38,528 bases of DNA from a virus. Under the pieces are notes generated by a model. It was not told the origin of the DNA. It did no database searches and was given only the letters and a program-made list of their open reading frames with translations. Position numbers and translations under genes: made by a program. Numbering within the stretch: the first letter of the stretch is position 1; each line of letters begins with the position of its first letter. Of the stretch, positions 1 to 38,528 are shown one piece after another. The stretch covers positions 1-38,528 of the IMG/VR virus record IMGVR_UViG_3300039412_000446. One strand, written 5' to 3'.

Positions 1-25
1 CCCCTTTCTGATTTTTGATACTGTA

Positions 26-54
26 AGTATATCACAAGCTTGCCCCTGTGTCAA
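26..54 (-). promoter_or_regulatory. Near-consensus sigma-70 promoter, reading left out of the window
   Basis: On the minus strand the -35 box TTGACA (49-54) and the -10 box TATACT (26-31) are separated by 17 bases, and TGA directly precedes the -10 (extended -10). A GAAAGGGG ribosome site at the left edge (positions 1-8, read on the minus strand) suggests that a minus-strand gene starts just outside the window. The layout matches the promoters at 1108 and 2153. Confidence 0.8.
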
Positions 55-62
55 GTATTATT

Positions 63-446
63 TTACAAGTGGGTTATCGAACCACATGCCATGCACATGA
101 GATATTGTTTCTGTCCTTCTTCCTTTGGGAGTACGATATGCTTCCCGTTGCCACATTTCGTCTGACCCCTTCCTTCACATGCCCCAACCCGATCTTCGTT
201 ATAAAACATCTTGGACTTATGTTTCAATTCGTACAACTCAACACCTTGATCATCGGGCCCCAGGGGACACTTGTTACAATTCGTGGTGTCTGGGTCACAT
301 AGAGAGCAAGGCTTAATGGCATTACCGCACGTGCTACATACCTGCTTTTCCATAACTGCTTTCAACTTTTTTTCTGTCATGCAGTGGGGGCACATTTCAT
401 ACGTTACATTGTCTTGCATTTTAAAGATCCCAACTGGCTTAGACAT
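63..446 (-). CDS. Cys-rich zinc-ribbon protein, function unknown
   Basis: A 127-residue protein from the ATG at 446 (starts MSKPVGIFKMQDN). It carries many paired cysteines: CPHC near the start, CSTC, CSLC, CNKC, then CMAC close to the C-terminus, as expected for several small zinc knuckles or ribbons. No catalytic domain is recognisable; such proteins usually bind nucleic acid or partner proteins. The frame is also open up to a GTG at 503, directly after the stop codon of the upstream gene, which would add 19 residues; neither start has a convincing ribosome site, so the N-terminus is uncertain. It is probably co-transcribed with the 504-1064 gene, with no terminator between them and the next promoter directly downstream. 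Confidence 0.7.
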   Translation of the reverse strand: MSKPVGIFKMQDNVTYEMCPHCMTEKKLKAVMEKQVCSTCGNAIKPCSLCDPDTTNCNKCPLGPDDQGVELYELKHKSKMFYNEDRVGACEGRGQTKCGNGKHIVLPKEEGQKQYLMCMACGSITHL

Positions 447-503
447 TGTCTTTTTCTTTCGGGAGAGCTGGTCGCCCAGCCCTCCCATAAGATTATGTTT
501 CAC

Positions 504-1064
504 TTAGACTGTTTGCTGTGTCGCTACCGCATTGCTGGTCTTGTCGCCACGTGTGAATACCACGTCTGGTCTTAAGCCTGTTAAATTTGGGGCGGGCGGG
601 GCAACCTTACACAACCTGACCGTCTTTATTAGTTTCCAACCGCCGTACTTCTTTCTGTGTGTTTCGTACACCTCAACCCTGTCAGAATAGATAGCGTAGT
701 AGTATGCAATGTCGCTGTGAAAGCCGTGGTCACCGCAGATACCATGACCGAGAAAGTCCTTACCGTTCAACTTGGACTTGTCTAGGGACTTGTCTAGGTA
801 GACCTTGCCTGCGCCCTTGCCCATACGCCGATAACATGCTTTCATAACCCTGATATGGCCTTCAATCAGGTGGTGTACAAGCCACGCCCCAGCGTACTCA
901 ATATCATTCAGGCCACGCTCTTTGTTAAACCTTTTGAGGAAGGGTACAATGATGGGCAGTACCCCGTCTGGATAGCCGTCACTGTGTTTATATAGCAACG
1001 TGCTATGCTTCTTTAAATTCGTTACCCCTTGTTCGTAGAACCCTATCTGACATCTGGTGCTCAT
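504..1064 (-). CDS. Conserved phage protein of the MSTRCQIGFYE type, unknown function
   Basis: A 186-residue protein. The ATG at 1064 is chosen because it follows AAAGGGGG by seven bases and because the frame upstream of it runs through the promoter at 1108-1136. The N-terminus, with STRCQI and then LYKHSDGYPDGVLP, matches a widespread but uncharacterised phage/plasmid family that begins with M-x-T-R-C-x-I and has a conserved H-x-DGYP motif. The middle contains GHGICGDHGFH and a Tyr-rich stretch (DIAYYYAIYSD). No signal peptide or membrane segment is seen. It has its own strong promoter and leads a two-gene unit with the zinc-ribbon gene. The family resemblance is from memory; the function is unknown. 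Confidence 0.8.
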   Translation of the reverse strand: MSTRCQIGFYEQGVTNLKKHSTLLYKHSDGYPDGVLPIIVPFLKRFNKERGLNDIEYAGAWLVHHLIEGHIRVMKACYRRMGKGAGKVYLDKSLDKSKLNGKDFLGHGICGDHGFHSDIAYYYAIYSDRVEVYETHRKKYGGWKLIKTVRLCKVAPPAPNLTGLRPDVVFTRGDKTSNAVATQQTV

Positions 1065-1107
1065 GGTGTTACCCCCTTTCAGAATGTTTGTTTCTCGATC
1101 TTGGTAC

Positions 1108-1136
1108 ATTATATCACATCTTTGGAGCTGTGTCAA
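1108..1136 (-). promoter_or_regulatory. Consensus sigma-70 promoter for the 504-1064 gene
   Basis: On the minus strand, TTGACA (1131-1136) and TATAAT (1108-1113) are separated by exactly 17 bases, with TGA before the -10. The start codon at 1064 lies 43 bases downstream of the -10. Both hexamers are perfect consensus. Confidence 0.9.
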
Positions 1137-1146
1137 GTATTAAGTT

Positions 1147-1172
1147 AAAAAAGAGAGGGGTCATCCCCCTCT
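1147..1172 (-). terminator. Rho-independent terminator, minus strand
   Basis: Read on the minus strand, AGAGGGG pairs with CCCCTCT (1166-1172 with 1154-1160) around a five-base loop and is followed by C and six Ts (from the A run at 1147-1152). It ends the transcript of the DUF2786 gene and the tiny frame at 1161-1220, and insulates the promoter at 1108. Confidence 0.8.
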
Positions 1173-1220
1173 GTGTCCGTATACGATACATTGTCCCCTG
1201 CCTTCAAAGTTCACCGTCAT
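1161..1220 (-). CDS. Possible 19-residue peptide ending inside the terminator
   Basis: Short frame MTVNFEGRGQCIVYGHRGG. A good ribosome site (GAGGGGAGC) lies about six bases before the ATG at 1220. The TGA stop falls in the loop of the terminator at 1147-1172. It follows the DUF2786 gene on the same strand, about 105 bases after its stop. There is no homology evidence. The ribosome site and compact placement favour translation, but at this length chance cannot be excluded. A direct repeat of GATCCTAGA sits just upstream of the ribosome site. Confidence 0.35.
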   Translation of the reverse strand: MTVNFEGRGQCIVYGHRGG

Positions 1221-1254
1221 GATTGCTCCCCTCTAGGATCCTTTCTAGGATCGT

Positions 1255-1286
1255 GGCGGGGGGAAGCTCCTCATAAAAGCCCCGCC
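1255..1286. other. GC-rich hairpin between the DUF2786 gene and the 19-aa frame
   Basis: GGCGGGG (1255-1261) pairs with CCCCGCC (1280-1286) around an 18-base loop. There is no following T run on either strand, so it is more likely an mRNA-processing or stabilising stem than a terminator. The rest of 1221-1324 shows no further gene. Confidence 0.4.
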
Positions 1287-1324
1287 CCGCACACTGCAAC
1301 GATTACCGCATGGCCCTCCCCTTC

Positions 1325-2122
1325 CTAGGCAAGCAGTGCCTGCCCTCTGTGGTTAGTATTGGCTGTTACTCCTGCGTGTATCCCCATGTTGCGACCTGCT
1401 CTTTGTCCTGCTCCATACCCTGCATTAATCCTGCAGGTTGCCCGTGTAGTCCTAAGCCGTGGGAATATGTCATGCATCTTATCTTCGGCCTCTTGGTCTA
1501 ACCTGACCGTTAGTGCTGTGCAGGATGAAGTCTCGACCTGCTTCATAGCATTGAGTTTAGCCTTGACTTCATGCAGGCACCCATTAATAAACCCTGACTT
1601 AAACGACCTGTCACCTTGTCCCTGCGTCCTCTTGGCATGGTCTGCAAGCTTTGATATCTCACTCCGTAAGTAAGCATACAGGTATTTAACCACTTGGACA
1701 TTTGAAGGTCTTCCCACAAGGATAAACTTCCGGTCTCCGTTCACGATGTTTTGACTATGAACCGCTCGGCAGTAATTCGCCCTTGCTACGATACTGCCCA
1801 GTGTCCGCTCCCAACTTTCCTCGACACCGTCCATAACATCCGGCTCACAACGTTCTTGTCTTTCTTGGGGTAGGTCTGCAATGCTCAGGTTGTGCTCGGC
1901 AAGTAAACGCTGTGCCATCTGTGCCGCAAGTGCTGACTCATTCACATTGCATTTGTCCTGTGCTAGGGCCAATAGCTTTTTGATTTTCTCAAGCATGCCC
2001 TCACTCGGAACCCTGACCGCCTCGACCTTGTCCCTTGCGCTCATTTTGATATTCAAGTGACCTGCGCAAAGTGTACCGTCCACGGTCTTCTTACAGCACC
2101 CAGGAACCGTACAGTAAATCAT
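1325..2122 (-). CDS. DUF2786-family protein with N-terminal zinc knuckle
   Basis: A 265-residue protein. The ATG at 2122 has AAAGGGGG at a good distance and lies 30 bases below a strong promoter. The N-terminus has a small Cys/His cluster (CTVPGCCKKTVDGTLCAGHL), probably zinc-binding. Residues about 44-85 match the DUF2786 pattern (KIKKLLALAQ, then LAAQMAQRLLAEHNLS), and the C-terminal RINAGYGAGQRAGRNMGI segment fits the conserved Gly/Arg tail that often accompanies it. The family is common in phages and conjugative elements; its biochemical role is not established. It is transcribed alone or with the 19-aa frame and then terminated at 1147-1172. Confidence 0.85.
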   Translation of the reverse strand: MIYCTVPGCCKKTVDGTLCAGHLNIKMSARDKVEAVRVPSEGMLEKIKKLLALAQDKCNVNESALAAQMAQRLLAEHNLSIADLPQERQERCEPDVMDGVEESWERTLGSIVARANYCRAVHSQNIVNGDRKFILVGRPSNVQVVKYLYAYLRSEISKLADHAKRTQGQGDRSFKSGFINGCLHEVKAKLNAMKQVETSSCTALTVRLDQEAEDKMHDIFPRLRTTRATCRINAGYGAGQRAGRNMGIHAGVTANTNHRGQALLA

Positions 2123-2152
2123 TTGGAACCCCCTTTCTTATTTGGTGAACCT

Positions 2153-2181
2153 ATTGTATCACACCGCAGGCCGTCTGTCAA
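2153..2181 (-). promoter_or_regulatory. Sigma-70 promoter for the DUF2786 gene
   Basis: Minus-strand TTGACA (2176-2181), a 17-base spacer ending in TGA, and TACAAT (2153-2158). One mismatch in the -10 from full consensus. Same architecture as the promoters at 26 and 1108. Confidence 0.88.
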
Positions 2182-2203
2182 GTGTTTTCTTTGGGAGTGA
2201 AAC

Positions 2204-2238
2204 AAAAAGGGCAGGGAAGGCTTTCGCCCGCCCTGCCC
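2204..2238 (-). terminator. Rho-independent terminator after the DUF932 gene
   Basis: On the minus strand GGGCAGGG pairs with CCCTGCCC (2231-2238 with 2209-2216) around a 14-base loop and is followed by five Ts. It lies just after the stop codon at 2246 and ahead of the promoter at 2153-2181. Confidence 0.85.
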
Positions 2239-2245
2239 CGTTTTC

Positions 2246-3121
2246 TTACAGGGACATTATCAGGTCAAGTGCTTTGGATTTCTCGGCACGGCCCGCCCCG
2301 AACCATTGAGAGTTAAGGCGTGCTTCCTGCTGTGTCTTGAACCCGTTGGTTATCCTGGTTGACCTCTCATAGTCAACATACTCAACGAACCCGTTCCACA
2401 AGGCCCAACCCGTGCCCCTGACACTGGTTAAATTATTGCCCCGCCCGTTCTCGAACAAGTCAGTGATATCGGCACGGATTGCCTTTCCCTTGCCCGTCTC
2501 TTTGTCGTATCCCATGCCGTCAAGGAAGCTTTCAACTTGAACCTTCATGACAGGCTTTTTTACAAGGGCCCCCGCCAACTGCGCAAAGTCTGCGTACCAT
2601 TGGTTGACCACCCGTAGCCTTTCCCTTGCCTCCGTGACCTTACCGCTCAGGCTTTCAGTGTGTCTGGCACTGAAACGGTTGATAGCCTTTGACAAGGCCA
2701 TATTGAGTGTATTTTGGCATGCGACCCTGACAGGTGTAATTTGCATCATTAACGGTGACTGCCCGTTATACGAATTGACTAACAGGACATGCTTTTCGAC
2801 CATGTCTTGATTAGTTACTTGGATATGGTCAGGAAGTTTGGCAAGGGCCCATATCTTTTCACCCTGACCCAAAGCACCAACCGTGTGATAGATCGCTAAC
2901 TTGTCTTGAACCACGGCATCGAAAAACGAAAAGCAATCCTTGGGCTGTATCGGTTCATGGTATTCCCCAACGACACCAAGGGCTTTTTGAGTGTCTGACC
3001 TGACAACGGCATATGACCGCTCAACCTGTACGTCCTGACCCGTTGCATTCTTGAAGCAAACGGGTTGTTTACTGACCGTCCATTCCCCTATGCCCAGCTT
3101 CAAAGCCTCATCCGCTGTCAT
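2246..3121 (-). CDS. DUF932 (phage/plasmid-like TIGR03299-type) protein, N-terminus apparently displaced
   Basis: From the first available ATG (3121) the product has 291 residues. Segments such as GVVGEYHEPIQPKDCFSFFD, LLVNSYNGQSPLMMQITPVR and VACQNTLNMAL fit the DUF932 family of phage and plasmid proteins; the function is not firmly known. The family normally starts upstream with M-(A/S)-H-N and a W-H-x-L-G-like segment. Here the frame stays open upstream (YILHGTYGLGVEVPGA before the ATG) but has no usable start codon and no ribosome site before a TGA. The missing start, with ribosome site and promoter, appears on the opposite strand at 3198-3319 (see findings). In the present arrangement the gene may be silent or weakly expressed. 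Confidence 0.8.
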   Translation of the reverse strand: MTADEALKLGIGEWTVSKQPVCFKNATGQDVQVERSYAVVRSDTQKALGVVGEYHEPIQPKDCFSFFDAVVQDKLAIYHTVGALGQGEKIWALAKLPDHIQVTNQDMVEKHVLLVNSYNGQSPLMMQITPVRVACQNTLNMALSKAINRFSARHTESLSGKVTEARERLRVVNQWYADFAQLAGALVKKPVMKVQVESFLDGMGYDKETGKGKAIRADITDLFENGRGNNLTSVRGTGWALWNGFVEYVDYERSTRITNGFKTQQEARLNSQWFGAGRAEKSKALDLIMSL

Positions 3122-3167
3122 AGCACCAGGGACTTCAACCCCTAGGCCGTATGTCCCATGTAGGATA

Positions 3168-3318
3168 TAGGCCCATGTCCCAAGTGAAACAAAACAGTTG
3201 ACAAGCGGTCAGGGCTATGGTATACTATATCCAGAATAGAACATAAGCCAGACCGCAAGGTCGGCCATCTTGATATACGGGAGGTTAGTATGTCACATAA
3301 TATAAACCGCATGGCCTA
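3168..3318. other. Putative inverted promoter/start-codon cassette
   Basis: The left end TAGGCC (3168-3173, within TAGGCCCAT) is the exact reverse complement of GGCCTA at the right end (3313-3318, within ATGGCCTA). Between them lie a consensus promoter, a leader, a GGGAGG ribosome site and an ATG, all pointing right. Reversing the piece joins ATG-TCA-CAT-AAT-ATA-AAC-CGC-ATG-GCC in frame to TAT-ATC-CTA on the minus strand and restores a complete DUF932 N-terminus. A longer inverted repeat, ACCCCTAGGCC at 3138-3148 against GGCCTAGGGGT at 3313-3323, overlaps the right end; an exchange there would not restore the frame. No invertase gene is in the window. It may be a real switch, a fixed inversion, or an assembly error. 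Confidence 0.55.
3198..3226 (+). promoter_or_regulatory. Near-consensus sigma-70 promoter pointing right
   Basis: TTGACA (3198-3203), a 17-base spacer ending in TGG (extended -10), and TATACT (3221-3226). It belongs to the same type as the three minus-strand promoters but faces the other way. As it stands, it transcribes the nine-codon frame at 3290 and could feed the rightward operon at 3744. A small stem GACC-GCAA-GGTC (3251-3262) lies in its leader. Confidence 0.88.
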
Positions 3319-3319
3319 G
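3290..3319 (+). pseudogene. Displaced 5' end of the DUF932 gene (MSHNINRMA, then stop)
   Basis: GGGAGG (3279-3284) stands five bases before an ATG that opens a nine-codon frame MSHNINRMA ended by TAG. The sequence matches the way DUF932 phage/plasmid proteins usually begin, while the DUF932 gene on the opposite strand 170 bases away lacks its start. The frame stops exactly in the GGCCTA repeat that marks the right end of the putative inverted cassette. An independent regulatory mini-frame is possible but less likely. Confidence 0.55.
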
Positions 3320-3338
3320 GGGTAGGGTAGGGGTAGGG
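3319..3338 (+). repeat. G-quadruplex-type sequence at the cassette boundary
   Basis: Four G runs (4, 3, 4 and 3 Gs) are separated by identical TA loops, which meets the usual criteria for a very stable intramolecular G-quadruplex. The first run is continuous with the GGCCTAGGGG repeat at the right end of the putative inverted cassette. A palindrome-like GTAGGGCCTAC follows directly. Confidence 0.65.
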
Positions 3339-3392
3339 CCTACGGTCAACGTACGAGGGAGATATCAAAGACACTGTAAAACGTCAGGCGTA

Positions 3393-3418
3393 GGGGGCAC
3401 CCCCACCACCCCACCCCC
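3393..3418 (-). repeat. C-rich tract (G-rich on the minus strand) with GGGGG-CA-CCCCC hairpin
   Basis: GGGGG (3393-3397) can pair with CCCCC (3400-3404), and further C runs follow at 3409-3412 and 3414-3418. On the minus strand this gives G runs of 5, 4, 2 and 5, a weaker quadruplex candidate. The remaining non-coding sequence from 3419 to 3667 shows no gene I can support. Confidence 0.35.
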
Positions 3419-3667
3419 ATATCTCACAGGTAAAAAATTTCCCAAAACTTTTCCCTCGCACTCCCTGGGACACTTGGGACACCATTTTTGAACTCCACCT
3501 AGACCTTGAGAACGCCAGTATGGGCCCACCATTTCGTTGAAGCCACCAAAATGGCACCCTTTTCTTTTCCCAGGAAGGGTCTTTGGAATGAACCCCGGTC
3601 TTTTTGAAAGATCTTTTGCATGCGAAAGAACGAAAACCATTTCTAGTATTACGGATAGAAAGGGGGT

Positions 3668-3696
3668 TTGCTTGTCTCTTGGGTTTCTGATACTAT
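3668..3696 (+). promoter_or_regulatory. Weak candidate promoter for the rightward operon
   Basis: TTGCTT (3668-3673), a 17-base spacer, TACTAT (3691-3696), 47 bases before the GTG at 3744. Matches to consensus are modest (three and four of six), so the far stronger promoter at 3198 may be the true driver. Confidence 0.3.
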
Positions 3697-3743
3697 TACT
3701 CATGTGGAAAAGTATATATAAGCGAACCAATGGAGGCGGCGGC

Positions 3744-5960
3744 GTGCAAAAAAATTCTTCGATGGAGAGCGGGACGGAGTCGGATCTGGTTTATTCCCCG
3801 AATGAGAGCCCTTATTATCCGGGGGGTCTGTCTAAAAAGCTGATCTATGACTACTACGCCAGCCTTAGACAGGGCATTATGGAGTTCTTGAGAGGCAGGA
3901 AGGCCGTGGTCTTTGTGAAGAGCGAGGATCTTGTACAGCTCGAACACGAGGATGGCGGCGGCGAAAAGGAAATTGAGATCGAGACGGACGGCGCCTACGA
4001 CAAATGGAACACTGGCAGGACGGTGGCTTTTTACTTTAGGGTCGAACAAACCGCCCCCTTAGCGGTGATCAGCATCAAGCCGGGCAAGGAATACCCTCCC
4101 GACAACCTTCTGAAGCTGGCCATGGAGTTCACCGAGAACCTGAAAGAGGGCGAGGGGGTTTCTAAGTCCCATCTGATCCATGACGGGGATCGTGGTTATT
4201 ATATCTACCTGGTCATGGCTAACCCCGAAGACATTACGACCCTTCAGCCGAAGGTCATGGAATGGGTTAAAAAGATCTGCGCTCCAGAAGACACCTTTTC
4301 CCTTGAGGCTGTCGAAGACCCGACTAAAGCCCACGTGTCCATGGACGGCTTTGAAGTTGGCGGCGCTTTTCCCGCTCCCTATTCCCTCAACCCCGAAACT
4401 GGCATCCCTTGTACCCCGATCAGCAAGAACGAAGCCAAGCAGTTTGAACCCAAGCCTTTGGCGGGGGAGCCCGATGATTGGGCGGTAAAAAGCAATTTGA
4501 GCCCGCTTTCAAAAATTGACCTATTTTCTGGGAAAAATTTTTCCCAAAACCTTGATGGGTTGGCGATGCAGGTTCCTACCCATGGAGCGATATCATCCGC
4601 AGACGACAAGATATCAGCCGCCCTGGTAGAACTTCTTCCCGATCTTGAGGCCGCTGGATGGGATACTGGGGTAGTTGATCTCGTCAACACCGTGGACGTA
4701 ACCGACCTTCCAGACGGGAAACTGGGCAAGACCGAAGCTGATGGCAAGATCTTCCTCTCGCCGAAGCTCTTTGAAGACGGGATGTCCGAAGTCCTGAAAG
4801 ATATCTTGTTCCACGAGATGATGCACAAGCTTAACGGCCCCGATGAAACCAAGATACTTAACCTTGAGAAGGAACGTCTCTTGGCTCACGGCCTCGATGA
4901 CACACAGGCTGACGAACGGATCTTCGAGCGCAAGGCTGGCTTTTGGGGCACCATGAAGAACATCGTGGTTGGGTTCAGGGATTGGATGGGCCACCTGATG
5001 AAGAGTGGCGAAGCTTATACCGACAAGGAAATGCAGGAGCAGAAAGACAAGCGGGACAGCGAGGAGCCGGACAAGCCAGAAGTTTTCATGTGGCCTCCAC
5101 GTAAACAAAAATTGGATCAGCTTCCCGAAACCGAAAGATCCACTACGCAGTACACTTTGACGAAAGAAAATCCCCAGGCTCTTCCCACGGGAACCCCGAC
5201 AGACTTTAACGCAGCCCCAGCAAACTCCATCGAGTGGGAGAATTTTAATTACAACGGCGAAGAGAATTTCATGGACGGAGTCCTTGTTTGGGATCCTGGT
5301 GATTTCAGCGGCGACAAGCTCGAAGATGTCGTTCGCATGCTTGAGAACAAACTTAAAACACAGTTCCCTGGATTGCGCAACCTGACCCCCGCAGACATAG
5401 ACGACTGCGACCTGGAAAAACGTGAGGCTTATTTTTACATCGAAGATGCGATGAAGGAATCGGAGTCCGCATTGAAAGACGAGCGTGGCGAGAAGGCCAG
5501 GGAGGAACAGGAAAAAGAAAAAGAGAAAAAGGCGGCGGCGCTGAAAAAAAATCCTGAAGATCAATCGGCATTCAGAACCACGGTGAACTACGGCGGAGTT
5601 GATTACGTGGTTGATGTCCGCATGATCCAAGGCAAACCTGTTTGCAGTTTCCCTGAACACCACCCCGAACTTACGGACCAGGAAGATGTTTCGGCGATCT
5701 ATGGGCTCGCCATTAAAAATTACTCCAAAAAGGATGTTGTGGAATCCAAGTTGACCGAGCAGGAAAAAGATATTACCCGCCTATGCGTGGAAATAGAGAA
5801 TCATGTGAATGCGTCAGGGGTAAAAGACTTTATGGACTATATGCACATAATAATTTCCGACCCCTCTGTTCCACGCCAGGATATATTGACTTGTCTTGGC
5901 AAAGCCATTAATTCTCTCAATGCAAACGGTACGGTTTCCCTGGCTTCAATAAAGGCTTGA
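3744..5960 (+). CDS. Large unrecognised protein with HEMMH metalloprotease-type motif
   Basis: The product is 738 residues from the GTG at 3744, chosen because GGAGG precedes it by seven bases; a TTG at 3672 behind AAAGGGGG would add a short membrane-like segment (LGFLILLLM) and is the main alternative. Around residue 355 the sequence LFHEMMHKLN contains HExxH, the zinc-binding and catalytic signature of gluzincin/metzincin peptidases, inside a helix following conserved-looking strand residues (GKIFLSP). The C-terminal third is charged, with a Lys/Glu/Ala coiled coil near 600, then a globular end. It opens the rightward operon, ahead of three more unrecognised genes and the terminase. It could be a virion-borne or processing peptidase; no family match is recognised and a third zinc ligand was not identified. 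Confidence 0.75.
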   Translation: MQKNSSMESGTESDLVYSPNESPYYPGGLSKKLIYDYYASLRQGIMEFLRGRKAVVFVKSEDLVQLEHEDGGGEKEIEIETDGAYDKWNTGRTVAFYFRVEQTAPLAVISIKPGKEYPPDNLLKLAMEFTENLKEGEGVSKSHLIHDGDRGYYIYLVMANPEDITTLQPKVMEWVKKICAPEDTFSLEAVEDPTKAHVSMDGFEVGGAFPAPYSLNPETGIPCTPISKNEAKQFEPKPLAGEPDDWAVKSNLSPLSKIDLFSGKNFSQNLDGLAMQVPTHGAISSADDKISAALVELLPDLEAAGWDTGVVDLVNTVDVTDLPDGKLGKTEADGKIFLSPKLFEDGMSEVLKDILFHEMMHKLNGPDETKILNLEKERLLAHGLDDTQADERIFERKAGFWGTMKNIVVGFRDWMGHLMKSGEAYTDKEMQEQKDKRDSEEPDKPEVFMWPPRKQKLDQLPETERSTTQYTLTKENPQALPTGTPTDFNAAPANSIEWENFNYNGEENFMDGVLVWDPGDFSGDKLEDVVRMLENKLKTQFPGLRNLTPADIDDCDLEKREAYFYIEDAMKESESALKDERGEKAREEQEKEKEKKAAALKKNPEDQSAFRTTVNYGGVDYVVDVRMIQGKPVCSFPEHHPELTDQEDVSAIYGLAIKNYSKKDVVESKLTEQEKDITRLCVEIENHVNASGVKDFMDYMHIIISDPSVPRQDILTCLGKAINSLNANGTVSLASIKA
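4530..4545. repeat. 16-base perfect palindrome inside the HEMMH gene
   Basis: GGGAAAAATTTTTCCC is self-complementary. A related A/T-then-CCCAAAAC string occurs at about 3433-3448 in the control region. It lies within coding sequence for SGKNFSQ, so it may be incidental. Confidence 0.3.
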
Positions 5961-5984
5961 ATATCCGCTCCAATCTGATATTAT
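5957..5984 (+). promoter_or_regulatory. Candidate promoter before the 442-aa gene
   Basis: TTGAAT (5957-5962), 16-base spacer, TATTAT (5979-5984), overlapping the end of the preceding gene and 38 bases before the ATG at 6023. Reasonable but not decisive match. Confidence 0.35.
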
Positions 5985-6022
5985 TTTAGGTGATATTACA
6001 ATTCAACGACAAGGGGGCTTCC

Positions 6023-7351
6023 ATGGCGTCTAACAATATTTTTAAGCAAGAAGATCGCTCAAGGTTTTTAGCAGAGGGTGCGAATCAGCGCAAGACAAAA
6101 CAAGAGTCTGACATTGTTGGCATCATGGATGTTATTGCCAGGAAAAACGCTCTTACGGATTTCAAGGTCGTAAGTTCGGACGAGCAGAAGGACGGATACT
6201 CATTCAAGGTCTCGTTTAAAAACTTTTTCAAGAAAACAACTCACAACGGCAATGTGGTTGTGAAATTTTCTGAAGACCAAGACAAGATCAAAAAAGAACT
6301 CGAAGACCAGATCAAAGCCATCCCCGCAGAACCCGAAGCCCCGATGCCAGCACGTGCAACGTTCGATGCCAAAGAGGTTAAATTTTTCAAGCAGGGCGAA
6401 GTGATCTATGTGCGCAACGCCCACATCGGGGATATCTGCTCTTTTGCCGCCGCTGATTTCAACGAAAAAAACAAAGACCTGATCCTTCAGCAGATCGCAA
6501 AAATCATGGACAACTTGAGTGACACTTGGAACATGACGTTTACATACCAAGTTCCAGACCTGACCAAGATCGAAGTGATCGGCGAGCAAAAAGTTGAAGA
6601 GCCCGCCGTTCCGAAAGAAAAATACGAAACTTATCTCAAGGATGAAAAAGTCGAAACATCCGCCGCTGATAAAGAATTCATGGATGCGAGACTTGCAAAA
6701 CTTTCCGACAAACAAAGGGCTGTTGTGACCAAACAAGTCACAGCCCTCCAAACTTTTGTGGAGAATCACATGATGGAGTTTTTGAAGAAAATTTCAACCA
6801 TCGAAGGCGCAACCCTTCTCCCCACAACCGTATCGCCAAAATTCGATATCAACTCGAACGGATCGATCACGGGAACATTTTATGTGAAGTCCAAACTCAT
6901 GCATGGCAATGACTACAAGATCCACATTTTCCCCATCCAAGTGAAAGAGAATAAAGTTTCTCTTCCATCGACAGCGGACGTGGTTGATGCGATCAAGAAA
7001 GTCAAGGGCATGCTGGAGTTGTCGGACGAAACAATCAGCGCCAGCGTAAAAAACCTCGTGGCATCTATTGGCTCCACGGACACAATTGTGAAGCAAGCGT
7101 CCGTGTCAACTGAGGCCCAGGCGCAAATTTCTACCGCCGATACAAACGGCTACGGATGCATGGTTCAGGTCAACAAAACAGATCTTCCAGAAAGCCTGAA
7201 AGTTGGAGATATTGTTTACGTTGACAACATCAAATACAAAGTCACAAGCGGTGATGATGGCAAGCTTTCCGAAAGGGGCGAGGGTGTTTATTGGACGCTG
7301 GTGATGGAGAAAGATTCCGACAAAGAACCTGTGTCAACCCCCACACGGTAA
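6023..7351 (+). CDS. Unrecognised phage protein, 442 aa
   Basis: The ATG at 6023 (MASNNIFKQEDRSRF) follows AAGGGGG by five bases and is preferred over an ATA-region start upstream at 5990. The protein is soluble, with no signal peptide or membrane segment. It appears to hold two alpha/beta regions (about 35-190 and 230-350) separated by a Pro/Glu/Lys-rich linker, and a C-terminal region with a GDIVYVDNIKYKV segment resembling small beta-barrel or hydrolase-exit folds. It shares acidic, Lys-rich character with the next two genes. The position upstream of the terminase suggests a virion or packaging-associated protein; no family is recognised. Confidence 0.7.
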   Translation: MASNNIFKQEDRSRFLAEGANQRKTKQESDIVGIMDVIARKNALTDFKVVSSDEQKDGYSFKVSFKNFFKKTTHNGNVVVKFSEDQDKIKKELEDQIKAIPAEPEAPMPARATFDAKEVKFFKQGEVIYVRNAHIGDICSFAAADFNEKNKDLILQQIAKIMDNLSDTWNMTFTYQVPDLTKIEVIGEQKVEEPAVPKEKYETYLKDEKVETSAADKEFMDARLAKLSDKQRAVVTKQVTALQTFVENHMMEFLKKISTIEGATLLPTTVSPKFDINSNGSITGTFYVKSKLMHGNDYKIHIFPIQVKENKVSLPSTADVVDAIKKVKGMLELSDETISASVKNLVASIGSTDTIVKQASVSTEAQAQISTADTNGYGCMVQVNKTDLPESLKVGDIVYVDNIKYKVTSGDDGKLSERGEGVYWTLVMEKDSDKEPVSTPTR

Positions 7352-7380
7352 GCAAACTTTAGAACAGAGAGGTTTGCATC

Positions 7381-8148
7381 GTGAGAAAAAATATTTGGGC
7401 TGCATTGGCTCAGGAGACCGAAAAACAAGACCAGCAAAAAACATTCAACATCATTGACGATAAGGCCCTTGGTGACAATGTTCGCTCCGTTACTCTCTAC
7501 TTCTCCGCTCAAGACGAAAAGACGGAAGATAATGTCGCTGGGAAATTTGATGTAGGAATTTTCTGGACTGAAGCCGATAAGCCCGAATACGCCGCTTCTT
7601 TCGCAAGTTCTGAAAAAGCCAAAGAAAAATTCGATTCACTCAACGAACAATTAAAAGAGCTTGAGGGGCTTGCTTCCAAAAAAGATCCTTCGGCGCAGGA
7701 AAAAACAAAAGACTTTTTCGAGAAGATAAAATCCACCGAGGCTCACCCCCCAACCGAACCAAGCACGGAACCCATTACCAGGACGCAGGCCGACCAGAAT
7801 GGCTGGACGCTTCGTTTTATAAGCGGCAAAAAAAGTTTTATCGTAGTTAGCGATGGAACGCTCCAATATATTGTTCCACCAGAATATCTGAAACTTTTTG
7901 GATCAGATCAAGCCGAGAACAATGCGACCCTAGATAGTTACAATGAACAGGCTAGGGGGTTTAATATTAAAAGTATTGACGGGCGTGAATCAATGATTAA
8001 TGACGAAGAAAATATCGTCAAGCTGGCCAAAGTGTTTGGTTGGGACGGTGCGGATTTGGAGAGTGCCATAGCGTATTTACAACTTCATCTAGGCGAGGGC
8101 TTTGATGACCAAGGATACTTCGCAACGCTCCCTAAAGCCGATCAGTGA
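7381..8148 (+). CDS. Unrecognised phage protein, 255 aa
   Basis: The start is GTG at 7381 with GAGAGG upstream. The product begins MRKNIWAALAQETEKQ. An N-terminal beta-rich region (VTLYFSAQDEKTEDNVAGKF) is followed by a Lys/Glu-rich helical stretch, a Pro-rich hinge near 120-130, and a second globular part (SGKKSFIVVSDGTLQYIVPP). No catalytic motif or membrane segment is visible. The last 44 bases overlap the start of the 8105 gene, so translation is probably coupled. Function unknown. Confidence 0.7.
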   Translation: MRKNIWAALAQETEKQDQQKTFNIIDDKALGDNVRSVTLYFSAQDEKTEDNVAGKFDVGIFWTEADKPEYAASFASSEKAKEKFDSLNEQLKELEGLASKKDPSAQEKTKDFFEKIKSTEAHPPTEPSTEPITRTQADQNGWTLRFISGKKSFIVVSDGTLQYIVPPEYLKLFGSDQAENNATLDSYNEQARGFNIKSIDGRESMINDEENIVKLAKVFGWDGADLESAIAYLQLHLGEGFDDQGYFATLPKADQ

Positions 8149-8416
8149 GATATTGCCAGGCGTTATGGCTGCGGCTCAAAAAGCCAGGCGCAAATGCAAT
8201 AAGGTGACTAAATATAAACTGGCCAGTCACGGTTGCAGCATTATAAAGCCAGAGCTTCTTTCGATGAGAAACAAGGCTTCGGAAATTTTGGTGATCGACA
8301 TGGACGGCGCAAAGAAAAAGTTTCCAATGGATGACGATTCTCTTGTATTGGAGAGAATAGAAAAGTCACTCCAAAACATAAGAACCGACATCACTATTTT
8401 TTTGGGGGACAATTAA
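8105..8416 (+). CDS. Small basic protein, unknown function
   Basis: The product has 103 residues. The ATG at 8105 follows GAGGG by five bases, and the gene overlaps the end of the previous one by 44 bases. The N-terminal half is basic (QKARRKCNKVTKYKLASHG), the C-terminal half acidic with a predicted helix (LVLERIEKSLQNIRTDI). It ends one base before the next start codon, whose ribosome site lies inside its last codons. A nucleic-acid or adaptor role is possible but unsupported. Confidence 0.65.
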   Translation: MTKDTSQRSLKPISEILPGVMAAAQKARRKCNKVTKYKLASHGCSIIKPELLSMRNKASEILVIDMDGAKKKFPMDDDSLVLERIEKSLQNIRTDITIFLGDN

Positions 8417-10405
8417 ATGTCAAGAAAATATTCAGAGCTTACGCCAGAAGAAATTGAAAAGATCAACGATATTGTTTGGGAAGATATGGAGCATTGGAAA
8501 ACAGAATATCGTCCGCAGGAAACTGCAAAGACGGTTGAAGAGCAGTTCAATCTGACATATGACGAGGCGCTCGTGGCTGTTCAAGACTCACAACAGATGC
8601 TTGCTGACGCAGAGGATAGCGAGCGGGAAAAACGCAAGACTGTTACTCAGGGCAAAAAGATTAAAGCCGCCGCAAGCGATATCAACGTAACCATGCGGGA
8701 GGAAAGCCTTCTCGAATATTATTTGGATGCCGAGGACATCAAAGAAGCAGCAATGCCCATAGTGATGGATGAAAAATTGGATCAAAAAACAAAGATTGGC
8801 AGAATAGACAACATACTTCACGATCTGGCGAACCAATACGAGCAGGAGAAAAAATTTTCCATCAAAACTGGAAAGGGCCTAGAATATCATTCTCGTTCTG
8901 ATATGCCCAAGGATGTTCTTGAAAAACTTGAAATAGAGGCGCAGGAAGAAAAAGATGAGGCCGCTGCGCTGGCGCAAGAAGAGAAGCAAATGGAAGCAAA
9001 ACAACATGTTGTGATGGAGGGGGCAATGGGAAGAACTGCCAAGGTCGCTTCGTGGATTTTAAGTCTTGTGAAGGGTAATGCTCCAAAAGTTGAAAAGAAA
9101 GCCGAGCAGATTGATCCGCTTAAAAGGGACGAGATGTATGCTGGTGAGCCTCAGTTGCCAAAGCAAAAAGCTTTAGATGATCTTCCGACCCTTTCGGACG
9201 GAACCCTCTCCGCCATTACTGGGACTAACGATTATAATTTTATAGATAAATTTCGTTCGGCGTGGATTAATTGGGTTGCCAATCAGGATGCGATCTTCGA
9301 GACATGGCAAGACTCTTTTAAGGCCATGATGGAAGATTACGGGGTGGCTGTTGATGAAAAGGGAAAAGCTATAGATCCCATCGACTTGAGAAAAAAAATA
9401 TTTGGATCTCTGGAAACAGAAACAACATTCGAACAAAAGGGGGAGGATACAATGTTTATCGATTTTAAAGATAGGGTTCAGTCGAATGCGAAAGGAGAAT
9501 TTCTTGCGGGGGCCGTTAAAGTCCCGCATTGTGTCCACACCGCTTTTGGCGATGGAGTTCTCATGGCATTCAACGGATTCTTAAGCGATGTGCAAATTGG
9601 TGGAAAGAAAAAAATTATAGAGAGCGAAGATATTTACGGCCTCACTCTCATGGCTGCTCCGCCCAAGAAACCAACTCCCCCACCTGCGGAAGGCGGATCC
9701 CCATTAGAGCCTGAGCATTTCCAGGTTGGTGTTGACCCAGAAAAATCCACACCAGAAAGGCCACGGTTTGTTATGCAGCCCCGTGAAAATGCTCCCGCTG
9801 CATTAAAAGAGTCCAATACAAAAGCTCTTCGTGCTCTCAGTCAACTCAGGGAAGAAGTGAAGGAATTGAGGGATGAAATTGAAATTAAAGAAAAAGAACA
9901 GGGCGTAAGACAGGAGCCCTATATCAACCTCGCAAAGCAATTGGTTGATGAATTTGTGACAAAGTTTCAGCCATGGACTATTGACGTGCAAACCATGGAA
10001 GGTGACGTTATGGGCAAGATTATGCGTGATGTTAGGGAAGTCGTCACCAAAGAAGACGTTGCCTCTAGCTGGGAAAAGTCCGTGGAGAAAATACTTGGGA
10101 TCATGGAAAAATTGATCACCAAATATGATACAGTCGCTGGCTTTGTCGAGGCTCTCACGGCAGAAATTAAATCCCTGAAGCCGAAGATCAAAACAGAAAA
10201 ACGTGTCGGTGAGCCATATTACAAGTCGGAGCCAACCAAAGAGGAAAGGCGTGAAGCATCACTGCACAGGATTGCCCTGTTCGATAGCCTTATCAACTCC
10301 ATCAAGGGTCTGTGGAAAAAGTTCTTCAAGATCGATGACGAGATGGCGGAGATACACGAGCTTCAAGAAGAGCTTATTCAAGAGGGACAGAATTTGCCTG
10401 CATGA
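8417..10405 (+). CDS. Large coiled-coil protein, unknown function
   Basis: The 662-residue product starts at ATG 8417 behind GGGGGAC. It is highly charged and largely helical. It has a Glu/Lys/Ala-rich region at about 150-200, a short globular region around residues 270-370 (containing FIDKFRSAWINWVANQDAIF), a Pro-rich break near 415-425 (PPKKPTPPPAEGG), a clear coiled coil around 470-500 (LREEVKELRDEIEIKEKEQ), and a helical C-terminus. No enzyme motif, signal peptide or clear membrane segment is found. The gene follows directly on the 8105 gene and overlaps the next gene by ATGA. It could be an internal virion or scaffold-like protein; this is inference from position and composition. Confidence 0.7.
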   Translation: MSRKYSELTPEEIEKINDIVWEDMEHWKTEYRPQETAKTVEEQFNLTYDEALVAVQDSQQMLADAEDSEREKRKTVTQGKKIKAAASDINVTMREESLLEYYLDAEDIKEAAMPIVMDEKLDQKTKIGRIDNILHDLANQYEQEKKFSIKTGKGLEYHSRSDMPKDVLEKLEIEAQEEKDEAAALAQEEKQMEAKQHVVMEGAMGRTAKVASWILSLVKGNAPKVEKKAEQIDPLKRDEMYAGEPQLPKQKALDDLPTLSDGTLSAITGTNDYNFIDKFRSAWINWVANQDAIFETWQDSFKAMMEDYGVAVDEKGKAIDPIDLRKKIFGSLETETTFEQKGEDTMFIDFKDRVQSNAKGEFLAGAVKVPHCVHTAFGDGVLMAFNGFLSDVQIGGKKKIIESEDIYGLTLMAAPPKKPTPPPAEGGSPLEPEHFQVGVDPEKSTPERPRFVMQPRENAPAALKESNTKALRALSQLREEVKELRDEIEIKEKEQGVRQEPYINLAKQLVDEFVTKFQPWTIDVQTMEGDVMGKIMRDVREVVTKEDVASSWEKSVEKILGIMEKLITKYDTVAGFVEALTAEIKSLKPKIKTEKRVGEPYYKSEPTKEERREASLHRIALFDSLINSIKGLWKKFFKIDDEMAEIHELQEELIQEGQNLPA

Positions 10406-10728
10406 CGTATTGCGTAGAGCAATATATCAGCAGTAAGCACATTGACAGGTTGAAGGCCATAGATAAATTCAGACTTCGGCTTGCCGCTACCGTAAAAGAA
10501 AAAGATGTCCTGAGAACTATGGCTCTCAGGCCGAAAGATCATTGGGTGGTTAAAGGCGAAGTATTTTGTCGCATCGGTGATCTGAGAGTTCTTACAAATA
10601 TGATAGCCATTGAAGAGAATTCTTTTGCAAAGAGAATATTGATGTGGCGAATCAGGGATCTAGTCAAGCGCAGAAAAGAGGGTTCAAGTGATAACGGAAA
10701 AAGCAATGGAGAGCGTTCATCAGAGTAG
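10402..10728 (+). CDS. Small phage protein, paralogue of the next gene
   Basis: A 108-residue protein. Its ATG overlaps the upstream stop as ATGA (translational coupling). The segment GDLRVLTNMIAIEENSFAKR closely parallels SDVRFLTGMIAIESEPFAAG in the following gene, and both continue with a basic helix ending in RIRDLVKRR or RIKELTEKR. No known domain is recognised. Its C-terminus overlaps the next gene by 41 bases. Confidence 0.7.
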   Translation: MTYCVEQYISSKHIDRLKAIDKFRLRLAATVKEKDVLRTMALRPKDHWVVKGEVFCRIGDLRVLTNMIAIEENSFAKRILMWRIRDLVKRRKEGSSDNGKSNGERSSE

Positions 10729-11098
10729 GGTTCTTGGAAAATTAAAAGTTTTGCAAATGGATTTGTCCCAGGGAGAAACCCTCACCATTATAATCCGTGT
10801 TAAAGAAATGCCCGCCGCAGGTTCTAATTTTTATTTTCAGGGCATGGGTTCCGTTCCGCCATATACGAGCATGAGTCCACTATATAGAATGGAACGCATT
10901 GCCAGTGCGGAAGACGAAGGAGATATTAAAGAATTTTTACCAGTAGAAAATAACATGATCATAAGATGCGAAATGTATGCTGGATTGTCCGATGTGAGGT
11001 TTTTAACTGGAATGATTGCGATAGAAAGCGAACCTTTTGCCGCTGGAATTTTATTGAAAAGAATTAAAGAGCTTACAGAGAAGAGAAATAGGCAATGA
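10688..11098 (+). CDS. Small phage protein, paralogue of the previous gene
   Basis: A 136-residue protein from GTG 10688, with AGAGGG five bases upstream; an internal ATG at 10706 is the alternative. The C-terminal half is related to the 10402 product (DVRFLTGMIAIE and the terminal RIKELTEKR helix), while the N-terminal half is different and contains an insertion with SNFYFQGMGSVPPY. It ends in an ATGA overlap with the terminase gene. Small terminase subunits often sit here, but no DNA-binding helix-turn-helix is seen, so that assignment is not made. Confidence 0.7.
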   Translation: MITEKAMESVHQSRVLGKLKVLQMDLSQGETLTIIIRVKEMPAAGSNFYFQGMGSVPPYTSMSPLYRMERIASAEDEGDIKEFLPVENNMIIRCEMYAGLSDVRFLTGMIAIESEPFAAGILLKRIKELTEKRNRQ

Positions 11099-12711
11099 AT
11101 GCCACAAAATCAAAGCCATCATTTCTAAAGACATATCTTCCCCAGAACCCACATGTTGTCAGCACTCTCACTCAAGCGTCTGAATGGATCTATGAAAATT
11201 TGGGTATCGATCTTTATGACAACCAGATTGATGTCGCTGACGCTGTTGTGGACTTCGGGAAGTCTGATGTTATTATTATTGGCTCTCGTGGCGGAGGAAA
11301 GACTATGGCGGTTGGGTGCGCCATCGTAAAGCTTTGCATAGATACTCCGAATTTTAGAATTGGTGTCTTTGCTCCAAAGTGGAATCAGGCCACCAGGGTT
11401 ATAAAGGAAATTGATCCATATCTCAAGTCGGACAAATGCAAAATAAGAGATCTTATTGACTGGAAGGCTACAGTCAAAACAAGATTGCAATTTAAAAATG
11501 GTTCTTTTATACAGTGCATTTCCGCCAATGAGCTGGCGAATATCGAAGGCGAACATTTCCACGTCATAGTTGTGGACGAAGCGCACCTCGTTCCATCTAT
11601 CAGTATGAGTCAGAAAATTTCTCCAATGCTTGGATCCTTCAGCATCGCCAAGACAATAAAAATTGGCGTAGCGATGTATGATAATCATTTTAAGAAAAGT
11701 TTTCTTTCTCCGAGCTATTATAAGGTTATTAAGCCATGGACAGAGTGTCCCATACTTTTAAATTCTGGGAGTATTTTTATAGACGGTCTTGAGTATCCCA
11801 AGAAAGCATTGGGTCTCATGCCGCTATCTCTAAAGCAAAAATTGTTTCCTCTGCACCCAGAACTTTTCATGGAGGGTGGTGGAGACATGGATGAGTCAGA
11901 TTTCTTGACGCAATATATGGTTAAGTGGACTGACGACTCCAGGAATGGACTGAGTGATGACGAACAAGTTAAACTCAAGGGCGAGCATCTTCCTGAAGCG
12001 CAGGGTTATGGAAACGAGCTTTATGTTTTTGGATTGGACTTTGCCCAGGGTAGCGTCACGGGAGACGATGAGAGATTGGACTATACTGCTTTGGCAATAT
12101 GGAAAGTTGTTGAGGGGGGAATTAAGCAGAAAGTTTACGCTCGGAGCTGGAGGGGCGATAATCCGCTTGCAATCATTTCTGAGATCATTAATATCGTGAA
12201 ACCAATTGGGGGATTGTTTCCATGCAAGGTTGGCATGGTGGATTATTCTGGCGTTGGAAATGTAGCCATTAGCGCATTTAAACAAGAGGGCATTCAGGCC
12301 ACTGGCGTCATGTTTGCTCAGACGGAAAAAAATTCTGGGAAGAATTACAAGAACGCCATGTGGGACAATTTTAAATTTGAACTGGCAAACGACAGGGTTA
12401 AATATCCCTCTGAGGTTGGCATGAGCATGAACAGGTGTATGCAGGATGCGTATATGGAATGGTGTCAGATAGAAAAAAGGGAGCGGGCGGGCATAAACAA
12501 GATCATACAGTCCCCCGAAGGCTTCCACGATGATCATGCTTGCGCCGATTTGCTGGCCGTATTTATTGCGAATAGGGCAGATGTTCTTACCATGAATAGA
12601 AGCACCGCAGCGGTTTTGAGGCCAGATAGCTTAATGAAAATGCCGTCCCTATTCCCGCAGCAAGGCTCCGCAAATATGGGCCAACTCTTTTTGGGGGTTA
12701 TAAATAGATAA
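11095..12711 (+). CDS. terL: Terminase large subunit (ATPase and nuclease)
   Basis: The 538-residue packaging motor docks on the portal, translocates DNA into the procapsid and cuts the concatemer. The Walker A motif is GSRGGGKT (63-70) and Walker B with catalytic Glu is VIVVDEAH (157-164). The RNase H-like nuclease domain has acidic residues in GLDFAQG (Asp 315), VDYSG (Asp 383) and HDDHACAD (about 478-485). Length is usual for the family. The ATG overlaps the preceding stop as ATGA, and the stop overlaps the next start as TAATG. Clear assignment; the terminase subtype, and so the packaging mode, cannot be read directly. Confidence 0.95.
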   Translation: MNATKSKPSFLKTYLPQNPHVVSTLTQASEWIYENLGIDLYDNQIDVADAVVDFGKSDVIIIGSRGGGKTMAVGCAIVKLCIDTPNFRIGVFAPKWNQATRVIKEIDPYLKSDKCKIRDLIDWKATVKTRLQFKNGSFIQCISANELANIEGEHFHVIVVDEAHLVPSISMSQKISPMLGSFSIAKTIKIGVAMYDNHFKKSFLSPSYYKVIKPWTECPILLNSGSIFIDGLEYPKKALGLMPLSLKQKLFPLHPELFMEGGGDMDESDFLTQYMVKWTDDSRNGLSDDEQVKLKGEHLPEAQGYGNELYVFGLDFAQGSVTGDDERLDYTALAIWKVVEGGIKQKVYARSWRGDNPLAIISEIINIVKPIGGLFPCKVGMVDYSGVGNVAISAFKQEGIQATGVMFAQTEKNSGKNYKNAMWDNFKFELANDRVKYPSEVGMSMNRCMQDAYMEWCQIEKRERAGINKIIQSPEGFHDDHACADLLAVFIANRADVLTMNRSTAAVLRPDSLMKMPSLFPQQGSANMGQLFLGVINR

Positions 12712-13055
12712 TGCCTATCATAGATGACGCAAATAAGCTAAAATACTTAGTGGAAGATGCCCAGGGGGTCTTGGTGGATATTTTTGATGGCATATATTCA
12801 ATTACCCAGGCCAATTCCATTATAGAAGAAAAATTGGTTGCATTGCAGGAAATTGAGGGCCAGCTCGATCTGCTGGCAACGTCAATGGGCGATGAGCACA
12901 AGTTTGATGTCGAGGAACTAAAAAAGGCGTACACGGACATAGGTTCCGCAATTGGAAAAATAAATAGCTATCTTGTTCAGATTAGGCGCTCCGAGGAGTA
13001 TCAAAGAGAATATTACGGGGAAGAAAAAGCGAAGGTTGAAAAGGGGGCTAAATGA
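12711..13055 (+). CDS. Small coiled-coil protein between terminase and portal
   Basis: A 114-residue, mainly helical, acidic protein (IIEEKLVALQEIEGQLDLL, then KINSYLVQIRRSEEYQREYY). It overlaps the terminase stop at its ATG and the portal start at its stop (ATGA), so it is embedded in the packaging cassette. No known domain. A packaging accessory or portal-associated role is suggested only by position. Confidence 0.7.
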   Translation: MPIIDDANKLKYLVEDAQGVLVDIFDGIYSITQANSIIEEKLVALQEIEGQLDLLATSMGDEHKFDVEELKKAYTDIGSAIGKINSYLVQIRRSEEYQREYYGEEKAKVEKGAK

Positions 13056-14794
13056 TTCTGCTGGATGCCAACGGTAATCCACTTCCAGAAAATTTAGGTT
13101 TGGCAAAAAACGGAATAAATGTTAACCCAACTTCTTTGGGCAAGTTCGGTATCGACATGGACGCTCTCGCCAAGAGCGCACAACAGTATTCAAACTCTGC
13201 GGGCAGTGCGGGTAATGGTGGGGCGAACGTTACTCAGACATCATCGTTCTGGTATAGTCCAGAATTAACTACAGAGTCTTGGCTGCTTCCAAAGAGCAGG
13301 CAGGAAATTCTTAAATGGTGCCGTATCTTTTTTAACCTTGAACCCTACATTCAATCCATTATCATGACGCATGCGCTGTATCCGTTTTCAAAATTCGACA
13401 TCATAACCCCAGACAAAACCATAACTCAATTCTACAGAGATGTTGCTTTCCAGCAAAAGCTTGACTTATACCAATTGCTCATCACCGCCTCGCTGTCATA
13501 TTGGAAATTTGGTGAGGCAATTTTCTTTATGACCATGGAGCAGGACGATAAAGAAGATCCAGTCAGCAAGAGGAAGTTGTGGAGATGGAAGCGTGCAGTT
13601 CTTCTTGAGCCAGAGCTAGTAGAGATCAAACAGGAATTCTTTGAGTCCGACCCCACGTTTGAAATGATACCAACGGATGACATGAAGAAGCTGGCAGTAT
13701 CAAACGATCCGCACGCTGCAGAAAGAAAAGAAAAAGTTCCGCCCATTATTCTTGACTCCATTAAGGCTGGCAAGAATATACCATTGTCTTCCGAATCTGT
13801 TAGTTATATTTTTAGGCAGACAGACCCATCGGCTAATAGGGGCACGCCCATTATTCAATGCTGCTTTAAGGCTCTCATTTATCAGGATAAAATTCGCTTG
13901 GCTCAAATGGCCATTGCTGATCGCTACCATTTCCCGATTGAGATGTGGACTCTCGGAGATCTAGCGCAAAATATTTTGCCAACACCAACTGACTTGACTA
14001 ATGCAAGAAATTTAATTAACGCAGCCTTGCAGAGCCCACCATTCTCGATAGTCGTTCCGCCCATTCTTAAATACGAAGCCCTGAGCGTAAGAGATAAACT
14101 CTTACCCGTGAAGGACGACTACGATTATCTTCAGGATCAAATTTTTGTTGGTCTCGGAGTGAATAGAACTTTGATGACTGGCGAGGGGCCATCGTTCTCA
14201 AACCTGAAGGCTATTTCACTTCAGAAGCTTATTATGATCTACAAGGCCATAAGAGATCAGTTTGAAAACTGGATGATCAATTATTTTTTCAGGCCACTCG
14301 CTGAGAAGAATGAATTTTATATTATGGAGAACGGAAGAAAGAAATTGGTTCTCCCGCAAATTTCCTGGTACAAGAGTTTGGATATCGAAGAACAGAATGA
14401 GGAGCGCAAGGATTACAAGGAGCTGCACGGTAAAGGCTACATCAGCACTGAGACCTTGTTCTCTAAATTCCCAACACTTGATTACAATGCCGAGCAAGTC
14501 AAGCTTGAAAGAGAAATTGGAACCATCTGGGATAAAGGCGACAGAAGGTTGCCACGGGATCTTAAGGATAAACAGCAGCAGCAAAAGCCTGGCGAGGAAG
14601 GCAAGCCACCAACGCCGCCCAAGCCAGGTGAGGGTGAAGAGTCAGAGGCTCCAGCGGGTGGAGGTGGGGCTCCAAAGCCACCAACACCGCCCGCAACAGC
14701 TCCTGGGACATCACCCACGACAGCGCCAACAGCTCCAGCGCCAGGCGCAACAGCACCACCAGCCACAGAAGTTCCTGCGGCGGTGGGTGTTTAG
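13052..14794 (+). CDS. Portal protein
   Basis: The 580-residue dodecameric connector forms the vertex through which DNA enters and leaves the head. Portal-type features are the SFWYSPELTTESWLLPKSR lead-in, helical crown and wing segments, and the stretch around 265-300 (SANRGTPIIQCCFKALIYQD, then KIRLAQMAIADRYHFPIEMW), typical of large myophage portals. LGVNRTLMTGEGPSFSNLKA near 370 fits the conserved clip/stem area. The last 75 residues are Pro/Ala/Gly-rich and probably disordered. It lies directly after the terminase and before the maturation protease, the standard order. The family call rests on both sequence character and context. Confidence 0.88.
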   Translation: MILLDANGNPLPENLGLAKNGINVNPTSLGKFGIDMDALAKSAQQYSNSAGSAGNGGANVTQTSSFWYSPELTTESWLLPKSRQEILKWCRIFFNLEPYIQSIIMTHALYPFSKFDIITPDKTITQFYRDVAFQQKLDLYQLLITASLSYWKFGEAIFFMTMEQDDKEDPVSKRKLWRWKRAVLLEPELVEIKQEFFESDPTFEMIPTDDMKKLAVSNDPHAAERKEKVPPIILDSIKAGKNIPLSSESVSYIFRQTDPSANRGTPIIQCCFKALIYQDKIRLAQMAIADRYHFPIEMWTLGDLAQNILPTPTDLTNARNLINAALQSPPFSIVVPPILKYEALSVRDKLLPVKDDYDYLQDQIFVGLGVNRTLMTGEGPSFSNLKAISLQKLIMIYKAIRDQFENWMINYFFRPLAEKNEFYIMENGRKKLVLPQISWYKSLDIEEQNEERKDYKELHGKGYISTETLFSKFPTLDYNAEQVKLEREIGTIWDKGDRRLPRDLKDKQQQQKPGEEGKPPTPPKPGEGEESEAPAGGGGAPKPPTPPATAPGTSPTTAPTAPAPGATAPPATEVPAAVGV

Positions 14795-14807
14795 GGGGTG
14801 ATATTAA

Positions 14808-14963
14808 GTGCCTATGTTGAAGAGGGGATCTCCAGAAAAGATACAAAGCGTCACAACGGGGACAGAAGACTTTGAAAAGAACTGGAAAAAGCTGAAAGGT
14901 AATAGCAGTCCCAATAAGAAAGGGGAAAAGGCTAGTGCCGATAGTAAAAAAGGGAACTCCTGA
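14808..14963 (+). CDS. 51-residue protein, truncated tandem paralogue of the Com-like gene
   Basis: It starts at GTG 14808 behind AGGGGGTGAT (or ATG 14814). The product begins MPMLKRGSPEKIQSV and continues EDFEKNWKKLKG, closely matching the next gene (MPIVKKGTPEKVQNV, EEFEKRWAALKT). After that homologous stretch it has only a Lys/Ser/Asn tail and lacks the zinc-finger half. It overlaps the next gene by 29 bases. Tandem duplication with loss of the 3' half of the first copy, or gain of a zinc finger by the second, explains the pair. Function unknown. Confidence 0.7.
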   Translation: MPMLKRGSPEKIQSVTTGTEDFEKNWKKLKGNSSPNKKGEKASADSKKGNS

Positions 14964-15186
14964 AAAGGTTCAGAATGTCATTGTGGCCAATGAGGAATTC
15001 GAAAAGCGCTGGGCTGCATTAAAAACGAAGCCAGTTCGGTGCGTAAAGTGTAGCAAGCTCATTGCTAAAAGTTCCCAGGGCCAAATTACCATACAGAAAA
15101 AGGGCCTGGCCGCCATCGTAGACGGCAGCGGTACGGCGGATATAGTTTGCTCCTATTGTGGCACGATAAATAAGTTTGCATTCTGA
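14935..15186 (+). CDS. Com-like zinc-finger protein
   Basis: An 83-residue protein from GTG 14935 with a purine-rich AAGGGG/AAAAGG ribosome site. The C-terminal half has CVKCSKLIAK followed by IVCSYCGTINKF, two CxxC pairs in the spacing and setting of the Com zinc-ribbon family (RC-x2-C-x-K-L-L ... C-P-x-C-x-x-x-N). In phage Mu, Com is a translational activator; in many phages the family role is untested. The N-terminal half is shared with the upstream 51-residue gene. A terminator follows at 15245. Confidence 0.78.
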   Translation: MPIVKKGTPEKVQNVIVANEEFEKRWAALKTKPVRCVKCSKLIAKSSQGQITIQKKGLAAIVDGSGTADIVCSYCGTINKFAF

Positions 15187-15244
15187 TGCAAATTTGATAT
15201 ATTCTTATAAAGACAGCTTCACCAGTCCCACACAGGGACATCAG

Positions 15245-15283
15245 AGGCGCATGGAAGTAATTTTTTCCGTGCGTCTTTTTTTT
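15245..15283 (+). terminator. Rho-independent terminator
   Basis: AGGCGCATGGAA (15245-15256) pairs with TTCCGTGCGTCT (15265-15276) around an eight-base loop, with two G-T wobbles, and continues into a run of eight Ts. It ends the packaging-module transcript after the Com-like gene. The 15187-15244 sequence before it has no gene. Confidence 0.85.
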
Positions 15284-15309
15284 GAAGAGCCTAGAAAGGA
15301 CGAGATGAC

Positions 15310-15600
15310 ATGATGACATGCATAGCTTGTGGTGCTCAAGAAAAAGAGTCGAAACATATATGGTGTTCAAAATGTTTTAAGGAAAGACACTATATAGAAA
15401 TTTTTATAGAAGCGAACCACTTGGATGCGATGGGCAAGGTGATAGACCTGGCGAGGATCTCTGGAATGTCAGATCGGTCTTTCGACCAGTTTGAAAAAAC
15501 GGTTAAGCGGTATTATTACGACTTGATGAAATTTAATATCAATGAGTTGAATGCGAAGGGATACGTTCCAAAGAGAGAGGAAAAAAGCGCAGAGCAGTGA
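15310..15600 (+). CDS. Small zinc-finger protein, unknown function
   Basis: A 96-residue protein starting at ATG 15310 (a second ATG follows at 15313), with AAAGGA upstream. The N-terminus has CIACG and, after 15 residues, CSKC, consistent with one zinc ribbon; the rest is helical (FDQFEKTVKRYYYDLMKFN). It lies between the terminator at 15245 and the protease gene, so it begins the next transcript segment. No family recognised. Confidence 0.7.
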   Translation: MMTCIACGAQEKESKHIWCSKCFKERHYIEIFIEANHLDAMGKVIDLARISGMSDRSFDQFEKTVKRYYYDLMKFNINELNAKGYVPKREEKSAEQ

Positions 15601-15623
15601 AATCTTAAAAGGGGGAAAGAAAA

Positions 15624-18476
15624 ATGATTTTAAAATTCGGTAGTGCGGCAGTAATGGAGAAGGATGTAGAAAAGTTACAGAACGTGCCAGAGAAAGTAAA
15701 AGAACTGCTCGCCAACAAAGACCCCGAATTTTTATATTTTACAGCGAGAGCTATCACTGCGGACGTGCCAAATGGAAACGGAGATTACTTTCCGTGGGAT
15801 GAAATTAAAAAGTCGTACAAGACCTTCGTTGACAAACACATCGACTATAATCACAACATGGACAATCCAGGCCAGGTTGTGGGAAAAATAATTGATGCAT
15901 GGCTGGAAGAAAACGAAAAAGAAAAATACGTGATGATCCTTGGAAAGATCGACAAGGTTGATCACTCTGAGATCGCCCGTCAGGTTGAGAAACTTATTCT
16001 CGACCACGTGTCCATGGAAGCAATGGTGGCGGTAAGCAAATGTTCTATTTGCGGACATACCATCCATAATAACGCCGACAAAAAATGCGACCACTTAGAC
16101 AAAAGCCTCTTAAAGGAATGCGAGTACGAAGGCAAGAAAGCCCAGTGCTACGCCATTAACTCAGGAATTACCTTCACTGGTCTTGGCATCGTTTTGACCC
16201 CAGCGGATCAAGACGCTGCGATCAAATCGGTTATCGCCAAGATCGCCAAATACATCACAGAAACAAAAGAGTCTGACAAGACCATGATTGATGCTGAGCT
16301 CGCAGAGCTGATCAAAAAGCTTTCCGAGGCTGGCAAGGTTGAAATTCAAGAGCAGATCAAAAATATTCTTGGGAGGGGGGATGGAGTAGCCATGGAGACA
16401 AAACAAAAGACCACGGAGGAAATTGCAAGAGAGGTTAAGAGCAAGCTGAATGTTATTGAATACGAGGCCATTCAGCAAGATATTCTGAAGAATAAAGTTG
16501 AGCCTCCCAAAGAAACAAAAGTAGAACCTACTCCACCTGCGCCGCCAGCACAGCCCGTTGCGGCTGCCGTTGCCGAGTCGCCCAAAGAAGCCGTTCCTGC
16601 GGCTCCAGTTGCGCCCGTTGCGCCCAAGGTTGAGGACGTTGTGGAAGTCCTTGGCCCCGTGGAAAAAGCAAACATCAAAGATACTTATTGGGTTTTCAGC
16701 GTGAACGGCAAGCCCGCATTTCTCGCAACCCTTGGTGGGATTTGGCAGGAAATGCTGGATGATCCCGAAGCCAAAATTACCCTGGCCCCAGGAAAAGAAA
16801 TGAAGGTGGCTGAATACGCTGTGTCGTCTTTATATAAGAGCGCCCTGGAATCCAAAATTAAAGAACAGGGTCTCTCTAAGGTGGCCACATATATCAATGC
16901 GCAGAATTGGCCATCACAGCGTGGAATTGGCAAGGGGCAGTACGATATCAACCTTACCAATATGCCTAAGACAAAAACAGAAGACGGTGTTGATCTGAAG
17001 GATAATGGATCTCACGACAAGGGCCCGAAGGGTATTAATAAAGAGAATTGGCCCTCAGCCACAACTATCAAAGAGTCGCCGAAAGTGAAAGGCGAGCAGG
17101 CAACTGGTATTGAGAAGCAAGCAGATCCAATGGTGGGTGCGCCAGCCGATCCAGGTATGCCGCCTAAACCAGCGGTCAAGCCACTCGATGCCAAGCCAGG
17201 TGACAAGCCAGCGGCAAAGCCAGAAGAGAAAAAACCTCCAATGGGCGCCGAGCCTCCAAAGAAACCAGAGGCTCCCGCTGCTGCTAAGCCTGAGAAAAAG
17301 AAAATGTCCGCCAAGGAAGCCATTGAGCATATTTATGACTGCCTTGAGGCTCTTGAGGAAGAGAATCCAAAACTCAAGAAAGACATCAATGAGATCGAAG
17401 AGCTAGTCAACATCGTGATCGACCAGTCCTTCAAGAGCAAGAAAGCTCCCAAGCCCCCGAAGGAAGAAAAGAAAGAAGAGAAGGGCGAAAAGAAACCAGA
17501 GGATGGCAAGAAACCAGAGGCCCCGAAACCTGAAGATGGAAAGAAGCCAGAGGCCCCTAAGCCCGAAGCTCCTAAACCAGAAGACAAATTCAAGTCTATG
17601 GTTACATCTCTCAGCGGACTGGGATTGGTTCTTACTGCGGAGCAGGAAACAAAGCTGCAGGAAGTTGTAGCCTCGGATGAAAATATACTCATCGTTGCCA
17701 AAAAGAAACAGAATTGGCCCAAAGTTTGGAAGGGCATGGGCGGAAGCGTGGATGCCTGCATAGGCAAAGTGAGCGAGAGTGGCGAGATTGAAGATGCTGG
17801 TGCGTACTGCAATTGGCTAGAGCATCGTGCCGCTATGACTGGCGAGCCAAAAGTTGCTGAACAGGTTCCAGCGGAACCCGCAGTGACTCCAGCTCCCGAA
17901 GCTCCAGCGGCCCCAGCAGCGCCAGCAGAAGCTCCCGTGGCGCCAGCGCCTGCAGTGGCTCCAGTCCCCGAAGTAAAAGCTTCGGTTGTGACTGAGCCCG
18001 AAGTTAAGCCCGTTGTGCCAACAGATAAAGAGGTTGAGCTCCAGAAAGCATTGGATGCCAAGAATAAAGAAGCGCAAGAATTGGCCGAGAAGATCAAGGC
18101 TGATCGGACTCGTGAAGCGTTGAAGAATAAGATCGAAGATTGCAAGCGTGTCATTCTTGCGATGCGTGATAGAAACCTTATTCGGATGGACGAAAAAGAT
18201 ATAGAAGCTGCACAGAAAGACGGTCTCGCAATTTTGGAGGCCCAGAACAAAGCGTATAAACAGGCGATTGACAGACAGTTGGCAAATCTCATGAAGATGG
18301 ACATGCCCGCACTGAGAGCCTTTGCGGAGTCCATTGTCATGATACCGAAAAGAGCAGACCAGGCGAAGAATGCCAATACCCTGTCTACTGTCATCAGTCC
18401 CATGTATACCGTAAACGGAGCGAAGGATGACGATGCAACGTTCCTACAGGCTGTATTCAGTCTGGGACGTAAATAA
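15624..18476 (+). CDS. Prohead maturation protease with long Ala/Pro/Lys-rich extension (protease-scaffold fusion)
   Basis: A 950-residue protein behind AAAAGGGGGAAAG. Residues 1-210 look like a head maturation serine protease: PNGNGDYFPWDEI, HIDYNHNMDNPGQVVGKI (His 72 and His 77), and DHVSMEAMV (Ser 130), consistent with the His/Ser arrangement of the HK97-type assemblin fold. A CSICGHTIHNN zinc-like insert follows Ser 130. From about 300 the chain is dominated by Pro/Ala/Lys/Glu repeats (KPEAPKPEDG type) and coiled coil, expected for a scaffold that is degraded on maturation. Around 705-735 ACIGKVSESG and AYCNWLEHRA form a conserved-looking Cys motif found in other phage head proteins. The next genes are decoration and capsid proteins, the usual order. 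Confidence 0.82.
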   Translation: MILKFGSAAVMEKDVEKLQNVPEKVKELLANKDPEFLYFTARAITADVPNGNGDYFPWDEIKKSYKTFVDKHIDYNHNMDNPGQVVGKIIDAWLEENEKEKYVMILGKIDKVDHSEIARQVEKLILDHVSMEAMVAVSKCSICGHTIHNNADKKCDHLDKSLLKECEYEGKKAQCYAINSGITFTGLGIVLTPADQDAAIKSVIAKIAKYITETKESDKTMIDAELAELIKKLSEAGKVEIQEQIKNILGRGDGVAMETKQKTTEEIAREVKSKLNVIEYEAIQQDILKNKVEPPKETKVEPTPPAPPAQPVAAAVAESPKEAVPAAPVAPVAPKVEDVVEVLGPVEKANIKDTYWVFSVNGKPAFLATLGGIWQEMLDDPEAKITLAPGKEMKVAEYAVSSLYKSALESKIKEQGLSKVATYINAQNWPSQRGIGKGQYDINLTNMPKTKTEDGVDLKDNGSHDKGPKGINKENWPSATTIKESPKVKGEQATGIEKQADPMVGAPADPGMPPKPAVKPLDAKPGDKPAAKPEEKKPPMGAEPPKKPEAPAAAKPEKKKMSAKEAIEHIYDCLEALEEENPKLKKDINEIEELVNIVIDQSFKSKKAPKPPKEEKKEEKGEKKPEDGKKPEAPKPEDGKKPEAPKPEAPKPEDKFKSMVTSLSGLGLVLTAEQETKLQEVVASDENILIVAKKKQNWPKVWKGMGGSVDACIGKVSESGEIEDAGAYCNWLEHRAAMTGEPKVAEQVPAEPAVTPAPEAPAAPAAPAEAPVAPAPAVAPVPEVKASVVTEPEVKPVVPTDKEVELQKALDAKNKEAQELAEKIKADRTREALKNKIEDCKRVILAMRDRNLIRMDEKDIEAAQKDGLAILEAQNKAYKQAIDRQLANLMKMDMPALRAFAESIVMIPKRADQAKNANTLSTVISPMYTVNGAKDDDATFLQAVFSLGRK

Positions 18477-18496
18477 AACAAAGGGGGATTTAATCA

Positions 18497-19027
18497 ATGG
18501 CTATTCAAATTGTTAAAGAAGGTCAGCGGATGCCTGGTTGGAATATTCTTTCTACACCATCCAGCTCCCCATTTTTACCGCCAATCATCGTGGCTGGTGC
18601 TGTGATGGAGATCGACCCAAATGATTCTTCGTACAGCTCTGCCAGACTGTTAAGCGGAACCTCTCCACTTGGGATCGCCATCGATTCCAATATCCGCTCG
18701 ACAATTACCAACGGTCAGCCTGGTGTTGAGTATGTTACAGAATACAACCGTGGCGGACTGATCTCGACATCTCATGGCAACGGGATGGTTCTCCGTTCCT
18801 ATGATGATGGTCTTGGCAATGCTTGCGTCCTGTCTCCAGCTAATGCTGCTGTCTGGGCCGTCAATGCGCCAATCTACACCATCAAACAGGGCACGACTGG
18901 CAACCTGACAAGCATTGGTATGTTAACACCCGATCCAAACGGCAGCACAAACGTTTTGATTGGCAGAGTCATTAATGTCCAGGGATCGGGTTCCACTCTG
19001 TCCGTGACCTGGATCAGCTCCATATAA
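18497..19027 (+). CDS. Probable head decoration/stabilisation protein
   Basis: A 176-residue, beta-rich, neutral protein (GAVMEIDPNDSSYSSARLL, VWAVNAPIYTIKQG) behind AAAGGGGG. It sits between the maturation protease and the major capsid protein, where capsid cement proteins are normally found, and its repeated Gly/Ser/Thr-rich strands suit a small beta-barrel. No signal peptide. Sequence alone does not identify it; the call is from position and composition. Confidence 0.65.
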   Translation: MAIQIVKEGQRMPGWNILSTPSSSPFLPPIIVAGAVMEIDPNDSSYSSARLLSGTSPLGIAIDSNIRSTITNGQPGVEYVTEYNRGGLISTSHGNGMVLRSYDDGLGNACVLSPANAAVWAVNAPIYTIKQGTTGNLTSIGMLTPDPNGSTNVLIGRVINVQGSGSTLSVTWISSI

Positions 19028-19041
19028 GAAATAATCAGTAA

Positions 19042-19070
19042 AGGTGTCATGTAGGGAAACCTACGCACCT
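19042..19070 (+). promoter_or_regulatory. Stable RNA hairpin in the capsid-gene leader
   Basis: GTAGG-GAAA-CCTAC (19051-19064) closes with a GNRA tetraloop and is extended, after a bulge, by AGGTG (19042-19046) pairing with CACCT (19066-19070). There is no T run, so it is not a classic terminator. It lies just before the AAAGGGGG ribosome site of the capsid gene and may protect or process the capsid mRNA. Confidence 0.55.
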
Positions 19071-19095
19071 ACAAAACAAAAGGGGGATTAGACAC

Positions 19096-20166
19096 ATGGA
19101 AACAACAGGAGCGGTTCTACCGCCAATCACTATCGAGGCGAGCGAAAGGATCTTCACAGAGTTCAACGACATTACTAAAGAAGGCGGCCAGGTTTTGGAA
19201 GGGCTGTCGGCTCGTGAGATCGATGCTCGTTTAGATACTCTTCACAGCTCGCCAACTGGCGTGAGCAAAATCGCACAGCAAATGCTGTCTCCTTTAAAAA
19301 GAGACTTGCTGTACGAAGGCCGTATGCGTCAGATCTTCCAGACCTATAAATTGGCTCTGGGAGAAGAAGCTCGTTTCGATGCTGACATCGCAATTCCTGC
19401 GGCTGGTCTTTCGGTCAACGGATTGCCTGTTCAGTTGGATGTCAAGTCAGATCGTGTGAATGTGGATACCTCACCGATTGCTACCAAGCCCTTCGTGCGT
19501 TGGAATGAATCCAACTTCAGGAAATATGACATCCTGAACCGTGCACAAGAGCGTGCCAAAGCTTCGATCCAGTTCCAGGAAGATGTCCGTGGCTTTTCGT
19601 TGCTACAGTTCGCTTCTACACTGGGCACTGGGAACGACCTGCCAACCCCCCTGCATTCTGGCCAGGTGTTTGACCAGGGTGTGACTGTGGGTCTCGAAGG
19701 AACAACGGCTGGAACAAACAACCCATCCGTGATTAAAGAAACAGCGGGTCGCCTGACCATGGACAAATTCACAGAGGCCATTGTGACACTGAGAGCCAAG
19801 CTCGAAAGTGCAACACGGGCGCTTATGAATCCCTTCCGTGAGAAGGACTTCATGCTCTTCAACCAGGTGGTCGCAGGAACTGGTGGCGCTGGAATCTTCG
19901 CACCGAACTATCAGGAGCAAATGCTGAAATCTGGCCGTCCTGGATCTGCGTTCGGCATCGAACTGATCAGCTCCATCGTGGTGCCCGTTGATCAAGTGTA
20001 CGTCCTGGCCCCGTCCGATTATATCGGCGTGTTAGCCATCCGTACCGACATCAGCGTGGAGACCCTGAAAGATGTCAACCAGTTTGCGGATGTGTTCGCA
20101 ATCTGGGAAGACCTTGGCTTTGTTATTCGGTTCGCCAAGGGTATTTGCAGGATCGACCTGAGCTAA
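19096..20166 (+). CDS. Major capsid protein, HK97 fold
   Basis: A 356-residue protein behind AAAGGGGG. It has no long delta-domain-like leader. Segments such as LLYEGRMRQIFQTYKLALGE, ADIAIPAAGLSVNGL, VRWNESNFRKYDILNRAQE and the C-terminal DVNQFADVFAIWEDLGFVI suit a capsid with N-arm, E-loop, P-domain helix and A-domain of the myophage type. It follows protease and decoration genes and has its own terminator immediately downstream and a leader hairpin upstream, as befits the most abundant product. The fold assignment is from context and character, not from a search. Confidence 0.85.
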   Translation: METTGAVLPPITIEASERIFTEFNDITKEGGQVLEGLSAREIDARLDTLHSSPTGVSKIAQQMLSPLKRDLLYEGRMRQIFQTYKLALGEEARFDADIAIPAAGLSVNGLPVQLDVKSDRVNVDTSPIATKPFVRWNESNFRKYDILNRAQERAKASIQFQEDVRGFSLLQFASTLGTGNDLPTPLHSGQVFDQGVTVGLEGTTAGTNNPSVIKETAGRLTMDKFTEAIVTLRAKLESATRALMNPFREKDFMLFNQVVAGTGGAGIFAPNYQEQMLKSGRPGSAFGIELISSIVVPVDQVYVLAPSDYIGVLAIRTDISVETLKDVNQFADVFAIWEDLGFVIRFAKGICRIDLS

Positions 20167-20189
20167 TCAGGCCGTGCGGTAAACACACA

Positions 20190-20225
20190 CCCCTACCTTG
20201 CCTTTGAAGGCGGGGTAGGGGTTTT
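20190..20225 (+). terminator. Strong Rho-independent terminator after the capsid gene
   Basis: CCCCTACC (20190-20197) pairs with GGTAGGGG (20214-20221), with inner GCCTT/AAGGC pairs, followed by TTTTG. It is the strongest hairpin in the plus-strand operon. Confidence 0.9.
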
Positions 20226-20254
20226 GTGTAATAGACCTGAGAGGAGCGGAGACG

Positions 20255-20911
20255 ATGAGTGATAAACAATATGTGGTTGTGGCAAATTGCGGACTAGAGG
20301 GAATGATTTTCAGGGATTTGGTTTATGTTAAAAATGGTCAGGTGTTGCCAGTTAAGCACAAAATGGGAGAAAGAATTGAAATAGAAAATATACCAGCGAA
20401 CACGCTGGAGCAATCGCTTATAATTGGTTCTTTGGGAAAGGCGATAGCAGGTAAAATTGTAGAAGTTAGAAGTGGGGAAGAAGCATCTAAGTCGGTTCTT
20501 GTGGACGCAAAAGAGGAGAAGGTGGAGCAGGGACAAGATCCCCTGCATGCCTTTGTGAATACCCCAAGAAACAAACCAGAGCTTATAGCTACCGATAAGG
20601 GGATCAACCTATATGGTGAGCCCAAAAAAGAGGAACATAAGTTCAGTGTCAACGGAGCGAATGACCAGGATGTGCAAAAAGCTGGCCAGGAAACTTCTCA
20701 GGCTCAGGCGGCGCAATCTGCGGCTGATAAAAAAGAAGTGGTCAATAAAGAATTCTTTGAAAAGCCATATTTAGAACAATTAAAATTTGTCAAAGCTTGC
20801 GAGGATATTGCGTTGCTTGAAAGCATCCTTGCTGACTGTGTATCTACAAATGGCTCTAGGCAACTGAAGAATAATACAACCAGAAGGATCGCAACACTAA
20901 AAAAGAAATAG
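20255..20911 (+). CDS. Unrecognised protein after the capsid gene
   Basis: A 218-residue protein behind GAGGAGCGGAG. The N-terminal 70 residues are a small beta/alpha unit (VVVANCGLEGMIFRDLVYV, GERIEIENIPANTLEQSLII). A Glu/Lys/Gln-rich flexible middle follows (about 80-160), then a basic helical end (QLKNNTTRRIATLKKK). It follows the capsid terminator and leads the next segment. Proteins at this position often join head to tail, but nothing specific identifies it. Confidence 0.65.
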   Translation: MSDKQYVVVANCGLEGMIFRDLVYVKNGQVLPVKHKMGERIEIENIPANTLEQSLIIGSLGKAIAGKIVEVRSGEEASKSVLVDAKEEKVEQGQDPLHAFVNTPRNKPELIATDKGINLYGEPKKEEHKFSVNGANDQDVQKAGQETSQAQAAQSAADKKEVVNKEFFEKPYLEQLKFVKACEDIALLESILADCVSTNGSRQLKNNTTRRIATLKKK

Positions 20912-20920
20912 GAGGCACAC

Positions 20921-21535
20921 ATGCCAGCACCCACAGCTCCAGCCATAGAAAAAATATATAACGATGGGTTTGAAATATCTTTTCCGACTCCGACTGTGTC
21001 GCCCAGCCAATACAATGTGTACCTGAACAGCAAGTTGTTCAAGACGTACTTCAAGGGCGGCTTTACTAACGGGTTCGATATCCCAACTGGATTGATTGCC
21101 ACCACCTTCATACGAGTCACCGATGTATCCATGAATTACTTTGCGGCCCCCATTAGCGTGACATACACCATTGTTTCTGGTGGGCAGGAAGGATCTCAGT
21201 CTGCAGCTTCTACCGTGGCCCCCAATGTGAATAATTCTATTTCTTTAACGGCCAACTCTCCCGCCACCCTTATACCCGCTATTCCGAATTTAAGGTATAA
21301 TGTTGTGAAACTTACCGTATCCAACTCGGCTGCATCAGACGCTATCTTAACCATCAGTGATGGGACGGCTACTAAATACGGCCCAGTGTACCTGGCGGCA
21401 TCTGGCGGTGGAGATGAGGCGGTTTGGCCAGCAAGCGCACCACTTTTACAGAGTGTAGGGGGTCTGGCTTGGACGGCAACAGCAACCCAAACTGGTGTTA
21501 CCGTGAACGTGGAAGCCATTGCGGATCTGTCGTAA
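20921..21535 (+). CDS. Virion-type protein with Fn3-like N-domain and decoration-like C-domain
   Basis: A 204-residue protein behind AGGAGG. Residues 1-90 resemble a fibronectin-III-like strand pattern (EKIYNDGFEISFPTPTVSPS, SVTYTIVSGG). Residues 110-204 have the sequence character of phage surface proteins that respond to a value with SDGTATKYGPVYLAASGGGD and end VNVEAIADLS. There is no signal peptide, in contrast to the 21847 gene. The N-domain is distantly like the next small gene. Probably a virion surface or tail-associated protein. Confidence 0.65.
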   Translation: MPAPTAPAIEKIYNDGFEISFPTPTVSPSQYNVYLNSKLFKTYFKGGFTNGFDIPTGLIATTFIRVTDVSMNYFAAPISVTYTIVSGGQEGSQSAASTVAPNVNNSISLTANSPATLIPAIPNLRYNVVKLTVSNSAASDAILTISDGTATKYGPVYLAASGGGDEAVWPASAPLLQSVGGLAWTATATQTGVTVNVEAIADLS

Positions 21536-21568
21536 GGAACCAGAACCCCAACTTAAGGAGACAGGCCA

Positions 21569-21847
21569 ATGACCCCGTATATTGTTCCTCAAGATTACTG
21601 CGATGGCTTTACTATAGTTACTGATTTTGTTGACGCTGACAGTATAAATATTTATTTCAATGGGACTTTTCATGTCTCGTGCGACCAAGCATCTATTGAG
21701 GTTTTTGCTGACGAACACGCCATGAAAATTTTTGTTCATCCAGTTGATAAAGTCTATTTCAATGGCTCGACCCAAGTTACTTACACATCTATTTTGAATG
21801 GCGTGGAGTCGGCGCAATCATCTCCCATGACGCTCCAGGAGCCATAA
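21569..21847 (+). CDS. Small Fn3-like protein
   Basis: A 92-residue, beta-rich protein behind AAGGAGACAGG. DYCDGFTIVTDF, SINIYFNGTFHV and VTYTSILNGVESAQSS parallel the N-domain of the preceding gene, so both look like one Fn3-type module in different settings. The stop codon overlaps the ATG of the secreted-protein gene at 21847 (TAATG), which implies coupled translation despite the different destination of the two products. Confidence 0.65.
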   Translation: MTPYIVPQDYCDGFTIVTDFVDADSINIYFNGTFHVSCDQASIEVFADEHAMKIFVHPVDKVYFNGSTQVTYTSILNGVESAQSSPMTLQEP

Positions 21848-24738
21848 TGAAAAAAATATTCTTATTTCTATTATTCCTAGCCATGAACGCTATGGTGTTT
21901 GCCCAAACAGCTACCCCAACGTTTACGGTCACAACGATACCAACCAGCGAGATTTTATTTTATAACGGGGAAAGCCTGGCATCACAAGATAGGTCCATTA
22001 CGAATTATTATTGCTGCGTTATCGGGAAGCCCTCTTACACCTTGTTCGACAGCCCCCAGGCGGCTTACTCCGGTTTCGATGGTCTTTATTGTTCCCTGAC
22101 GGGAACGGGGAATATTGAGGCTGATTTTCTTGTTAGCGGCGATGGGGTTCAGGGTGAATGTGGTTCCAACTTTTACAATACCACCGCTTCCAATAGCATG
22201 TCCCTTTGGATAAAGGGCGTGACTTCCACGATTTCCGACCTTGAAATTGGGTGGGAAGATGAAAATGGCAATACTTCCGGCGACCCAAATCCCCTCATAA
22301 ACAATTTCGTTGGGGCATCAACGCAAACGGCGAACATACCCACATCTTGGACGCACGTTCAGATTCCCCTGGATGCCTATAACTTTAACGCATCAAATAT
22401 TATCGGAAGCGGTACGCCGACCCCAATGGACCGGACCGCCCTCGCAACGCAGGACATCGTAGACCGTTTTGGTCCTGGCGTATTCTATTTGGATGAAATG
22501 TATTTCCAACAGGCCGGCGGCCCTCCGGCCAATACGATTCCCTATGACAATTTTGAGAGCGGGGTCAGCGATATCACTTATGGGCTAAATCCAAACTATT
22601 CCGGTTCAACGTGCACGGCGGTATTGAGCACGGCCAACTATTATTCCCCAACACATTCCATAGCATTTAATTTCAATAACGGCCCAAATAGCTGGGTCGG
22701 CGGTGCAGGCGTTACCGATGTCATTTGTTACGTAAAGGTTTTGCCGTGCGAAGGGACTTCCTTTAACGCCAACGGAGCAACGTGGTTCTCAATGTGGGCG
22801 AACTTTCCAATAGGGTGCTCTTTCAAGGTGGAGATCACCGAGGGAAACACCGCGCCCGCCGACGGCGAAACTTATGATTCCATTTATTACACCGGCAACG
22901 GCTCATGGTATAACTACCAAATTCCGTTGCAGTCGTTCGAGCAGAACAAGAATGACCACATTGGCGACGGTATTTTTGAGGTCAACTCCATCGCCTCGAT
23001 AACCATCTGGACCTATGCCGCATACACAGACAATGCCGTTGCTTCCGGTACGGCCTATATTGATGATATTGCCTTTTTGCTTTCGGGAACTCCGCCGACA
23101 AATTATCCATGCAATAGCGGTTTTAGTTCCACGGCAACAGCCACGGCAACGGCAACCCCTACATCCACACAGACCACCACAGCCACGGCAACATTCACGC
23201 AGACGCAAACTTATACAGCCACAGCGACCCCAACAATGACCCCAGTGGCGTGTGGTATTGTGGCGATAGATACCTATAATCGGAATGCAATTATGCCATG
23301 GGTTGCCGATACGTATCAATGGTGGAATGAGAGGGGTGGGTATTCTGGAGACATAGAAGATGTCCAAGTTTCTCCTTATGCCCTTAACGGACAAACGGTT
23401 TACGGTTACGCCCAGTGTCTTACTGCTTGCGATGCCGCACACATGAATATGTTTAACGCTGATGGATATCTTCAGATGCAGGTGTTTGGAACCGTGGGCG
23501 GGACGCAACATCAAAGGCTGTTATTTCGCAGGATAGATAACAACAACGGATATATTTTTCAGTCAGACTTTGAAGATGGGGCATACATCTTTTATGTTGC
23601 TGTCGGCGGGAACCTAACCCAACTCCTGGTTGTTAATCAACAGCCGCAAAATGGGGATATTATGGGGGTTAGGATGCTGGGGCCCAATTATACGTTCTAT
23701 GTGAATAACATAGTAGTTGGACAAATGTCTGATTCGACATATTTAACACAAACAATTTGTGGTTTTGAATTTGAGAATGTTGGAGAGCAGGTCTCAAATT
23801 TCTCTTTTCAAGCTGTTGACCTATGCTCTCCAACATATACTGTGACAGTGACTGCAACCCAGACGGCTACTCCGACAGCCACGCCAACTGCCACCCAAAC
23901 AAATACCCAGACAAACACCAGGACTGCCACGGTTACCAATACCGCTTCAGTTACCCTCACTCTGACGAATAGTAAAACGGCAACCCCAGGGTGGACTGCC
24001 ACTGCTACACCTACGATTCCAACCCTAACGTTTACCAATACAGTTACCACAACAAATACAGCAACAATAACTCTTACATCCACCGCAACGCCAACTGTAA
24101 CTAAAACGGCAACCGTAACCCAAACCCCAACTATCACGTTAACCCCCACGGCTGTCAGGTGCGGACAGGCGGTACTAGATCAATTTTTGCGCCCAGACAG
24201 CCCAACCCTTGGGTATCCAACGTTTGGCCCGCTATGGTACTGTCCAGTTGTGCCAATTTCAATCGTCAGTCACGAAGCTATGTATTCTGGGGCTGGGGTT
24301 GCGCTGGCCATTGAAAATACATTTGTTTGTAATGGTGTTGTTAGTATGACTCTTGGGTCAGCGCTTGGAGTTCCAGGCCTTGGTTTCCGTGGGTCTGATG
24401 CATATAATTTTTGGGAATTCGCAGCGGTTGGAAATGGACTTGGTTATCAGTTGATAAAATATGTGAACGGAATTTATTACCGTGCGGCATCATATTCATT
24501 GCCTCCAGCCATCGGAGATCAAATGCAGGTAATTTTCTCTGGCCCACAAATAACATGTCTGGTTAATGGCGTAACACGCTGCGCAACTACTGATAGTTTT
24601 AACCAAACAGGAGCATGGGTTGGGATGATTCTTCAGAATCAGGGGACGGTATCGTTTTTTCAGTTTGACGCTCAGTGTTCTGGGGCGAGCGGGAAAATAC
24701 CAAACAAAAATAAGAGGGGTAGGGGGATCGGTTTTTAA
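21847..24738 (+). CDS. Secreted multidomain protein with carbohydrate-binding-like and LamG-like domains and Thr-rich linkers
   Basis: A 963-residue protein. The N-terminus MKKIFLFLLFLAMNAMVFAQ is a classic Sec signal peptide, probably cut after AQ or before it. Residues about 30-225 and 226-415 are jelly-roll, CBM-like modules (the second opens IPYDNFESG and ends AYIDDIAFL). Linker 1 (about 426-466) and linker 2 (about 663-769) are almost wholly Thr/Ala/Pro/Asn, mucin-like. Two LamG-like sandwich modules lie at about 470-660 and 770-945. The first 415 residues are strongly related to the 1277-residue protein at 30786. Likely exported or surface-exposed glycan binding; it may be an adhesin rather than a virion part. 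Unusual inside a head-tail gene cluster. Confidence 0.78.
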   Translation: MKKIFLFLLFLAMNAMVFAQTATPTFTVTTIPTSEILFYNGESLASQDRSITNYYCCVIGKPSYTLFDSPQAAYSGFDGLYCSLTGTGNIEADFLVSGDGVQGECGSNFYNTTASNSMSLWIKGVTSTISDLEIGWEDENGNTSGDPNPLINNFVGASTQTANIPTSWTHVQIPLDAYNFNASNIIGSGTPTPMDRTALATQDIVDRFGPGVFYLDEMYFQQAGGPPANTIPYDNFESGVSDITYGLNPNYSGSTCTAVLSTANYYSPTHSIAFNFNNGPNSWVGGAGVTDVICYVKVLPCEGTSFNANGATWFSMWANFPIGCSFKVEITEGNTAPADGETYDSIYYTGNGSWYNYQIPLQSFEQNKNDHIGDGIFEVNSIASITIWTYAAYTDNAVASGTAYIDDIAFLLSGTPPTNYPCNSGFSSTATATATATPTSTQTTTATATFTQTQTYTATATPTMTPVACGIVAIDTYNRNAIMPWVADTYQWWNERGGYSGDIEDVQVSPYALNGQTVYGYAQCLTACDAAHMNMFNADGYLQMQVFGTVGGTQHQRLLFRRIDNNNGYIFQSDFEDGAYIFYVAVGGNLTQLLVVNQQPQNGDIMGVRMLGPNYTFYVNNIVVGQMSDSTYLTQTICGFEFENVGEQVSNFSFQAVDLCSPTYTVTVTATQTATPTATPTATQTNTQTNTRTATVTNTASVTLTLTNSKTATPGWTATATPTIPTLTFTNTVTTTNTATITLTSTATPTVTKTATVTQTPTITLTPTAVRCGQAVLDQFLRPDSPTLGYPTFGPLWYCPVVPISIVSHEAMYSGAGVALAIENTFVCNGVVSMTLGSALGVPGLGFRGSDAYNFWEFAAVGNGLGYQLIKYVNGIYYRAASYSLPPAIGDQMQVIFSGPQITCLVNGVTRCATTDSFNQTGAWVGMILQNQGTVSFFQFDAQCSGASGKIPNKNKRGRGIGF

Positions 24739-24818
24739 AGAAACACAATGCAATATATATTAAAAGATATATAATATAATTATAAATATATTCAACACTA
24801 ACAAAAGGGGGAAAGCCA
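24739..24818 (+). promoter_or_regulatory. AT-rich spacer with overlapping TATAAT-like boxes
   Basis: Very AT-rich sequence with TATAAT at 24770-24775 and 24775-24780 but no good -35. It lies between the secreted-protein gene and the small membrane-protein gene and may hold a promoter. The AAAAGGGGGAAAGCCA ribosome leader at its end is identical to that of the tail sheath gene. Confidence 0.3.
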
Positions 24819-25004
24819 ATGACGGAGGGATTAAAAGATTTTGCCGATACAGTTAATTCAGTTGGGCTTCCAGCATTATGTGTAGGCTATTTCCTTTTGA
24901 AGGATTGGAAACTTAGCAAAGAAGACATCAAGGTGAAGACTGCCATAGCTAAGGCTCTAGCCTTAATAAATAAAACTCTTGGAATTGAAGAGGGGGAGGA
25001 TTAG
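24819..25004 (+). CDS. Small membrane-associated protein, possible holin-like
   Basis: A 61-residue protein. Residues about 14-29 (VGLPALCVGYFLLKDW) form one hydrophobic segment, followed by a basic amphipathic helix. This layout resembles small BhlA/UviB-type phage proteins, which are holin-like, but the resemblance is generic. The next gene encodes another single-span small protein. The two could be a lysis pair or could serve membrane display of the secreted proteins. Confidence 0.6.
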   Translation: MTEGLKDFADTVNSVGLPALCVGYFLLKDWKLSKEDIKVKTAIAKALALINKTLGIEEGED

Positions 25005-25008
25005 AGTC

Positions 25009-25206
25009 ATGGCCTCCTACATTGGTAGCGTCTGCCTTCTTTCGCTGTTTATCATCTCCGTAGTCATTATGAATAGAAGGCAGAAACGGAGAGTAGATGT
25101 GATGCGAGAGATATATCTTCACGTGGACGGCATAGCTGGCAGCATCAATAGTGGCAATGGAAAACATTTTGTAAAAGTATTCAAGGCTAAAAGCGTTCTT
25201 AAATAA
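25009..25206 (+). CDS. Small single-span membrane protein
   Basis: The 65-residue product starts at ATG 25009, chosen because GGGGGAGGA precedes it and because starting there puts the hydrophobic stretch (IGSVCLLSLFIISVVIM) at the N-terminus, followed by RRQKRR. That is an N-out or N-anchor topology with a positive stop-transfer patch. It follows the previous small gene by four bases. A lysis accessory role (holin or spanin component) is a guess from size and pairing. Confidence 0.6.
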   Translation: MASYIGSVCLLSLFIISVVIMNRRQKRRVDVMREIYLHVDGIAGSINSGNGKHFVKVFKAKSVLK

Positions 25207-25222
25207 TTAACGGAGATGTTAA

Positions 25223-25711
25223 ATGGAGCCGCAGGAATATCATCCACAACGAAGACATGCTATAGATGAAGCTAAAAAATTAATGCCAGATACTTTTCTG
25301 GCGGGGGCCGAAGACTGGAAGGTGTCGGCCTATCTTGACTTGATTATAGCTGACTGGAATTTTTGGCCGCCACAACAGTATCTAACGGTAGAAACCTTAG
25401 ATCCAAGACTTATTCCTTTACTTGGTTTTGGGGTTCAGATGTTTACTGTTTTATTTGAGCAGCAAAGATGGACTCTTTTGGACTTCGACTACACAGACCA
25501 GGGTCTAAATATTCGCCTGGATCGTGTAGCAAAGCTAGACCAAAGTTACAAAAATTTGCTAGAATTATACAAGCAGCAAATTATGAATTACAAGAAGAGC
25601 GTTTTGGTTAGCACGCAGGGAGTTGGATTGGGAACGCCAAGGTTCCAAAGTTCAATAGGGCAATTTCTGAAGATCGCCTTGGGTTCAGCGTTTTCATGGG
25701 GACAACCTTGA
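25223..25711 (+). CDS. Unrecognised virion-type protein
   Basis: A 162-residue protein behind ACGGAGATG. It has aromatic-rich segments (YLDLIIADWNFWPPQQYLTV, MFTVLFEQQRWTLLDFDYTD) and no signal peptide. The gene precedes the inserted homing endonuclease and would otherwise be followed by the DNRLRE-type secreted-protein gene. No family recognised; the high aromatic content and position suggest a structural protein. Confidence 0.6.
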   Translation: MEPQEYHPQRRHAIDEAKKLMPDTFLAGAEDWKVSAYLDLIIADWNFWPPQQYLTVETLDPRLIPLLGFGVQMFTVLFEQQRWTLLDFDYTDQGLNIRLDRVAKLDQSYKNLLELYKQQIMNYKKSVLVSTQGVGLGTPRFQSSIGQFLKIALGSAFSWGQP

Positions 25712-25731
25712 TGTTTCTTTTGGTTTAGGTA

Positions 25732-25760
25732 TTGCATGTTATCAGTATTTATGTTATACT
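25732..25760 (+). promoter_or_regulatory. Promoter of the Vsr-like endonuclease gene
   Basis: TTGCAT (25732-25737), 17-base spacer, TATACT (25755-25760), 35 bases before the ATG at 25796. An own promoter is common for free-standing homing endonucleases in phage genomes. Confidence 0.7.
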
Positions 25761-25795
25761 CTCTGTAGGTTTAAAATAAATCTACGGGAGGTTAT

Positions 25796-26977
25796 ATGAG
25801 ATATCAACACAGCGAATCAATGCGAGCAAGATTGAGCCATTTCGCTAAGGAAAGATCTAAGACTTACGATATGGCTAGTCACTTTTTAAACAGCGATGGA
25901 ACACCAAAGAATCGTCCGAAGTATAGATGGCAAGAAATTTTAGAACAACATCCGAAAGAAGAAATTATCAAAGCATTTGATACTAGGGGAATGCAGGCAA
26001 TGGCGAAGGAGTGGGGGTGCCATGTCGATGTTTGCTATACCCTAAGAGATAAGTTAGGTCTTAGTAAGAAGTGGACTCAGGAAGACATTATTAAGCAGTA
26101 TTCTAAAGAGAAATTGATGGATTTATATTTCAATCAATTTAGAACCATTAAAGAAGTAGCCGACCATATAGGATGTTATCAAGATACACTGTCTAAAGTT
26201 TTTAAGAAATTGGATATAAACTTTAAAGAATTTGTTCCTACAGAAGAGATGAAAGAAAATCTGCGTCAGAAGGCATTGACTCCAGAACGCATTGCTGTTG
26301 CTACAGAAAATCTCAAAAAAATAACTCCTGAAAAGAAGCATTTAGGCGACGAGACCAGAAAATCGAGGGGGTCTGCGAAGCGAGCGCACAAAGCTAATCG
26401 GGCGCTGGAAGCGTTTTCTCTAGATGAGATAGATAAGATGGTGGAGTATAGGGGCGTATTGGGGACAGCTAGATTTCTAGGCATATCGCAATGGGCTATT
26501 AGAAGTTTTTGCTACAAGCATAAAATTACGCTCTCTAATGGCGCCAAAAAAGCCATGACGGAAACGCCTCAATACAAGGCGCAAGCTAGATTAAAAGGTG
26601 TCCATACGGTTCAGAGATCCAAGAAAAAGAACACGTCCATAGAAATAGCCGTGCAGAATGAGTTGAAATCCAGGGGTATCAAATTTGAGACTCATAAAAA
26701 TCTAGAAAACATTACGGTTCCAGATGTTTTTATAGAACCGAATATAGTCATCTATTTAGACGGTTGTTTTTGGCACGCCTGTCCAGAGCATTGCTCTGGT
26801 AGTATTATTGGAAATAAGAGAGCCATTAAAGATAAGGTCATTAATGAAGCATTGCGTAAGAAAGGATATGTCGTACTAAGATTTTGGGAGCACGATATTA
26901 AAAAAGATGTTGGAAAATGCGTCGATACCGTGCTATCATATATAGGATTGAATAACAAAAAGGGGGATAAGAAATGA
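25796..26977 (+). CDS. Vsr-like (EDxHD-type) homing endonuclease
   Basis: A 393-residue protein behind GGGAGG. The N-terminal 270 residues contain several helix-turn-helix-like DNA-reading segments (about 65-90, 105-130 and 220-245, for example FLGISQWAIRSFCYKHKI). The C-terminal part (about 280-385) is a Vsr-type nuclease fold: IEIAVQNELKSRGIKFETH, VPDVFIEPNIVIYLDGCFWH and VVLRFWEHDIKKD, with the catalytic Asp in VPD and the conserved DGCFWHACPEHC segment. Such enzymes spread themselves by cutting alleles that lack them. The stop codon overlaps the next gene's ATG, and the frame reads through that gene's AAAGGGGG ribosome site. Confidence 0.85.
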   Translation: MRYQHSESMRARLSHFAKERSKTYDMASHFLNSDGTPKNRPKYRWQEILEQHPKEEIIKAFDTRGMQAMAKEWGCHVDVCYTLRDKLGLSKKWTQEDIIKQYSKEKLMDLYFNQFRTIKEVADHIGCYQDTLSKVFKKLDINFKEFVPTEEMKENLRQKALTPERIAVATENLKKITPEKKHLGDETRKSRGSAKRAHKANRALEAFSLDEIDKMVEYRGVLGTARFLGISQWAIRSFCYKHKITLSNGAKKAMTETPQYKAQARLKGVHTVQRSKKKNTSIEIAVQNELKSRGIKFETHKNLENITVPDVFIEPNIVIYLDGCFWHACPEHCSGSIIGNKRAIKDKVINEALRKKGYVVLRFWEHDIKKDVGKCVDTVLSYIGLNNKKGDKK

Positions 26978-28098
26978 AAAGAATCCTGCTATCTATTGCT
27001 ATATTAGCACTGGCATGCTCTGCATTTGGTCAGACATCTACTTTTACAACTACGGCGACCTATACACAGACGGCAACACAGACTCCTAATATTATTTATC
27101 CGACAAAATGCTTGTGGCTTGATCAGGCGAACCCAGATGCCGTAAATAGCGGATCTTCTGGGAGCGTTATCACTCAGCCGAGCTCGCAGGCTCATGGGTT
27201 AATGTATTTTTCTTTTACCAACGGCTGCGCTCCGCAAGGGCTCGTTGTGACAAGCGCCAATCTTTGCATTTCTGTGACGGCCCAGACTGGAATGACCTCA
27301 CTGGAAATTCACAGAGTTCTCCCATCTAACATTGATTGGGTTACCTCAAATTCCACATGGAGAACAAAAACAAGTATATTATTGTTTTGGCCAATTGGGT
27401 GGAGTGGCGCCGCTGGAGCATCCATGTCTGGATTTGATTATGCCGAACCGCTCATGGGGCAAATGACGAATTTCCAAATTGGGCAACACATTATTTCATT
27501 AAATCCATCGGAAGTCGAAAGCATGTATCAAAACAACGCTGGAATAATTTTGATTGATAATGACCAATGGGGAGCTCACGTTATGAATTACGACCAGACG
27601 ACAGGAACGTCTTGTGGGGTGATTGGAAGTTCTACGGCGTATCTTTCTGTTCAGTATGCTGTTCCAACGGCAACTGCTACAAAAATACCTACAGCCACCA
27701 AGACGATGACAAGCACTATAACACTAACATCAACGACAACAAGGACGCAGACCATAACATATACGGCTACCCGTACATACACAAAGGCACCAACGCACAC
27801 GCCACCCTTCACGCTTACGGCGACCAATACTTTCACGGGAACAATTACTAGCACGGCCACCAGCACTGCTACAGCTACCAGAACTGCTACGGCGACTCAA
27901 ACAGCAACCCAGACTTCTACAGCCACGGCTACAGCGACTCAAACAGCAACCCAGACTTCTACAGCCACGGCTACGGCGACTCAAACAGCAACCCAGACTT
28001 CTACAGCCACGGCTACAGCGACTCAAACAGCAACCCAGACAGCTACTATAACGGCCACAACTACAACAACCGCCACGCAGACGGTTACGCCACATTAA
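26974..28098 (+). CDS. Secreted protein with DNRLRE-like domain and Thr-rich repeat tail
   Basis: A 374-residue protein. The signal peptide MKRILLSIAILALACSAFG is followed by a short Thr-rich stretch, then a beta-rich domain (about 45-225) with the DNRLRE-type hallmarks: ANLCISVTAQTGMTSLEIHR, IDWVTSNSTWRTKTS and a late YLSVQYAVP strand. DNRLRE domains occur in large extracellular proteins. From about 230 to the end the chain is Thr/Ala/Gln repeats, with 14-residue units TQTATQTSTATATA repeated from a 42-base DNA repeat. It is likely surface-exposed. The lack of an anchor motif leaves its final place unclear. Confidence 0.75.
   Translation: MKRILLSIAILALACSAFGQTSTFTTTATYTQTATQTPNIIYPTKCLWLDQANPDAVNSGSSGSVITQPSSQAHGLMYFSFTNGCAPQGLVVTSANLCISVTAQTGMTSLEIHRVLPSNIDWVTSNSTWRTKTSILLFWPIGWSGAAGASMSGFDYAEPLMGQMTNFQIGQHIISLNPSEVESMYQNNAGIILIDNDQWGAHVMNYDQTTGTSCGVIGSSTAYLSVQYAVPTATATKIPTATKTMTSTITLTSTTTRTQTITYTATRTYTKAPTHTPPFTLTATNTFTGTITSTATSTATATRTATATQTATQTSTATATATQTATQTSTATATATQTATQTSTATATATQTATQTATITATTTTTATQTVTPH
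27895..28062 (+). repeat. 42-base tandem repeat, nearly perfect, about 3.5-4 units
   Basis: Units start ACTCAAACAGCAACCC at 27895, 27937, 27979 and 28021, each encoding TQTATQTSTATATA with one or two base changes. The last unit degrades after CCCAGACAGC. Unlike the other Thr-rich coding stretches, this one is repetitive at DNA level, so it could change copy number by slippage. Confidence 0.85.
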
Positions 28099-28117
28099 GT
28101 AAGTTACAATATTTGGC

Positions 28118-28145
28118 TTCACGTCATACGGTAATTGTGTATAAT
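28118..28145 (+). promoter_or_regulatory. Candidate promoter upstream of the 118-aa gene
   Basis: TTCACG (28118-28123), 16-base spacer, TATAAT (28140-28145). A perfect -10 with a weak -35. The remaining 28146-28257 leader includes an orphan AGGAGGAG with no start codon nearby. Confidence 0.45.
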
Positions 28146-28257
28146 AGTTATGGAATAAATTTTGCCCCAAAAGGAGGAGACCCAGAGAAGCGTAGGCAAA
28201 GAAGTGTAATAGATGGGTATGTAAAAGTAATAAAAATAAAAAAAGGGGGACACGACA

Positions 28258-28614
28258 ATGGCAAGAGGAATCGTAGCAGCGGTAGCCAGTACGACAACGT
28301 TAAGTGCTCCAGCGTCAATCATTGCAAAATCTACAGATCCAGGTTTCAGCGCAAAGGGTGTGGTTGAGAAATTGTCTGTTACTGCAACGCAGGCGGACAG
28401 CCTCGTGGTTTTGGATCTTTCCACGAAGCCATATACACCCATTTGGCAGGTGGATATCACGGCTGCCATGATCACTGCTGGGCCGACAGTTGTTGAATTT
28501 GGCCATAACAATGGCACTGCTCTCAACTTCGCCAATGGGTTGGGCGCTTATGCCTTGGGTGGTGCGGCCACATTCAGCACCGACTGGCTTATCGCAGGCG
28601 AAGCAAAAGGCTAA
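28258..28614 (+). CDS. Small virion-type protein
   Basis: A 118-residue protein behind AAAAAAAGGGGGACACG. Hydrophobic/neutral, beta-rich (GIVAAVASTTTLSAPASI, VVEFGHNNGTALNFANGLG), without signal peptide despite the Ala-rich N-terminus. A terminator follows directly, so it is probably its own transcript and abundant. It resembles small tail or decoration proteins in composition; no family recognised. Confidence 0.6.
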   Translation: MARGIVAAVASTTTLSAPASIIAKSTDPGFSAKGVVEKLSVTATQADSLVVLDLSTKPYTPIWQVDITAAMITAGPTVVEFGHNNGTALNFANGLGAYALGGAATFSTDWLIAGEAKG

Positions 28615-28636
28615 GCTAGACGTTTAAAGTGGCGGT

Positions 28637-28673
28637 GCCCCTCTTGCGATGAGTGAGAGGGGCGCTGTTATTT
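28637..28673 (+). terminator. Probable terminator after the 118-aa gene
   Basis: GCCCCTCT (28637-28644) pairs with AGAGGGGC (28656-28663) around an 11-base loop, followed by a poor T tract (GCTGTTATTT). Confidence 0.6.
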
Positions 28674-28689
28674 AGAAAGGAACCTACCC

Positions 28690-29757
28690 ATGCCCGAAGT
28701 GGCATCACTACCGACTATTAATAGATCTCTGGTGAACATAGAATATCTCACGCAAGATACTGACTTTTCTAAGCTTCTTATAGATCCCAAAACATTTGGG
28801 ATTATATCTAAAGATGCTTATCAGAAGGTTAAAATTTCGTGGCCCAAACAGCTTGATGCGGCCTCGTATAATGTCTATGGATCACCCAACCCACTCAATA
28901 GGTTTAATAGGCTGAACGAAAAACCAATTGACGATGCATTTTACGTTTTTGATCTACCAGTAATGCCAGAGACTGTACAGCTATACTTCTGGGTTACGTC
29001 AGTAAACGGGATTGGTGGAGAGAGATACCTGGCCCATGAAGGCGCCACCAATCTGAGCAGCTCTCTCATAGATAATAATTTTATATCGAACCCATTAACA
29101 CCCATGCTCGGAATACCCGTGACGCATATTATTAATGCTCATATGCAGAATATAATTCTTCCACAAATACGCCAGAGATTGCAGTTTGAACTTGAGAATG
29201 ACGGAGAAGATGTTCTTCTTTTTATCAGGAGATTTGTTGGGGCCCCCTGCAAATGCACAGACATGGGAACTGCACAGCCAGGAAGCGGAGATCCAAATAG
29301 TGTTTTTTCTTCCGTATTCACAAACGATGATGATAGGATAGGTCAGAAGACAAGCCCAGACTATCAGGGTCGTAGTCGTTGTTTGGTTTGTTTTGGAACT
29401 GGTATTGTTGGCGGATATTACCCATCATTTAAGATCAAGATCCGATATGGTGCCGTTCCAATTACAAACGTTGTTAGAACTCGGTTTGGGTGGCAGAACG
29501 TCCATAACTTTAGTTCATGGACTTTATGGTACCCACACTTAACCCAGCATGATGTTATAGTCAGGCCCAAGGACGGCGAGAGATATACCGTAAACGAACC
29601 TGGAGAATCTGAATTTCGTGGACTCCCCCTTCATCAGGAAATGAATTTTCAATGTCTCCAGCAAACAGATATCAAACAGCAAATTAGCGATGAGCTTATC
29701 TACAAGGTGACCCACGAAAAAGAATTTATACCAACGGGAACTAAAATTTTTGGTTAG
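28690..29757 (+). CDS. Virion structural protein with Fn3-like N-domain and Cys motif
   Basis: A 355-residue protein behind AAAGGA. Residues 40-115 look Fn3-like (KVKISWPKQLDAASYNVYGS, YFWVTSVNGIGG). Residues about 185-235 contain CKCTDM and CLVCFGTGIVGGYYPSF, a Cys-pair motif that recurs in structural proteins of large phages and may bind a metal. The C-terminal part (NFSSWTLWYPHLTQHDVIVR) is beta-rich. No signal peptide. It is a likely neck, tail-completion or connector component, from context. Confidence 0.65.
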   Translation: MPEVASLPTINRSLVNIEYLTQDTDFSKLLIDPKTFGIISKDAYQKVKISWPKQLDAASYNVYGSPNPLNRFNRLNEKPIDDAFYVFDLPVMPETVQLYFWVTSVNGIGGERYLAHEGATNLSSSLIDNNFISNPLTPMLGIPVTHIINAHMQNIILPQIRQRLQFELENDGEDVLLFIRRFVGAPCKCTDMGTAQPGSGDPNSVFSSVFTNDDDRIGQKTSPDYQGRSRCLVCFGTGIVGGYYPSFKIKIRYGAVPITNVVRTRFGWQNVHNFSSWTLWYPHLTQHDVIVRPKDGERYTVNEPGESEFRGLPLHQEMNFQCLQQTDIKQQISDELIYKVTHEKEFIPTGTKIFG

Positions 29758-29765
29758 GAGATCAC

Positions 29766-30044
29766 ATGCCGATCCCAGCGCAAAGCACTATATATAACGC
29801 ACGCAAGCAGGCATTATTATCTGCTGGTTACGTAAAAAGAATTATTCAGAATGGCCAGATGGTTACCGTTCCAGGAGAACTTCCAGATCAGATGGATAAG
29901 CTTATTCAATCCACCGCCTCTGGGGATAACGCCTTCTGGTCGGTGTGGCAAATTAGCCAAACTGTTGTTGGTCAAGATATGGTCACTGGAGCTCCCGTTG
30001 TTTGTGGGCCCGCCATCTCCGTGCCAGGTCAAGGCATGATTTAA
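29766..30044 (+). CDS. Small phage protein, unknown function
   Basis: A 92-residue protein behind TAGGAG, eight bases after the previous stop. It begins MPIPAQSTIYNARKQALLSA and has a mixed middle (IIQNGQMVTVPGELPDQMDK) and hydrophobic Gly/Pro end. No signal peptide. It directly precedes the two MKKW-type secreted genes. Function unknown. Confidence 0.6.
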   Translation: MPIPAQSTIYNARKQALLSAGYVKRIIQNGQMVTVPGELPDQMDKLIQSTASGDNAFWSVWQISQTVVGQDMVTGAPVVCGPAISVPGQGMI

Positions 30045-30059
30045 TTTGTAGGGGACTCA

Positions 30060-30785
30060 ATGAAAAAATGGTTATTTCTTCTCCTTCCATTATTTATTAT
30101 GATGACTTGGGTTGGCGAAGCCTTAACGTCTTCTCAGTTCGTGGTGGCGACTTTTTCTCAACAAGATACCATGGCACTTGGAAGCGCCGATACTGGCCAG
30201 CCGTGGAATCAATTTTGGTATGACCCACTCGACCCAGATCACACTATTTCTTTATTGGGAATACAAAATAACCAAGCATACTGCGTGACCCCTAATAGTA
30301 GCGGTGGAGCCTGGATAGATAGCCTGGTGAGTGATGGGCAAACTTCTTTAACGGCAACATATGGGGATGGCGGGGGCGTTGCGCTAGACGTTAGATTTTT
30401 CACAGACATAAGCAATCCAACTTCCCCAGTTGTTTGGGGGTGGCAGCTCCTTGGGACAGAAGGAATTGGGTATTATATTATTGATAATAACGGTGATGAA
30501 GCTCTCGTGAATTATCGGGTTCCAAGTGTTATGCCAAAAGATGGAGATATCTTATCTGCTATATATTCTGGTTCAGATATTAATTTCTATATAAATAATT
30601 CAATAGTTTATTCTGGAAATGATACAAATCTGACTTCAAACACCGTAGTTGGCATGGAAATTTTTTCTTCAGGGTCTAATTCTTCTCAGCCTTATGTATC
30701 AAACTTTGTTTGCCAATCCGTTGATACCAATACTCCAACGCTGACATTAACACCAACCCCAACCGTAACACCATCAGGAGAATAA
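30060..30785 (+). CDS. Secreted LamG-like single-domain protein
   Basis: A 241-residue protein. The signal peptide MKKWLFLLLPLFIMMTWVGEA is followed by one concanavalin/LamG-like module. It contains MALGSADTGQPWNQFWYDP, VALDVRFFTD and INFYINNSIVYSGND, a pattern shared with the C-terminal module of the 30786 protein (SDTLGVADTWQWWGYPG, LLFYVNGGALGS). It ends with a short Thr/Pro tail (TPTLTLTPTPTVTPSGE). RBS TAGGGGAC. Together with the next gene it forms a tandem secreted pair whose signal peptides are alike. Confidence 0.72.
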   Translation: MKKWLFLLLPLFIMMTWVGEALTSSQFVVATFSQQDTMALGSADTGQPWNQFWYDPLDPDHTISLLGIQNNQAYCVTPNSSGGAWIDSLVSDGQTSLTATYGDGGGVALDVRFFTDISNPTSPVVWGWQLLGTEGIGYYIIDNNGDEALVNYRVPSVMPKDGDILSAIYSGSDINFYINNSIVYSGNDTNLTSNTVVGMEIFSSGSNSSQPYVSNFVCQSVDTNTPTLTLTPTPTVTPSGE

Positions 30786-33700
30786 ATGAAAAAATGGATA
30801 GCATTACTTCTTTTTCTCCTGTTGCCTAGTTTAATTTATTGTGCTCAAGCACCCAACTATTTCTTTCAAAATACTACCATTGTAGCTGGGTTGGCTCAAT
30901 TTTCTACCACGCCAATATTAAGTGAATCAACAACTTGTCATGCTATATCTTCAACGGTTACGGCTACCAATTATCTACAATTTGAACCAGTAAAGGTGAG
31001 CGGGGTATGGGAGACTTCTCTCCCATCTGGAATAACTTTATGGGGGTGGGAGACGCCGCTTCCCATAACGGGAACGATATCGGCTGGCAACTGGTATAGT
31101 TATTTCAAACTTGCAAGATCAGCATCCACAGCGTGTAGCATGAAGATGAACACGAGATATTGGTATTCACCCAATGCAAATATGTCTGGAGCCACTGCTA
31201 TCACCTCGTGGACAACAAGTTCAAGAATTATATCGGCATCTTCAGCAACGTGGTATGAAAATGTTACAACTACGGGTGTTTCTGCCTTGGTTCTTCCAGA
31301 TGCTGGTGGAGACTATATTTATATGGAGTGCGCTCTACTTATTACCACTGCGGGAACCGCCACAGCTACTTATTGGGATTTGTCTACACAGAATACGTCA
31401 TCTACCTGGGGTATAGCCTTCCCAGCTCTTTATACTCTAACACCAACCAATACTGCTACCCAGACGAATACAGCGACCCCAACATTTACAGTCACAACAA
31501 TACCAACAAGTGAACTGTTGTATTATAATGGCGAACACATTGCTTCACAGGACAGATCTATTGCGAATTATTATTGCTGTCCATCTACTAGCACAAAGTA
31601 CACCCTGACAGATAGTGCGTTGGCTGCACATGCTGGTATCTATGGCTTGGATGCTAATTTTACTGGGTCTAATCACATAATTTCTAATTTGCAGGTTAGT
31701 GGTAATGGTTCGGGGGCGGGTGATTGTGGCAACTTATTTTATGATTCAACTAAGTATCAAAGCGTTACCTTTTGGATAAAGGCCACCACCTCTGGCGTTA
31801 GTGGTTTAGAATTAGGTTGGGAAGACAATAATCTTGCTTCCACTGGTGATCCAAATCCTTCGATAAATAATTTTGTTGGCGCAGCCACGCAGACAGGAAA
31901 CATCCCAACCACATGGACTCAAGTTACCATGCCATTAGCCGCATGGAATTTTAATGCCTCTAATGTCATTGGCGCTGGTTCTCCCAATCCAGTGAATCAG
32001 GCAAAGCTAGATCAGCAGGACATTGTTACACGGCATGCCCCATATGAGATATATTTTGATGATATGTTTTTCCAGACGTCTGGCGGCGCACCAGCCAATA
32101 CTATACCTTATGATAATTTTGAAAGTGGTGTCAGTAGTATTTCCTATGGGGTGACTACACAATATGGCGGCGCTACCTGTACGGCTACTATAAGTACAGC
32201 AAGCTATCATTCTGCTAATCATTCCATACAATTTATTTTTAATAACGGCCCCAATAGCTGGACGAGTCCAAGCGGCCCAGGATCAACAACTGTAACTTGT
32301 TATGTTCAAATAAACCCCTGCGAAGGAAATTCTTTTGATGCCACGGGAGCTACATGGTTTTCAATGTGGGCCAATTTTCCCATTGGTTGTTCTTTTATAG
32401 CTGAACTCGTTGAAGGAACTACCGCTCCAGCGGATGGAGAAACTTATGATAGTATTTATTACACGGGGACTGGTTCTTGGACTCAGTATCAATTCCCCCT
32501 GAATGTATTTACTCGAAGTGCTATTGGTATTCAGGGGAATGGTGTCTTGAATGTGAATTCGATTGCAGCTATAAAGATTTGGACGTTTTCAGCCTATACC
32601 GATACTGGGGTAGCTTCTGGTACTGCTTATATTGATGACATAGCTTTGTTAACTTCGGGAACGCCACCGTCAGATAATTATCCGTGCAATAGCGGATTAA
32701 CGTCAACTCCAACAAATACGACTACAGCAACTAATACTTCTACGGCCACCCCAACAGTAACTGGTTCAATAACATCGACATCTACAGCAACCTCAACGGT
32801 AACGGGTTCTGTTACATCAACTTCTACAGCAACTACAACAGTAACTGGTTCAATAACATCGACACCCACATCAACCGCTACGGTGACTGGTTCGGTAACG
32901 TCAACCGCCACCCCTACGCCAACTGGAACGTATACGAATACCGAAACAAATACTGCTACCAACACGGCAACTGCTACCGCTACAGCCACTTCAACAGCGA
33001 CTCAGACGGCTACGCAGACAGCTACGCAAACGGCTACTCAGACCGCCACGGCAACCGCTACGGCCACGGCTACGGCCACGAATACAGCAACTCAGACTGC
33101 CACCGATACAGCCACTCAAACAGCCACTCAGACGGCAACCCAAACAGCAACAGCTACGGCCACTGCAACCAACACGGCAACCAAGACGGCTACACAAACA
33201 GAGACGCAGACGGCAACCCAAACCGAAACCAATACTGAAACCGCTACAAACACAGCCACCAACACTTCAACCGAGACCGCAACGGATACCAATACAGAAA
33301 CGCCTACCCAAACTACAACTTCAACTTTTACCGCCACGAATACTCAAACGGAGACTGAGACCGCTACCCAAACAAGCACTGAAACGTTCACGCTTACAAA
33401 TACGGAGACCAATACAGATACGGAAACACAGACGTTTACCTATACAAATACGGAAACCGCAACGGAGACTAATACTGAAACACATACAGAGACTGCAACG
33501 GAAACGTTTACCCAGACGGCGACTGCCACGAATACCGAAACGTCAACGGAAACATTTACAGATACGGCAACAGAAACAGCAACCGCAACTTTTACAAAAA
33601 CGGCGACTGCGACTGAAACGGCAACATCCACAGAGACTGCTACGGCCACAAATACATATACGCAGACGGCAACGCCTACAAATACAAATACCGCAACCCA

Positions 33701-34619
33701 AACAAAAACATTTACTCGGACGGCAACCGCAACTGCTACATATACCCAAACCCAAACCGCAACAATGACAAACACGGCAACCCAGACGGCGACCCCAACA
33801 ATGACAATAGTTTGCCTGGGGTTAGTGATTCAGGATAGATATGTGCGTCCAGATTCAGACACACTTGGGGTCGCAGATACCTGGCAGTGGTGGGGCTATC
33901 CTGGAGAAGAGATAACGGCTATAGGAATTTTAAGCAATAGCGCTTATTCTGTGGCTGGGGGCTATGCTGTAATTGATAGTTTTAACAACAACGGATTGAT
34001 CAGCTTAACTCTTGGGCCTAGCCCCAATGATCGTGGAATTGTTTTTAGGTTTGCGAATTATCCCAACACATGGATTTTTAAGGCGACCAGCAGTAATTAT
34101 GTTGTTTGGTACAACGGAGTAGTCCAGGCGACATACAATGTGACACCAGGCCCATCGGATCTCGCCCAAGTTTCTATGTCTGGAAATCAACTGTTATTTT
34201 ATGTTAATGGTGGAGCCCTCGGTTCGATCACCAGCTCTAACAACAACACTCAAACGAAGCATGGAATTTATTTGGGGGCAAATTCCTATGTAAATAATTT
34301 TTCTATGAATGCCGTTGGATGCTCAACGGTGACGCCCACGTATACAGCAACTCCATCTCCATCTCCCACGTCTACAATTTGGAACTCCGCAATTATTACA
34401 ACGTCAACTGGAACCCTTACGATACCATACCCAAGTGCAAACCATTATATTATTCTTGCATATAAAAATGGCGGCAATCCCTTGACTGCCTCGATATTTC
34501 TTTATTCAATTAGCAATACATCCTTTACTCTTATAGCAAAGGACGGCTATGGTCACCCAGTTGATTGTCACATAATAAATCAACCAGTGCTATGGAGGGC
34601 CATACCGAAGCTGGATTGA
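30786..34619 (+). CDS. Giant secreted protein: CBM-like domains, 370-residue Thr-rich stalk, LamG-like domain
   Basis: A 1277-residue protein starting right after the previous stop with AGGAGA upstream. The signal peptide (MKKWIALLLFLLLPSLIYC) is followed by a beta-rich domain (23-215) and a Thr-rich joint. Two CBM-like modules (about 240-436 and 437-636) are strongly similar to those of the 21847 protein. A stalk of about 370 residues (638-1007) is almost entirely Thr alternating with Ala, Glu, Asn or Gln. A LamG-like module (about 1010-1180) and a C-terminal beta unit complete it. This is the architecture of a stalked surface adhesin. There is no LPxTG, autotransporter barrel or other obvious anchor; attachment to the virion or cell is unknown. 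Confidence 0.78.
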   Translation: MKKWIALLLFLLLPSLIYCAQAPNYFFQNTTIVAGLAQFSTTPILSESTTCHAISSTVTATNYLQFEPVKVSGVWETSLPSGITLWGWETPLPITGTISAGNWYSYFKLARSASTACSMKMNTRYWYSPNANMSGATAITSWTTSSRIISASSATWYENVTTTGVSALVLPDAGGDYIYMECALLITTAGTATATYWDLSTQNTSSTWGIAFPALYTLTPTNTATQTNTATPTFTVTTIPTSELLYYNGEHIASQDRSIANYYCCPSTSTKYTLTDSALAAHAGIYGLDANFTGSNHIISNLQVSGNGSGAGDCGNLFYDSTKYQSVTFWIKATTSGVSGLELGWEDNNLASTGDPNPSINNFVGAATQTGNIPTTWTQVTMPLAAWNFNASNVIGAGSPNPVNQAKLDQQDIVTRHAPYEIYFDDMFFQTSGGAPANTIPYDNFESGVSSISYGVTTQYGGATCTATISTASYHSANHSIQFIFNNGPNSWTSPSGPGSTTVTCYVQINPCEGNSFDATGATWFSMWANFPIGCSFIAELVEGTTAPADGETYDSIYYTGTGSWTQYQFPLNVFTRSAIGIQGNGVLNVNSIAAIKIWTFSAYTDTGVASGTAYIDDIALLTSGTPPSDNYPCNSGLTSTPTNTTTATNTSTATPTVTGSITSTSTATSTVTGSVTSTSTATTTVTGSITSTPTSTATVTGSVTSTATPTPTGTYTNTETNTATNTATATATATSTATQTATQTATQTATQTATATATATATATNTATQTATDTATQTATQTATQTATATATATNTATKTATQTETQTATQTETNTETATNTATNTSTETATDTNTETPTQTTTSTFTATNTQTETETATQTSTETFTLTNTETNTDTETQTFTYTNTETATETNTETHTETATETFTQTATATNTETSTETFTDTATETATATFTKTATATETATSTETATATNTYTQTATPTNTNTATQTKTFTRTATATATYTQTQTATMTNTATQTATPTMTIVCLGLVIQDRYVRPDSDTLGVADTWQWWGYPGEEITAIGILSNSAYSVAGGYAVIDSFNNNGLISLTLGPSPNDRGIVFRFANYPNTWIFKATSSNYVVWYNGVVQATYNVTPGPSDLAQVSMSGNQLLFYVNGGALGSITSSNNNTQTKHGIYLGANSYVNNFSMNAVGCSTVTPTYTATPSPSPTSTIWNSAIITTSTGTLTIPYPSANHYIILAYKNGGNPLTASIFLYSISNTSFTLIAKDGYGHPVDCHIINQPVLWRAIPKLD
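32700..33805 (+). repeat. Thr-rich low-complexity coding region
   Basis: About 370 codons in which nearly every second residue is Thr. The Thr codons (ACA, ACC, ACG, ACT) are mixed, so the DNA is periodic (six bases) but not a simple repeat, unlike the 42-base repeat at 27895. The long Val-rich frames on the opposite strand here are artefacts of this periodicity. Confidence 0.85.
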
Positions 34620-34629
34620 GAGGGGGAGC

Positions 34630-34878
34630 ATGGAACCAATAAAAGCGCAAGATCCAATTCAGAGTCAGGAAAATTTTGGAAACTCCGTGAACTACAAGCC
34701 TCCATCTAGGGATGGTATTAGGGTTGAGTCTTTAGAGCTTAATATTAGGCTAAAATTTAAAACCACCGAGGAGATGGAGCAATTCTTGAAATCCCAGACG
34801 TACAGGGCCCTAAAGAACAGGACTGGCAAGCCGTTTGCTCATAAGTGGTGGGGCCCATACCAAGATAAAAATAGGTAA
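34630..34878 (+). CDS. Small phage protein, unknown function
   Basis: An 82-residue protein behind GAGGGGGAGC, ten bases after the stalk-protein stop. It begins MEPIKAQDPIQSQENF and has a helical/strand core (LELNIRLKFKTTEEMEQFLK) and basic Trp-rich end (FAHKWWGPYQDKNR). No signal peptide. Probably a soluble structural or accessory protein closing this segment before the tail genes. Confidence 0.6.
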   Translation: MEPIKAQDPIQSQENFGNSVNYKPPSRDGIRVESLELNIRLKFKTTEEMEQFLKSQTYRALKNRTGKPFAHKWWGPYQDKNR

Positions 34879-34885
34879 ATTATAT

Positions 34886-34913
34886 TTGTAATTTACTATT
34901 AATTTGATATATT
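34886..34913 (+). promoter_or_regulatory. Candidate promoter for a leaderless tail gene
   Basis: TTGTAA (34886-34891), 16-base spacer, TATATT (34908-34913). The A of the ATG at 34920 lies seven bases after the -10 box, exactly where transcription would begin. No Shine-Dalgarno is present between them, so the message would be leaderless. Confidence 0.4.
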
Positions 34914-34919
34914 TGATAT

Positions 34920-35555
34920 ATGGCTATTGAATTTATTAACTTAACAAGTCATGTGAAAAGGGCGTTTGAGGACGGCATGAGAATATTATTCTCAAGCGAT
35001 TCTACGCCCGCAGCGTACAAGTGGGATAAAGATATATCGAAATCGCAGATAGCCATCTATAGAGAATTTCCTAGAGAGATGGCAAAGTATCCTGCGATCA
35101 TGATCCAGGCCGCTGCCGCAGACGCAAAAATTAGTTCGCTTCACGCTCAAGAACAAAAACAAGTTTCAGACAAAGACGGGAATCCTATAGGAGTAAAAAT
35201 AGGGGGCCCGCTCACCATGCCAGTAAGACTTGTGGTGATGGCACAAACGCAAGACGATAGAGAAAAGTTAGTAGACATGGTGATATGGTATGCGGAACTT
35301 CTCGGTAGAAATGTTTTGGCTAGGTATGAAATAGCTTATATTGGCATAGATACTGAGGGGGAAGGCCAGGAAATTGGCCCAGATGGTGAAATAATTTTCT
35401 CGAACACAGTAGTGGTGTCGTGTTATACTGAATACAGTAGCTTCCTGAGTTGGGAGACATTTAAGAAGATTAGGGAGCTGCAGATTACTGGGACAGAGAC
35501 AAGCACTGGTGATGAAATAATATCAACGGAGGTATCTAATGGCGAATCAAATTAA
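34920..35555 (+). CDS. Tail-associated protein (tail terminator-like position)
   Basis: A 211-residue protein beginning MAIEFINLTSHVKRAFEDGM. A beta/alpha core (YPAIMIQAAAADAKISSLHA, MPVRLVVMAQTQDDREKLVD, VVVSCYTEYSSF) resembles small tail-completion or tail-terminator proteins. It sits two genes before the tail sheath. The upstream sequence has no ribosome site, unlike essentially every other gene here. Its last codons carry the ribosome site of the next small gene (ACGGAGG). Functional call from context. Confidence 0.65.
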   Translation: MAIEFINLTSHVKRAFEDGMRILFSSDSTPAAYKWDKDISKSQIAIYREFPREMAKYPAIMIQAAAADAKISSLHAQEQKQVSDKDGNPIGVKIGGPLTMPVRLVVMAQTQDDREKLVDMVIWYAELLGRNVLARYEIAYIGIDTEGEGQEIGPDGEIIFSNTVVVSCYTEYSSFLSWETFKKIRELQITGTETSTGDEIISTEVSNGESN

Positions 35556-35715
35556 AGTCACAAATATTTCCCACGGTTCTATTACATTGCCAGACGGAAC
35601 TCAATTACGATCTTTTGGTAGCTGGGCAATTATTCCAGCTATGGACAAAAGAGTTCGGGCTTTCGCTGTAAAGAAAATGGTCAGGGTGGAGGAAGTGGTT
35701 TCGGCTAAAGATTAA
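35539..35715 (+). CDS. 58-residue protein between tail genes
   Basis: Starts at ATG 35539 behind ACGGAGG and overlaps the end of the upstream gene by 17 bases. The product begins MANQIKVTNISHGSITLPDG and has a short beta pattern (LRSFGSWAIIPAMDKRVRAF) and a basic/Val-rich end (KKMVRVEEVVSAKD). This size and strand pattern is common for tiny phage proteins placed before tail sheath genes; its function is not known. The strong ribosome site and clean spacing support it as real. Confidence 0.72.
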   Translation: MANQIKVTNISHGSITLPDGTQLRSFGSWAIIPAMDKRVRAFAVKKMVRVEEVVSAKD

Positions 35716-35741
35716 GAAAATAAAAAAAAGGGGGAAAGCCA

Positions 35742-37745
35742 ATGCCAGAAATCTCTAGCATCTACATAAGGCCAGGAGTGTATGTAAGTATTCAAGATGT
35801 TTCCCTTCCAGCAGCTCCGTCAGGAATTTTGTATCCAGCTTTTATCGGACTTGGAACCAAGTCCAAAGTTCAGTCCTTCACTCTTACTCGTGGCCAGATA
35901 GATACTTTTCACCTGAGCGTTGTCACTGGCATGGCCCCTGGAGATTCTATAACCATAGGAACGATTGTTCGTAAGATCCTGACGGTCACACCAGATGGTG
36001 GAGTTTTGGTGAGTGGAGTTGTTGTGCTTACTGAACCGCTCACAACGCAACCATCGGCGACATCAAGCAATTGGATTGGCGTTGCCTATACAGACACAAC
36101 CGTCCCAGTGTCTGGTACGATCCTGAGCATTCCAACTTCATCCACAAACATTGACCTGATCGTTGATCCAACCGTGCAACAGGTTATTGCTGTTGCGGGA
36201 ACCATTCAGGTTTCTAGTTCAACTGGCGCATCCGCAATCCTTGGGAATCAGTACAGCTATAGCTATGCCACGCACCCCAATGCGATTGTTTGGTCTTTAT
36301 CGGCACTAACCCCACAGCCTGCAGCGGGAAGTCAGTATACAGTAAGCTGTTTGGTGGAAAAAGAAGCGAGCGACTATGTCCCCACATTATCTGTGCCACA
36401 AAATTTTGCAACAATTTTTGGCCCCGCTGTCCAGCAACAGATTGTTGCTAATGGGCTTGCTGGGGCTGGATCTTCACTAACCCAGCTTACCGATACAACT
36501 CAGAACTTTACAAACCTCGGCGTATATCCTGGCCATTACGTTCGCTTTGACCAGAATGTTACTTCGACTAATAATGCTGGACAGATCAGACAGGTTTTGT
36601 ATATTAAAACAACTACCAATCCTAGCGACACCCTGGTTCTCGCAACCGCCGCCTCTGGTGATCTCCCAGCGAATCCAGCTTCCACATCTGATCGCTATAC
36701 CGTAACCGACCTATCTGACAATAGCATATCGATGGGTGGTTATTTGGCAGCTATCAACAGCGCCCCGTTGCTAATGGGCGCCCAAATGCCAAACGACACT
36801 TTGGGAGATTTCACGAACGCCCTCACGGCTCTTCAGGGTTATGATCCCTATGTCATTGTTCCTATGAGGGGATATAAGAATATTACCGCCGATATGACCG
36901 AGATGAATTTGGTGAAGCAGCATGTTTTGTTCTGCTCCACCCCAACACAGAAGCATGAAAGAATTGCCCTGCTCGGCGGGGCCCTGGATATGTATGTGAG
37001 CAGCTCCCAGTTTGATAGCGATGTCATTACTATCGATAACGCTATGCACACAAACAGGGTCGCCTACATCATTCCCCCAGTGGTCACAATACCGATCACG
37101 GAGTACGGCGCATCCAACGCAGCCTATTCACAATACTACGATCCATCCACAATTTTGAATGGCACCACACCATCAACATCTACACCAGTCACAGCTTTCG
37201 ATGGAAGCTATTTAGCTGCGGGCCTTTCTGGTATTATCACAAACCCAACCACGGATGAAGCGGAGCCCATCACGCACAAACAGTTGAGTGGGCCCTACTC
37301 GGTGATTGAGTATGGAACAACGAGCCCAGTTGTTCTGCATTCCGAAGAAGACTATCTGGCTGGACATGGAACTCTCGTTATGGATCAAGATGCTCCTGGA
37401 TCAGATATTTATGTTGTGCAGGCTTTAACGACAGACATGACCGATCCCGTGACGCAAGAACTTAAGGTTACTAGGATCGCAGATGTACTGGCGAAAGATT
37501 TAAGGGTTGCCTTGAACCCATCGGTTGGAATAAGAAACCGTGGGGCATCAACTCTTGCTGCAATTTCCAATGTCGTGAATTTTGTTTTGAACCAGAAGAT
37601 CCAGGACAACATCATTGTTTCCGCCAAGAACCTTCAGGTTGTTGTGGATCCTCAAGAACCACGGCAGATCGATATCAGCTTCCAGATTCTTCCTGATCTC
37701 GATGTGGACTGGCTGTATGTCTCCTTTGGCGTATCCTCAACATAG
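35742..37745 (+). CDS. Contractile tail sheath protein
   Basis: A 667-residue protein behind AAAAGGGGGAAAGCCA. The N-terminus (SSIYIRPGVYVSIQDVS) and the C-terminal region have the sheath pattern: AKDLRVALNPSVGIRNRGAS, NVVNFVLNQKIQDNII and a final set of strands ending DVDWLYVSFGVSS. The middle contains an enlarged beta-rich insertion (about 60-230) beyond the core fold, with NRVAYIIPPVVTIP marking the conserved centre. The sheath drives DNA injection by contracting around the tail tube, so the phage is a myovirus. The tube gene should follow, but a homing endonuclease comes next. Confidence 0.88.
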   Translation: MPEISSIYIRPGVYVSIQDVSLPAAPSGILYPAFIGLGTKSKVQSFTLTRGQIDTFHLSVVTGMAPGDSITIGTIVRKILTVTPDGGVLVSGVVVLTEPLTTQPSATSSNWIGVAYTDTTVPVSGTILSIPTSSTNIDLIVDPTVQQVIAVAGTIQVSSSTGASAILGNQYSYSYATHPNAIVWSLSALTPQPAAGSQYTVSCLVEKEASDYVPTLSVPQNFATIFGPAVQQQIVANGLAGAGSSLTQLTDTTQNFTNLGVYPGHYVRFDQNVTSTNNAGQIRQVLYIKTTTNPSDTLVLATAASGDLPANPASTSDRYTVTDLSDNSISMGGYLAAINSAPLLMGAQMPNDTLGDFTNALTALQGYDPYVIVPMRGYKNITADMTEMNLVKQHVLFCSTPTQKHERIALLGGALDMYVSSSQFDSDVITIDNAMHTNRVAYIIPPVVTIPITEYGASNAAYSQYYDPSTILNGTTPSTSTPVTAFDGSYLAAGLSGIITNPTTDEAEPITHKQLSGPYSVIEYGTTSPVVLHSEEDYLAGHGTLVMDQDAPGSDIYVVQALTTDMTDPVTQELKVTRIADVLAKDLRVALNPSVGIRNRGASTLAAISNVVNFVLNQKIQDNIIVSAKNLQVVVDPQEPRQIDISFQILPDLDVDWLYVSFGVSST

Positions 37746-37762
37746 AAGCGGAGTTTGGGAAA

Positions 37763-38528
37763 ATGATAAAAGGTTCGCATATGTCAATGGAATCGAGGGG
37801 GAAAATAAGTTTAGCTGGAATGGGGCGCAAGAATCATTTGGGCCACAAACATTCCGAAGTATCAAGAATAAAAATGAGCCTATCACGAATTGGAAAAAAG
37901 CAATCTGAAGAAACAAAGAAAAAACGAGGTAATACAATGAAGCAGAAATATGCTAATGGATTTGTTGGGGCAAAAGGCATGCATCATACGGAGGAATGGA
38001 AAAATTATATGAGTAAAATTTCGAGTTTGAACAGAGTTGGGAAAAAAGCTTCCCAAGAAACAAGATGGCGCATGAGTGTTTCTCATTTGGGTAAAAAATT
38101 ATCAGAAGCACAGAGGAAAAAAATGAGCATTAGCATGAAATTAAATGGTCATATGCCACCAATTCTCAAGGGAGAAAAAAATTCTCACTGGAAGGGTGGC
38201 GTAACCCCGCTTTATTTTTCTATTAGGGGCCTACGTGAAATGGACGAATGGCGCATTGCAGTATTTGAAAGAGATGGATATAAATGCTTGCGCTGCAAGG
38301 ATGATACTGGTGGGAATTTGAATGCTCACCATGTAAAGCCATTCATCCAAATATTAAATGAATACGGAGTCAAAAATATAGATGATGCGATTGCGTGTTT
38401 GGAGTTGTGGAGAATTGATAACGGTGTGACGCTTTGTAGTGATTGTCATAAGAAAGAGCACGCATATCGAATGGCGGAAGAGAAAGAAAGCCGTAGAACT
38501 TATATCGAGTTGCTAGAACGCATAGCAG
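37763..38528 (+). CDS. NUMOD3/HNH homing endonuclease, runs off the window end
   Basis: The frame starts at ATG 37763 with GCGGAG upstream and is still open at the last base (255 residues visible). Residues about 20-130 are repeated DNA-reading NUMOD3-type segments (HLGHKHSEVSRIKMSLS, RIGKKQSEETKKK, HLGKKLSEAQRKKMSIS). From about 170 an HNH nuclease domain follows: CLRCKDD, LNAHHVKPF, DNGVTLCSDCHKKEH, with the catalytic His pair and two zinc-binding CxxC pairs. It follows the tail sheath gene by 17 bases. Such genes insert beside conserved phage genes. Not an essential phage function. Confidence 0.85.
   Translation, partial: MIKGSHMSMESRGKISLAGMGRKNHLGHKHSEVSRIKMSLSRIGKKQSEETKKKRGNTMKQKYANGFVGAKGMHHTEEWKNYMSKISSLNRVGKKASQETRWRMSVSHLGKKLSEAQRKKMSISMKLNGHMPPILKGEKNSHWKGGVTPLYFSIRGLREMDEWRIAVFERDGYKCLRCKDDTGGNLNAHHVKPFIQILNEYGVKNIDDAIACLELWRIDNGVTLCSDCHKKEHAYRMAEEKESRRTYIELLERIA

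Follow-up and report, generated by a model that had tools for sequence, protein, structure and literature searches.

How does an intact reading frame come to be without a start of its own while a promoter, a ribosome site and a start codon stand close by and point the other way? The question is raised by the left end of a 38,528-nucleotide stretch of viral DNA (IMG/VR virus record IMGVR_UViG_3300039412_000446, positions 1 to 38,528), the whole of which is referred to here as the window. On the minus strand, positions 2246-3121 hold the body of a DUF932 gene (TIGR03299, phrog_1221), an intact frame of 291 aa whose first in-frame ATG, as sequenced, lies at 3121. Its product scores 161 bits against Pfam PF06067 (cut-off 23), 184-194 bits against TIGR03299 (cut-off 110.7) and 198 bits against phrog_1221, and is thus a member of the family above the curated cut-offs of both PF06067 and TIGR03299. 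The titles and abstracts of the DUF932 literature give no function for these proteins. Upstream of 3121 the frame runs on through YILHGTYGLGVEV (...TWAYILHGTYGLGVEVPGAM) with no in-frame ATG, GTG or TTG; an earlier note on this DNA had been right that the gene lacks a proper start. This stranded N-terminal coding stretch, translated as YILHGTYGLGVEVPGA (3122-3173, minus strand), has no upstream start codon or Shine-Dalgarno (SD) sequence, and ATG 3121 has neither a recognisable SD site nor an upstream promoter. A product started at ATG 3121 would be without the conserved DUF932 N-terminus.

The elements of a gene start are found on the plus strand, where the same note had placed them. An extended -10 σ70-type promoter (TTGACA-N17-TATACT, 3198-3226) is directed to the right, away from DUF932, and is followed by a gene-start part (3280-3317) made up of a GGGAGG site (3280-3285), ATG 3291 and exactly nine codons, MSHNINRMA, which run up to a TAG (3318-3320), with a copy of GGCCTA at 3313-3318. 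An inverted copy of GGCCTA, reading TAGGCC on the plus strand, is present at 3168-3173, as had been reported, although that account understated the number of copies: four occur inside 200 bp (minus strand at 3143 and 3168, plus strand at 3313 and 3337) and nine in the window. When the 151-bp segment 3168-3318, which includes both of these GGCCTA copies and 139 bp between them, is flipped in silico, MSHNINRMA is joined to YILHGTYGLGVEV in the reading frame of DUF932, which runs leftward. The resulting frame, MSHNINRMAYILHGTYGLGVEVPGAMTADEAL..., is unbroken through the whole gene, which bears out the proposal that an inversion between the two copies would restore it. Segment 3168-3318 is a backwards piece carrying the promoter, the ribosome site and the first nine codons of DUF932. 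Among all flips scanned with a left end at 3122-3190 and a right end at 3200-3699, it is the sole one that combines an SD site with an inverted repeat of at least 5 bp. A flip at an 11-bp perfect repeat (3138-3148/3313-3323) was rejected, as MSHNINRMA would then run directly into TAG.

Whether MSHNINRMA is a true DUF932 N-terminus can be judged from the relatives of the gene. Their N-termini, taken from viral contigs and known phages, are strikingly uniform: they begin with M[AS]H..., often ending in MAY...PWHGLG, as in MAHNLNK (MAHNLNKSKR...), MSHELNE, MSHNVETMAY...HGLGVQV, MSHNVETMAYANEVPWHGLGVQV and MAHNVETMAWTGDKPWHGLGVEV. A whole-protein HMM gives nearly the same score with the rebuilt or the read-through N-terminus (204.5 versus 204.4 bits) and is blind to the choice between them; a separate N-terminal profile was therefore built from 71 relatives, with the window's own gene left out. 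For a test of chance, all ATG fragments of 6-20 codons on both strands were fused to the stranded tail YILHGTYGLG... and scored. The rebuilt start at ATG 3291 ranks first of 12,963 fragments at 16.1 bits, followed by shorter pieces of the same start (13.0-13.2 bits) and by the next independent fragment (9.3 bits); the contig's own read-through frame scores 3.9 bits. The best-scoring length, nine codons, is also the length set by the GGCCTA crossover, and a six-frame scan of the window with the same profile returns this stretch again as the top match. A chance match is thus unlikely, and the homology between MSHNINRMA and the N-termini of DUF932 proteins holds; the earlier note had named its absence as a way to overturn the proposal. 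The series M[SA]H...MAY is joined to GLGV only in the flipped order. The WH motif, present in 71/71 relatives, is missing; the stranded stretch (3122-3167) reads TYGLG where relatives carry WHGLG or similar. A change in the rebuilt N-terminus may thus have come earlier than the flip or followed it. One DUF932 relative has no recognisable N-terminus in any frame close to its gene.

The direction of the promoter is also out of keeping with its surroundings. Extended -10 promoters with at most two mismatches number four in the 38.5 kb; all have at most one mismatch and all lie within the first 3.3 kb, while 30 simulated sequences contained none at one mismatch or fewer. It is the extended -10 requirement that makes the count significant, since at two mismatches without it the number is 4 versus 3.4 expected. 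Three of the four face left: one of the same class and in the normal orientation serves the neighboring leftward DUF2786/DUF7168 gene (2153-2181, minus strand), one lies just upstream of another leftward gene (1108-1136, minus strand), and one stands at the contig edge (26-54, minus strand). The remaining one, which lies in the segment, points right, and the leftward DUF932 gene is without a promoter. This cluster is confined to the left end, and the structural genes have no near-consensus extended -10 promoters. The stretch from the rightward promoter to the first rightward gene showed no terminator-like site; as it now stands, the promoter would read a nine-codon dead-end ORF, then a G-rich tract, and possibly on into the rightward operon. 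The sequence TGTCCCAAGTG (3176-3186) has an exact inverse, CACTTGGGACA, at 3471-3481; once the segment is flipped, the two are direct repeats upstream of the DUF932 promoter and are possibly regulatory sites.

The junctions themselves carry little beyond the 6-bp core. The 12-bp flanks of the two crossover sites are identical at 2/12 and 1/12 positions, which is chance level, and so show nothing that looks like arms for recombinase binding. The crossover is not at the longer repeat nearby, one arm of which lies in DUF932 codons (3138-3161, plus strand) and is partnered with 3313-3323. In the contig this repeat is perfect over 11 bp; in the flipped order it extends to 24 imperfect columns, with ACCCCTAGGCCGTATGTCCCATGT set against ACCCCTAGGCC-CATGTCCCAAGT, and spans the right junction. 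Its score in that order is 15.5 versus a maximum of 13.0 across 680 control windows, a comparison picked after the fact. Single-stranded DNA is predicted to fold end to end through the repeat in both orders (z -4.4 flipped, z -3.9 in the contig state). The sequence GGGGTAGGGTAGGGGTAGGG (3319-3338, plus strand), which abuts the right breakpoint, is a perfect G-quadruplex motif and the only one on the plus strand of the window.

Taken together, the rank of the rebuilt N-terminus, the sole flip with both an SD site and an inverted repeat, the odd direction of the promoter and the restored 24-column repeat argue that the sequenced state is almost certainly a derived inversion. The flipped-back order is very probably the ancestral one, to judge from protein homology and promoter orientation.

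Known invertible promoters come with a cognate recombinase. A search for one, which the earlier note had suggested, came back empty: the window and seven records that carry related portal genes showed neither a tyrosine recombinase (PF00589) nor a serine-type resolvase (PF00239), and PHROG and Pfam scans likewise yielded no integrase or resolvase. The negative result carries little weight, as the contig is probably incomplete and the gene could lie beyond its ends. Among known portals, the nearest belongs to Bacillus phage G, a phage of 497 kb, which suggests a larger tailed phage of which the contig is one piece. The window carries terminase, portal, protease-like and major head genes at 11095-20166. 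The portal genes of four related contigs (L006, L009, L010 and L011) match in pieces about 1-2.7 kb apart, with breaks at about residue 89 and residue 383 in the portal of the window, and in L011 the terminase is split as well; introns, inteins or homing insertions are possible causes. Amid the structural genes of the window lies a gene (25796-26977) with a Vsr/DUF559-like nuclease domain and weak HNH matches. Among about 80 other DUF932 loci examined, none has an inverted N-terminus. A protein search with DUF932 gave one relative at 40%, none near enough for comparison, and within the accessible collections nothing usable came from searches with degenerate MAYILHGTYG DNA or the exact start-segment DNA, from neighboring genes, from known phages at the DNA level, or from genome contigs matched by major head and portal proteins.

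What kind of event produced the present order? The earlier note had set an on/off or direction switch, a one-time inversion and a misassembly side by side. The one-time inversion is favored here, with a probability of roughly 0.55 that it was a real, small and unprogrammed event, and the reversible switch finds no support in a 6-bp core with unrelated flanks and no recombinase. In a programmed switch, a phage or host recombinase would flip a 140-151-bp cassette so that DUF932 is on in the leftward orientation and off in the present one. The cassette would alternate between DUF932 and the rightward operon by means of the GGCCTA core and an imperfect inverted repeat that lies partly in coding sequence; an off-contig or host recombinase, or spontaneous fold-back, would be the driver. 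Such a scheme would account for a flip that is exact and lossless, for the joint travel of promoter, SD site, ATG and nine codons, and for inverted repeats that flank the cassette in either state (11 bp now, 24 columns flipped). Short repeats also occur in known switches, such as the 9-bp repeats of fimS, an invertible promoter of E. coli (PMC9993118). However, the core here is shorter still, the presumed arms are dissimilar, the longer repeat was bypassed, and neither the recombinase searches nor the other DUF932 loci lend the scheme any help; we consider both the switch and the alternation that it entails rather improbable.

The inversion could also have arisen outside the phage, in which case the real genome would be normal and the contig would bear a falsely inverted 151-bp piece. 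The contig is an IMG/VR virus record and probably metagenomic, and 151 bp is near a common Illumina read length, possibly by coincidence. Assembly k-mer sizes far exceed 6 bp, however, so reads must have supported both junctions, and the rest of the contig consists of long intact frames. Amplification chimeras do join inverted sequences at short complementarity, but more than 85% of them are inverted joins with a deletion (PMC1855051), whereas the flip here is lossless and has both junctions. A library or assembly artefact is unlikely. A different reading takes the present order as a stable, functional one, with DUF932 made from ATG 3121, the promoter serving the rightward operon, and the likeness of MSHNINRMA due to chance or to a relic. 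The intact 291-aa frame, well above the family cut-offs, and the clear run from the promoter to the first rightward gene are in keeping with it, but the first rank among 12,963 fragments speaks against chance, ATG 3121 is poorly equipped as a start, and the relic version needs an inversion all the same. It is very unlikely, and everything other than the one-time inversion, the switch and the artefact has, taken jointly, a low probability.

Under the favored reading, a single unprogrammed inversion, the ancestral DUF932 gene would have been a normal one read leftward, equipped with an extended -10 promoter of its own, with a GGGAGG site and with MSHNINRMAYILHGTYGLGVEV as its start. Segment 3168-3318 would then have been inverted once between the two 6-bp inverted copies of GGCCTA. 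Fold-back of the imperfect inverted repeat that flanks it probably guided this step, and template switching, or microhomology or break repair, at replication (at a stalled fork) may have completed the exchange. The 6-bp core, the unrelated flanks and the negative recombinase searches fit microhomology. The predicted folds and the G-quadruplex motif at the right breakpoint agree with template switching or microhomology repair, a route put forward for lossless microinversions between inverted repeats of 3-75 nt (PMC8755829). The outcome would be a DUF932 gene stripped of its promoter, ribosome site and nine codons, and a promoter turned rightward. With these parts lost, DUF932 as sequenced is probably either not expressed or translated from ATG 3121 into a product truncated at its N-terminus. 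The elements, the junction statistics and the direction of the promoter can be read directly from the window; from them we infer that the event took place in vivo, that no enzyme programmed it and that it altered expression.

If the event was a one-off, the locus would be a clear phage case of a small inversion in which promoter and gene start moved together; a single genome suffices to read it, given how well conserved the DUF932 N-terminus is. A small inversion of this kind can conceal a gene start from automatic annotation. Should both orientations turn up in reads, the locus would instead represent a switch in a phage, one whose crossover site is unusually short.

Compared with the DUF932/TIGR03299 family of phage and plasmid proteins (PF06067, phrog_1221), the gene body and the rebuilt N-terminus are alike, whereas the gene in the window is split from its own start and reads TYGLG at the position of the WHGLG-type motif. 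In invertons, such as fimS, a segment with a promoter likewise lies between inverted repeats, and the way this segment points determines whether the gene next to it is supplied with a promoter; by its sequence the segment here has this arrangement, with an alternative orientation that would drive a gene. However, inverton repeats are typically 10-40 nt (PMC11892184), and the 6-bp core falls outside the range of 9-40 bp with similar arms; in addition, unlike invertons, the segment bears a start codon and nine codons, and a single orientation was read. Another likeness is to the microinversions described in primates, where precisely copied inserts of 17-33 nt are flanked by inverted repeats of 3-75 nt (PMC8755829). 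Those were recognized from two aligned genomes and are shorter than the 151 bp found here in a phage, where the event is deduced from one contig and protein homology. Segment 3168-3318 nevertheless has the features by which they are defined, a lossless flip with short, possibly imperfect flanking inverted repeats, and the primate events are likewise precise and need no dedicated enzyme.
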